The position numbers and the translations under genes are program-made. DNA of 64,000 nucleotides from Owenia fusiformis (lineage: Eukaryota; Annelida; Polychaeta; Sabellida; Oweniidae): NCBI GenBank assembly GCA_903813345.2, contig CAIIXF020000010.1, positions 32,392,425-32,456,424 of the forward strand, written 5' to 3'. Positions within the stretch are counted from its first letter, which is position 1; each line of letters opens with the position of its first letter. Below, one piece after another: positions 1 to 64,000 of this stretch. The notes under the pieces are model-generated. The model did no database searches. It had not been told where the DNA came from and saw only the letters and a list, made by a program, of their open reading frames with translations.

Positions 1-298
1 AACTATCACAATAATCTGCTGTGAAGATAAACCCGTAATATTATTATTTCATAACAGTTATTTATGTCCAGTTTGGACTATCTGATATTCCAATGCAGAT
101 TATTATCGGAGTTATGATGGTCATTCGATTGATACTTATACAAACGATCTCACTTATCTGTTTATAAAGGAAACAACGAGTTGACATATATAGCGTTTTA
201 CATCATGATATACCATGTCATCTCATTTCTTCTCAGCCCTGAGATGCCATGATATAATGAGCTTGATTTGGCGATCCAGGGAGAAAGAGTCGAAGGCA

Positions 299-470
299 AA
301 TATACAAAGCCGGCTTTCAAAGCCGGCTTTTAAAGCCGGCTTCTACAGTACATCAGAAGCCGGCTTCTGGCGTCACCAAGAAGCCGGCTTTTAAAAACCG
401 GCTTCGAATGACTTACAGAAGCCGGCTTCTGCAGTTACCAAGAAGCCAGTTTTAAAAGCCAGATTCTCTC
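299..470. repeat. Left block of AAGCCGGCTT palindromes
   Basis: Repeated AAGCCGGCTT cores joined by variable spacers such as CTACAGTACATC and CTGGCGTCACC. It is the mirror of the block at 6455-6625. GC content is far above the flanks. Confidence 0.85.
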
Positions 471-3400
471 TCTCAATCATTTTGTTGTGCATTATGCATC
501 TTATTCTCGTATAATTAGCTTGGAAATGAGAAAAAATGAAAATAAGTAAAATTGTAACATATTGCAAGATTTTTTGCAAAAGGTAATTTCAAACCAAAAC
601 TATGGGGGAAATTTAATTCTAAGTAAAAATATCGAAATCGATATCGATTAAATCATGTTCGTTAAATAAGAGTAGATTATGCATTGCATTTCTGTTTGAT
701 AAAAACGCATCGCTCATTTTACAAAACTGGCTCAAACTTGGAGCCAGTTTGCAAATCAGCTCGCTCCATCTTACACAAGCTATGTAGGGACAATCTAGCA
801 ACTGGGAATCTCGGGATACTGTTTCATGATAATTGTTATGTGCATTATGCATCTTATTCTCGTATAATTTGCATGAAAATGAGAAAGAACTGAAAAATAT
901 GTAAAATTATTACATATTTCAAGATTTTTTGGAAAAAGTCATTTCAAGCCAAAACTATGACAGTAAATTGAATTCTAAGCACAGATATCGATGAATAAGA
1001 TCACATTCATTAAATCAGAATAGATTATGCATTGCATTTCCGTTTAATAAAAACGCACCACTCACTTTTCAAAACTGGCTCCAACTTGGAGCCAGTTTGC
1101 AAATCAGCTCGCCCCATATGGCAAATGCTATGTAGGTACAATCTGGTAACTGGGAATCACGAAATACTATCTCACGATTATTTTTATGTGCATTATGCAT
1201 GTTATTCTCGTATAATTTGCATGAAAATGAGAAAAACCTGAAAAATACATAAAATTGTAATATATTTCAAGATTTTTTGCAAAAAGTCATTTCAAGCCAA
1301 AACTATGAGAGAAAAATCAATTCTAAGTAAAAATATCGATGAATTAGATCATGTTCACCAAATCAGAACAGATTATGCATTGCATTTCCGTTTAATAAAA
1401 ACACACCGCTCATTTTACAAAACTGGCTCCAACTTGGAGCCAGTTTACAAATCAGCTTGCTCCATCTTACACAAGCTATGTAGGGACAATCTAGCAACTG
1501 GGAATCACGGGATACTGTCTCACGATCATTTCTATGTGCATTATGCATCTTATATTCGTATAATTTGCATGAAAATGAGAAAAAACTGAAAAATACGTAA
1601 AATTGTAACTTATTTCAAGATTTTTTGCAAAAAGTCATTTCAAGCCAATACTATGAGAGAAAAATTTATTTCTAAGTAAAAATATCGATGAATTAGATCA
1701 CGTTCACTAAATCAGAACAGATTATGCATTGCATTTCCGTTTTATAAAAACGCACCACTCATTTTTCAAAACTGGCTCCAACTTGGAGCCAGTTTACAAA
1801 TCAGCTCGCTCCATCTTACACAAGCTATGTAGGGACAATCTAGCAACTGGGAATCACGGGATACTGTCTCACGATCATTTCTTTGTGCGTTATGCATCTT
1901 ATTCTCGTATAATTTGCATGAAAATGAGAAAAAACTGAAAAGTACGTAAAATTGTAACTTTTTTCAAGATTTTTTGCAAAAAGTCATCTCAAACCAAAAC
2001 TATGAGAGAAAATTAGTTTCTAAGTAAAAATATCGATGAATTGGATCACGTTCACTAAATCAGAACAGATTATGCATTGCATTTCCGTTAAATAAAAACG
2101 CACCGCTCATTTTTCAAAACTGGCTCCAACTTGGAGCCAGTTTACAAATCAGCTCGCTCCATCTTACACAAGCTATGTAGGGACAATCTAGCAATTGTGA
2201 ATCACGGGATACTGTCTCACGATCATTTTTATGTGCATTATGCATCTTATTCTCGTATAATTGGCCTGAAAATGAGAAAAAACTGAAAAATACGTAAAAT
2301 TGTAACTTATTTCAAGATTTTTTGCAAAAAGTCATTTCAAGCCAATACTATGAGAGAAAATTTATTTCTAAGTAAAAATATCGATGAATTAGATCACGTT
2401 CACTAAATCAGAACAGATCATTGCATTTCCGTTTTATAAAAACGCACCACTCATTTTTCAAAACTGGCTCCAACTTGGAGCCAGTTTGCAAATCAGCTCG
2501 CCCCATATGACAAATGCTATGTAGGTACAATCTGGTAACTGGGAATCACGAAATACTATCTCACGATTATTTTTATGTGCATTATGCATGTTATTCTCGT
2601 ATAATTTGCATGAAAATGAGAAAAACCTGAAAAATACATAAAATTATAATATATTTAAAGATTTTTTGCAAAAAGTCATTTCAAGCCAAAACTATGAGAG
2701 AAAAATCAATTCTAAGTAAAAATATCGATGATTTAGATCATGTTCACCAAATCAGAACAGATTATGCATTGCATTTCCGTTTAATAAAAACGCACCGCTC
2801 ATTTTACAAAACTGGCTCCAACTTGGAGCCAGTTTACAAATCAGCTTGCTCCATCTTACACAAGCTATGTAGGGACAATCTAGCAACTGGGAATCACGGG
2901 ATACTGTCTCACGATCATTTCTATGTGCATTATGCATCTTATATTCGTATAATTTGCATGAAAATGAGAAAAAACTGAAAAATACGTAAAATTGTAACTT
3001 ATTTCAAGATTTTTTGCAAAAAGTCATTTCAAGCCAATACTACGAGAGAAAATTTATTTCTAAATAAAAATATCGATGAATTAGATCACGTTCACTAAAT
3101 GTTTATGTTTATGTTTATTTATTATTTGAAATACACACAAAATACAATATATGAACTGGGTGACACTTTAAAAAGTGTATATTCCCAATATTAGACAAAA
3201 TAATACATGTGTGTTGTCATACCTATTAAATGCAGTTGGGGACCTGCCTATGTATTCATCTATTTGAACGAAAGTATTGGTTTGTCACATCATAATAGAC
3301 CAAATGAGGTAAAGTTTTGGCATAATGTCAAAAGTGTTCTTGAATACAATTATACCAATGAGTGCAAATATACTTACAATGTAGTTTGAACATTATTTGG

Positions 3401-5004
3401 AACAGAGGCAAAATCAGGGGGTACAGCAGAGCTTATAGGAAATATAAGTCAGTTTAGTAAAAAACAAACAACAACAAAAAAAACCACAAAAACAGCATAA
3501 CTGTATGTGATTGAAATGTTACCATATGGGTCAGATATACTGAGCAATCATATTGAGAGCAGTTTTGTTCTTCGAAGAAACCAAAAGAGCATCAGAACAG
3601 ATTATGCATTGCATTTCCGTTTTATAAAAACGCACCACTCATTTTTCAAAACTGGCTCCAACTTGGAGCCAGTTTACAAATCAGCTCGCTTCATCTTACA
3701 CAAGCTATGTAGGGGCAATCTAGCAACTGGGAATCACGAGATACTGTCTCACGATTATTTGTATGTGAATTATGCATCTTATTCTCGCATAATTGGCCTG
3801 AAAATGAGAAAAACTGAAAAATACGTTAAATTGTAACTTATTTCAAGATTTTTTGCAAAAAGTCATTTCAATCCAAAACTATGAGAGAAAATTCGTTTCT
3901 AAGTAAAAATATCGATGAATTGGATCACGTTCACTAAATCAGAACAGATTATGCATTGCATTTCCGTTAAATAAAAACGCACCGCTCATTTTTCAAAACT
4001 GGCTCCAACTTGGAGCCAGTTTACAAATCAGCTCGCTCCATCTTAGACAAGCTATGTAGGGGCAATCTAGCAAATGGGAATCACGAGATACTGTCTCACG
4101 ATTATTTGTATGTGAATTATGCATCTTATTCTCGCATAATTGGCCTGAAAATGAGAAAAAACTGAAAAATACGTTAAATTGTAACTTATTTCAAGATTTT
4201 TTGCAAAAAGTCATTTCAATCCAAAACTATGAGAGAAAATTCGTTTCTAAGTAAAAATATCGATGAATTGGATCACGTTCACTAAATCAGAACAGATTAT
4301 GCATTGCATTTCCGTTAAATAAAAACGCACCGCTCATTTTTCAAAACTGGCTCCAACTTGGAGCCAGTTTACAAATCAGCTCGCTCCATCTTAGACAAGC
4401 TATGTAGGGGCAATCTAGCAAATGGGAATCACGAGATACTGTCTCACGATTATTTGTATGTGAATTATGCATCTTATTCTCGCATAATTGGCCTGAAAAT
4501 GAGAAAAAACTGAAAAATACGTAAAATTTTAACATATTTCATGATTTTTTGCAAAAAGTTATTTCAAGCCAAAACTATGAGAGAAAATTCATTTCTAAGT
4601 AAAAATATCGATGAATTAGATCAAGTTCTCTAAATCAGAACAGATTATGCCATGCATTTCCGTTTAATAAAAACGCACCGCTCATTTTTCAAAACTGGCT
4701 CCAACTTGGAGCCAGTTTGCAAATCAGCTCGCCCCATATGACAAATGCTATGTAGGTACAATCTGGTAACTGGGAATCACGAAATACTATCTCACGATTA
4801 TTTTTATGTGCATTATGCAGGTTATTCTCGTATAATTTGCATGGAAATGAGAAAAAACTGAAAAATACATAAAATTGTAATATATTTAAAGATTTTTTGC
4901 TTTTTGCAAAAAGTCATTTCGAGCCAAAACTACGAGAGAAAAATCAATTCTAAGTAAAAAATATCGATGAATTAGATCATGTTCACCAAATCAGAACAGA
5001 TTAT
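470..5004 (+). repeat. Direct tandem array, 11 copies of a ~347 bp unit
   Basis: Each unit holds the near-perfect palindrome AACTGGCTCC-A-A-C-TTGGAGCCAGTT; palindromes start at about 724, 1071, 1424, 1769, 2118, 2461, 2809, 3650, 3996, 4342 and 4690. Spacing is 343-353 bp apart from the interrupted interval. Short ORFs on both strands recur with the unit and are not genes. Confidence 0.92.
3100..3591. mobile_element. ~490 bp insertion inside the 347 bp array
   Basis: The unit is broken after CGTTCACTAAAT and resumes with ATCAGAACAGATT. The insert starts with (GTTTAT)n, which read on the minus strand looks like the AT-rich tail of a non-LTR element or SINE. No coding remnant is seen, so the class is tentative. 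Confidence 0.6.
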
Positions 5005-6420
5005 TAGAAATGAATTTTCTCTCATAGTTTTGGCTTGAAATGACTTTTTGCAAAAAATCTTGAAATAAGTTACAATTTAACGTATTTTTAAGTTTTTTCC
5101 CATTTTCAGGCCAATTATACGAGAATAAGATGCATAATTCACATAAAAATAATCGTGAGACAGTATCCCGTGATTCCCAGTTGCTAGATTGCCCCTACAT
5201 AGCTTGTGTAAGATGGAGCGAGCTGATTTGTAAACTGGCCCCAAGTTGGAGCCAGTTTTGAAAAATGAGCGTTGCGTTTTTATTAAACGGAAATGCATGA
5301 CATAATCTGTTCTGATTTAGTGAACGTGATCTAATTCATCGATATTTTTACTTAGAAATAAATTTTCTCTCATAGTTTTGGCTTGAAATGACTTTTTGCA
5401 AAAAATCTTGAAATAAGTTACAATTTTACGTATTTTTCAGTTTTTTCTCAGTTTCATGCAAATTATACGAGAATAAGATGCATAATGCACATAGAAATGA
5501 TCGTGAGACAGTATCCCGTGATTCCCAGTTGCTAGATTGTCCCTGCATAGCTTTTATAAGATGGAGCGAGCTGATTTGTAAACTGGCTCCAACTTGGAGC
5601 CAGTTTTGAAAAATGAGTGGTGCGTTTTTATAAAACGGAAATGCAATGCATAATCTGTTCTGATTTAGTGAACGTGATCTAATTCATCGATATTTTTACT
5701 TAGAAATAAATTTTCTCTCATAGTATTGGCTTGAAATGACTTTTTGCAAAAAATCTTGAAATAAGTTACAATTTTACGTATTTTTCAGTTTTTACTCATT
5801 TTCATACAAATTATACGAATATAAGATGCATAATGCACATAGAAATGATCGTGATACAGTATCCCGTGATTCCCAGTTGCTAGATTGTCCCTACATAGCT
5901 TGTGTCAGATGGAGCAAGCTGATTTGTAAACTGGCTCCAAGTTGGAGCCAGTTTTGAAAAATGAGCGGTGCGTTTTTATAAAACGGAAATGCAATGCATA
6001 ATTTGTTCTGATTTAGAGAACATGATCTAATTCATCGATATTTTTTACTTAGACTTTAATTTTCTCTTATAGTTTTGACTTGAAATGACTTTTTGCAAAA
6101 AATCTTGAATTATGTTATAATTTTACATATTTTTCAGTTTTTCCTTATTTTCATGCAGATTATACGAGAATAAGATGCATAATCCACATCAAAATGATCG
6201 GGAGACAGTATCTCGTGATTCCCAGTGGCTAGATTGTCCGTTAAACAACTTGTGTTTAATGGTGCGAGCTGATTTGAAAACTGGCTCCAAATTGGAGCCA
6301 GTTTTGAAAAATGAGCGGTGCGTTTTTATTAAACAGAAATACAATCCATAATATTTTTGGAATTGATGAACGTGATCAAATTCATCGATATCCATGCTTA
6401 GAATTCAATTTACCCGTATA
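5005..6420 (-). repeat. Inverted tandem array, 4 copies of the same unit
   Basis: Palindromes start at about 5236, 5578, 5926 and 6273, in the opposite orientation to the first array. The switch occurs abruptly at about 5004/5005 in mid-unit. The outermost copy is the most diverged. Confidence 0.9.
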
Positions 6421-6454
6421 GTTTTGCAAAAATATGACAATATAAACTATATTC

Positions 6455-6625
6455 AAAAGCCATCTTCTGCAGTACGTCAGTAAGTAAGAAGCCAGTTTTA
6501 AAAGCCGGCTTCTTGGTGACTCCAGAAGCCGGCTTCTGTTGTCCTTCAGAAGCCGGTTTTTAAAAGCCGGCTTCTTGTTGACTGTAGAAGCCGGCTTCTG
6601 TAGTACGTAAGAAGCCAGTTTGTCA
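6455..6625. repeat. Right block of AAGCCGGCTT palindromes
   Basis: The same palindromic cores as the left block with related spacers (CTGTAGTACGTAAG against CTACAGTACATC inverted). Confidence 0.85.
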
Positions 6626-6659
6626 AAGTGGTTTTTGCCTTCGAGTACTTCTGGATCCA

Positions 6660-7470
6660 GGAGAGCCCAAAATTGAGGATTTTTGAGATCTTTCATCCCA
6701 GCTCATATTTCATTTAATTGGGGTCATTAAACTTGTGTACACGTACCTGTGCTAATATCTGCTGTTAAATACAATGCCTATTATGTAATGTATTGACATT
6801 AGGTAAATGATTACATGATAACTATCACACTTATTGACAGTTATAACTCTTCCCATCTGATGTGCTCAGATCACAGAATATGCCTCATAATATCAGAGCA
6901 TGTTTCAAGTGAAACAAAAAGATGCTATGAGAATCAGAATGAGCGTTTTATTACAATCATATATATTGATTAAACACATGGCTTATTCATTCTACGTAAT
7001 ATTCTTCTTGCTGAAACTGATAATTTAACTAAACGAAAACGAAACGAAATTTGAATAAGGAAAGAATAATGAAAAATAGTTGCAAGTATCTCAACTAATG
7101 TGAGGTAACTTTCTATATCTATAATGTTACGGAGAATTAATTATTTATATATGTCGATGAGTCAATGTATTTATTTTTGATCACTCGGAATAAAGTATTG
7201 TTGTACAATTTTTTCAATTATACGGCCATTTTTAAATTGTTTTTTTATTGTCGTTAAAATAGTGGCTAAAACCTCTAGAATAGCATCAAAGTGGAAGGAC
7301 AAAACCGGAAGAGTAAATAGATCATAATGTCTAAGGAACCAATACGATGGAATGTACCTCTGGGTTACCTCATCCATACAGTTACACTTACTGCAAGTTT
7401 AAAAGTACCTAGAATACATCCATTATATCTAAACATATATTTTTCCTTCATTCTCCGGAAATTTTAAGTT
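6660..7470. other. Intergenic DNA, nothing recognised
   Basis: AT-rich. A 68-residue minus-strand ORF at 7171-7377 has no recognisable motif and no supporting context. Confidence 0.5.
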
Positions 7471-7499
7471 GATTGTCGTATGTATGGGCATTTGTTGTA

Positions 7500-7790
7500 T
7501 GGTATATATTGTATTTTCATTTTAAACTTAAGGACTATTGGTGATTGCGTGATTGAGGTTTGTTTTGACAATGTGGCGCAATATGGCTTGATCAACAAAC
7601 GCAGGGATAAACGCAATTAACATACCATATGTGCTGTTAAAGTTACACTAATTGTAATTATAGAGGTCTGATACCGTATTATCGTATTTTCATTTTGAAC
7701 AAAATAAGAACGATTGCATGATTGAAGTTTGTTTTGACAATGCGGTACAGTATGGCTTGATCAACAGACGCAGGGATGAACCGACATAGT
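7500..7790 (+). repeat. Diverged tandem duplication, ~174 bp period
   Basis: The segment around GTTTGTTTTGACAATG with GGCTTGATCAACA and ACGCAGGGAT appears at about 7559 and again at about 7733, each preceded by GTATTTTCATTTT. Confidence 0.8.
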
Positions 7791-7869
7791 TGTTTTTGTT
7801 TAACACAATAATCGTTTACCTAAATGTATTTATGAATAACTCATCCTCGGCATAACACTTCCAATAACT

Positions 7870-8545
7870 GTCAAAGTTTCTATGGAAAAAAATATGTAAG
7901 AACAATGTTAGAGATTTTGAATTTAATAGTTGGAGACAATCTTTATCAATGAGTATTCAACTTCAAGATTTTAGAACTGTACAGTTGCATGTTGACATTC
8001 CTTCTATCTGGTATTACTTAGGACTCAAACATCCCGAACTTAAGCAAAAATGTAATATGATGATTAAGTTGCTATGTGGTATACATAATTTAGAAATTAA
8101 CATCCATGGTTTACCTAGAGAAAATAGGGAATGTAAGAAATGCAATAATAATTTATTAGAGGATCTTTATCATTTTATTATGGGTTGTGATAATTATGTT
8201 GATATCAGAAAGATTATGATTCAAAATTTGATTAAGGAAAATCCTACATTTAAGAAACTTTCATGTGAGGTTTTATATAACATTATTTTAGGCATGGAGT
8301 TTCCAATGAAAAATTGGGATAATGTTTTGATTATTTCATGTAAGAATGTCTCAATTATGTACCAAAGAAGATTTTTTAGCTGATTTACCAATATATCCAT
8401 TGTTATTTTGGGTCTAAATTTTGCTCATTTATACATGTATAATTCATGATATTGTAATTGTCTAATTAGCATAAGGTATAGTGTAAGATTGTTTTAATTG
8501 TCAAACTATTCTTCAGTATTGGAGGCTAAATAAATAAATAAATAA
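7870..8545 (+). mobile_element. LINE fragment: 3' end of ORF2 and (TAAA)n tail
   Basis: The frame reads RDFEFNSWRQSLSMSIQ, then GIHNLEINIHGLPRENRECK, KCNNNLLEDLYHFIMGC: the post-RT tail of CR1/L2/Jockey-like LINEs with C--C and HF---C. A stop follows at about 8381, then a ~150 bp 3' UTR and TAAATAAATAAATAAAT. It is strongly 5'-truncated, as is usual for LINE copies. The exact clade cannot be set from this. Confidence 0.8.
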
Positions 8546-9700
8546 CCCTAAATAATATATATATTGGATGACATCAAACTTTCTCATTTATTCAATGAAC
8601 TAGTAAGTCAGCGTCGACTAATATAGTAGCCCGGACAGAATTGTTCAATGGTCACTTTTTCTTTAATAACTTTTTTAATTTTAAGTATTATCATAGTCTG
8701 ATCACATATTTGAAAACTAGAGTAAAATTCTGACATACATATACGTTTATATTAATATACCTTTATTTATATTTACTTATTTTACATGTTATAATGTCTT
8801 GCTTATATCATAATCTATTTTTTGAAAATACTTCTTTATATGATTAAATAGATAAATAACAATAAATATCATTATTTAATATGTACAATGACACGCATGT
8901 ACAGTCAACAGTTAGAGTTTGGCTAAAAACGTAGCCTACACGTTGATAATCGTTAATCAGTGATCATTAGAGGTTTCGAACAACTGGTTAATGAGCTAAA
9001 ACATATCATAAACCGCATCTCGTAAAATTAAACTGCTTCACATTAATCTGAGGAATACGTTACGGATTTTAGATACGTTGGGCTAAAAGAGTTGTGCGAA
9101 ACCTCTCTAGTATATTTTCTGTGGCCCTGGGCATATAGAGGGCCAAGCAAATTCTTTAAAGAAACTACTGGAACTGTTACTATTACAACTATTATTGATA
9201 ACACAGATAAGTCCATCTACAAAAAGCAATCAATTATTCAAATTTAAATTCATAATATGGAACACGTGTGTAAACACACTGAACACAACCTTATATATAC
9301 TTCAAATAGGTTGGTTGTATCAAAAATAACACGAGTTTGAAAATAAATAAATACTTTTAACAAAACAATATTAATACAATACAAGTATTGAATGATGTGG
9401 ATTTGGATATCTGCATATATTTCTTATACGAAGTGAAACGATCGGTCAATACCAAACTTCGATTTAGTATTGCACATTCGAACATGACTGTATTCACGCC
9501 TTCTATAAACTGTGAACAAACTCAACATTTCACCCGTGGTATATTCGTCAACACTACCCCTGGTAATACGAGTAATATGTGACGTCATAACGGCGGGCCG
9601 AAGCAATGGCCATTAAATGAATATTCGAAAAATGTTGGTGAGTTTTCATATTCGAATTGTAATATAAACCTCAGTGCAGGTCTAATATCGACGAATACAT
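8546..9700. other. Gene 3' flank, nothing clearly recognised
   Basis: AT-rich DNA downstream (in transcript terms) of the large gene. I could not place a convincing poly(A) signal: minus-strand AATAAA occurs only at about 8588 and 8763, over 1 kb past the stop. Confidence 0.4.
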
Positions 9701-9788
9701 CCCTTAGGGCTTGGCAAAAAAGCTTTCGAACCCCTCGCTCCCTTCGGTCGTTCGGGGTACAGAAAACATTTGTGCCTAGCCCTTCGGG
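9701..9788. repeat. Short hairpin repeat in the gene's 3' UTR
   Basis: GGGCTTGGCA on the left pairs imperfectly with TGCCTAGCCC on the right, and AACCCCTCG with CGTTCGGGGT, around a CTCCCTTCGG loop. A MITE-like palindrome starting ~45 bp past the stop codon. Confidence 0.65.
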
Positions 9789-9833
9789 GTGTATACGTAT
9801 AACACCTACTCTTTGGTCTATATTTCTTATAAA

Positions 9834-12800
9834 TCAAGCATGAGGGGTAGTTACAGCTGCATGACTAGAGGAATTTATATTAGTTAAATTACTGACAGAA
9901 TCGTGAACTTTATTGTTCATTTGAGCTTTTTGCGCTTTCTTATATGTTATATATGATTTGATGTCACAGACGGCAGTTTTCATGTGAGTGACTATCGTTG
10001 GCAGGTCGATGATAAAAATAAACGCAAATACACCAATGATCACAAATAACCATGGCGACCCTATAGTATCTGCATTCTTAGCTTCCTCTGGGGGATACTC
10101 CACTCGTTTGGCTCTAACATAAACTTCTACAGGGGCGGGGGTAGTAAAGAATTCTTCTGTTGTGGAGACATATGTTGACGTAGCTTCAGTAGATGCGATT
10201 GTTACCACAGTAGTTGTCTCAATTGTTTCTATATATCCAGTAGTCGTCATCGCCGAAGTTGGGTTCTTCGTTGTTTGTATTATTTGTGATGGTCCACCTC
10301 GTTCAGCTAACTCACCAGTGCCATCTGGCTTACTGGTTTGTACAGGATCGGGAAGTCTTGTGTAACATTTCGGTATCGGGGCCCACCTACCATATTTAGT
10401 GCATACAACTGGCATATTAGGTGACAGATACAAACCATCAGAACACTCATAGAGTATCTGCTCCCCGAGATATGTCGTTCTTGGTTCATGGATGATTGTT
10501 GCCTTCTTTACATCTGGAAAGTCACCACAATTCACAAATTTACAATCTTTGACGATGTCCTCAATTGACCACTTTCCACTTAGACGGCATGTAATTTTGT
10601 CTACTCCAGCAACCCCGAAGTATCGTGTTGTACATGTGAACTGTGCAACACTGCGGTATAATGTCGAATTATCCAACAACGATACTGCTGCATTTGGCTG
10701 GATCCCTTTTGAAGATGAGAAAGAGGTGAACGGGTATGGTGGAGGGGGGCCACAGTTGGGTAGACACTCTGGAGGACTTGATAATGTCCCGTTTGGTAGG
10801 CAAGTCATATTGCTTCTCCCGACCATCACTGCTGAGCCTACGCAGCTATAAACTACGATGCTGTCAACTGTCAGATTGACAACGCTTGTTGTAATATTCT
10901 CGCTGTCAAGCTTGATAAACTTGTATTTCATATAAGATGTCGCTGGTGTCATAATGATAAGTTCGCTATCAGCACTACCAACATCGCCACCTGAATATTC
11001 AGCCTTTATAAAATTAATGTCCCCCATGTTTCCACTTCCGCTAGCCCCACTTCCACTCCATTCAAAAACAGATTCTTCATTACTACCACTACCAAATGTA
11101 CTATAATTGTATGCCCCCATTGGAGACGTTTCATACGGCATCTCGGTGGTGTATTTGATTTCCTGTTCGCTCCGATCTACATCTATTGAATAGACCTTAA
11201 GGAGGATATAAAACGTGGCATTGTAAATAGCAGGGTCGACAGTGCAATATATCTGTTGGCAAGTGGGAGTCTTAGTCCATGAACCATTCTCATTACACAC
11301 CATAAAATCTTCCTCTGCAATTTCAAATCCATATGCACACGTGTAGTTCTTTATTGAGCCAAAAGTCGTTGTGTCATCCCCTCCATCTTCAATTAGTGGG
11401 AATTCCACAGTTGCTTCGCCACAGTCCTTGGGGTTGCATTCAGGGGTCGGAGTCCAAAAGCCTTCTTGTTGACACCAAAGCTCGCTATCTCCCCAAAGGT
11501 CATACCCTGGGAAACATAAGTATTCTAGAAGGCTGCCATACATTGTAGTCAAGTCTGCTGTTCCTAAGATTATTTCCTCATAGGTGAACTGTTCATGCGA
11601 GGTCGCGTTTCGAACTAAAGCGTTCTTCACCTCTGGTGGACGACCACAGCCAACCATCGAGCAGTTACTATGTCCCTGCCAGTTTCCGTTAATATCACAA
11701 TACATGGTTCCATTTCCACTGAGCTCATAACCAACAGAACACGAAATATATGCAAATGACCCTACGTAGCTGTCATTCATGTATTCAGCAACGCCACCTG
11801 TAATGTTGATCTCTCCACAGTCAATTTGATCACAAAGTGGAAAGTCTTCCCATGTACCATTAGCCGTACAATAGATTGTATCATTTCCCCACATTGTATA
11901 ACCTGGATCACATACGTACTTGACAGATGACCCATATACCGTTGATGCATTCGGCATTGTGTTCATACCTCCAGATATGTTACTTGAAGGACCACAGTCG
12001 TTAATTTCACACACCGGCTGCATTGACCAAGTCCCCGTATCCTCACATAATATTGTCGCATTCCCTTCCATTGTGTACCCGACATGACATTCGTATTCAA
12101 CCACTGAACCATATGTTGTCATGTTATCCCCAATTGGATGTATGTCTGAGTTATTCACATGAGGCGGATTCTGACAATCTTTGATAATACAGTGAGGAAT
12201 AGAAGACCAGTTACCAGTCTCATTGCACACAACCAATGGGTCTCCAGTCATACTGAATCCGGGGTCACAGGAATAAAGGAACACGCTCTCATATGTTGTT
12301 TCCAACGGAGGGTCGTCTATCAACGCTGTGTCATTTTTCACTGAGGTTGTTTCATTGTGGGTAGTGTTAAATTCAGATCGTATTGCAACAGTTGTATATG
12401 TACCATTTTTGATATTATGTGGGGAGTTACAATCCGTTAGATTACAAAATGGTACATTTGTCCAATTACCATTTTCATCACATCGAATGGTATTATTACC
12501 AAACATAGTGTATCCAATGTTGCATTCATAAAAGGCAAGTGATTGATATACAGTTGTATTTTCAAATTCAAGTTCAGGTTGGAATGCATTGTCGATTCCT
12601 TCGGGATTGCCACAATCTTTGATCTTGCACAATGGTTCAATAGTCCACGATGTATTATACATGCACTCAATCGACTCATTTCCAACCATATCATATCCAG
12701 TGTCACAGATATATGTAACAACCGATAAATATGTTGTTGAAAAGTTAGTTGGATATGTAGTTGAGTTATGAACTGTATTAGGAGCGCCACAATCCCTTAT

Positions 12801-14380
12801 TTGGCAATATGGTAAGGATGACCAAAATCCCGTTGAGTTACACTCAACAGTGGTGTTTCCAATGGGATCATAACCCTCGTCACAATAAAATTGATATTGA
12901 GCCCCATAATGAGACATCCCGTCATCACTGCCATTGAAATATACTTCAACAGCGGAGTGTAGAATTGTTGTAAAGTTAAATGAACTGTTCGCAACAATTG
13001 GTAACTGGCCGCAGTTCATGGGATGACAAGAAGGAAGTACACTCCAATTTCCAGTAGCTAGGCATGTCACAGACCCGTCACTGTCTAGTTCAAAACCTGT
13101 ATCACATTCAAATTGAATTGTTTGGAAGGCTGTTGTAAATGGATTGTTATCTGTCCTGTGTGCATTAAGTATAGTTACATTTCCACAGTCCTTAATGACA
13201 CATGTTGGTAAGGAGCTCCACGTGGAATTGGACCGGCAGACAATGGTACCGTCTTCTATGAGAGGTGTTTCGGGTGATTCAGCAGCAAGTACAGCAGGGG
13301 TCATAGCATCCTGCACAACTTCAAGATTCATGTCAAAACCAGGATCACATGTAAAAATAACTGCGCTACCATATGTTGTAGAAGGAGATTCCGGTTGGTA
13401 TGTAGAATTTGACACATTGCCAAATCCACCGCAATCTTTTAGCTGACAATATGGCATGGGAGTCCATGATGCATTGGCGTCACATCTGAATTTCATCTCA
13501 ACGTTATCTAAATTTTCGTAACCTTCATCACAAGTGAACTGGTATATAGCATTGAATAGTGTTTCATCTGCTTCTCCACTATATGGATAGGGTCCTTCAA
13601 GGTTGAGAAAACTATGCATACCATTGTCGATAACAGGAGCTGTTTGACAGTCAAGGGGGCTGCAAGCTGGAAGTTCAGACCACATTGTCGTTTCTAAGCA
13701 AACAGATTCGGGATTCCCCGTCATATTAAACCCTGTTATACAAGTGAAATTGACACTCATCCCCTCAATGTGTATTCCATTTGAGTAGTCTTCATTAGCA
13801 AATTCTACAATTGGGACAGAACAGTTGGCAATGCACTCTGGCACAACATCTGACCAATTGCCATGTTGCGTACACTGAACGGTTAACTGGGTATAACTAA
13901 AGTAATTCAAATCACATTCAAAATATACTATTTCGTTAAATGTGGTCAAATTTGACGAACCATCACTGATCTGACCATATCTAATGCTACCGTTATGAAG
14001 ATTCCCACAGTCTTTTATTTTACAGTATGGTATGCTTGTCCAATTTGCGTCTCCTTGGCAGATTATGCTATCATTCCCAATGAGTGTATAGCCAGGATTA
14101 CATGCTAAGTTCCAAGTGTTTTCATATGTTGTTGGTTGTGGCATGCTGGAATTTTCCCATAGTGAGTAGAGTTGGTCACCCAGTGTAGGATATAAACAGT
14201 CTCTGGGAATACATGATGGCATGGGTGACTCCCACACTCCATCTGTGCTGCATTCTCTAGTGGCAATACCATCTAGATCGTAGCCATAATGGCAAGCATA
14301 CGTCAGATTGCTTCCCGGAATGATTTTATGATCTGTTCTTTCTATGAATCCATTTGTTAGGTTCTCACTTGGTCCACAAC
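9834..14380 (-). CDS. Exon 44 (terminal): 19 CCP/sushi domains, stalk, transmembrane helix, tail
   Basis: 1,515 codons in one exon, acceptor AATATTTCCGCAG (phase 1), stop TGA. Nineteen CCP modules follow each other, most beginning DCG and joined by two-residue linkers such as IK. Modules 6 and 11 have ~25-residue insertions between Cys 1 and Cys 3. Module 17 has ~100 extra residues containing EWSGSGASGSG. After module 19 comes a Thr-rich stalk, then WLFVIIGVFAFIFIIDL as a single membrane helix, then about 55 cytoplasmic residues rich in Lys, Asn and Ser. I see no ITAM or ITIM. N-glycosylation sequons are very frequent. Family knowledge says CCPs form elongated rods for protein binding; the ligand here is unknown. 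Confidence 0.95.
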
Positions 14381-14605
14381 CTGCGGAAATATTAATTTTA
14401 AAACTATTTTTTTGTCAAAATTACAGTTGATATGTTTATATGCACACGCGTCAAAAGAAAAGAACAAAAGATATGACATAATAGCATTGTAAATTTAAAA
14501 GTGTTACCATAGTAGCTGACTACTTCAGCTATTGAAAAAACATATGTTACCATACTCAAATCAATTGCAATTCAGATAAGATTCAAACGTTTAAAGACTA
14601 CATAC

Positions 14606-14770
14606 TTTGAGGACAGTCCTGCAGCTTAAGCCGAACGAGATAGTAGCTGCCTTTAAACGTGTATTTATTTCTTGTGTAGTCACCATCTATCACAATGGCG
14701 CCATCTTGTGGTATCATCCCTATTCTTTTGAGTATAATGGGTGGCGATGTTCCATTAGTAATCCCTATTT
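14606..14770 (-). CDS. Exon 43: unrecognised domain, copy 2, last part
   Basis: EIGITNGTSPPIILKRIG then GAIVIDGDYTRNKYTFKGSY and YLVRLKLQDCPQ. The end pairs with VVKQKVASCP of exon 41, so exons 42-43 make one copy of that domain. Acceptor CTTTACTAG, donor GTATGT. Confidence 0.83.
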
Positions 14771-15180
14771 CTAGTAAAGAAGTGAATTATATGGCTATTA
14801 TATTACAGGTCTGTTGTTTTTTCATTATAACACCACAAAAATGATAATATGTTTCTCCAAAAGAGCAAATTTAGCTCTCTGGATACTGTTATAATAACTT
14901 GTAAAGCATAAATGTTAACTAAAGAAATGTTCGTTAATAGTGCGCTAGAAGGTGATAAGTGCCAAATACAATCCCTAAATGAAAAATGATATCTGTTAAA
15001 GACAATTATAGTAATTTGGAATTCTTGGTTGCCTTGAACACCCGTTGTTATATATCATTTCATATACCCTAAGCATTCGAATATTTCCTCATCAGTGACT
15101 GAAACATCTGAAATTAAGATGTTAACAAAAATGTGTGACTTTCGTCAAAGACAATTCATAATATGATATTATTAGTTCAC

Positions 15181-15618
15181 CTGCTTCACAATGATATCCT
15201 TGGCAACGCAGTTTTTTCTTGTCCTTGGTCAGCTGAATCAAAACTGTGGTAGGGGATGTATCAAAAAGGTACTCTCCATGTTCCAATGGTTTACCAGTGG
15301 AATTCCACATGAGCCCTGATACATTTGATTTATGCTGACTCCCGTCAGTCTGTACTGACATCTTAACGTCACTGTAAATCATAAAGTCCTCAAAGTTGAA
15401 ATCTCTTATTGAATCTAAGTCAACATTTGACAGTAAATCAACTGTGAAATTCTCCGTGCTTTCATCTTCGAAGGTCCACGACTGGTTTGCCACTCCAAAC
15501 TCCAGCCATACGTCATACGCACCGATATCATCCAATATGTGAACTATACTAACATTGTGCGATTGTACAAGATTTTGGCCAATCAGATTGTATTCTCCGT
15601 CTTGGACATAACAAAACT
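15181..15618 (-). CDS. Exon 42: unrecognised domain, copy 2, first part
   Basis: Starts FCYVQDGEYNLIGQN; contains SIVHILDDIGAYDVWLEFG, then SWTFEDESTENFTVDLL and FMIYSDVKMSVQTDG, and ends KKLRCQGYHCEA. It parallels exon 41 but is split by one extra phase-1 intron (donor GTGAAC). Confidence 0.83.
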
Positions 15619-15858
15619 CTAAAACATATGCAATATGATCGATTTAGAAAAACTGGACTTTGGTCAATTGTGATAGTTTTACACCTTCAAGAATAAGGCA
15701 TTTTATATGCCTGAGAAGCAAAAATGTACGAACTCCAACTTTGCTGAAAATGCGATATTGAAAGATGTATTCGGAAATAATTCATTCGATTCTTATTATG
15801 AAATAGATACGACGAAATGAAATACACTTTTAATCAATACCAAATATTTTGAGCTAAC

Positions 15859-16464
15859 CTTCATACGTTGGACACGAAGCTACTTTCTGTTTAACAACAT
15901 ACTTTGTTACATTCCAAGTAAACATATTTCGACTCCAATTATCGTTGAGGGCGCTCGCGCCTAGGTTTACATCAGTCGGGCTGAAGCGTCCTCCCCAAAT
16001 AAATAAGGGCGATGTTGATGACTCGTTGGCTGGTTTGTTGTTTAGACCACAAGAAGTAGAGCTATGACTAATTGTAGCACATGACACTCTCATTGTGTCA
16101 TACCCAAGCAAGGTGTTATCGTTGCCAGCATTCATCTTAATATCATAACTTGATACTGGTGAACCTAGACCTGATACAGTAATATAACTCGGGTTAAAGC
16201 TGTTATCTGCCTTCAGTCTAAAATCTAAATCAGTATCAACCTCAAGTCCATGTTTTGGTAAATCTATCAGAGTGTTCATATCATTTTGTTCGAGAAAAGT
16301 CATTTGCTCAGTATTTTCAGTGGAGTCAATGAAATTCCAACCAGAAATCTGTTGTTTCCCGAATGAAACCCAAACGTCATTATCAATTGTTTCTGCGAAG
16401 ACATGATGCACTGCTCCACTGTTTCCCTTCATATCAACGAACCCTTTGTAAGAGGTACATATAC
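15859..16464 (-). CDS. Exon 41: unrecognised ~200-residue domain, copy 1
   Basis: Starts ICTSYKGFVDMKGN; contains AVHHVFAETIDNDVWVSFG, then SGWNFIDSTENTEQM and VDTDLDFRLKADN, and ends KYVVKQKVASCPTYE. It shares a line-up with exon 42 (VH-----I--DVW--FG, then F-D-STEN). I do not recognise the family. Strong beta character, several N-glycosylation sites, and Cys at both edges. Acceptor AATTTCCAG, donor GTTAGC. Confidence 0.85.
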
Positions 16465-16849
16465 CTGGAAATTTTACGGTACAAGAAGGAAAACATACTT
16501 AGATACATATACAATGACTTAAAGCTTTGTAAAATAATGGATTACCTTTACAATTGATTCAATGAATTTAGTGATACATATTAGTATTAGACAAAAGCAT
16601 ATTAAGGGGAATAGCTTTTTAACAGCTTGAATACCGAAACGATTTCTTATCTTAAGTCTATCATAGAGTGAAGCAATGTATAACAGGCTAACAGCCCTCC
16701 CAACCACTCGGGAATCTTGATTTAAAAAATCAAATTATTTCATTCAAATGCTACATGTAGTACTCATAAAATAACATCATACAAACAAAGTCTAATCGAG
16801 TGTCAAAACAAGCCACAGGGTGACAGAATCGCACCCTTGAACAGAATAC

Positions 16850-17715
16850 ACTTTTCGGGATGGAAAATTCAAAATGGCCACCTTAATATTTACCCAGAAT
16901 GCCTAAAAACGAATCAGTTCTAAACTTTCAATAGAAACATCTCTAAAATTTTAGGATGAATCCATTAAACCTGTAAACAACCCTCAAGAGACACGTTTTA
17001 AGGTATTACTTCAAAGGGTATCAGCTTTTTTTTCTACAATTCAGATTTTCCTGAAAGAAATCCTGGTAAAAGATATACTGATGTTTTACAAAATATGTGA
17101 AAATTGGAAAGATTGACCGTTTAGTTATTTCTAAAACAATGTTTTAATTTAACTTTGCTCTCAATGGAAAATTATTTTTTATTTTTTAAAACAAGCCTTC
17201 ACAGACACGATTTTAGGACGAAAAATCCAAAATGGCCACCTTAACATTTTCCAAGAATGCCGAAAAACTAATCAGTTCTAAACTTTTATAGGTAGAAACA
17301 TCCCTGAGAATTTCAAATGAATCCCTCAAACGGTTTGGCTGGAAACCTGTAGACAAGCCTTGACAGACAATATTTTAGGACGGAAAATCCAAAATGGCGG
17401 TCTTAACATTTATCCAGAATGTCGAAAAACTAATCAGTTCTAAACTTTTATAGGTAGAAACATCCCTGAGAATTTCAAATGAATCCCTCAAACGGTTTGG
17501 CTGTTTGGCTGGAGACTGTAGACAAGCCTTGACAGACAAGAATTTAGGACGGAAAATCCAAAATGGCCGCCTTAACATTTACCCAGAATGCCAAAAAAAC
17601 TAATCATTTCTAAACTTTCATACTCAGAAACATCCATGAGAATTTCAGATTAATCCCTCAAACGGTTTGGCTGGAAACCTGTAGACCGGCAAACTGATTA
17701 CAATATAGCACCTTA
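16850..17715. repeat. Intronic tandem array, ~160-170 bp unit, about 4-5 copies
   Basis: AAAATGGC with CAGAATGCC, ATCAGTTCTAAACTTT, GAAACATCC and CTCAAACGGTTTGGCTG recurs from about 16869, 17229, 17390 and 17560. It lies in the intron between exons 40 and 41. The first copies are most diverged. Confidence 0.85.
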
Positions 17716-17748
17716 GGGTGCGATAATAAAAATATTAAGAAGGGGTAC

Positions 17749-17931
17749 CTTGTTGAGTATAACAACTTGGAACACCTATGCCTACGTCATCATCGCTATA
17801 GCAACAGCCAATTAGCAAACACTGACTGCTGTCAATGTCTGGCCATCCACATATAACTCGCAACTCTGGTGGCGTTCGGCATTTTGGTGCACCATCTTCT
17901 GCCATCTTTGTTGCATGGGTCTCTATTGCAC
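17749..17931 (-). CDS. Exon 40: trefoil (P-type) domain
   Basis: KCRTPPELRVICGWPDIDSS, then QCLLIGCCYSDDDVG and VPSCY: six Cys with the R--CG-P-I---C---GCC core and VP-C end of trefoil domains. Acceptor TTGATTGCCAG, donor GTACCC, phase 1-1. Confidence 0.93.
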
Positions 17932-18059
17932 CTGGCAATCAAAATAAATTTAATATTTATGTATTTGTCATATTATTTATTAATTCAAATAAACTGACAA
18001 ATTTCTTTTGAATATTTCTATAATAACAGTAAATACAAAATATTTACTAGTGCGCTATG

Positions 18060-18487
18060 CTGTGGTATGTTATGTTTGTTACGTTACGTTACGTTACGTT
18101 ACGTTACGTAATGTTATGATATGTTATGTAATGTTATGTTTGCCATTTTATGTTATGTTATATTATGTTATGTTATGTAATGTTATGTTTTTTATGTTAT
18201 GTTATGTTATTTCATGCTATGTTTGTTATGCTATGTTATGTTGTGTTATGTTCGTTATGTTATGTTATGCTTTGCTATGTTATGTTATATTATGTTATGT
18301 TTGTTATGTTTGTCATGTTATGTTATGTTATGCTATGTTATATTATGTTATGTGATATTTTGTTGTGGTACATTATGTTATGTTTGTCATGTTATGCTTT
18401 GTTATGTTGTGTTATATTATGTTTGTTATGTAAGGTTATGCTTTGGTATGTTATGTTATGTTATGTTTTTACTACTTTATGTTATTT
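18060..18487 (+). repeat. (TTATG)n low-complexity array, left part
   Basis: Imperfect pentamer TTATG/TTATGC/TTTG variants. A 5-base period keeps several frames open, giving spurious MLCYVM-type ORFs. The array is interrupted by the transposon at 18490. Confidence 0.9.
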
Positions 18488-18489
18488 TA

Positions 18490-19611
18490 CAGGGTGGGCC
18501 AAAAAAACCAATACCCAACTTCAAATCAGGATAAAAATAGTTACATTCAATATGGTACAATGACTTACATATCATTTTAAAGGTTATACAATTTCAAACA
18601 ATTTGGTATATAACACTATGTCATGAAATCAATAGTAAAGTTTTATTATACTTATTTGGGAGGCCGGGTTGCTATTTAAGGTCTCCAGATTTAAGGGAGA
18701 AAATAGTAAATCTGTGGAATTATGTTAATTTTTTATTTATAGAATATCATTCTTTCGTTAGGTGAATACATGCTTGGATATTGATATTTGCATCATTGTG
18801 TGACTAAATTTATTGTTTATTAATTTCAGTGTTGTTTATAACATTTTACACGTTATTCATTTAAACAATTTTAACAATTGCTCAATATACCCCAACCCCC
18901 TCCCCTCTGCATCAACAATATAAGCTTCAAGCGATAGCGCAATCTATCAATAGCCTTATTGAGAGATTTTTGTTACAATTCATTTCAGCACTTTAGGATC
19001 ATGTTTCAGCTCATCAATGCTGTTTATTGGATGCTTGTGATTGTACCATTTCCTCGAGATGGCTCCATGTATGGTAATCAAACACATTAGCATCGGGGCT
19101 GTTGGGTGGCCAAGCATCGAGATCAATCAAATTGACACCTTGTTTGCAAAGAAATGCCAATGTCTCCTTTGATCTATGGTACGAGGCAATGTCTTGTTGG
19201 AAAATGAAATCTCTATTTCACATATACGTTTAATGTCTTTTAACAGACCCCCTTTGAGTAGTTATTGATATTAAACAACACTTAAATTCATAAACAATAA
19301 GTTTAGTCACACAATATACAAATATACAAGCATGAATTCACCTATCAAAATGATATTCTATAAATAAGAAATTAACATTATTCCGCAGATTTACTTTTTT
19401 CTCCCTTAAATCTGGATGCCTTAAATACAGACCCGGCCTCCCAAATAAGCATAATAAAACTTTAATATTGATTTCATGACATAGTGTTACATACAAAATT
19501 GTTCGAAAATGAATGACCTTTAAAATGATATATAAATCAATGTATCATATTGAACATAGCTATTTTCTTTCTGATTTAAAGTTGGGTATTGGTTTTTTTT
19601 GGCCCACCCTG
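18490..19611 (-). mobile_element. Tc1/mariner-type element with ~370 bp inverted repeats
   Basis: Ends CAGGGTGGGCCAAAAAAACC and its complement, flanked by TA on both sides. Inverted repeats run ~370 bp inward. The centre, on the minus strand, reads FQQDIASYHRSKETLAFL then WPPNSPDANVFDYHTW, the catalytic-domain end of a Tc1/mariner transposase. The rest of the transposase is missing, so it is non-autonomous. Confidence 0.88.
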
Positions 19612-20430
19612 TATATTATGTTATATTGTGTTATGTTATGTTTTGTTTGTTATGTAATCTTATTTTATGTTTCTATGTTGTGTTATGTTAGGTTATGTTA
19701 TGTTATATTATGTTATATTTTGTTATATTTTGTTATGTTATATAATGTTCTGTTGTGTTATGTTAGGTTATGTTATGTTAGGTTATGTTATGTTTGTTAA
19801 GTTATGTTATATTATGTTATATTTTGTTATGTTATATTATGTTATATTGTGTTGTATCATGTTATATTATGTTATGTTAAGCTTTGTTATGTTGTGTTAT
19901 ATTATGTTTGTTATGTTATGTTATGCTTTGGTATGTAATGTTATCTTATGTTATGTTATGCTTTGTTATGTTATGTTATGTTTGTTATGATATGTTATAT
20001 TTTGTTATGTTATATTATGTTATATTTGTTATGTTTGTCATGTTATGTTATGTTATGCTTTGTTGTGTTGTGTTATGTTATATTATGTTATTCATGCTTT
20101 TTATATTATGTTATGCTTTGTTATGTTATGTTTGTTTTGTTATGTTATATTTTGTTATGTTATGTTATATTATGTTATGTTTGTTATGTTTGTCATGTTA
20201 TGTTATGTTATGCTATGTTATATTATGTTATGTGATATTTTGTTGTGGTACATTATGTTATGTTTGTCATGTTATGCTTTGTTATGTTGTGTTATATTAT
20301 GTTTGTTATGTAAGGTTATGCTTTGGTATGTTATGTTATGTTATATAATGTTATGTTATGTTATGCTTTGTTATGTTATGTTATGTTTGTCATGCTATGT
20401 TATGTTATGTTTGTTATGTTATGTTATGTC
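19612..20430 (+). repeat. (TTATG)n low-complexity array, right part
   Basis: Continuation of the array split by the transposon. Bases 20161-20344 are identical to 18281-18464 in the left part. Confidence 0.9.
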
Positions 20431-20652
20431 AATTCTTTTAAATAATCTACCATTAATTCCATTGTATTGCTATTTACATGTTAGTGGGGTTTAATGTTGT
20501 AATGTTTTAATGTTTTAATGTTGTGATGTTGATATGTTTTGAATTAATCATAATAATTATCTGAAATATCGTGTTGAATAGACAATTTGAATTTGGCCAG
20601 AGCTCTGAGCAAAACTTCTCGAGTATTGGCACTGACTGATTGTTTCTGATAC

Positions 20653-20729
20653 CTGTTTCTTGGCATATGAAGGGGAAGGTGCTAACAGAATCCTGACGAG
20701 ACATCTGCCTTGTTTTAGCACGTTCAAAC
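20653..20729 (-). CDS. Exon 39: C-type lectin domain 2, end
   Basis: A 77-base exon reading FERAKTRQMSRQDSVSTFPF then ICQET, ending on the CTLD I-C-Q. The acceptor TTGTATTTAG (phase 2) and donor GTATCA (phase 1) fit both neighbours exactly. The usual Cys before the last loop is missing. Confidence 0.83.
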
Positions 20730-21242
20730 CTAAATACAAAGTTGTTTTTTTCATCAAGAGATTTTATTGCCATTTATCATTAAAAGTACATATCATACAT
20801 GAGGGACCCAATCGCCAGTGGCATTATAGGTGTCCCTCAATGTAGTAATTACAAAGATAAAAGATATAAACTTAAAAAATATGTTTCCCAGGATGTACGT
20901 ATACGTGCATCAAGGCAATAGCACCAAAGCAGAAGTGTATTTTTAATGGTTTTATTGTCATTAGACGATATGGACAGTGACATTGAAGTAATACTTTTAT
21001 TTGACACAGTGCCATCTGACATTTGCCCAACATACACTGACAATTAGACGACATGATTTAATCACAAAGCAGTCAGTTAAATACATGTTGAAGACAAAAT
21101 ATTGCAAATAATACTACATTTAGTGTCAATCCAAGAAACGCTGGGCTCAAATGGTACGGAATGGTCAAAACCCGGTCTCATAATCGATTAATCAATTAAA
21201 TCAAACAAATCAATTAAATCAAACAAATTATTGAATACTTAC

Positions 21243-21330
21243 ACATAGCTACCACCACTATTTGAACTGTCAATATGAGCAAATTGGAATGCAGCTTCGG
21301 GAGAAGTCTGGTCACTCGACCACAATGGGC
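21243..21330 (-). CDS. Exon 38: C-type lectin domain 2, loop
   Basis: PLWSSDQTSPEAAFQFAHID then SSNSGGSYV. The W-S start follows WIGL--- correctly. No EPN/QPD sugar motif. The exon is 88 bases, phase 1 in and phase 2 out at GTAAGT. Confidence 0.84.
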
Positions 21331-21499
21331 CTATACAAAATACAACATAATTATAAAATACTGATTTTCTTGCATTTAAACGTTCAAAAATAGTTACAGT
21401 TGATTTTTATATAAAAAATAATACTTAATGTCTACAAATGTATTTTATAATTGAATATACCCCCTGGGTTGTTTTTTTAAATATTTATCAATATCCTAC

Positions 21500-21727
21500 C
21501 AGAGGATGCCTCAGAATAGTCTAGGCCAATCCAATATTTGTTGGCTGGACCCAAAAGGGGCATGATTTCGATAAGCAATTCTTCATCGCCAATTTCAGCC
21601 AATCTGCCACCCATTTTCTCACATTTGAATGCAGCGTCTGTTTTCATTGTAGATTCATGAGAAATGTAAACACAGTTGGTATGGTTACCAAGATACGTCC
21701 AACTTGGTGAGTCACACGGTGATGTTA
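21500..21727 (-). CDS. Exon 37: C-type lectin domain 2, start and core
   Basis: CDSPSWTYLGNHTNCVYISH then AFKCEKMGGRLAEIGDEELL and KYWIGLDYSEASSG: CTLD with C--MGGRLAEI and WIGL. Unlike CTLD 1, this part is one exon. Donor GTAGGA, phase 1. Confidence 0.9.
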
Positions 21728-22003
21728 CTGAAATGAAATGAAACACAAAAAGAGTCTAGCCCTTTAAAGTAGAACGGATCATTATTCAATCTAAGCTGAG
21801 ATTTATTTTTATCCAAAATCAAAACTCTATGTATTTTTTTTATATATTAACTAAGTTGATCTTATTATATATGAAAATATTTATATGATGAAATAAATTG
21901 TTAATCTATAAAAAATTGAATTACCCGGATATACATTGACTGTCTCTAGCTATTTTTTCTCAACGGTAATTTTTATATAACTAAAGTGATCTCGCTGAAT
22001 TAC

Positions 22004-22231
22004 CTGGGCATGTCTTGACATTAACAATGTGTCCATCAGCTTCGATGGATTCTTCAATAGCAATACTATACAGTAAATAACATGTGTTTCCAGACTCGAT
22101 GAATTGGGTGCCAACACATTCAGTATTATCCAGGCACGCATTATTGCATTCATCATAATCACTGGTGGTCATAGTAAGGTATGAAAGTGTATTCAGCACA
22201 ATCCCTGTATGTTTTTCTAGGTAACATTCAT
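22004..22231 (-). CDS. Exon 36: PAN/apple-like domain 2
   Basis: NECYLEKHTGIVLNTLSYL then DECNNACLDNTECVGTQFIE and TCYLLYS, VKTC: six Cys in PAN order. Acceptor TTTTACTCAG, donor GTAATT, phase 1-1. Confidence 0.8.
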
Positions 22232-22570
22232 CTGAGTAAAAGATAAAATAAATAATCTTTTAAAGTCACATTTATATGATAAATAAGAAACGAATTTATT
22301 AATATAATATTTGTATAATATAATTATTGTATAATAATATTTACAATACTTCATCTTGTATTTCTTGTTAATTTATTAACCATAACTAATGTTCAAACTA
22401 GCTGTATGATAGCAATATAGTTCAAACTATTAGTACAATGAACACAAATAATTTGTCACGGTGTTTCTATAGTAAACTTAGTGAAGCAAGCATTTAATTT
22501 GCTTAATAATTGAAATAGTGAATCGGCGATGTGTTTTCATATTGACTGTTCTCATGTGTTGTAAATTAAA

Positions 22571-22779
22571 AGACTAGTCTCGGTTTGGAGAACGAAGTTC
22601 ATCAGTCTACTGCACGTTATGCTTGCTTTGAACAATTTTGATATTTTTACATCTCGTATTGTAGATTAAAATGGCCTCTTTTGAATATCCCACTCGATTT
22701 GAGTGTTATTTCTTTCTCATAAAGAATTATAAGCGCAGTAGACTAATGAACTTCGTTCTCCAAACCGAGACTTGTCTTT
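22571..22779. mobile_element. Fold-back MITE, ~210 bp
   Basis: AGACTAGTCTCGGTTTGGAG with AACGAAGTTCATCAGTCTAC at the left, and its near-exact complement at the right (AGTAGACTAATGAACTTCG then CTCCAAACCGAGACTTGTCT). Part of the left arm recurs at about 22790-22870. It sits in the intron between exons 35 and 36. Confidence 0.8.
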
Positions 22780-23340
22780 TATTGAATCGATCTACTGCAC
22801 GTTTCGCCTGCTTCGGACAATTTTGATAGTTTTACATATTGTAGATTCAAATGTCCTCTATTGAATATTCAAAACTTAATCTTGGTTATATTAGCCAAGT
22901 AGGCTGTTCTCTTAACCGAAACTTGTCTTTTCCGAACTTTTCTAATTAAGAAATACTGACACGCTTTGATATGGCATCGAGTGAAAACGTACGGTTGCCC
23001 AACTTATGCAAGAGAGTGTACTATATAATATGGTTATTAGCAAGAATGCTACCTAGTTACGCTTATATACGACACCCATCCAGGATTGTACCTTTTTGTA
23101 TAATATAAAAAAATAAAATGACCAACAATTTACATATAACAAACGCATCTTCGTGTAATTGGCTGCAATGAGCGTGCGTGAGAAAGGCTAACAAAATGGA
23201 AACAGAAACTATAAATATGTTGAATGAGTGTCGAATTGGCAAATATTGTAATGTTGTCACATTGACAACAGCCACGGTAAATCTTTTGCATTTAATGTAA
23301 TATGCTGGAAAGAATAGATATATAAAAAATGCAAACTTAC

Positions 23341-23539
23341 TTGGGCTACAAATGACATTTGCGTACTGTACACATGTTGTAACAGGTTCAAAGTTACATT
23401 CTCCCAACATATCCTCGTTTCCCTGGCAGGAGAAGTGGTCAAACTTGTATGGCGACTGCTGTGGGTGGAAAAGGCCATATGAGGGGTTCACATATGGAAA
23501 ATAGTGTCCACCCCTCAGACCCATCTCGTTGCATATAAG
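23341..23539 (-). CDS. Exon 35: SRCR domain 2, second half
   Basis: LICNEMGLRGGHYFPYVNPS then FDHFSCQGNEDMLGECNF and YANVICSP complete the domain (C-E-G, F-C-G-E--L-EC, V-C). Acceptor TTTTAAAG, donor GTAAGT. Confidence 0.9.
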
Positions 23540-23729
23540 CTTTAAAATTACAGAATGATAATTAAAGTTATTATTTAAAAAAAACTTTTTATTGATTATA
23601 TAGAGTTCAAACGAATTTATGATTTATGCTTATCAATTTCAGAGTTGGTCTGTAGTCATAACACATTGTACTTTAAATAAAATAATTATAAATAAAAAAT
23701 TAGGTATTCGCAATTAATATTAAATTTAC

Positions 23730-23905
23730 TTCTGCATGTGTGTTGTTCAAGTAACCATCGCACACAGGGGACCAGGTATCTAAATTATCTTGGAATAACT
23801 GCTTGTTTTCACCATTTAGGTCATACTCAGGGCGTCCTTTTAACATCACCAACCCCCACCAGGGGAAACCCCTGCCCCCTTTGAGGGTCACCTCATAAGG
23901 TATTA
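23730..23905 (-). CDS. Exon 34: SRCR domain 2, first half
   Basis: VTLKGGRGFPWWGLVMLKGR, then LDTWSPVCDGYLNNTHAE: SRCR start with W-PVCD and A-E before the splice. Phase 1 in, phase 0 out at GTAAAT. The phase-0 cut falls at a different place from that in SRCR 1. Confidence 0.88.
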
Positions 23906-25090
23906 CTAAAAACAGAACAGAACAACCATTTATTGAGAATACCTATACGAAAAAGTACATGTCAAGACTAAAAGTATCAACTTTTGTTAAAAGACACATA
24001 TACAGGGTCAGTCCGCATGTCTTTGACAGTAATTCACAAAGATATATAGACAGTATTCGTCCAGTGACTTATAGGGAGGCAAGGGACAATGGTACCATCC
24101 TTATCATTACAAAGTGACCAGATCACTGGACTGGGTCCAAAAATGCTTATGATTTACCCAATACCAGCATACTTTGATACATTGTTTCTTTTCTTCAGGG
24201 ACATCCCAACGAAGATTGATTTATTAAGAGTTATAAAGAGCCCCCCCCCCCACATTCCAAGCTTTGATGTAACGTACAAACCAATAATAAAAACTCCCCT
24301 TTCAATCGTACAGGACTCATTGATTTAATCAAAAATGACAAAACAATGGGACACTTAATTCAAACTGAAGTAATGAGTGTTACGCGGTATATGGCATACA
24401 TTTATGGTTGCGCGGTATTTGTGATACAAGTGAATACGGCTTACTCACCTGCGGTATCTGACATATTCCGCAAGTGAGTATAATATGTTCCGTATTTAAA
24501 TATGATATAGTGATTACCTGATATTCACCTGCGTAATATGACATATTCACTCAGAGAATATGACATACGCGTTGCGGAATATGACATTTGTCGCGCGTTG
24601 AACGCCATACAAAATTGCCTCGATTTGATTGGTTTAGAGAATCAACACTAAATGTAAAACTATAACGGATTACCATTGTTTTTATCGCATCGAGCACTTA
24701 ACTATGAATCCTGGAGTGATTAAGTTTATTACGTGTGGTTGGTAAATTATACTTCTGAAAGTATCAGTAACGCATTAACCACTATCAAATACTCGTGTTT
24801 TCAGGTTTTTATCTGATCTTTGTAAACTGTTGAATCTGTTGCAAAAGTATACCATAAGCTTCACGAACGTGGGTTCGTTTATTTATGTGTAATGGAGTGA
24901 ATACAATGGTTATTCCGTCAGCCTTCGGTTGATTTCGCGAATGATTCCCAAGCAACACTTTGCTACCTGGTTGAGCAGACTGTATATATGACGTCATAAG
25001 CAGTCCAAGCAAAAGAGAATTATTCATTTAATTTTGAATAGTAAAATCTTTCAAATTTTTCCTTGTTTTTTTCTTTTATTGGTTATGTAC
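23906..25090. other. Intron 33, no clear element
   Basis: Holds a poly-C tract near 24241 and, around 24370-24600, several copies of GCGGTAT or GACATATTC-like words without a clean period. Confidence 0.5.
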
Positions 25091-25261
25091 CATTTCTGCA
25101 TTCCAAATCGCTTATCGAAAGCATACTGGTTTGCGATGTCGGCGAGATAATTTCTACATGAAAACCAGACACTGGGAGATCGTCATTGTTCTGCACAGCC
25201 CCAGATTCAACATACCGAACACCAGAAGAATTATCACACTTGCATTTTCCGCCGCCTGGAC
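25091..25261 (-). CDS. Exon 33: fibrinogen-like domain, end
   Basis: PGGGKCKCDNSSGVRYVESG then AVQNNDDLPVSGFHVEI is the family's C-C-D tail with LPV. The joined codon restores the Cys after LDDS. The acceptor GTTAAG is weak; the donor GTACAT is phase 1. Confidence 0.85.
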
Positions 25262-25561
25262 CTTAACAAACAAAACTCTGAAGTTAATATTTTACTGTAA
25301 ACCACGAAATCGAAGATTCAGTTTGGTTGATAAATCGAAACAAGAACAATGAAGATAATTCTGTCAATTCACAATAACGTGTAATTTCTGCATGTAGTTT
25401 GATGTTCATTTATTCCAAGAAATTAGAATTAGGGCTACTTATTATGTTTCATGATCTAGCAAAAACGTGAGTCTCAACGTGTATATAATGGGGTTATATT
25501 TTACCAGTGTACAACTACCTTAAACTAATAGAATATCTTTACAATCACAACAAATACTCAC

Positions 25562-25898
25562 AACTATCATCTAATCCACAACCGCAAGTATTATTCTGTG
25601 GCGAGCCATTACCCCAATAGCTCATTTGCCGAGAATCATGGGATATCCACCATACCCTCTGTGTGTCAGAAGTATCCCATATCACAATATCGGAACAATA
25701 GAAAAGCATCTCTTGTTGACATGTTTCCGAATTTTCTACTAACGCTCTTAATTGGTCGATTGTGATGTCATCATAACTAATGACATGGTCAATTACTGTT
25801 TGACTTGAAGTTACGGGAACGGAAAATATATCATTTGTTGGCGTTACTTTTGCAATAGGCGCTGTTCCTCCAACCATTTCCATATTGGTACACATAAC
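25562..25898 (-). CDS. Exon 32: fibrinogen-like domain, core
   Basis: VMCTNMEMVGGTAPI, then LVENSETCQQEMLFYCSD and WWISHDSRQMSYWGNGSPQN with CGCGLDDS. The WW then YWG-P-C-CG pattern is diagnostic of the CASPR-type fibrinogen-like domain. The acceptor is ATATCTTCAG (phase 0) and the donor GTGAGT splits the next Cys codon. Confidence 0.88.
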
Positions 25899-27132
25899 CT
25901 GAAGATATATGATTTGTTTATCTAGACATGATTCGAAAGTGCCCACGAACATATCATTGATATGATAGATTGATATTATATGTTGAGAACATGTGTTGTC
26001 CTAAATTCCTGCTAACGGTGAAGATAAAAAGTACTTTTGACTTGAAATTCACTGTTCACTGCCAGTTGGGATTGTAGTAGTTGAATGGCAACATTACTTA
26101 AAGTTGTACTAAATCCATAATAAATAAATATAATAATAATAATAGCACAAATAGTATTCCTTTTGTTATGTTGACTTCAAAGCTTGTGATATTTCCCCAC
26201 ACAACACACTGTCAACCTCGTTTCTGGCGCTACATCAAAAAGTTGTTGTTGCAAATTACTACGAAGGCTTACTTAAAGAGGAAAACATTAGTTTCACATT
26301 CACAAGCATTCTAATAGCCAAATAAATATTTTAAGTTGATTGAACTTCACAAAATAAATTTTTGAGGAAAGAGCACTGCAATATTATTCATTACATATTC
26401 AACTGTTCAAGGAATTGATTGAAATGCATTTTATGAAACCATATATCGATAACTGAAAATATTAACCCAATAATTATTATATTTTGGCATTACAGCATTA
26501 CATCCGGGTTGAACATTTTTGATCCCCAAACACTGGCAATGTTTGCATTTGTATAACTTACATGCTTTCAATAGTGTTTCAGCTCGACTGATTCTGCACT
26601 CAAGTGCACGTGATATTATACCCTTTTCAAAATTGATGAGAAGAGCCTCAATCATGCAATAATTGGCTCAACATAAGAGTGAATAACTCGATTTTGAAAG
26701 CCAGGGTTTCATTTTTATCTACAAAATCGTATTTCGCGGCAAATTGTTTCAACCACACACGTCATGTCACGTTGCGTATAATGTCTGCTCTGAAAATGAA
26801 ATCCCGATATCATGATAAAATTATTTTTTGGAATTGTTGATGGTTAACTACCGCAAAGTGTGGCTTTCATACGGTATCTACATGTCTACACGAACTTAAC
26901 CTGTAAACATTAAATGTTGAGTACATAGGGGTATATAATAAAACAACTTGTGACATCCACATTTTCGGGAAATTACATGTACAGTAAAAAAACATGTCAG
27001 TGGACGTGATATTCCCGGGAGAACATTTCCCTTGATATCGCAAACTTTGAAATGATACGGATAAGCTGAGATTTAATAGAATTCTATAAAAATTGATGGT
27101 GTAATTAAGATAATACAAATTCGGATGCTCAC

Positions 27133-27230
27133 CCGAAACGGTTCTAAAATACCATCTCCATCTGGGTCTATAACATATATCTGGTCATCAATGTAGCCCT
27201 GAAGATGCCATTCATAACAACTCCGCTTAG
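27133..27230 (-). CDS. Exon 31: fibrinogen-like domain, start
   Basis: KRSCYEWHLQGYIDDQIYVI and DPDGDGILEPFR lead into VMCTNME in the next exon, like the DxDGxGxxxPFxVxC start of the fibrinogen-like region in neurexin-IV/CASPR proteins. Phase 1 in, phase 0 out at GTGAGC. Confidence 0.85.
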
Positions 27231-27415
27231 CTAAAAAATAATTATTAACATATACGCAGATTTTACTCTTTCAAATGCGTTGCCAAAATGATGCCAGTTT
27301 TATGAGGAACGTGATTCGTCACATAATGTATATCAATTTAAATTATCATTTCATTGGAAAATGTTCTTTGGTTATTATTTTCATATATCCGTATTTTCTC
27401 AGAGATTTAACTTAC

Positions 27416-27667
27416 CCTTTACATAGTACACAAGTGGACGTTGGGTTGGGGTTGTTGTTATACATGCAACACTTTTAAGCCAGCATTTCGTCTCTGTGAC
27501 AGAACCATCAATGAACTCAAAAAGGAATCCCAAACATTGAGATTCAATGTTGCATAAGTCAACACACTCGTCAAATGTATGGGGAACTCCACCATTGTAA
27601 CCGGGCATATCGGAGCCGGAGCAATCCTGGCGTTCTTCACTGCGCTTGTAACCAGCTGCCTCATATG
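27416..27667 (-). CDS. Exon 30: PAN/apple-like domain 1
   Basis: DCSGSDMPGYNGGVPHTFDE then CVDLCNIESQCLGFLFEF and KCWLKSVAC have the six Cys and C--C----C-GF pattern of PAN/apple domains. The acceptor is CTGTTTTAG and the donor GTAAGT. Confidence 0.82.
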
Positions 27668-28220
27668 CTAAAACAGAAAAACATTAGGCCTCTTAGACTT
27701 CCACTAACGCGATCATCAGTTCCAATCTCGCGAACTATGTTCTTTCCACCCAAACCACGGTTTTCAAAACGCGAATATCAATTCTTTAGTCGCGAACCAC
27801 AAATACTTTTTTCCCGAACATATTTCTCCACTTGCGAACGGAGTTCCCACTTGCAAACCACAAAGCAATGTGGTTCGGGATGTGGGAATCCTCCATAATT
27901 CATTAATATCCAAATTTAATTCTCTATCTTAAAGACTCTATCTGAATGTGACAAGGGAATGACACTTGCTTTAATAGGCCCTAGTGTTTATCATCTACGT
28001 TTTTATAAATTCATAATGAACACATTATTGAAGCATTTTTATTTTATTTCTTATTATCAAGGCTATTATTTTCAGTGAATACCTGTGACACTTTCACAAA
28101 AAAGATGTGAAAGATACACAGGTATTCACCTCAATAGAATTAGATATTTATATAACATTTGATTTAGTAATTAAGTCCTCGTATGCAAAGTCAATGCAAA
28201 GAATAAAATATTAAACTTAC

Positions 28221-28334
28221 ACGTTTCACATAAACTACCATTCGTGTAAATGGGACAGTCACAAGTAAATTGCGCAAGCAGGTTATTACACGTTCCACCA
28301 TTTTGGCATGGGGAACTGGAACACTCATCAATAT
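28221..28334 (-). CDS. Exon 29: calcium-binding EGF-like domain
   Basis: [18 protein letters not shown] then [16 protein letters not shown]. The DIDEC start is the calcium-binding EGF signature. A phase 1-1 exon with acceptor TTTTTTTCAG and donor GTAAGT. Confidence 0.92.
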
Positions 28335-28594
28335 CTGAAAAAAATAAACTGTCCTTAAGCTCATTAGTTCAAAAATTCGAAATTGCAACTCCGGTGTAAC
28401 ATAGCAAATCCACTATCATGTTCCTTCCCGAAGTATTGGTGTATTCGTTTTGAGGATTTGGGCTAGCTAGGTATTTATACAATTCATGTAGCAACATGGA
28501 GGCGATCTAAATCAGGGACACATAAACTCTTCTACCTATTTTGTATCGATTGAAACATTTTTGTCTTTCTAAACTTCTGATTTGTATCACATTA

Positions 28595-28734
28595 TGCCTG
28601 GGTCACATATGCTCCGATCCATCGGCCGGCGCCCGGCCGATTGAGTGTTTTGTTCAATATTGTATTCAATTTTGAACAAAATACTCAATCGGCCGGGCGC
28701 CGTAGTGATAATCGGAGCCTATGTGACCAAGGCA
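28595..28734. mobile_element. 140 bp hairpin MITE with TTA target duplication
   Basis: Left arm TGCCTGGGTCACATATGCTC ... ATCGGCCGGC, loop about TATTGTATTCAA, right arm complement ending GTGACCAAGGCA. TTA lies on both sides, as for PIF/Harbinger elements. The arms are almost identical, so the insertion looks young. Confidence 0.85.
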
Positions 28735-28977
28735 TTAGTTGTTAAAAAATATGATACATTGTATAATGCAGGCATTTCTGAAAACCTCAGAACACAAAGC
28801 AAAACTGAAGTGTGTTTTAAACAGTATTGCATTTCATAAAGTAATTACATTCTAACATTCAAGCCAAATTCTTATTAGTCTGAGACATATTTGTATACGA
28901 GGTTTCTTAGACGGTGTACGCCATGTATATCCATACAAAATTAAATAAAATATTGGTACCGCATACCAGTATCGTAC

Positions 28978-29144
28978 CTGTTTCGCAGTTGACACCAGTA
29001 TATCCGGGAAAGCATGTACATGCGTAGATAGAAGGGGTCTGGTAGTGTGACGTACAATTACCGTCATTTTGACATGGCTGTGGGTGACAACTACCTACGA
29101 ACTTACAGATGCTGTCAAGGCTGGTGTTTGAATGGCTCACCCAG
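28978..29144 (-). CDS. Exon 28: linker plus EGF-like domain
   Basis: After SWVSHSNTSLDSICKFVG, the sequence GSCHPQPCQNDGNCTSHYQ then YACTCFPGYTGVNCET is a standard EGF. Acceptor CTTCTTTGTAG (phase 2), donor GTACGA (phase 1). Confidence 0.88.
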
Positions 29145-29390
29145 CTACAAAGAAGATATTTTCTGTACTTTTCTATTTCTTCATATGATGGCTATATCAA
29201 AGATTGTCAAAATTTAATTAATTTGAATGTGAAATAGCTACTAGTTATTTGGACAGAACTTGATAGATGATAATTTTGTAAACAACAAGTTCATAGTTCG
29301 ATTACGTGTGCAGGAGAAACAGTGATTTTGGTAAAACTTGATGGCGGAATGACAACTTGTGTACTGCAATTGATATGGAAAAGCCCATAC

Positions 29391-29556
29391 CTGTAATCCT
29401 CTTTACAAATTAAGAAATCTGTTTCATCTTCCATTGCATAATATTGATTACACGTCATATTTGGTGCAGTTGTAATGTCATTATTAAACGGTACAGTGGT
29501 ATTCTCTATTTTTTGAGACACGTCAGCTTGTGCAACGGATGGTAAGTAGTAACAAC
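29391..29556 (-). CDS. Exon 27: Cys-rich segment, possibly WSC-like
   Basis: GCYYLPSVAQADVSQ then TTAPNMTCNQYYAMEDETDF and LICKEDY. The GCY start and MTC placement directly after a kringle recall the kringle-WSC order of Kremen proteins, but the match is weak and I would not insist on it. Entered in phase 1, left in phase 2. Confidence 0.72.
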
Positions 29557-31026
29557 CTAAAATAAAAAGGTTGTGGTCACCATATATTGGTTCAGGTACA
29601 TGAATAATGAATAAGGTGAATTAAAAAAATTAACAGGCTTCTTTAAGATTATTTGACACTTAGGCCTACTGTTCAGCCTTTGTCTCTGAAAATCGAGTGG
29701 AGTCCCAAAATTCTCTTTCTAGAATTAATCACATATTACAGCAGTAAATGGGATATCCCATACATAATGATTTAAGAAGTACTATGAAGACTACGCTGAT
29801 GAATCTCTAATTTAATGGGCATAATTTTTGGAAAAAATATGTTGCGGAGATATTTGACTCTATTGCGAAGTAATATGTCGAGTGAATAACACCGTTAATA
29901 TGACAAAACATTGAGTATAAATTGAGATTTAGCAGAAGTTTTAAAATGAACCATGCAATGACCATATTCACATAGAAAGTGAGTTCCCACTGTGGTAACA
30001 AAATGGAGTAGCTTCGAATGTACGATTTTCTTTTTCCATGATTCCATGATTGACTTCCCACGTTTGTGAATGCAGAGTGCACGAGACTCCTGGGCCATCG
30101 ATTGAATTCAGCACTTATGTTACGTCGAATTTTTGTTGCCCGATTTAAAGCAAAAACATTGACTTTTGCACGTTGTTGATGATGCACCTGTCTTAATAGA
30201 TCTCATATCTTAGAAGGGTATCAGTTAAAAAACATACTAGATGGCCTAACATAATTTGCCATGCACTGTGCCTATTCATTTGGCAATTCAGTTGTAAATT
30301 TTCTCTTGAAAAAATAAACCTTCCAAATTTTTCTTGCCGAAATCGCCTACTCCTCCTCCATCCATTTTGTACGATCACCGGGCGTGACGGTGGGGATTCG
30401 TTAGATCACTCTGGAATGACATGAACTGTTCGTTCGCAAACAATTCGATTTCCTCATACATATGAGTGGTTGTTAAGATTCTGCCTGCAACTCATGAAAT
30501 CATGAGAAAAGAAACATCATTCACGATTTGTTACCGAAACGGATTCGTAACCACTTTGAAAAGTTCCACCACAGTGGGTACATATGTATGAAAAAGAGGT
30601 TTGTCATACGAAGTCCTCGTAACAGAAAGTGATCCCCATTTGATTTGAATCTCCTAGCCTTGTCATCTCAAAAAGTATATTTACAACCGAATACCTTTTT
30701 GTAAAAACAGAGCTTCGTACATAGTAAAACATAAAGGCATGCAATCGTTTCAGTAATGTAAAGTATACATAAAGATTTGATTGCATTGAACATTGTAACA
30801 GTAAGCGCAACTATCAAAGTGACAGAGACTGCCAAGTATTTAGAACACAATAAGAAAGCCAAAATGCAGAATACTAAAGAACAAGAAGACCTAAAAAAGC
30901 TTTGACAGAAAACCAATGCCGATAATTCAAAGGATGGAAATGTTGGAGCTTTGGACATGTCTTCTAAAGCATGAAGTGCTAGCTCTATCTACTTGATAGA
31001 TAAGTATCAAAAATGATTGGAATTAC
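29557..31026. other. Intron 26, no clear element
   Basis: AT-rich. Minus ORFs up to 126 codons here show no domain motif and lack matching splice phases. Confidence 0.5.
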
Positions 31027-31153
31027 CTGAGCAATACTGCACTGCGCATGGAGAAAACACTGGCTTTGGTGGCGAAAGCGAATAATCTAACTGCGTTACA
31101 CAGTTTGGTACACTCAATACATCTCCCGTAATCTGACGACAAAAATTCGATGC
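31027..31153 (-). CDS. Exon 26: kringle-like domain, second half
   Basis: ASNFCRQITGDVLSVPNC then FSPCAVQYCSG gives the kringle NFCR and last three Cys; six Cys total with exon 25. The usual PWC is VPNC here, so this is a divergent kringle. The acceptor is TTTTCCAG (phase 0) and the donor GTAATT (phase 1). Confidence 0.8.
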
Positions 31154-31553
31154 CTGGAAAATTAGGCGATGTTTTATGTCAGATACGAGTATTATTTCTC
31201 TAGAATATTTTAAAACAATATATTTACATGAAAACTTAGTGTATTGGTGTCCCAACATATGATACCATCTTACATTTCACCTGTCAATAATATTTATTAT
31301 GAAATAATAGAACAATCAAAAATAGCTTTACGGAAAGGGGATATTAGACATTGTTTCTTTTCACGTTAGATCATGGTTTTGGGCTATATGGGGTTTGTTT
31401 TTCTTGACTGGTATGCACTTAGAGTTTGCTTTTGCTTACTAAGTTCCATTACAACTTTTAGTTCTTTCCCTTTGGCACTAGTGCTTATATATTTACATAG
31501 ACGTCAGACATGACCATATGAAGACAGTTCTTCTTTAATTTTTTTTATATATA

Positions 31554-32645
31554 CGAGGGGTGATCCAAAAGTCTTGGACGCCACGCTCTAACTTTGCTAT
31601 TTTCTAATATAATTACATGAAACTTTCAGATAATAAAGATCAACATCTTAACAACTTTGTGTATAAGTTTCAACAGAAAATAATATATTTTAGCTACTTT
31701 TCTAAATAGTTTTTAATACCGGGTCGCAGCCACCCGGAACGGTATTTGAATATAGTAAATCACGTCACAACTGTTATAATATGGCAAATACTTTAGGTGC
31801 AGGTGCATAACCTTACACCATTCATGGTATGAGAGAATTTCCGATTTTCAATCTGAGTGTCATCTACCATCATCATTTTCACGTATTAAGACCTACTTTT
31901 CAACATATTTTCCACGAATTTGAACACATTTTTCATACCGCTTTACCAATGAATGAAAGACATTTATGAAACCGCCATTGCTTATGTGATACAAATGCTG
32001 CTGGAGTGCCACTCTAAACCTCATCCAATGAGTAAAAAACATTTTCTTCCAACCCTTCTTTCAACTTCAGAAATGGAAGAAAATCGCACAGAGCCATATC
32101 TAGACTATATCGTGCATATGGTAGCTGCTCAAGGTCAATAAAAGTGAGAATATCTTGTAGTATACTTTGTTCCACTTTGATTTCTTTCATGTTCTCCATT
32201 TCAGCAGCCATCTTGGAGCAAAAATGATACCAGAATGAGGGTTGCTTGTCTGATGTCATTTTCTTAGAATTTGACATATACAGCCATTGTCATATATGCC
32301 ATGATATTCAAAACACAATTAATTGATTGCCTAATAACAAAGGAAGTAAACTAACATGGTTTAACATTCAAAATTCAAAGAAAGATAGTGGTCAAGACTT
32401 GTGAAACAAGTGAAATGGCGGGAACATTTAAGGCTGAAAGTTGTCATGTGCGTATACCGTTCCGGGTGGCAGGGTCCCTACATTAAAAACTATCTAGAAA
32501 ACTACATCAAATATATAATTTCTCCATGAAATTAACACACAAAGTAGTTTGGTTGTTGGTCTTTATTATTGGAAAGTTTAAAGTAATTTTATCAAAAACC
32601 AACAAAATTAGAGCAGGGCGTCCAAGACTTTTGGATCACCCCTCG
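31554..32645 (-). mobile_element. mariner-type element with ~190 bp inverted repeats
   Basis: Ends CGAGGGGTGATCCAAAAGTC and its complement, TA on both sides. The minus strand contains LEQLPYARYSLDMALCDF then LPFLKLKEGLEENVF, and further on KRYEKCVQIRGKYVEK: the C-terminus of a mariner DD34D transposase. The N-terminal part is not visible. In the intron between exons 25 and 26. Confidence 0.88.
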
Positions 32646-32887
32646 TATATGAAGAAAGTTCTATGTATGCTGGGACATTGGACACTTACCACTGAAAAGT
32701 TTCTATATAGTAATGATTACTGTACCAAAATAGCCAATAAAATATATAATAAATAACAATTAAATATTTTATTATGACTCTGCCATTTCCTATTTCATGA
32801 CTTTTATATTTGGAATAGAATAGACATATACACTTGATAAATTGATATTTGTTATCTACTACATATTTGATTCGATTACTTACTTAC

Positions 32888-33054
32888 CTCATTTACTGTT
32901 CGGTCTGGAAATAAACTATGGCTAATATTGTCGAAGGAGGCTAGCAGATCGTCCCATCTATATGTACAAGATTCACCCGTCTGTGTTACATTTAAAGTTC
33001 CTGTGTAGTCAAAACCTGTGCTATTATCTCTACATTCCTTACGGTCTGGAACAT
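32888..33054 (-). CDS. Exon 25: kringle-like domain, first half
   Basis: DRKECRDNSTGFDYTGTLN, then VTQTGESCTYRWDDL and NISHSLFPDRTVNE match kringle C-G-YTGT--T-TGE-C--W and FPD. The exon leaves in phase 0 at GTAAGT. Confidence 0.82.
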
Positions 33055-33376
33055 CTGGAAGGAATAATTAAATTTAAATTCAAAAATGTTAAAATGTACA
33101 AATGTAGTCTTCCTTGGCTTTCAACTCCGGAAATCACGTGTTCGCCTGAAGAAGTTACAGAAACATCTAGTTTTGGATATCTAAACTGTATGGACGTAGC
33201 GTGTATAGAGAATCTGGAATTCTCTCAGGAGAATTTATGAAATAAATCTTATAGTAAGTATTTTGTTGGGAATGTTCTATTGTATTCCTATTTAGGAATA
33301 ACAGATCAATGTCTGGGAATGCTTGCTCATTATCCATGGTTTCTGAGATTAATTCCAACACACAAATGGTACTTAC

Positions 33377-33522
33377 AAGGTATATTTCTTATTGAAGCAG
33401 TTCTCTCACATATATATCCATCCACATTACTTGTACATTGCTCATCGAGCGACCAGAGTGTGGAAGATAAAACGCCACAAGTGTCAGGGTCACTGAGGCT
33501 AGTAAAGTCATCTGGATCCATA
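33377..33522 (-). CDS. Exon 24: C-type lectin domain 1, end
   Basis: MDPDDFTSLSDPDTCGVLSS, then LWSLDEQCTSNVDGYICER, ending on the invariant I-C-E. The acceptor is AATTTTAG (phase 2) and the donor GTAAGT (phase 1). Confidence 0.9.
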
Positions 33523-34114
33523 CTAAAATTAGTTGATTAGAAACCATGAATTTTATTTTGAGGGAAATAATCATTTGAGAAACAAACGCATGTGTTTAAC
33601 TTCAAATACCCTGCTGATTTGCCATTTTTGGCTGTTTTCCACATTAACACAGTTATGTACAGACATGACAGGGGTTAACTTGCATCGCCCGTTTTAAATC
33701 ATTATTAGATTGTCATTTTGATACAGCCGTTTAAGTGAAAAATATTATTGTCGCTCTGGCGTCTGGATATATTTGCCATAACATTTATTTATTTGGGAAA
33801 AAAGTTGTATACAGAAAAATACATGACAAATACTGACACCATAAGGCATATAAACACGTGAGTTAGATAATTATAAAAAATATTTAATTCATAATCACAT
33901 TTAAAATTAGTACCTCATTAACCCCAGTCAAGTTCAATGCAAATTAAATAATGTAAATTACATTTCTATTGGTATTAGGAGTTTACAATTATAAGTGATG
34001 TATAGAAGTGACAAGGCCATTTTAGAATATTTTTGATGATCATTTCTAATACATTTAAGTGGAATTTCCATACTTAAAAAACATGGAATTTCCATACTTA
34101 AAAAACGTCCATAC

Positions 34115-34303
34115 TTGAAAAAATTTCCCATTGATTCGCCATTCGCCCAAACTAATGCACCACTGGCATCAACTTGTAACCCTATCCAGTATTTGTTGTC
34201 TATGTTGTCGGGATTCACAGTTGATGCTTCAGCAACAAATTGGTTTACATCTGCTTCCCTAAGTACAGCTAGATGTCCTCCATATGTGTTTTCGCATTGT
34301 GAT
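34115..34303 (-). CDS. Exon 23: C-type lectin domain 1, core
   Basis: SQCENTYGGHLAVLREADVN then NKYWIGLQVDASGALVWANG, giving the C--GGHLA and WIGL motifs. No EPN or QPD triplet is seen in the following loop, so canonical Ca-dependent sugar binding is doubtful. Phase 2 at both ends. The donor AA|GTATGG is repeated twice more within 45 bp downstream. Confidence 0.9.
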
Positions 34304-34539
34304 CTAAAATTAAAAAAATATTTAGTGATTTTTTGTTTACCACTAGTGACAGTGAGAAATACCTCTCAATTGGTATATCCGACATATATATACAGTCGTA
34401 ATTGACGCAAGTAATTATGTGTTATTTTATGTGCTCACATACGTAGTCATACGAGTTCACATCTGTCATTCTGTACGAGTCGTGAACCACTTAGTCAAAT
34501 ACCCCGAAGTAATTTATGCAAACAAGCAAATCAAGTCTT

Positions 34540-34615
34540 GCCTGAACCGCGGATCGAATCCGGGACCTATTGCGTAAGAGGTACACGCACGACTGCTGAG
34601 CTATAAAGGTGGACT
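34540..34615 (-). mobile_element. tRNA-derived SINE head
   Basis: On the minus strand, TATAGCTCAGCAGTCGTGCG is an A box and GGATTCGATCC a B box, ~40 bp apart. The 3' body after it is not defined. Intron between exons 22 and 23. Confidence 0.6.
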
Positions 34616-35002
34616 CTAAACTCTGGCGAAAGAGGGGAAGATAGAGTTCGAGTGCACGCCAAGGAGAATATGGAGATGACGCGATTACAAAATTCGTCGG
34701 AATTCAAAACAGCCACCACTTTCTTCCCTTCAGAATTTGAATCGCGAGTTTTGGTCTTATTTCCACACAAAAGTCAAAAACACACAAGAAGTGATCAAGC
34801 TATAAGTTCAAATCTTTTTGACTGTTGATTATGACAACATTATGACATTTTCATTGTTGGAAAATATTGAAAGCATCCCTGGGAGCCAATCATCATTGGG
34901 TCCAATCTATGAAGATGGGGACTTTTTTAGAATAAAGTCATTCACCCCTTTGAACAATCCTGGGGACACACCAGTCAATCTGCATTTTTTATAAATACAA
35001 AC

Positions 35003-35111
35003 CTTGCTTCATCAAAAGTCGACGATTCTTCATTAACGAGGAAGCATCTTTCTTCATATTTCTGCCAAGTTTTCCCTTCAGGTGCCGTTCCTTCACTGCA
35101 ATCCAGCGTTT
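35003..35111 (-). CDS. Exon 22: C-type lectin domain 1, start
   Basis: DCSEGTAPEGKTWQKYEERC then FLVNEESSTFDEAR is the CTLD start (C--GW--Y---CF----TF-EA). Left in phase 2 at GTTTGT. Confidence 0.88.
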
Positions 35112-35860
35112 CTATGAGACAATAAATATTAATTTGATAACATAAAGGATTTTAATAACTGCTCAAAGGACTCCATAAACTGAATCATGCAATACAAAAT
35201 ATATAATATGGACAAAGCGTAACCTTGAAAAAAATCACCAAAGAAACTAGCATTGCAATGATGGACTTATAGCATATATTGGACTGGTCAAATCATGACG
35301 TGCTTTTTACATTCACATTCGTAATGTAAGTTGATTTTTTTATCGTTTATGGCATTTCTTCTTTCAACTAATAATACTTTTTTGAATGGGACTTCATGGT
35401 CGTATGGGCTGACATTCAAAACAGTTTCGCTTAAATTCGACAGACCAAAAAACTTGTTATTTTCTATTGCTGTCGAATTACTGCAATCTTTTTTGGTATG
35501 TGTATTATTTATCATCGAAAACTTGCTGAATGAAGTAAATGAAAATGTAGCCTTGATAATTAATCTTATGAATACTTGCAAACATTTGGCGAATATTTTT
35601 TGACTAGATAGTGCACATCATATTTAATGTTTTTGGTGAAAATACTGCATAATTAAAATTTCAGCGGTTTCTAAATAATAAAGGTATCAGAATACTTGCA
35701 TTTCAAAAAGATGAAGGGAAAAATATATAGACGTGGTGAAAAATAATATACGCAACATACAAGAGACATGTTTAAATTCTCTAATGGCACGTCATGAATT
35801 TTTTAGTTGAATAATTCTCTACCTTATTCTGCATTTCACAGAATTTAAGTTTAGTCTTAC

Positions 35861-35996
35861 CGTTAGTACACTGTAGTCCTATATACGGATATTGTTGGTC
35901 GTTTGGAGAACAGTTGTTGCCATAAGACCAACTGCAGTACCTCAGACCTCTTTCTGAACCATCGCATACCATATTAGAAAAACGCTCTATGTAAAC
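35861..35996 (-). CDS. Exon 21: SRCR domain 1, second half
   Basis: VYIERFSNMVCDGSERGLRY then CSWSYGNNC and YIGLQCTN complete the SRCR fold. The acceptor is CTTTAACAG (phase 0) and the donor GTAAGA. A ~0.87 kb fold-back MITE ends about 20 bp upstream of this acceptor in transcript terms. Confidence 0.9.
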
Positions 35997-36016
35997 CTGT
36001 TAAAGGTAGATTTTGA

Positions 36017-36884
36017 CATATGCTCCTCAAAAAAGTCAAGGACCAGTGGTTTTCTTCATAAGTTTACATGTTAACCCGCATTTGTTTGAATGACTATTTT
36101 CTAGGCTTGGAACAAAAGAAAACCCGATATTCTCTATAAAGTCTGCAAAATTCAATGTTATATCTCCATTACAATGGGTCAATATTTGCTGTCAAGTCAA
36201 AATTGATGAATTTTATAAAAAGAAAAAAATAGCAGACCCCATGTAAACCAATAGGAAATGGTTGGGTTGCCATAAGTCATTTGAGGAACGATCCATCCAT
36301 CCGATTGCTTTAAAATTAGAATTTTAAGAGACAATTAAATTTGCTGAATTGTCCACTGGACAAAACTATGATTTAATTTTCCAACAAAAAATAAACGGTT
36401 TCAAATTCAATAATTCTTTTAATGGTCCTCTTACTGAAATAACACACAGGTGGTCAGCAAGGTGGTCAAAATTACTTTAAAGCTCTGTATCGCTAATTTT
36501 AACAATATACGCAAGATATTAACCATGTAAAATGTAAATCCATTCGAATTTCTACTCAGAAAGTATTTAATGTTTTACTGAATATATATTCCAAAATTTG
36601 AGTAGCCCCCAAGCCACCATTCCCCATTTGTTTAACATGGGATCTGCCATTTTTGTTAAATTTCATGAAAGTCATCAATTTTGACATCAAATTTTGACCT
36701 ATTGTAATGGAGATATAACATTGAATTTTGCAGAATAGAGAATAGAATTAAGATACAGATTTATTTACTTTATTCGACTTTTGTTCGACGCTTAGAAAAT
36801 AGTCGTTCAAACAAATATTGGGGTTAACATGTAGACCGACATGAGGAAAACAACTGGTCCTTAACTGTTTTGAGGATAACATGA
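36017..36884. mobile_element. ~0.87 kb fold-back element with ~230 bp arms
   Basis: CTCCTCAAAAAAGTCAAGGA with CCAGTGG on the left mirrors CCTCAAAACAGTTAAGGACC on the right; the arms also share AAAATTCAATGTTATATC and TCCATTACAAT. No coding potential. It ends about 20 bp from the exon 21 acceptor. Confidence 0.8.
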
Positions 36885-37380
36885 CAAATTCGTCAAATTT
36901 TAATTTCATTGTTTGGATAAAAATAAATTTAAATGTGAATATCGATCGATCGATCATTTCATCCCTTACCTCGGATTATTTGGTGAACCTATTTTCATAG
37001 AGGTCATGAAGAAATTCAAAGTGTTCCATACGTTTGTTTTGATATTATTGACCGAAAGCCGGTGATGAAACATAGTATATATATAATATATATAAATGTT
37101 CTACTAAAATGAATTCCCAAATAATAAATTCACTATTCCATATGTAGGGAAATAGAAATTGAAACAAGGAATATGGGACACCATATATAGATTCCTGCCC
37201 ATGTGACCATGAATTCATAAAAGCAATTCAAATTTTAAAACAGGTGTTCTAACACTCCTGACACTTCAAATCGGTCTAAATGTTTGTTGATGTAAAAGGC
37301 CATCGGCACCATAAGATTAATATATGTAGCTTTAAGGTGAGGTTTTCATAATCGCAGATTTATCAAAGCTGCTCGAGATA

Positions 37381-37480
37381 TTAGTACAATAACGTCATTT
37401 CAAAGAGCAATATAGTGAAATATTGGACCGAGGGCCGAAGGCCAGCAGAAATGACGTCATTAGTATTATTACCACCGTTA
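37381..37480. repeat. Short palindrome around a GACCGAGGGCCGAAGGCC loop
   Basis: AACGTCATTTC on the left and GAAATGACGTCATT on the right. Intron between exons 20 and 21. Confidence 0.6.
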
Positions 37481-38359
37481 ATGACCAGGACTGAAACAGC
37501 AAAAAAATCTTACGCGCTGAACGATACTATCTAACTATCTAATTTCCCGGGGAAAATTGCCGGTCATTAATTGCATTCTTGACTGGCAATATTGACCACC
37601 ACCATGACGTCACACATTGCTCAGGTCGATATAGTAAAATGAATGCCTTCGAAACTAGCACTAAAACCCCTAGAATTGGCCCTGCAAGGTAGTAATAATT
37701 ATGATTTATACGGATGCACGTGTTAGGTAACTTCACAACAGTCACAAAGATTAGTGACAAAGCGCTCATAAATTCCAACAATCACAAAAATCTGGGGACA
37801 TAAGGGATGGGATATCACGGAAATGCATCAAGCATGTCCCTAGAAGTTCTTTGTTTGGCTTAAACAATAGAAATGAAGGAGAACTCCTAAAATATTACTG
37901 AAAATTATGTTATATTCCATGTAATTTTGTGTAAGTTATCGCCTTTACCTCTTAGTTAATAATATTTAGACAATGACGCCACCTTCGTTGGGGCTTCGTT
38001 GAAGCTATAGATGTTTATCGATATATCATCAAAACCTTACTAAGTGTTACATTAAAAGAGTAGAAAATATATATAAAGATACCACCCCTCCCTAACTTCC
38101 ATTATTCTGGCCTTTGTCCGCACATTTCATCACGACTTTGACAAATTGCCAACACTTATTACATGGAGTGCTACCCTCATAATCAATGGATAAGGTTATT
38201 TTATTGTTCTGTCCTTACAACTGTTACATATCCTCTCTTATTGACGATGCCATTTTGTTTATCAATAGCGGACTATTTTATTAAACATTGGGACACTTGG
38301 GTTGAATGAAACACGCAAATAAAATAAATGAAAATCAATTTTCTCAATGAATATATTAC

Positions 38360-38562
38360 CTGTCTGTGCGTATGTTGTTGAGGCTGAAGTATAAAGCCAT
38401 CGTCGTACCCGAGCTGCTTGCAAGCAACGTCCGCTGCCCGCCAATCAAAGACCGCATCTCGGCAGATCGGCAACCAATTAGAACCGAGATATAACATCTC
38501 CAGCATCCCCTTAGCGCCAGTTGTATATTTGCTTCCTATAATACGGAGTTCACCTGGCGCAT
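38360..38562 (-). CDS. Exon 20: SRCR domain 1, first half
   Basis: ELRIIGSKYTTGAKGMLEML then WLPICRDAVFDWRAADVACK and QLGYDDG: a clear SRCR start with W-C-DW--A-VAC-QLG. It leaves in phase 0 at GTAATA after HTHRQ. Confidence 0.92.
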
Positions 38563-38916
38563 CTGTAATTAGAAAATAAAAAATCCTATTTTAATTTATA
38601 CATGGTCTCTCTTCAAATTCATGGTTCGATGAAATGCCCTTGCATTGTACAAACGCAACTCGTTGTTCGTGTTGTTGTTCTTCCAACTCGCTACAATTAC
38701 TAAACCTTGCTCTTGGCGTCAATTGAATTTAATAAAATCTTGAAAACTATTTGATCAATTCAATCATTCGGGGCAACTTGCTTTATAAAATAAGTCATTG
38801 AAGCAGTTCTATATGCGGCACTATTGTAAGGACATTGACTGAATCAAAAACGTCTAAAATACATACAGTACATATCATTCTCATGGTACACTATCATTGA
38901 CTTTTGTTTTAAATAC

Positions 38917-39105
38917 CTTTACAGTAGCCAACATTTTCACCAATGTATGTTTTATTTGGTCCACATATCATCTGATTGTTTGTGGGTTCCACCAATTCAT
39001 ACGCGTTTTCACAAAACACAGTTGGGGTTTTATTGTACCATACGTCATCAATATAACCGAAGTAACCGAAATCCACGTTCAAGTTCGGCGGACTGCAGTA
39101 TTGAT
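38917..39105 (-). CDS. Exon 19: CCP-like domain
   Basis: QYCSPPNLNVDFGYFGYIDD then TVFCENAYELVEPTNNQMIC and GENVGYCK: four Cys in CCP spacing, though the Trp before the last Cys is absent. The acceptor CTGTTTTAAG is weak; the donor is GTATTT. Confidence 0.8.
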
Positions 39106-39469
39106 CTTAAAACAGACAGTTTAACGTAATTAAAATATAGGCATCAAGAGCTTCAAGGATTATATTATCTGTTTACATTTCAAAACTTGTTGATTTATGA
39201 TCAATGTGCCAATAAGGGCAAAGAAGCTATGAAAGTAAGTAAGACTATGGTATCCTACAAGAGGTTCCGGATATTAAAATCATCAGAAGGCCAATATACA
39301 AAAATATAATTAAGTTACAGATCTACTGGTCAATTGATAATGCAAACACAACTAAATATTATATATTCTATTAACACGTGGCAGGATATAGCAATACTTA
39401 AACTACACCAAACCAACACCAAACCAAAGTTATGAGAATTCTACAATCATGTTGGTTTTCCACCGATAG

Positions 39470-39616
39470 ATAGAGGATATCCTATGATTTATGAGTGATA
39501 TGATTTTTATCCACGAATGGATATGATATCTGCACGAGCGAGCGTAGCGAGAGAGTGCAGATATCAATATCCATGAGTGGATTAAAATCATAACACGAGT
39601 AAATCATAGGATGTTC
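39470..39616. mobile_element. ~145 bp palindromic MITE with a GAGCGAGCGTAGCGAG loop
   Basis: ATCCTATGATTTATGAGTG and TATCCACGAATGGATATGAT on the left match the complement on the right; the loop is GCACGAGCGAGCGTAGCGAG. Confidence 0.75.
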
Positions 39617-40326
39617 TTTTTATTCCATAGTTAAAGTCATCATCAGAATCGTCGGAAATTAAGTTATTTAATTCGAATTTCCAAACGATCCGGCGATGTT
39701 GACACTTAGCCTCGTTTTGAGTCTGAAGTAGCAAAAATCCATAAACCATCGCATACATAAGGGTTATGTACTGGGAGGTTTTGGATATGGGGTTTATCCA
39801 GAGGGAGATATGCATATCTACGTAGGGACCGAAGGTAGATGTGCATACCTCACGAGGGATGAACCCAATATCCAAACCGACCGTACATAACTGCTTTATC
39901 CTATACCAAGTAGAGTTTTCCAATTTTCGTTCGATTTTTTCAATTCTTTTCACATTTTTCTAATTTTTTTCAATTTTTTCAATTTTTTCAAATTTTAATT
40001 TTTTTTAATTTTTTTCACATTTTTTCTTTTTTTCAATTTTTTAAAAAAAATTTAATTTTTTTTTTCGAAGCGGGAAGATATGCGCTGGAGCGGGAGATAT
40101 GGAGGTTCAGGATATGGAAACCTCAATACGGGATATATCTTACAAACTTATCTCCCTAAAACTCTACTTGGCATAGGATAAGACGTCGTATGTCATGGCT
40201 AAAAAAACGTATGTTATGGTTAAGTGAAAATTTGTCAAAAATATCATATTTTACCACTGATTTCAAAAATACCGTTTTTATTTTCACATGTTATCCTATG
40301 AATATCATGCTAACTATGGAATAAAT
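39617..40326. mobile_element. Nested inverted repeats bounded by TTTATTCCATAGTTA
   Basis: The outer arms are TTTTATTCCATAGTTA and its complement at 40310-40326. An inner pair, TATCCTATACCAAGTAGAGT and its complement, lies at about 39898 and 40167, around a T-rich tract. No coding remnant. Confidence 0.7.
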
Positions 40327-40829
40327 GAGATTATGCAACCAAATGCAATATAAGCGACTTTTTCTTTAGATTTGAATTTGGCAGCAAATTAGTTTGTTAA
40401 CTTCAACTGGTGTATAGCATCACGATTTCGATATTTCGTACCTGGGTTATAGACCTTAACCAATTTGTTTCCGATAAAACCTAAATGTTCGTCATGATTT
40501 ATCTATGTTACAGTAATCTTATTGGACCTTTCAAATACTTATTTAGAGTGCCATGTGAGTGGTTTCACATGATTTAACAATATTTTCAAAGCTTTTATAT
40601 GATTTACAGTATACGGTATTGTAGGCCGTTTTGATTGTAACGTGTGTTGTTAGCGCATGCGCACTAATACATATGGGTTACGCTTCCGCCTAAATGGTTG
40701 GTTTCGTATTCCCATAATATAACTTGTCTAACAATGAAATGCCCCTCTTATCTGTCGTTTGTACTTTGGAGGGATAAAGACAAAGGGGGCGCGGTAATAT
40801 TGTGATGTGAAACACTTAATAGTTCTTAC

Positions 40830-40946
40830 ATGAGGAACATAGAGTTTCGGCATACGGTATTGCAGTTTCCGACAAAGCTGTATCGAAAACCTGGACGCAA
40901 GCTAGATAACCTTTGAATCCTTCTGAAGCAGCAGTCGTGTCTTTTC
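40830..40946 (-). CDS. Exon 18: LamG-like domain, last strands
   Basis: EGFKGYLACVQVFDTALSE is the characteristic last strand of LamG-type jellyrolls (F-G-L--V-V---AL). Then AETLCSS leads into the next CCP. The acceptor is CTATTTCAG and the donor GTAAGA. Confidence 0.86.
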
Positions 40947-41537
40947 CTGAAATAGTTAGACAGATTAATGTGGAAATGACAAAGGGCCATTACAAAACAC
41001 AATGGGAAATGCCGGAAAATCTAAAACCACAAGTCATAACAAGGAGACTCTGACCTCTGAAACCCCGCGCCCCACCTCTGACATTAGCATAACGAGTTCC
41101 TATGCTTAAGCTTAACATTGGTCATTGGGGTCGAGACAAGCAATTATTTGGTAGTTTAGTGAAAAGCTTACTACTGACTTCTGACGAATCCTTTCTTTAA
41201 CCCTTTTAAGGTTATGCTATAGAAAATTACCCTTCCTATGATTTTGGAAACGAACAATTATAGGAAGTTCTATATTAAATATGATTGGAACGGTTATTCT
41301 ATTCAAAGTATTTTTAGCTTACTTATTCAGTCATTATTGATGAAGAAGTTAATTTTTGTAAGAACATAGGGGTTTATCGTTTTAAGTCAAAAGTAGCAAC
41401 AATTAGGGAATTTCATTAACTTTGACAAGCTGTAACTTTCCTCCTAGGGGGGGGGGGTCAGAGATCAGAGTCACACATTTTCGCTAATTGTAAGAGTGAC
41501 ACTGTAAAAAGTGCATATCTAAATAAATATTACTTAC

Positions 41538-42041
41538 TTATTTGTATGGTTCCTTCGATATTCCACTCCAGTGTCTCTTCCACCTGGCTTACACCATTGA
41601 TGTAGATTGTCAGCGTGTTATCATTCCCATCATAAGACAACGCAAACCGGATCCAGTTATTGGCATCTCCATTCCAAGAAAAAGTAGACGCAAGCAGAGG
41701 GTCTCCATGGCTGAAGGTTATGTAAGTTTGACCTCCTAAATTCGTTGGTGTAAATGACAGATACGACACGGGATCCGGAAGCGTTGTTGATATAAATTTA
41801 AATGATAAACTATCTTCTATTACTTTTGTGCTAAACATGAGAGTAAACGAATTAATCGAATTACTGATTGTAAAATCAATGATAGAGTTCCCATCAAAAT
41901 TATATACATCACTATCCATCATTTCTGAATTTACAAAATCTGGTGTGGAAGGAGTTATCGTAGCCGGGTTGGCGTAACCGCTGACGTCATCAAGGTTTGT
42001 TTTAGCAACCAATGGCCACAACGCAACGGGGTGTAACGGCA
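41538..42041 (-). CDS. Exon 17: LamG-like jellyroll domain, main part
   Basis: 168 codons. Opens PLHPVALWPLVAKT and DDVSGYANPA, the WPL and DVSG motifs of the Laminin_G_3 / concanavalin-like jellyroll. Then come NFDGNSIIDF, SFTLMFSTKV, NNWIRFALSYDG and LTIYINGV. The donor GTAAGT is phase 1. Confidence 0.87.
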
Positions 42042-42584
42042 CTAAAATAAAGTAACAGCTCGATTCAATTGGGGTATAACGACACTTAGATGCAATATTA
42101 TTTAAATCACTAAATATGAACTGGATTTGACTTGAGATTTAACAGGGGATTTCTAGTTGCAAAAATATGGCATTTAATATGACAAATCAATACTGCCGCC
42201 GTCGTCGCATATCTTTTCAATTAATCAATGACGATGTTGAACTGATTTGCACTAATTTAATATTTATATTTGTAGAAAATGTAACTATCAATGTAAAATG
42301 TTTCTCATAAGCCCAGGTAGGGCTGACTATTTTAGACAGATGACACTTAAATAAATGAATGGATATAAAAAATAAATGAATACTTAGACTATTTTAAGTA
42401 CTGATGTCAAATACATAATACGAATAATCGAAATCGTAATAATCAATAATAATATTATCGATAATAAATCTGAAGATTAATTCAGTGAATTTTAAAGTTG
42501 ATCGACACATTTTTCTGTGAGTTTAGAAATGCGCATTCATTGTGATCATGGTTTGAAAAAACAGAAATTATAATTGGTACTCAC

Positions 42585-42782
42585 AACCACAAACTGGCGT
42601 ACGACCCGACCACAGCATGAAACGGGTCTGCTCATCAAATGTACAAGTCCGGCTCAGATCACCTTCTAAGTGAAGATAGCCTACGTTGCAATTATACTGG
42701 ACAGTCGCTCCCTCTCTAGTGTTTGGGTTTGGTCCTGCTATGTCCGAATTTGGAACAGGAGTGGGGTCATAGCAGTCAATGT
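42585..42782 (-). CDS. Exon 16: CCP/sushi domain
   Basis: IDCYDPTPVPNSDIAGPN then VQYNCNVGYLHLEGDLSRTC and WSGRTPVCG. The acceptor CTTAATTTATAG is followed upstream by a ~20 bp AT-rich tandem array that repeats the same tract. Confidence 0.88.
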
Positions 42783-42945
42783 CTATAAATTAAGAAATAT
42801 ATTATAAATTAAGAAAAATATTATAAATTAAGAAAAATATTATAAATTAAGAAACATATTATAAATTAAGAAATATATTATACATTAAGAAAAATATTAT
42901 AAATTAAGAAATATATTATGAATTAAGAAACTTATAATACCCAAA
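42783..42945. repeat. AT-rich minisatellite abutting the exon 16 acceptor
   Basis: About 7-8 copies of a ~20 bp unit ATAAATTAAGAAATATATT, beginning at the splice site itself (complement CTTAATTTATAG). Confidence 0.88.
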
Positions 42946-43384
42946 GATTGTAACTCTTACTTGTTGGTTCAATTAAGTTTGTGTCATCATCCAAATATTG
43001 ACATATGAATACAATTACAATTATTTATTACAACATACAATAATTTATTTATTTATAATATGTATATATATTTATAGTTCGCGGTATCAGAACTGATGTT
43101 CGCGTTGTTGTTGCAATCGAACCACGATTCTGACACCGCGAACGTGAAATCTTTAATCGCGCACCACCATTTCCTTGTTTCCGAACATATTTCTGTATTG
43201 AAATCTAATTTGAATGTGCAAGTAAATCAAAATCTAAAATTTGTGAATTATATATAGAATTATAATTCTAGGATTCTATTCTTCTAACTGACTCCATGAC
43301 ACCATAAGGAAACATTCCAAATCTGAAAAATAAAACCTGTGAAGGAAATTGGACGAATTGTCATATTCAAAGAAAATATCTTAC

Positions 43385-43558
43385 TTTCACATTTTGGCTC
43401 TTGATTCGACCAAGTAAAGTCTTGTTGGCATGTCCTCTGAGATGTGTATGGGGATCGAATTCGGAACCCATCATCACAATTATAATTAGCTGTCCCCCAT
43501 ACACCAAAATACGAAGCATGGACTGTTCCGTTGTTGATGTTATTAAGCTCAGGGCAAC
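43385..43558 (-). CDS. Exon 15: CCP/sushi domain
   Basis: GCPELNNINNGTVHASYFG then ANYNCDDGFRIRSP, RTCQQDFTW and EPKCE form a textbook CCP. The acceptor is TTTAAAG and the donor GTAAGA. A phase 1-1 exon. Confidence 0.92.
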
Positions 43559-43610
43559 CTTTAAAATAATACAAATATATAGTAAAGTAAAATATCCGTA
43601 TCACAATCAC

Positions 43611-43855
43611 CAAGTTGATCGGGATAAAGCAACGTCAGATGCCAGTAGCACTAATGTGATTTTGATGTAACAAAATAAGAGTCCACTGTCACCAAGGTGA
43701 TGTGGATAAAGCAACGTCAGATGGGTGTCGCAATAAGATGATTTGGATATAACAAAATAAGAGTCCACTGTCACCAAGGTGATTGGAATGGAGTGACGTA
43801 AGATATCAGAGTTCCCCCTAAAGGTGATTTGGATGAAACAAAATAAGATCCTAAA
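43611..43855 (+). repeat. 82 bp tandem repeat, 3 copies
   Basis: CAAGGTGAT ... AAAGCAACGTCAGATG ... AACAAAATAAGAGTCC; copies start at about 43611, 43693 and 43775, the third diverged. About 50 bp upstream of exon 15. Confidence 0.85.
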
Positions 43856-44824
43856 ATTATCGGGAAATAAAATACAAATCTAGTATGTATATACTGTGTA
43901 TACATAATCTATAGATTTCAGTATCACTAGGATGGTATGTAGAATAAAAGAAGCAAGATATAATATGAGCAATGTTTTCAGTTTTCCCGAGTTGAATAGA
44001 TAAGAAATATACCACAAGCGGCCGATCAGTGTCATAATTCATAATACTATGATCCTAATGGGCCGCCGTAGCTCATTTCCTTACTGTGACTGATAGAACT
44101 ATGCTATCCTACCATAATGACTACACTATTTTATTACAATATGCTTTTAGCTTGTCTTATTTACAGATGATTTTTTTTTGAAACATGTCATTCTTTCCTT
44201 AATGAGATTATCATTTTTACTGAAAAGCTATGTTCCGTTTTCCCTTAACAAATATTATTCAATGCAGTTGATCTGATAAATACAATTAGGTGCAGGTGCC
44301 TACTGCACCGCGGAAAACTTCCTTGTAATTTTACCAGCTGACTGGCTACTTCGTTTTACGCTTTGTGGTACAAGAGGGTCAATGCACCTGATTCTTACAT
44401 AGCTGTTTGGTATTTTTAAAACAATTGTTCGTTAGGTAATAGCAGGAAAATAGCTTTTCTATATTCTGGAAAACCATGATTATCATTATTTTAGTAAATT
44501 ATAGGTTTTTATATGTACATACTTTTTTAATGACTGTCGACGCTCCTTTCATACTATATATGAATGCGAGCCACTGTTTTAAAAGTGTAAGTAGAAATAA
44601 ATAAATAAAATATTCTCACTAAAATGGAGGCAATGCACTCCCATGAAACTAGGTGTTCTCAAAAATGTGTGTTGAATATTACACGAGGCGCTTGTTAAGA
44701 ACTAATATGGAAATGTTCGATCAAATGTGATCCAGAATAATGTTGTCTCCAGGAAATGACTGTCGGGTATGTATTCTCAACGTTCACCAAATTACATGAA
44801 GTCTTGTGAAGAGACATCAACAAG

Positions 44825-44955
44825 CGGCTAACCAGTGTCACAATATATTACTATATGAATCTGGTGAACTGCCTGAAACGTATTCTTCCATTGCTGACCA
44901 GTGTCACAATATATTACTATATGAATCTGGTGAACTGCCTGAAATGTATTCTTAC
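44825..44955 (+). repeat. ~69 bp tandem duplication
   Basis: ACCAGTGTCACAATATATTA with TGAATCTGGTGAACTGCCTG occurs twice. Related single copies (CAGTGTCATA ... ACTATGA) occur near 44025 and 45205. Confidence 0.8.
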
Positions 44956-45438
44956 ATCAATTTCCTACAACGCACAGCTGTGGTTTGGTGCAGTTAAAGG
45001 TGTTTAATTTCAGCATTTTCAATGGTAATCAACACTATAACTACCCAGTACTAGCCACTACTTGGACTAAAGTTTTATGTAACAACCCTGAGGATTTCTA
45101 TATTTTCCAAAACTATATACTATATTAAGCAACTATTTCCTTCGCTACAATTTTGTCAGGATCCCTTCTATAGCTAGCGAATCAGAGTCAACGACCAGAG
45201 CGGCCTACCAGTGTCATATTTCAATACACTATGACCCTATGAAGGACCCTCTAGTCGACATCACTAAAGTACCAGATATGTGTCTGTGATAAGGAAGCCC
45301 TAGTTGGCATATCCTTGGTAACAGAAAAGAAATATCTAGGATGTACCAAAGGACTACTTAAGGACTTAGGACACAGCCCTCTCATTTTACACTAGTGCCA
45401 TATACTAGCAACGTTATATTGTGTTTCATAAATGCATT

Positions 45439-46212
45439 ATAGTCCATGATATAATTCCGGCTTTTAGGCTGAATTGTGTCTGCCATTAACTTAGGTCAAA
45501 AAATTACCAAAAATAAATAAAATCCCAATTTTTCACAATTTGGAGTACACAATGCAACAGAAAATAATACAAAATGACTTTAACGATATGATTTAGGTTT
45601 CTAAGCTAAAATTTTGAGGTTATTTTTCTTATCAATACCAAAATATTATGTAATCGGTGTATCAAGGTTTTGTATTGTTTCTCAGGTATTAATAAGATAA
45701 ATGCTACAAATGAATCACTTTTATATTAGAATGACATATGCTTAAATTATGCTCGTTTTTCACAAAATGAGTCTCAATACGTTTTGAGATATGGACTTTT
45801 ATTCAGCGGTGATCATTATCAATAAAGGAGGGCCTATTGCTCTTCCTTGACTAATTGGGACTACATCTAAAATTCTATTTCTAGTAGTTAGATATAGCTC
45901 AGTTGCTTATAAACAACCATCAAGACTTCGAATTCATGAATAATTGAGAAAAATGGTTATCATTATCTTCCTAAAATTTGATTATATGCAGTGGCAAGGT
46001 CAAAGAAGAAACGACCATCAGAAAACATGATGATAGCCAGCAGTACCCCTTGTGATGAATGACATTTTTCGACCCGAAAGCCGGACGTTTTTTCAGCAAA
46101 TGGTATTTTAAAAGAATCAAGACATATGCACCTCCATAAATATTGCTTCAAATGTTGCTGCGCTATAGTTTGCTACGGATCCTTCATATTCGGAAGTCAT
46201 ACCATGGACTAT
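45439..46212 (+). mobile_element. Non-autonomous DNA transposon, copy A (774 bp)
   Basis: Ends TAGTCCATGATATAATTCCG and the complement of TAGTCCATGGTATGACTTCC; TTA occurs on both sides as a 3-bp target duplication. It matches copy B at 56526-57852 in inverse orientation. Confidence 0.82.
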
Positions 46213-46258
46213 TACATCAAATTTCAAATAAAAACAGATTGTACCGAAGCATGCATAC

Positions 46259-46450
46259 CTTCACACGTTGGTAAAGAACCTGACCATGACGGTAGATAAC
46301 TACTCATAAGGCAATGTCTAGTGAGATTCCCCATCACATGTCGGAAACCAGAACGGCACGTATATATAACGATACTACCGACAGGTGGTGATTGCATATA
46401 ATTGTTTCTGTCCCCATTGGTAATGGCTTCTGCTCTGTCACATGAAAATG
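46259..46450 (-). CDS. Exon 14: CCP/sushi domain
   Basis: FSCDRAEAITNGDRNNY then IVIYTCRSGFRHVMGNLTRH and SWSGSLPTCE: four Cys, GF and W in CCP order. The acceptor is TTTTTTCCAG and the donor GTATGC. Confidence 0.9.
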
Positions 46451-46695
46451 CTGGAAAAAATGCAATACGATTTTTCAATTTCAGCCAATGGCTGTTATTC
46501 TTCTTCCTTGCAACATATTGGTCTTACTTTAAACATTCAAGTGGAGATAAATTTTGAAACCGCTGGACATGTTTTCACATGTACACATCAAAAATGTGAA
46601 ATAATGACTATACCATCATCATATTGGAATAAACATAACCATATGACCTCTTTTGAAATCTGCGTTCCTCTAGCTAACGAGCTTTTATTACTTAC

Positions 46696-46935
46696 GCTTC
46701 GCAAATGCTTTCAGGGCTGGTGTACCAACATTGACTGCCCATTCGGGATTACTAGCAACATAGCCAAGGGGAAGAGCTGCATCATTCAATGAGAGCTCAA
46801 ACCAGCATTCAATTTCACTTGGTTTATTAAGCGATATGATGATCGGTGAGTTGCTTGCGTCATAGTGGTAACCAATTACATCACCGGTTTGTATCGACAA
46901 ACTGGCGTTTGCTGGAATTATCTCACTTTGAGACC
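46696..46935 (-). CDS. Exon 13: unassigned beta-rich domain, part 2
   Basis: Continues GSQSEIIPANASLSIQTGDV then IGYHYDASNSPIIISLN and a Cys before WFELSLNDAALPLGYV. The GDVIGYHY and SPIIIS segments look like strands of the same fold as exon 12. The acceptor is ACTTTCAG and the donor GTAAGT, phase 1-1. Confidence 0.82.
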
Positions 46936-47089
46936 CTGAAAGTTTATGGATAGGTATGGTAAAATAAATTGTCAAATAGGTATTGTATGATATGGTATGG
47001 TACACGCTACGGTACGATACGGCAGTGTATGGTATGGTATGGGCATATATTGGTTGACATGAAATTGAACTTAGCTATCTAAAGTTTAG

Positions 47090-47265
47090 GTACAGATGGT
47101 ATGCAATGATATGATAAAATATGGTATGATACGAGAGAGTAATTGTATGTGTATTATGTAGTATTAAAAACACAAAGGTGGTATGCAATGATATGATAAG
47201 ATATGGTATGATACGAGAGAGTAATTGTATGTGTAATATATAGTATTAAAAACATAAGGTGAGAT
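47090..47265 (+). repeat. ~85 bp tandem duplication
   Basis: GGTATGCAATGATATGATAA with GGTATGATACGAGAGAGTAA and TTGTATGTGTA occurs twice, at about 47098 and 47181. Intron between exons 12 and 13. Confidence 0.8.
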
Positions 47266-47406
47266 AATGTATTTATTGGGTCACTCTTAATCAGATTCAA
47301 AAATCATTTTGTCACCTCCCAAACTGATACACTTACTAGTCTTTATCACTTGTTTAATTGTTTGTTTTACATGTACTGTACATGTATCATAAACTATTAT
47401 ATTTAC

Positions 47407-47622
47407 CAGTTTGCAGTGCCTCTATTTCATATTTCCACACTAGTCTATAGTTGCTATCTTCTGGCCGCCAAATTGTTGCAAAGAAACGCCCGGTGTTGCT
47501 TGCATAATATTGCACTCGGTCTAGCTGACCAGTGCAATTAAACTCATGACCAGGGTGAATCGTTGCAACTCGGTATTTATTTGAAAATTCATATGTCGGA
47601 TTATCATTCCCTGCTCTACACA
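47407..47622 (-). CDS. Exon 12: unassigned beta-rich domain, part 1
   Basis: Reads CRAGNDNPTYEFSNKYRVAT, then NCTGQLDRVQYYASNTGRFF and TIWRPEDSNYRLVWKYEIEA. I cannot assign the family; the alternating hydrophobic pattern suggests a beta sandwich. Its acceptor CATTATATTCCAG|TGTGTAG is the first copy of an ~18-copy minisatellite lying directly upstream in the intron. Confidence 0.82.
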
Positions 47623-48710
47623 CTGGAATATAATGAAAGTAAATGTAAATAAAATGTTCGGAAAGCATTCCCATGATACACAAACTGGAATATAATGAAG
47701 GTAAAATGTAAATTAAATGTTTAGATAGCATCCCATGATACACAAACTGGAATATAATGAAAGTAAATGTAAATAAAATGTTCGGAAAGCATTCCCATGA
47801 TACACACACTGGAATATAATGAAAGTAGATGTAAATAAAATGTCTGGATATCATCCCATAATACACAGACTGGAATATAATGAAAGTAAATGTAAATAAA
47901 ATGTTCGGAAAGCATTCCCATAATACACAGACTGGAATATAATGAAAGTAAATGTAAATAAAATGTTCGGAAAGCATTCCCTGCTACACACACTGGGATA
48001 TAATGAAAGTAAAATGTAAATAAAATGTCTGCATAGCATCCCATGATACACACACTGGAATGTAATGAAAGTAAAGTGTAAATAAAATGTTTGGAAAGCA
48101 TTCCCTGCTACACACACTGGGATATAATGAAAGTAAAATGTAGATAAAATGTCTGCATAGCATCCCATGATACACACACTGGAATATAATGAAAGTAAAA
48201 TGTAAATAAAATGTTTGGATAGCTTTCCCTGCTACATACACTGGAATATAATGAAAGTAAAATGTAAACAAAATGTTTGGATAGCTTTCCCTGCTACACA
48301 CACTGGAATATAATCATGAAAGTAAAATGTAAATAAAATGTCTGGATTGGTATTCCCTGCTACACACACTGGAATATAATGAAAGTAAATGTAAATAAAA
48401 TGTCTGGATTGGTATTCCCTGCTACACACACTGGAATATAATGAAAGTAAAATGTAAATAAAATGTTTGGAAAGCATTCCCTGCTACACACACTGGAATA
48501 TAATGAAAGTAAAATGTAAATAAAATGTTTGGAAAGCATTCCCTGCTACACACACTGGAATATAATGAAAGTAAAATGTAAATAAAATGTTTGGATTGGT
48601 ATTCCCTGCTACACACACTGGGATATAATGAAAGTAAAATGTAAACAAAATGTCTCGATAGCATTCACTGCTACAACACTAGAATATAATGAAAGTAAAA
48701 TGTATGGATA
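47617..48710 (-). repeat. Minisatellite (~61 bp, ~18 copies) carrying the exon 12 splice acceptor
   Basis: On the minus strand each unit reads ACATTTTACTTTCATTATAT then TCCAG and TGTGTAGCAGGGAATGC. The last unit is the real acceptor and first bases of exon 12 (TGTGTAGAGCAGGGAATG). The units stay open in the gene's direction; a 196-codon frame runs through six of them straight into exon 12. Some copies are 65-66 bp. Confidence 0.92.
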
Positions 48711-48715
48711 ACATA

Positions 48716-49782
48716 CAGGGTGTCCGGAAAGTAAAGATACAAATACTCTAATTTTAAGAGATTTAGTTTTTTTGTAATGAAATCGCTACAGATTGTAGAG
48801 GAACTAGATTACAATACATCTACCAACTGTTGTAGCATATAGTCTTAATGTGTTGAAGTTACGGTTGTCATGGTTACGGTGGTGAGGGGTATGCGGAGCA
48901 GTTCCAGGATATCGCTAAATTGTGATAAATTGCTAAACTATAACCATTTGAAATAGAGTTTTTTATTGTATTTCTTATCAGTTTTTTGTTTTGTTCAATA
49001 TTGTATTCTTGCTGCCATAGAATTCTCTTTAGTATAACGATATCATTGATACATATCAGAACTATGTAATGTCACAAGTATAATCAAAGAAAAAGAGTAT
49101 ATAAGTGCTTAGAAAAGGGGTCCCTGGATTAATAGGAAAGTCAATAGTGCACCTCCACAGTCAATGATCCAAGATACAAAGCAAAGAAAACAAATCTTAC
49201 AAGTGAATGTCTTGACATTATCCTTTTTGTACAATGGACCAGATTTACCTAATAATGTCCCGTTGGACTTCTACATTAATGAATATGTTAAAGCAATAAA
49301 TGTGAGAAGTTCCACATGAGACTCGGCTGGAAACCAAAGTTATCAGCAATCTTAGAGACTGACAGCAAAGGTTTTGCCAGGTCTTGAATCTCCGGTCAAA
49401 ATGCACCAAGAATGTTAAGATAAAGGTGGAAAATACATAATACTGGATAACAGTAGTAATGTCAAATGATTAAACAATGTTACAATACTAATCCTTTTGC
49501 TGTTGTGGTACATAATTTGATGCATAATACAACAGACGACGGAGCATCAAGATGATATGAACAGGAGAAATGAATTATAAAGCATAATTGTGACGCTGTT
49601 CCACATACCCGCGACCCCTGTTACCATAACAACCATAACTTTTTTTATTTTGAAACAATTTGTCATGACAGTTGCAGGATAAATTGTTATTATGTCATTC
49701 TACAATCTGTAGCAATTTCATCTCACAACAGGTAAATCTAATGAAATTAGAGCATTTGTATCTTTACTTTTCGGACACCCTG
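48716..49782. mobile_element. Tc1/mariner-type element, ~180 bp inverted repeats
   Basis: Ends CAGGGTGTCCGGAAAGTAAA and its complement, with TA on both sides. Arms also share the TGGTTACGG and ACCGTAACCA region and CTACAGATTGTAGA. I found no transposase motif in the centre. Confidence 0.83.
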
Positions 49783-49943
49783 TATATTGCCAACAATCTG
49801 AAATATGCTGGGAACATTTTTACTTATGAAGATATGAAGTTTTAATTATCAATTTTATCCTGAACCCCAGTTTATTTAAGTTAATTAATCTGATCTAGGG
49901 TTACCATGCAGATCATGCATACAAAAGTCCTTTCTATACGTAC

Positions 49944-50024
49944 CTTTACAATTGTAGTATGCTCCATCCCATTGTTGATATTGGTTGCATGTCCTGACGG
50001 TGTCCCCATACCAATACTCATAAC
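49944..50024 (-). CDS. Exon 11: CCP/sushi domain, second half
   Basis: An 81-base exon reading GYEYWYGDTVRTCNQ then WDGAYYNCK, which supplies Cys 3, the Trp and Cys 4 missing from exon 10. The acceptor is TTAATTCCAG and the donor GTACGT. Confidence 0.83.
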
Positions 50025-50169
50025 CTGGAATTAACGATAATATTACGCATAATTATCACTTCTTTAGATAGCTTCAAATTGAGCCATGTATGATGAAAAA
50101 CGGTTCAATAATATTAAATCTATAACAGTTTCTAGTATTTTAACTTTTTCAGAAACAAGACAGACAGTG

Positions 50170-51600
50170 AAAATTATCGCACTCTAATGAGCAAAATGGT
50201 CACCAAATAATTCACCCAGCATGCCCAAAACCCGATCAGATATTGACACTCCTATGCTCTTGCATTTGTAAAAGTTTCAAATTGTTCACGCTAGCGTTTT
50301 TTCTGAAATATTGATGACCAGAATTGATGTGTAGTCTCGAACTTAGAAACCTAGATAACATCTTAGGACCTAATTTTATAACGTTGACCTTCGACCTTGA
50401 GAATTCAAATTTTGTCAGACCTCAGTAGGTATTTAGTAATTAATTAAACTGACGTAAATTTGAATGAAAACATTTTACCTTTCGAAGATCACTGAAGGTC
50501 AGTAAAAGGTCAAATCTCAAAGTTAAAGGTCAGACTTAAACTCCTGAGAAATTTAGCAAGTATATCCAAAGCCTATGTTTGCATCAGTAAAAATTCAAAT
50601 TGAACGGATGAGTGGTTTTCCAGGAATTTTGATGACAATATTTATGGAAAAAATTAAAAATGGCATGCGAATTATGTAATCCAGGATGCCTTGAACCCAA
50701 TCTGCTCTTAGTGCTAGTTTGTTTTGCATTTGTAAATTTCAAGTTGAACAAGTTAGCGGTTTTCCGGAAATGTTGATGACAATAATTGATTTGTAGTCTC
50801 GAACTTTGAAAAACTTAAATAACATAGTTTGTGACCTACTTTGATGACCTTGACCTTCGGCCATGAACATTTGACTTTTTCAGACCTCATAAGGTCTTTT
50901 GTGATTAAGTCAATCTAAAAAATCAATTTAAACTATCAATTAGTTGAGGTTCGAAGGTCAATGAAGGTCATCCAAAAGTCATAGCTCAAATCTAAGGTGA
51001 AATTTGAACTCCTGAGAACATTTAAGATGATTTTAAAAAAACTAGTCAATTTGAAGCAAGTTGAAAAATCCAAAATTTATCAAATAATTAGAAATGGCCG
51101 TTCTATTGTTTAACCATCCTCCTAAGCAGGTGTGCAGAATCCGTACCTAATTCCTCCCTCTGCTATAACCAATTTGGAAGCGCCCTATTTAACTAAATCA
51201 CGTGATCTAATTATGCACAATGAATTATACATGATTTCTGTCGCAGTGCTGCGACAGCCAATCAGATTGCGAGTTCTTAATCGGGGAAATGGTTACTGCT
51301 TATCGCAGTGGGTAAAAAGAAAGAATATATTCTGGAGTTTAAAGCCCTTGTGATCGGAGGATGTGTTTAACCAGCATACCCAAAACCTATTCAGATCTTC
51401 ACACTAGTCTGCTCTTGCATTTAAAAAGAAATTTAAGTTGAATAGCGTCTTTCTGGAATTTTGACGACACGATTTTTTGAAAAAATGGCTGAACCAAATA
51501 ATTTACCCAGCATGTTCTTAACATCATCAGATATCTCAAGTTGTCGAAGTAATTGTTGTTCCTAGATTTTAATGATAATATTCTATTTTTGTAGCACCTA
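50170..51600. repeat. Long-period intronic repeat (~450-500 bp), about 3 copies
   Basis: AAAATGG ... CAGCATGCCCAAAACC, CTCTTGCATTTGTAAA, TTGATGAC and TGTAGTCTCGAACTT recur from about 50195, 50655 and 51370. The opening part resembles the unit at 16850-17715. Confidence 0.75.
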
Positions 51601-52365
51601 GTCGCATGTGCACCCGCCAGAACGACAATCAGCACAAGACGACGGCAATGAAGCACCTTTTCAAAGTGCGATAAAAATGGATATACCCATGAGAAAGAGT
51701 AGGTCTGACATTTGGAAATCCAGTTATATGGCCCTGGGACTAATGATAGGGTTATGTTTAAACATAATGCTTTAGAAATCGGAGAATCACGAAATCAAGG
51801 TATAAAATAACATGTCACAAGTAATAAAACGTTTTTAGGAGTAAAAGCAGGGGGGGGGAGATTTCCCAAAGACGATCTGTAGTATTCGGCACGTTCGATA
51901 ACCAATTTTATGGCTTCATTTACCAATGAAATGGATCTCTCCATGTTCGCTGTTGTTGTATGAGTATTCTCTACAAGTTTGGATCGAGTAACTTCTATAG
52001 TATTACCTTAGTTTTGAAATGATGATGGTGAACTGATGTTAAACTGAAATGAACGCCATTTCCAAGATTTCACATTTTACTTTACGCATGCGGGTCACTG
52101 AGAGAGCACGTGCACATACTCACATCCTGCAGTTTGATTTGACATCATGTACTGGGGAATCCCTGAACCCGATAGAATATGAAAGAATTATGGGAGCTAC
52201 TCACTTCTTCTGGAGCAAAAGGTTACTTGGGGTAAATCAGAATCTAGTTATGATAATGACAACTGCTGTCACAATCTCAATTTAAACGTGAACATACATG
52301 TACTTGTCCTGTCCAATACAAACCAAAGAACCATTGAGTTGTGGTATAATATGATATAACAAGTC

Positions 52366-53813
52366 GCATGTACTAAATGGTAATGGTGTAGATCTAAATA
52401 ATGCTAATGACATATGCGATGTACAAGTGTTGACTATATTGTGTGTAAACTCCACTTACCAGCATGTACTAAATGGTGATGGTGTAGATCTAAATAATGC
52501 TAATGACATATGCGATGTACAAGTGTTGACTATATTGTGTGTAAACTCCACTTACCAGCATGTACTAAATGGTAATGGTGTAGATCTAAATCTAGTAATG
52601 ATAATGACATATGCTGTGTACAAGTGGTGACCATATTGTGTGTAAACTCCACTTACCAGCATGTACTCAATGGTAATGGTGTAGATCTAAATAATGCTAA
52701 TGACATATGCGATGTACAAGTGTTGACCATATTGTGTGTAAACTCCACTTACCAGCATGTACTCAATGGTAATGGTGTAGATCTAAATCTAGTAATGATA
52801 ATGACATATGCGATGTACAAGTGTTGACCATATTGTGTGTAAACTCCACTTACCAGCATGTACTCAATGGTAATGGTGTAGATCTAAATCTAGTAATGAT
52901 AATGACATATGCTGTGTACAAGTGGTGACCATATTGTGTGTAAACTCCACTTACCAGCATGTACTCAATGGTAATGGTGTAGATCTAAATCTAGTAATGA
53001 TAATAACCATATAATGATAATGATATATGCTGTATACAAGTGGTGACCATATTGTGTGTAAACTCCACTTACCAGCATGTACTCAATGGTAATGGTGTAG
53101 ATCTAAATCTAGTAATGATAATAACCATATAATGATAATGATATATGCTGTATACAAGTGGTGACCATATTGTGTGTAAATTCCACTTACCAGCATGTAC
53201 TCAATGGTAATGGTGTAGATCTAAATCTAGTAATGATAATAACCATATAATGATAATGACATATGCTGTGTACAAGTGGTGACCATATTGTGTGTAATCT
53301 CCACTTACCAGCATGTACTCAATGGTAATGGTGTAGATCTAAATCTAGTAATGCTAATGACATATGCGATGTACAAGTGTTGACCATATTGTGTGTAAAC
53401 TCCACTTACCAGCGTGTACTCAATGGTAATGGTGTAGATCTAAATCTAGTAATGATAATGACATATGCGATGTACAAGTGTTGACCATATTGTGTGTAAA
53501 CTCCACTTACCAGCATGTACTCAATGGTAATGGTGTAGATCTAAATCTAGTAATAATAATGACATATGCGATGTACAAGTGTTGACCATATTGTGTGTAA
53601 ACTCCGCTTACCAGCATGTACTCAATGGTAATGGTGTAGATCTAAATCTAGTAATGATAATGACATATGCTGTGTACAAGTGGTGACCATATTGTGTGTA
53701 AACTCCACTTACCAGCATGTACTCAATGGTAATGGTGTAGATCTAAATCTAGTAATGATAATGACATATGCTGTGTACAAGTGGTGACCATATTGTGTGT
53801 AATCTCCACTTAC
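52366..53813 (-). repeat. Minisatellite (~95-118 bp, ~13 copies) carrying the exon 10 splice donor
   Basis: Each unit contains, on the minus strand, GTACATGCTG|GTAAGTGGAG and TTTACACACAATATGG. The first donor in transcript order is the real exon 10 donor (CAAGCCTG|GTAAGTGGAG). Donor-like sites start at about 52454, 52548, 52650, 52747, 52849, 52948, 53067, 53185, 53302, 53404, 53504, 53605 and 53707. Confidence 0.92.
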
Positions 53814-53915
53814 CAGGCTTGCAGTTGAGAAAGACACTACTGGAGTATGTAAAGTTGGTTCCTGTATACTCAGTATACTGCTGAACAAATTTATTGGGTT
53901 GTCCACAAACTTTTA
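53814..53915 (-). CDS. Exon 10: CCP/sushi domain, first half
   Basis: Reads KVCGQPNKFVQQYTEYTG and ends FLNCKP. The donor CCTG|GTAAGTGG splits the CCP after its second Cys in phase 1. This donor is the last copy of a ~100 bp minisatellite that repeats the same GTAAGTGGAG signal across the following intron. Confidence 0.85.
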
Positions 53916-54884
53916 CTGTAAACAAATATCAAATAATTATTGTAGCTAATGTTTTAATGAAACTAGTAATAATATGACAAATAAAATATATTATTTGTGA
54001 ACTTTATAAATATGCAATGTAAAATGTTATGGCTAATTATCAATTGTATGTATATATTCATTGCCCTTTATGTAAAGGAGATACATCCCGATTTTAGGCT
54101 AGACTGGCGAAACAAATTAAAGGCCTTAAGTGTAATTATCTCATACTTTTTAGAATGGTGCAAAAAATCATACTGATTCATTTTATTCAAAAAATAATTT
54201 TGACAACATTGCCTTAAGAAAAAAGACCTTTTTCGTCCTTCTTTATTAACATGGTGTTGGATCACAATTATATGTATCGGCTATTGCAGTCAAGCTTTAT
54301 AACGAAACATCTGAGTGAAAAAACAATTTACGAGATGCTTGCGAAAAATAGTGCACACATTTTGCGATCCCACCCTGTGTTTACAATTAACATGTACAGG
54401 GTAAGCCAAAATGGTAGCCCAAACAAACGTTAATAACTAAGTCATACAGCATTGGTTTGAAGTCTCACTTTGCACAATTGAACCTTGTTCACAGTTCTTC
54501 TCCAATGACTTTAAATTCATGCTTTATGACAGAGGTATTAACATTTATCCAATTTTATCGAATAAACAGAGGGTATGTCAAGTCAATGAATACAACAAGT
54601 ACTTATGTGTTTGTATTTTTATAAACTTAGGTAAATGGAAACTATTGAAGTCATTCTGCTACATAACATCGAAGCTCGGACACTCTTTTCTATCTTCAAA
54701 CTTGATCTATTCGTTAAACGACCTTAAAGTGTCCAGTGACTATGTAAGTCACTGAGTTTACACTAGTGAATAAAACGAGTTGATTTTATATGGGTAAATT
54801 ATATCAATTCAGAATTGTTTCGTACAATACATCTACGGAGTATTAAAAGTTATGTTTGTAATTCCAATGTTGATGCTAACGTAT

Positions 54885-55090
54885 GTAACGACTCTTGGGT
54901 ACGTCCGTCAGGGAGCTGTAATGTACCGAGCTAGCTACTACACTCGAAAGGGAGTGTGCTTAATTCAATCGAACCCAAGACCTTCCGCTCTCGAGTCAGA
55001 CGCACTACCCATGAGCCATAAAGGCTAGCCACTACAGCTGAGACTGTAGTAGCGACTTGCTATTAAAGGTCATTACACGTACATACGTCA
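54885..55090 (-). mobile_element. tRNA-derived SINE
   Basis: On the minus strand, TATGGCTCATGGGTAGTGCG is an A box and GGTTCGATTGA a B box at tRNA spacing, with the head starting GCCTTTATGG. The body continues ~90 bp to GGACGTACCC. Intron between exons 9 and 10. Confidence 0.75.
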
Positions 55091-55127
55091 TTGGACACTT
55101 ATAGTTTTTATTATATCATTCAAATAC

Positions 55128-55295
55128 CATTGCATGTAAACGGAACTTGTTGGGGCCATTCATTTCCTGAGCAATCGAGCTGATTTGATCCCTCTATTTG
55201 AAACCCTTGGTGACAACTATAGTATGCCCTCTCATATTGGTTGCTATAGCTCATTGACGCAGATGGTGCCTCGGGGGCCTCTCCACAGGGCATAG
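55128..55295 (-). CDS. Exon 9: CCP/sushi domain
   Basis: MPCGEAPEAPSASM then YYSCHQGFQIEGSNQLDC and EWPQQVPFTC show four Cys and the conserved Trp of a CCP module. The acceptor is ATAATTCCAG and the donor GTATTT. A phase 1-1 exon. Confidence 0.88.
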
Positions 55296-55698
55296 CTGGA
55301 ATTATATATACTCACGACATAAGTTTGGCAACTTGAGGCAATCGCCGTTTTTTATGTATAAGCTTGACTTGATAAAGTTTTAAAGAGAGATAGTGATTAA
55401 TAGATAAAAGTGGGTCGTCCATTGATCTGAACAGTGTATTCACAAAAAAATCTTTTGATCTTCCTTGAAATGTTAGTCACTATCTGTTTTATCACACATT
55501 TATATAGTGTATTCCGCAAAGAGAAAAAAATAAAAATAATCTTTAAAACATATCACATTATAATATTTAAGCTCCTAGCTTATTCGAATGCGTTTAAAAT
55601 GCGTTTTGTTAACTATTATTATTGTAGAACAGATTTAACCAAATATATTCGAAAATATATTCGAAATAAATGCTATGTCATCGCAAGCACGTGCTTAC

Positions 55699-55806
55699 AT
55701 GTTTCGCATCTCGTCCCAGTAAATCCTTCCATACAAACGCAGTACTTTGATATGTGGTCAACGGAATCTTTACACGTTCCTCCATTGTTGCAATAATCTA
55801 TACAGT
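55699..55806 (-). CDS. Exon 8: EGF-like domain
   Basis: CIDYCNNGGTCKDSV then YCVCMEGFTGTRCET gives six Cys in EGF spacing with the GxxxxC-C ending. It lacks the DxxE calcium motif. One phase 1-1 exon makes one domain. Confidence 0.9.
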
Positions 55807-56249
55807 CTGAAAATACGATAGAAAATTATTAAATGTAAGTCTAGAATTGTGTGAAATTTCCAATTGTGTGACGTCTCGATGTTCACTTCATTCAATATCC
55901 GGATGTAAATGACAGTTTCAAATTATAAATCAGATGACGACACATTTTTAGATTTACATTTTGAAGGTGTTCATTATCAGTAAATTCAATTCAGTTCACT
56001 TAAACATTCTTTTTCACATTTATTGGTACAAAAATGAGGTTTAAAGTTAAATAATCACAACAGGTAAAAACGTTTTAAACGCTGGATAAATTTTCAATTT
56101 CAATGTATTATGATAGTGTGATAAAAAATGGTTATTCAAAAGTCAAGTAAAGTCAACATCATTAATTTGATGTTCTAGATATTTTTAACAAGGCAGCAAC
56201 ACGCAAGTATACTCCTACGTGGTGCAGACATAACTTAAATCAAATTTAC

Positions 56250-56429
56250 CACATGGATAGTCAAATAAATCGGCGTCGTCTACTGCAATGTCACTCTCTT
56301 CCCCTTGTCCACGTGTGGCTTGTATGATAATCTGTACAGGCTTAAACATGTCCAGTGTTACCTTAAGTGGAGACCAACCAGAAAAGCTGTTGCTTCGATA
56401 CTGCTCACCATGCTCCGTTGGATTGGGAT
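56250..56429 (-). CDS. Exon 7: MAM domain 2, C-terminal part
   Basis: Reads WSPLKVTLDMFKPVQIIIQA, then SDIAVDDADLFDYPC, closing the MAM fold with DIAVDD and Cys. The acceptor is TATAACACAG and the donor GTAAAT, both phase 1. Confidence 0.88.
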
Positions 56430-56525
56430 CTGTGTTATATATAATCTCAAAATATACATGGCAATTTTTTAGAAAACTATGATTAATGGGCTAACATTTG
56501 TAATTCTGATCCTAAATTACCCCCA

Positions 56526-57852
56526 ATAGTCCATGATATGACTTCCGAATATGAAGGATCCGTAGCACATTATAGCGCAGCAACATTTGAAGCTATATTT
56601 ATGAAGGTGCATGTCTTGATTCTTATAAAATACCATTTCCTGAAAAAACTTTCGGGTCAAAAATGTTTTTCATCACAAGGGGTTAAAAAACTTTAATATT
56701 TTGATTCGAACTTTTAAACATTTTATAAGACACAGACCGTTATTCTAAGCATATGGACAAAAATATATTATCATAATGTAAAAATTTACTATAATTTTAC
56801 CTAAATGTCGGTGTTTAATTAGTGTAATTACACAAGATTTTGTTTGATTTTTCCAATATGAGCCAAGCAGATTCAGCAAAATTGTAATTTATGATTGCGA
56901 ACATATTAGTTTTCTTACTATCATAAAACATTTTTTACCAGAATTTATCCATATTATCGCAAGGGGTCAAACGAACAAATTATTGTTCATGTTTTATAAA
57001 ACATAATACAACAAAAATAGCTAAGATTTATACTAATTAAATGTTACAGAGGTATTGGAATGTTAATATATACCAAGGGCATGTTTAATAATCAAATTTA
57101 GTCATATGCAATCGAACGCCTTACAATTCTTCCTCGACGTTACTGATCGCTCTATCATCAAGTTTTCTGATGGTAGTTTCTTCTTTGACCTTACCGCTGG
57201 ATATAATCAAATTTTAGGAAGATAATGATAACGATTTTTCTCAATTATTCATGAATTCGACCAACTCTTGATGGTTGTTTTATAAGCTAACAACGAGAAA
57301 TAGAATTTTAGCTGAAGTCGCATTAGTCAAGGAAGAGCAATAGACCCTCCTTTATTGATAATGTTTACAGCAGAATAAAAGTCCATATCTTAAATCGTAC
57401 TGAGATCCATTTTGTGAAAAACTAGCACAATTTAAACGTTTGTCATTCTCATATAAAAGTAATTCATTTGTAGCATTTATCTCATTAATAGCTGAGATAA
57501 AATACAAAACGTCGATACACTGATTACATAATATTTTGGTATTGATAAGAAAAATAACCTCAAACGTATAGCTTAGAAACCTAATTCATATATTTAGAAT
57601 CGTTTTGTTTTATTTTCCGCTGCATTGTGTACTCCAAATTGTGAAAATCGGGATTTAAGTTTTTTGTAATTTGTTGACCTCTGCTAATGACAGGCATAAT
57701 TTAGCCTAAAAGCCGGAAGAATATTTCACAGTTATAATAAAACATATTACATAATATATGTAGGTATGTTAATGTTAGGTCAAATATCGCTGCGCTATAG
57801 TGTGCTACCAGCTTCTTTATTAGACGTCGTAGAGATTTCATACCATGGACTA
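56526..57852 (-). mobile_element. Non-autonomous DNA transposon, copy B (~1.33 kb)
   Basis: Same family as copy A, opposite orientation. Ends TAGTCCATGATATGACTTCC and complement; CAA on both sides as 3-bp duplication. It keeps ~430 bp near 56690-57110 that copy A lacks. Confidence 0.82.
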
Positions 57853-57940
57853 CAACACATTTGAAAGCTGTTATCATTGATGTCTTGAGGTTGAAAAATG
57901 CATGTAATAGGTAGCATACAGTCAGTGGATTTGGACTTAG

Positions 57941-58244
57941 TATTGAACCTTGAAAAATAGCGTTCGTGTGGATTGTTTATTGGCTACACTTAACAATTGA
58001 AGAAGGTGCTATTAGTTGTTTTTTCAAATTGAAACTTGGCATACTGGTTTCCATCAAATCTTGGAAAGCTTTAATCAAAAATTTCAAAAGAGATTGAACC
58101 TTGAAAAATAGCGTTCGTGTGGATTGTTTATTGGCTACACTTAACAATTGAAGAAGGTGCTATTAGTTGTTTTTTCAAATTGAAACTTGGCATACTGGTT
58201 TCCATCAAATCTTGGAAAGCTTTAATCAAAAATTTCAAAAGAGG
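57941..58244 (+). repeat. Perfect 152 bp tandem duplication
   Basis: Two copies starting ATTGAACCTTGAAAAATAGC, at 57941 and 58093, with no difference that I can see. Intron between exons 6 and 7. Confidence 0.92.
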
Positions 58245-58554
58245 AAAAGAGAAAAAAGACCGGCACTAAATGATACAAACCAATGATTTCCTCAAATTAT
58301 GACCTACACATAGAGACAGAATGTCTAAAACACCTCTCTATAATATAGGCTTTGCTTGAAATCTCGTTTAAATGAGAGTTTACGAGATCTGCATATTTTA
58401 ACAAAAAAAACGGGAGTATAGTACGTAGGAATGTCGAACCATTACCACCATTACAAAAGCGATGTGTAAAATATATACTTTACGCCTCATATTCAAAATG
58501 GACGGTAAATAAATTGCATTGTTCCGACAAAAGAGTAGTAAAATTTAAACTTAC

Positions 58555-58670
58555 CATCTGGGTAATAGGTTTTGAGAGCCAAACTGCCAATATCGTCACC
58601 ATTCGCCGAGTAATATACTCTGAAGCACATCCGGGACTCGGAATGAGGCTGCTGCACGTATGACACAAGT
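58555..58670 (-). CDS. Exon 6: MAM domain 2, middle
   Basis: Reads RLVSYVQQPHSESRMCFRVY then GDDIGSLALKTYYPD, the Cys-F-Y-G-IG-L segment of MAM. The acceptor is TTGATTTTAG (phase 2) and the donor GTAAGT (phase 1). Confidence 0.88.
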
Positions 58671-58853
58671 CTAAAATCAATAATTACATGTATTATACAC
58701 AAATTAACAATATTTTTTAAAAACTAATTTTGAATTCATAAAAAAAGTTACATATTTGGATAGAACATTTGATATAAGTACAATATACACTAGACCTTTA
58801 AGATTTTAATCAATTTTGGCTTGACATTTGCCTTTTGAAAAGCATAACTTTAC

Positions 58854-58920
58854 CTTGCAACATCGCCTTCACTTGCGGGTGGAGATGCTTCCATATATAA
58901 ATACTGTCCAACATTAGTTT
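58854..58920 (-). CDS. Exon 5: MAM domain 2, small exon
   Basis: A 67-base exon reading TNVGQYLYMEASPP then EGDVA, matching the MAM G-Y-LY-EAS strand. Entered in phase 1 after TTATTTCAG and left in phase 2 at GTAAAG. It is too short for ordinary ORF searches and is supported by the frame on both sides. Confidence 0.85.
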
Positions 58921-59618
58921 CTGAAATAAACAGTTTGAGTTGAATTATAACTATTACCCGTATAGGTTAAATTGTACAGTCCCTTATTCACTCTAAAATG
59001 ACAAGGAATGACTAGATATAGTAATAATATTGGACGAAACTTGTACTGATTGTATATAGAAAACGAGGTTCTACAAAGTAAGCAGACAGATAAAGCCGAA
59101 ATGTTTTGATTCTGTTAGAGTGTTTGAGTAATTACACTGCCAATTTAAAATGCCCTTTTATGGAGAATTTTGATGGATTAATCAAAAATGTATTGGACAG
59201 AGTTTAATAGCATAAGAAAGGATAAAACATTAACAGAGAATGGTAAAGAGAAGTATTTAAGCAACTTAAGCCATTCAAAAAGATTGAAAGCAATCGTGCT
59301 GCACTGCTCAACCATACCGTGGCTCAAATATATCGAGAACAGGGAATAAACTAACACACGTAAAAAAGAGACTGGAAGGGACAGGAAACCGTTTCGATCC
59401 AAAATTTTGGAAATTCTCTCAAGAATGAAGAATGTCTGAAGAATTTCATTAAAAATAGTAATTTGATTGCACTCGTCCAAACGACTGCATCGTTGAACCT
59501 GTCCTGGTTACTATTTCATTATTATAATGGGGAAATATTGATCATCATCTGAGTTTACAAAGAATTAATAAGACGAATTAGGCTTGCTTAGAAGAAAAAT
59601 CGTAACCGATTAACGTAC
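58921..59618. other. Intron 4, no clear element
   Basis: A 100-codon minus ORF at 59178-59480 is Leu/Phe-rich and shows no recognised motif. I treat it as chance. Confidence 0.5.
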
Positions 59619-59762
59619 GAAGTGTATGGTCCGTATATGGCCCAGTATCATGTGTAGGCGTTTCACCATGATGTATGCGCCAGTCAAGGTCATCATCCGG
59701 GTCGTGTTTAAACATGCATAGACTGCCATCTTCAAATGTGCATGGCCAGCTCACGGTAGCAA
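59619..59762 (-). CDS. Exon 4: MAM domain 2, N-terminal part
   Basis: Reads WPCTFEDGSLCMFKHD, then DLDWRIHHGETPTHDTGP and TDHTL, a clear MAM start. The acceptor is ATGTATTTTAG and the donor GTACGT, both phase 1. Confidence 0.9.
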
Positions 59763-60904
59763 CTAAAATACATTGTTTGAACTGTTTAAGGGCCAGTTTA
59801 ATGTCCCAACAAATATACACTGTGCAAACATATACATCACTGGCACGAACAGAAACGGAATAGGGAGGTTGGGTTCCCGGTTGGGTTACAGGTTTTTATA
59901 AAGAGAACCTGTGCGAGAGCGTGTAATATTTCGAACCCTTGGAATAACTGCCCCGCTCTCAATAACGCAAATGCGGGTAGGTAGGTAGTTACCAGTTTCA
60001 CCACCAGGTGGCTCGCTCGGGCCAGATAGCATGGCGGGTATAGTAGAAAGTTCCCTTTAACTTAAATTGCATCTGTTTTAGTGGTTCAATTTTCATATAG
60101 CCCTTATGTATCGAATAGTTATGCAAATTAAAGTATGTCCAGTAAAGGAAAACGTTATATGTCCAATACAAGAAAAGATATTTTACTTTTTGTGACTTTG
60201 TAATATGGGGGGAATCAACCCGAACTAGAAGTCACATTTTCAAAAAAGATTAGATTTTCAAAGTTGATAAACAATTTTCGAAACCATATTTTTGATGTAT
60301 TTTTACATGTAGATTTCAAATATGACATCACTTTGACTGAATTTTGAATATTAAATGACGTAAATCAAGATCATTTCTACTCGCATGTAGTCTATTAATT
60401 TGTCTAGGGACACAATTACACGTATTATCCGTATACTCAATTAGCCAAGTAAACAACACAAATGATAGAACTAATTCACTGAGTGCCATAGTTCTACATG
60501 GGCCACTAATGCCAATGGCCTTGGCCCATTGTCGGACATTGTGAAATGATAGTATTGATAAATAAAACATAACCTTTAAAAAAGTACCATAGTTCTACAC
60601 GTTCGCGTACAAGTTATTTTAAAAAATTCCCTAATGCTTCTGACGTTTAACACTATGCGCAAATGGAATTCTGTGCTAATGACACATTCTGAAGGTTCCA
60701 TCCACGTCAATAGGGATAAGACCCGCGTGTACCTGTACTACCTTTGAGCTACAAGACTATACCATTCCTAATGTTCAGAGGACTCAACCACATACTTTAC
60801 TGTACGTAGACATGCTTATGAGCAAAGACCTTCCAGTTGGAGTATTTGATTATGACAAACATGTTGATAAGCTATTTGAAGAAAGTAAACATATAGAATG
60901 ATAC

Positions 60905-61120
60905 CTGGGTCGGAATTGCAGCCATATATTCTAATATCATCTACTACAATATCTCCTTCTTCATTATGTTTGCCTCCTCTACCCTCAAACATTATTCTGA
61001 ATGAATTACGGGCTCCAAGCATAAGTGTTTTGAACTGCCATTCTTCGTTAGTGTCTTTTGAGTCGCCCCAGACCATGTCCTCATTACCAGAACTATCAAC
61101 GACATACACATTCAATACAC
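60905..61120 (-). CDS. Exon 3: MAM domain 1, C-terminal part
   Basis: Contains LNVYVVDSSGNED and ends with GDIVVDDIRIYGCNSD, the conserved MAM ending (I-DD-I then Cys). The acceptor is CTTTTTCAG and the donor GTATCA, both phase 1. It completes MAM1 and leads straight into the second MAM in exon 4. Confidence 0.88.
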
Positions 61121-61470
61121 CTGAAAAAGAGCGTCAGGGATGTAAATTTCTGCCTATAAATGTAGGATCAATGCCACCCGATCAGCCCCACAGTACCGGA
61201 AATATCCAACAGGTTTAAATTGAATACACCTGGCGCCACGAATGTATATGACTTGGTGTATATGAAAGTATATGACTTGAGAGAACGATCAGTTACAAAA
61301 CGTTAAAACCACTCCTGTACATCTAAGAAATTACAAAACAGTATCAAATCACCCGATTTCTATACACTTTATAATTGCTGATGTGTGCAATATACAAATC
61401 ATCATAGTTACTGTCAATTACCTCATTTAAATAATTATTATTTGTATAAATACTATAGTATTAAACTCAC

Positions 61471-61680
61471 TGGCCTGGTCCGTTCTTCCAAACAGTCGGT
61501 ACCAGAAATCCATACAGAAGAGAGTAGGCTCCTGACCATCCCAGTTTACTTGAGTAAGCATGCGTGCTATGTCATACTTATCGGAATGGTCTTTCCTTCT
61601 GTACCACATGTAGAAGCCACTTTCTATACCATAGGTATGGTCAGTATCAGTGCCCGTTTTATCCCATTTTTCAGTTTCAC
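61471..61680 (-). CDS. Exon 2: MAM domain 1, middle
   Basis: Begins ETEKWDKTGTDTDHTYG, matching the MAM D-T-T-G-DHT region, then YGIESGFYMWYRRK and a Cys before FWYRLFG. The acceptor is AAATTTAAG, a weak pyrimidine tract, and the donor is GTGAGT. Both introns are phase 1. Confidence 0.83.
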
Positions 61681-63718
61681 CTTAAATTTTATGAATGAAT
61701 TATTTAACCAATAATAATGTTTCCAATAATATACAAACGATATGTCCCTTAATCGTTTGGGACACGATTTAATGGTTTCTGAATAATGAGGAAGATTATT
61801 TGAAACACTGTTACTCAGTATGGAAGGCCATTATACTTATTTGTTTATGACACATAAACAAAAACGAAAACAATCCCTTTCTGGGTACACATTTATAAGG
61901 AATTGGAAATTTATAAAATTGTCGTCAGGTTTATAGCGATTTGTGAGATAGCAATACATATTTGGAACACACTTATAAGGGATAAAAAATTGTTGTCGTT
62001 TTTTTAGAGAAACACTACCACCATCTATGGGTCATTGGCAGAGCCAGGGTTATGGCAATCACCTGGTCCCGGTGTGAAAGAAATTATGGTCCCCCAGGGA
62101 TTATGGTCCCCCCTTTTAAAGGCCCTTATTGGCCCTGATTGTGTATATGATAATAAGGGAAAGAGCACAAAGAGGTCACCATATAAATCAATGGAGAGTA
62201 GGACCGTAAACTAATAGGACCTCCTACCCTTTTACACCGGTTCGATTCCCGGTTTCGACAATTTTTTGTTGTGTAAGTCAGGGTAGTTCTGAGTTTAATA
62301 CGGTTATTTTAGAAGATTGTGGAGTGTACAAAGTATTATTCGTGTGATACAATAGGGTAATTGCAATCGCTTGGTCCTGGTTCGATTCCCGGTTCAGACA
62401 AAATCGTTTTTGTATGTAATCCATGGTAATATTGAGTGTTGTGCAATTATCATAATATACTGTTGCGTCTACACAGCAGTTTGTGTTTTGATGCACATAA
62501 AAACATAGGGGTTGTCCTAAGAGAATTTTCTGGTTCCGTCTCTGAGGGCAAAATATGTAAATTATGAAATATACCAATGAGTATTGCTCGCCAAAATATG
62601 CTGTTGACGCTTATCCCAATGATGCTGGTAGAAAACAAAAACAATTGCAATAAATATTTTAACAGTGATCTACTTCAAGAATGAACAATGCATATTAAAT
62701 AGAAATGATTTCTGTTTTTTCTAACACTTACAAAAGTTATTGGTTTATTATCCATTGTTATGTTGTGTTTCCATGGTGCATTGCAAAACGAGGGTAACAA
62801 ACGCACTAAACAACCCGTGACCGACTTAATGCCTTGTCATTCAACGTCTTCAATTTAATTCAGATTAATAGCCATTTCAAATTACATGAATTTGAACAAA
62901 TTAGGGCATGTGCTTATTGACATTTAAAAGGGTTACTCGTAATCCTTATACAAAAAAACAAGAGACGATCACATAACAACAACAGTAGACAGTTAAGGTT
63001 GTTTTCAGTGTAACACCAATATTATAAACAAGTTTATATTCTCTTTTTAACAAAAGAGTGGTATCGATATGGTGAACTTTTTGAACACGCGTTTCTCTTA
63101 TACCAGTCATCAAAACATTCTGAAAATTTTACACATCGTCAATTTAATGGTCATCTTTTGGATGATATCATTATAATTTGAAATATATTATATACTTTTC
63201 TCTATATTGTTTTAGAAAACACATCAGACACTTCTTTTGTTCTTGGTATCATATGTTCGGAATGAAATGAAACATCTATCAAAACCTCATTGGAACAAAA
63301 CGACACAAACACAACGTGTTTAGGTCTCTCAATATTGTAATTGTACTAAGGAAAGTTTGGTTGATTTAAAAAAAAAGTATCCTGTTAATGAAATAAAAGG
63401 ATTATCTTGATTTTTATCTATTTTGGTGGGTTTTGTTTTAAGTTTTTGCATATTTTTTTGTAACGGTTATAAAAATATATATCAATAATTTTTGCATTAA
63501 ATTGTTGCCAATCAGTCAATATTGCATAAAGGACCATGTTTTTTACAAAATGTTTTCATTGATTGGTTTAAGAGAAAAACATTGTTGAATTCAGTTCACC
63601 ATATCGATACCTATCCTTTCTTACAAGCATGCCAGCATTCGAAGTTATTCTTCAGTTAGATTGGTCAAATGCCGTGTCCCGATTGGATGATTCAAATAAA
63701 ATTGAAATGCATAATTAC
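61681..63718. other. Intron 1 of the window, mostly unassigned
   Basis: About 2 kb. Apart from the tRNA-like B boxes near 62240 and 62380 I see only AT-rich unique sequence. Confidence 0.5.
62215..62400 (+). mobile_element. Possible SINE fragments with two tRNA-like B boxes
   Basis: GGTTCGATTCCCGGTTTCGAC at about 62240 and GGTTCGATTCCCGGTTCAGA at about 62380. A boxes are not clear, so this is weak. Intron between exons 1 and 2. Confidence 0.4.
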
Positions 63719-63796
63719 CACTTTTCCTATGCCATTCTGTGACACCATTCTGCTCTGTGAGTCCACAGATATCTGACTCAAAGTCACATGTAAATT
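63719..63796 (-). CDS. Exon 1 of window: MAM domain 1, N-terminal part
   Basis: Reads FTCDFESDICGLTEQ then EWHRKSG, the typical MAM opening (Cys, FE, Cys). The acceptor is TTTCTTTCAG and the donor GTAATT. It is entered and left in phase 1. The preceding exons are outside the window. Confidence 0.85.
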
Positions 63797-64000
63797 CTGA
63801 AAGAAAACATTTTATAAGAAGTATCAAGCAGATATCTCTAATAACATGGTAATGTGTCGTACTTTTTTCATTTTAATATGCTATATGATGTTAATATTAT
63901 GTTAAACGTCCTTTTGGGAGGCTAAATCGTAGGGGGATATGAAAAAACGGACAAATTAAGATACACCCTTTATTTATTGTATTTCGTCTTTGATTTTAGA

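What the first reader, a model, noticed from the sequence alone, without database searches (positions are those of the whole stretch)
47617..48710. A splice acceptor amplified about 18 times next to exon 12
The ~61 bp minisatellite unit contains the complete 3' splice site of exon 12 plus its first coding bases. Each copy is a potential acceptor, and the units are open in the sense direction, so use of an upstream copy could add about 20 residues per unit. A minisatellite with its boundary exactly on an exon edge is unusual.
Basis: partly seen in the sequence, partly recalled or inferred. Interest (0 to 1): 0.72.

Follow-up and report, generated by a model that had tools for sequence, protein, structure and literature searches.

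The report
Splice-junction mirage minisatellite beside exon 12
A short stretch of DNA straddling the start of one exon has been copied about 18 times in a row, a real but already described kind of repeat growth that recurs at other exon edges in this animal's genome and that most likely leaves the protein unchanged.

Summary
The array is real: 18 copies of a 61-66 nt unit (47605-48704, minus-strand gene), all keeping the acceptor AG. The unit spans the junction: about 32 nt of intron plus about 30 nt of exon 12. It is not singular. The same gene carries a 14-copy donor array at another exon and a polypyrimidine array ending at a third exon's acceptor. Elsewhere in the genome, 5 of 6 donor arrays read begin at coding exons (UGDH, CTDNEP1, MRPL52, BLOC1S5, a tetraspanin). 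Per motif occurrence, donor arrays are no commoner than arrays of a reversed control word. Such structures are already named 'mirages' in amphioxus, where RT-PCR suggests normal splicing; IFI6 and ABCA7 are human donor cases. Best explanation: passive tandem amplification, tolerated because the exon-proximal copy is spliced. No RNA could be examined. New member of a known kind; its recurrence in conserved genes makes it a natural test of how splicing picks one of many near-identical sites.

The parts
   Evidence: AG|TGTGTAGAG ... AAACTG|gtaaat; paralogous exons in L011 and L016 begin within one codon of the matching place, just before the first Cys, in the same phase (aligned by eye)
47605..48704 (-). 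acceptor 'mirage' array, 17.7 copies of a 62-nt unit (about 32 nt intron end + about 30 nt exon start)
   Evidence: TRF; 18 acceptor-like sites with spacings 61-66 nt; unit alignment
47808..47931 (-). the two upstream acceptors (first exon bases 47808 and 47931) whose use would be in frame and open (+62 and +103 residues)
53814..53915 (-). exon 10: first half of a CCP/Sushi domain, 102 nt
   Evidence: Sushi together with the next exon, E 2.6e-6; edges
52366..53816 (-). donor array: 14 copies of CTG|GTAAGYGG, including the donor of exon 10; spacing 101 nt (8), 118 nt (3) or 96 nt (2)
   Evidence: TRF; all 13 downstream donors would read into the same stop, 21 codons past exon 10
49944..50024 (-). 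exon 11: second half of the CCP domain, between the two arrays
42784..42930 (-). third exon-edge array: 19-nt polypyrimidine unit x 7.7 ending at the AG of the CCP exon that starts at 42782; upstream copies read TATAA where the last reads TATAG, so they are not acceptors

Best explanation
The array is a 'mirage' minisatellite: a segment straddling the junction of the intron with exon 12 was tandemly duplicated and then grew by slippage or unequal exchange. The exon-proximal copy stays under coding constraint and is the one spliced, because it makes the shortest exon and the only reliably open frame; the other 17 copies are carried in the intron as largely neutral decoys. Shown: copy number, junction-spanning unit, frame consequences, recurrence elsewhere in the gene and genome, no excess of donor arrays over a control word. 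Inferred: that the proximal copy is the one used, and how the array grew.
For: 18 copies with AG and exon-start likeness. Exon start position (within a codon) and phase match paralogs L011 and L016 (by eye), so copy 18 marks the older junction. Fifteen of 17 upstream copies would break the frame or stop. The same build occurs as a donor array in the same gene and at exon ends of a tetraspanin (PF00335, 2.5e-11), BLOC1S5/Muted (PF14942, 3.7e-14), MRPL52 (PF18699, 3.4e-7), CTDNEP1 (PDB 8ujl, 7e-11) and UGDH (PDB, 2e-18). Counting only intact GT sites in the reading frame of the protein match, no downstream donor is free of a stop in BLOC1S5 (0 of 28), CTDNEP1 (0 of 5), UGDH (0 of 9) and MRPL52 (0 of 3 read; the array is longer), nor any of the 4 upstream UGDH acceptors; those genes can hardly work unless the proximal copy is used. 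Array rate per motif: 6 arrays per about 3,880 AGGTAAGT against 13 per about 7,010 control words, p = 0.81. Amphioxus mirages have the same anatomy, and RT-PCR suggests that they do not disturb regular splicing (PMC3087553, passages).
Against: No RNA, no second individual and no related species could be examined. In this gene 3 of 6 arrays between 42000 and 54200 touch an exon edge, against 0.32 expected by random placement (P = 0.002, post hoc), more clustering than a purely passive view predicts. Raw hits exceed the reversed control in all three array patterns: 550 against 269, 140 against 51 with CAGGTAAGT, 611 against 18 with TTTTTCAG (mostly dispersed repeats in the listed rows); for the first the excess goes only when arrays rather than hits are counted and motif frequency is allowed for, and the other two were not normalised. 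The tetraspanin array is in frame and open in 17 of 17 downstream donors, so extension is possible there. Within the units the intron part looks better kept than the exon part, not tested formally.
Confidence: 0.8

Rival explanations
1. One reading: upstream copies serve as alternative acceptors and lengthen the protein by about 20 residues per unit.
For: All 18 copies keep AG; copies at +186 and +309 nt are open and in frame; in IFI6, two downstream repeat units are used as donors (stated in PMC4526556, passage).
Against: 12 of 17 spacings are 62 nt; 15 of 17 upstream copies shift frame or stop. The added sequence would be rich in phenylalanine and isoleucine, in a protein whose neighbouring exons encode extracellular domains.
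Confidence: 0.05
2. The decoy acceptors (and the donors at exon 10) leak at a low rate and feed transcripts into nonsense-mediated decay, so that array length tunes the gene's output.
For: Most alternative copies bring stops. In ABCA7, a VNTR whose unit contains the donor, one retained unit gives a frameshifted transcript; premature-stop transcripts rise with cycloheximide, and skipping of the next exon rises with array length (PMC5954066, passages).
Against: In the same ABCA7 study the one-unit retention itself did not depend on array length. Lancelet mirages are reported not to disturb splicing (PMC3087553; PMC3902484). Nothing here shows selection for array length or for keeping the decoys.
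Confidence: 0.12
3. Assembly artefact.
For: Long tandem arrays are hard to assemble; one amphioxus mirage was misassembled in the draft genome (PMC3087553).
Against: Copies differ from one another (88% matches) and include private indels; neither array matched any other place scored by the genome search. Exact copy number may still be wrong.
Confidence: 0.02

Closest known systems
Amphioxus 'mirage' minisatellites (Adh3, globins BflGb6 and BflGb9, troponin C, PGBD5)
   Same: Tandem units spanning an intron-exon boundary, many carrying AG or GT signals, on either exon edge; BflGb6 repeats the 3' end of an intron plus the 5' part of exon 2, the layout found here; unit lengths 10-160 bp (PMC3087553 and PMC3902484, passages).
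   Different: Those are lancelet genes with RT-PCR evidence, and with length and somatic instability reported at Adh3. Here no RNA or second allele is available.
Human IFI6 (6-16/G1P3) minisatellite
   Same: Minisatellite at an exon end that offers several donors (Turri 1995: title seen in reference lists; use of two downstream units stated in PMC4526556; the paper itself is not held).
   Different: Donor, not acceptor; its 12-nt unit (recalled) keeps the frame, whereas 62 nt does not.
Human ABCA7 intron 18 VNTR
   Same: 25-bp unit including the exon 18 donor; one-unit retention causes a frameshift (PMC5954066, passages).
   Different: Donor side; long alleles associated with disease. Closest to the exon 10 array here.
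Tandem repeats at exon-intron boundaries of human segmental-duplication genes
   Same: Minisatellite-driven changes at boundaries: 27 intron modifications kept after inspection (PMC2812944, passages).
   Different: Reported for recent paralogs and linked to novel introns; here the identified genes keep an intact proximal junction.

Membership tests
Mirage minisatellite | Tandem units span an intron-exon boundary, with both intronic and exonic parts | tested here: met
   Alignment of 18 units: about 32 nt intron plus about 30 nt exon likeness
Mirage minisatellite | Units carry a splice signal (many, not all, in amphioxus) | tested here: met
   AG in 18 of 18
Mirage minisatellite | Unit length 10-160 bp | tested here: met
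   61-66 nt; range quoted from PMC3087553
Mirage minisatellite | Can occur at 5' and 3' exon boundaries and in several genes of the genome | tested here: met
   Exon 10 donor array; UGDH exon with both kinds; four further identified genes
Mirage minisatellite | Does not disturb regular splicing | not testable with these tools
   No RNA data; only the frame argument
Mirage minisatellite | Length (and somatic) instability | not testable with these tools
   One assembly only
Mirage minisatellite | Reported in cephalochordates | tested here: inconclusive
   Host not named. In the family and pattern searches megabase coordinates appear only on C1-C12; total 498 Mb; window GC 34%. Owenia fusiformis is 505.8 Mb in 12 scaffolds (PMC9977687, passage). 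Not a species test.
IFI6-type repeat supplying alternative splice sites for protein isoforms | Unit keeps the reading frame so isoforms differ by whole units (12-nt unit recalled) | tested here: not met
   62-nt unit; 2 of 17 upstream copies open in frame
IFI6-type repeat supplying alternative splice sites for protein isoforms | Extra copies found in mRNA | not testable with these tools
   No RNA

The most novel reading that the evidence does not exclude
Junction-spanning minisatellites are a genome-wide, recurrent feature of an animal lineage other than lancelets, and in a few genes the extra sites are used: array length would tune decay of transcripts of this receptor-like gene, and in the tetraspanin gene, where 17 of 17 downstream donors are in frame and open, it would give proteins with a variable number of membrane-segment-like repeats.
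Probability: 0.08. Interest if true: 0.75.

Novelty: new member of a known kind. Interest (0 to 1): 0.42.

Why it matters
Conserved genes with 5 to some 50 near-identical donors or acceptors in a row, of which (in four of the five identified genes) only the proximal one keeps the protein intact, are a ready-made test of how the spliceosome chooses among near-identical sites. Acceptor and donor arrays make opposite predictions for 'first transcribed' against 'shortest exon'. They are also raw material for intron sliding and gain. If the proximal copy is always used, the finding itself is ordinary repeat growth.

Tried and rejected
Dispersed satellite or mobile element as the source of the unit: rejected as far as the search scores; each array matched only this locus, though the tool warns that it skips very common words.

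Structured RNA or tRNA: no hits. Exons 12 plus 13: no significant PDB hit (best E 0.51) and no Pfam family at its cut-off; six weakly similar places exist elsewhere in the genome (E 7e-9 to 9e-4), identity unknown.

The BLOC1S5 exon was first taken for dynein from memory; Pfam shows Muted and PDB nothing.

The acceptor-word search TTTTTCAG x3 (611 hits against 18 for the control) is dominated in its listed rows by dispersed repeats and was not used as a rate. Of 8 listed candidates that looked like local arrays I fetched 6: 1 of 6 (L088, 52 nt x 17, running into an open exon of an unidentified gene; no Pfam or PDB hit) appears to span a junction, and its 12 upstream acceptors found by the script meet stops in all three frames; L087 and L090 lie about 14 and 35 nt from a probable exon edge without containing it; L089, L091 and L092 show no junction inside the array (exon edges by eye).

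Of the 6 donor arrays visible in the listed rows, L084 (58 nt x 10) could not be tied to an exon; of the MRPL52 array only the first 4 copies were read. Ten further donor arrays in the listed rows (one, on C3, irregular) were not read. Array counts (6 and 13) were made by eye from listed rows, which cover only C1, C2 and the start of C3; one control array (C1:36898709) is doubtfully periodic. True donors are only part of the AGGTAAGT words, so the rate per true donor is higher by an unknown factor.

One search used the wrong frame for CTDNEP1 and MRPL52 and counted some unit positions without GT; one search repeats it with the right frames and intact GT only.

A sample of 100 regions of 10 kb around domain exons, to measure distances of arrays from exon edges, was planned after and could not be fetched.

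Full report
What was checked. The window lies in a 498 Mb animal genome held as G000, contig C10. The gene is on the minus strand; its exons encode MAM, CCP/Sushi, SRCR and EGF domains. TRF places the array at 47605-48704, period 62, 17.7 copies, 88% matches. The minus strand gives 18 acceptor-like sites; the last is the acceptor of the exon 47622-47407 (216 nt). Spacings are 62 nt in 12 of 17 intervals, 61 in 3, 63 in 1 and 66 in 1.

The unit straddles the junction. Anchored at AG, the intronic 32 nt match the real copy at 26-32 positions and the exonic 30 nt at 20-25 positions over 30-32 columns; shuffling the exon start, for one unit only, gave a mean of 15.3 and a maximum of 22 in 2000 trials, so the best units exceed every shuffle and the weakest do not. 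AG is present in 18 of 18. The array was therefore not cut exactly at the exon edge: it runs into the exon, and coding constraint on the true copy probably explains why the likeness fades there (inference). Weakly similar exons elsewhere in the genome begin, in L011 and L016, within one codon of the matching place, just before the first cysteine and in the same phase (by eye; the tool's own alignments start further in). This marks copy 18 as the older junction.

Coding consequence. Entering each acceptor in phase 1, 6 of 17 upstream copies are in frame with exon 12 and only 2 of 17 are also open, adding 62 or 103 residues; the other 15 shift frame or stop.

Not alone in this gene. Exon 10 (53814-53915) is followed by an array at 52366-53816 with 14 copies of CTG|GTAAGYGG counting its own donor; all 13 downstream donors would read into the same stop 21 codons after the exon. 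A 19-nt polypyrimidine unit x 7.7 (42784-42930) ends at the AG of another CCP exon, its upstream copies having AA for AG. Among 6 arrays between 42000 and 54200, 3 touch an exon edge; random placement gives 0.32 on average and 3 or more in 0.2% of 20000 trials. That test was devised after the fact, on seven hand-read exons, one with a doubtful donor.

Not alone in the genome. A search for three AGGTAAGT at 33-62 nt spacing gave 550 hits against 269 for the reversed word; with CAGGTAAGT 140 against 51. The listed rows show 6 separate arrays, and the start of each was read. Five begin at a coding exon whose end is part of the unit: tetraspanin (54 nt x 18, Pfam 2.5e-11), BLOC1S5/Muted (52 nt, 31 unit positions read, 29 with intact GT, Pfam 3.7e-14), CTDNEP1 (52 nt x 6, PDB 7e-11), UGDH (45 nt x 12.7, PDB 2e-18) and MRPL52 (59 nt; about 50 copies by the listed coordinates, 4 read; Pfam 3.4e-7). 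The sixth (L084) is unresolved. The UGDH exon also carries a 130-nt acceptor array of 5 sites on its other side, and the tetraspanin exon a twofold 120-nt repeat of its acceptor side. Counting intact GT only, every downstream donor read brings a stop in BLOC1S5 (28 of 28), UGDH (9 of 9), CTDNEP1 (5 of 5) and MRPL52 (3 of 3), as do the 4 upstream UGDH acceptors; the tetraspanin array is open and in frame throughout (17 of 17). Two of nine unit lengths are multiples of three.

Rate. AGGTAAGT occurs 19,107 times, the reversed word 33,894 times. Over C1, C2 and the start of C3 that is 6 donor arrays per about 3,880 words against 13 control arrays per about 7,010 (p = 0.81). Donor junctions are thus neither clearly favoured nor clearly avoided at this resolution; the confidence interval is wide, arrays were counted by eye, and only part of the words are true donors. 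The simplest view is a high background birth rate of minisatellites, with junction-spanning ones tolerated.

Mechanism. Inferred, not shown: a short duplication across the junction, growth by slippage or unequal exchange, and continued splicing at the exon-proximal copy, which makes the shortest exon. For donor arrays this is the first copy transcribed, for acceptor arrays the last, so the two kinds separate 'shortest exon' from 'first come'.

What is known. [quoted passage not shown] PMC3902484 (one passage) adds PGBD5 and troponin C. PMC5954066 (passages) describes the ABCA7 VNTR with the exon 18 donor in its unit; there one-unit retention did not depend on array length, while skipping of the next exon did. 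PMC4526556 (passage) states that IFI6 uses two downstream repeat units as donors. PMC2812944 (passages) and PMC10809524 (passages) treat tandem repeats at human exon-intron boundaries and dual-use sites in repeats; PMC2891723 (passages) intron gain by tandem duplication; PMC4039745 (passages) an intronic minisatellite linked to alternative splicing in C. elegans. Turri 1995 and Canestro 2002 were not held.

Host. Not named. In the family and pattern searches megabase coordinates appear only on C1-C12; the total is 498 Mb and window GC is 34%. Owenia fusiformis is given as 505.8 Mb in 12 scaffolds (PMC9977687, passage). That is a resemblance, not an identification. If the host is not a lancelet, mirages reach well beyond cephalochordates. 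In ten literature searches (the last was on Owenia's assembly) I saw, in the listings and passages, no junction-spanning minisatellite outside lancelets and human; they cover only the held open papers.

Verdict. Real, junction-spanning, probably passive; a new member of a known kind, interesting mainly as one of several natural experiments in splice-site choice within one genome.

Noticed in passing
L053 1236-2442 (G000 C1, about 442.5-443.7 kb): Tetraspanin exon whose acceptor side is duplicated (120 nt x 2) and whose donor side is repeated 18 times in 54-nt units; 17 of 17 downstream donors are in frame and open, which would add 18-residue membrane-segment-like repeats.
   Followed up: partly
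L085 3-1294 (G000 C2, about 33.703-33.704 Mb): A UGDH exon is flanked by both an acceptor array (130 nt, 5 sites) and a donor array (45 nt x 12.7); every non-proximal site with intact signal brings a stop.
   Followed up: partly
L084 862-1430, read on the minus strand (G000 C1, about 51.116 Mb): 58-nt unit x 10 reading CTCTCTCATAG|TCCTAG|GTAAGTG: each unit holds an acceptor-like and a donor-like site six bases apart; no exon was identified.
   Followed up: no
   Followed up: no
window 462-3100 and 3591-6426: Long stretches of a 348-nt tandem repeat, with AAGCCGGCTT-rich repeats at both outer ends (305-457 and 6479-6628), which may form one inverted structure.
   Followed up: no
window 18066-18468 and 19612-20429: Arrays of the pentamer TATGT.
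   Followed up: no
window 57942-58243: Two 151-nt copies that are 100% identical, a recent tandem duplication.
   Followed up: no
window about 11830-12620: Minus-strand open frame of 1526 aa with three listed Sushi matches, in a stretch of higher GC; a different gene style from the split one studied here.
   Followed up: no
window 34060-34106: A perfect 24-nt duplication lies just past a likely donor of a C-type-lectin-like exon (by eye); possibly another exon-edge repeat.
   Followed up: no
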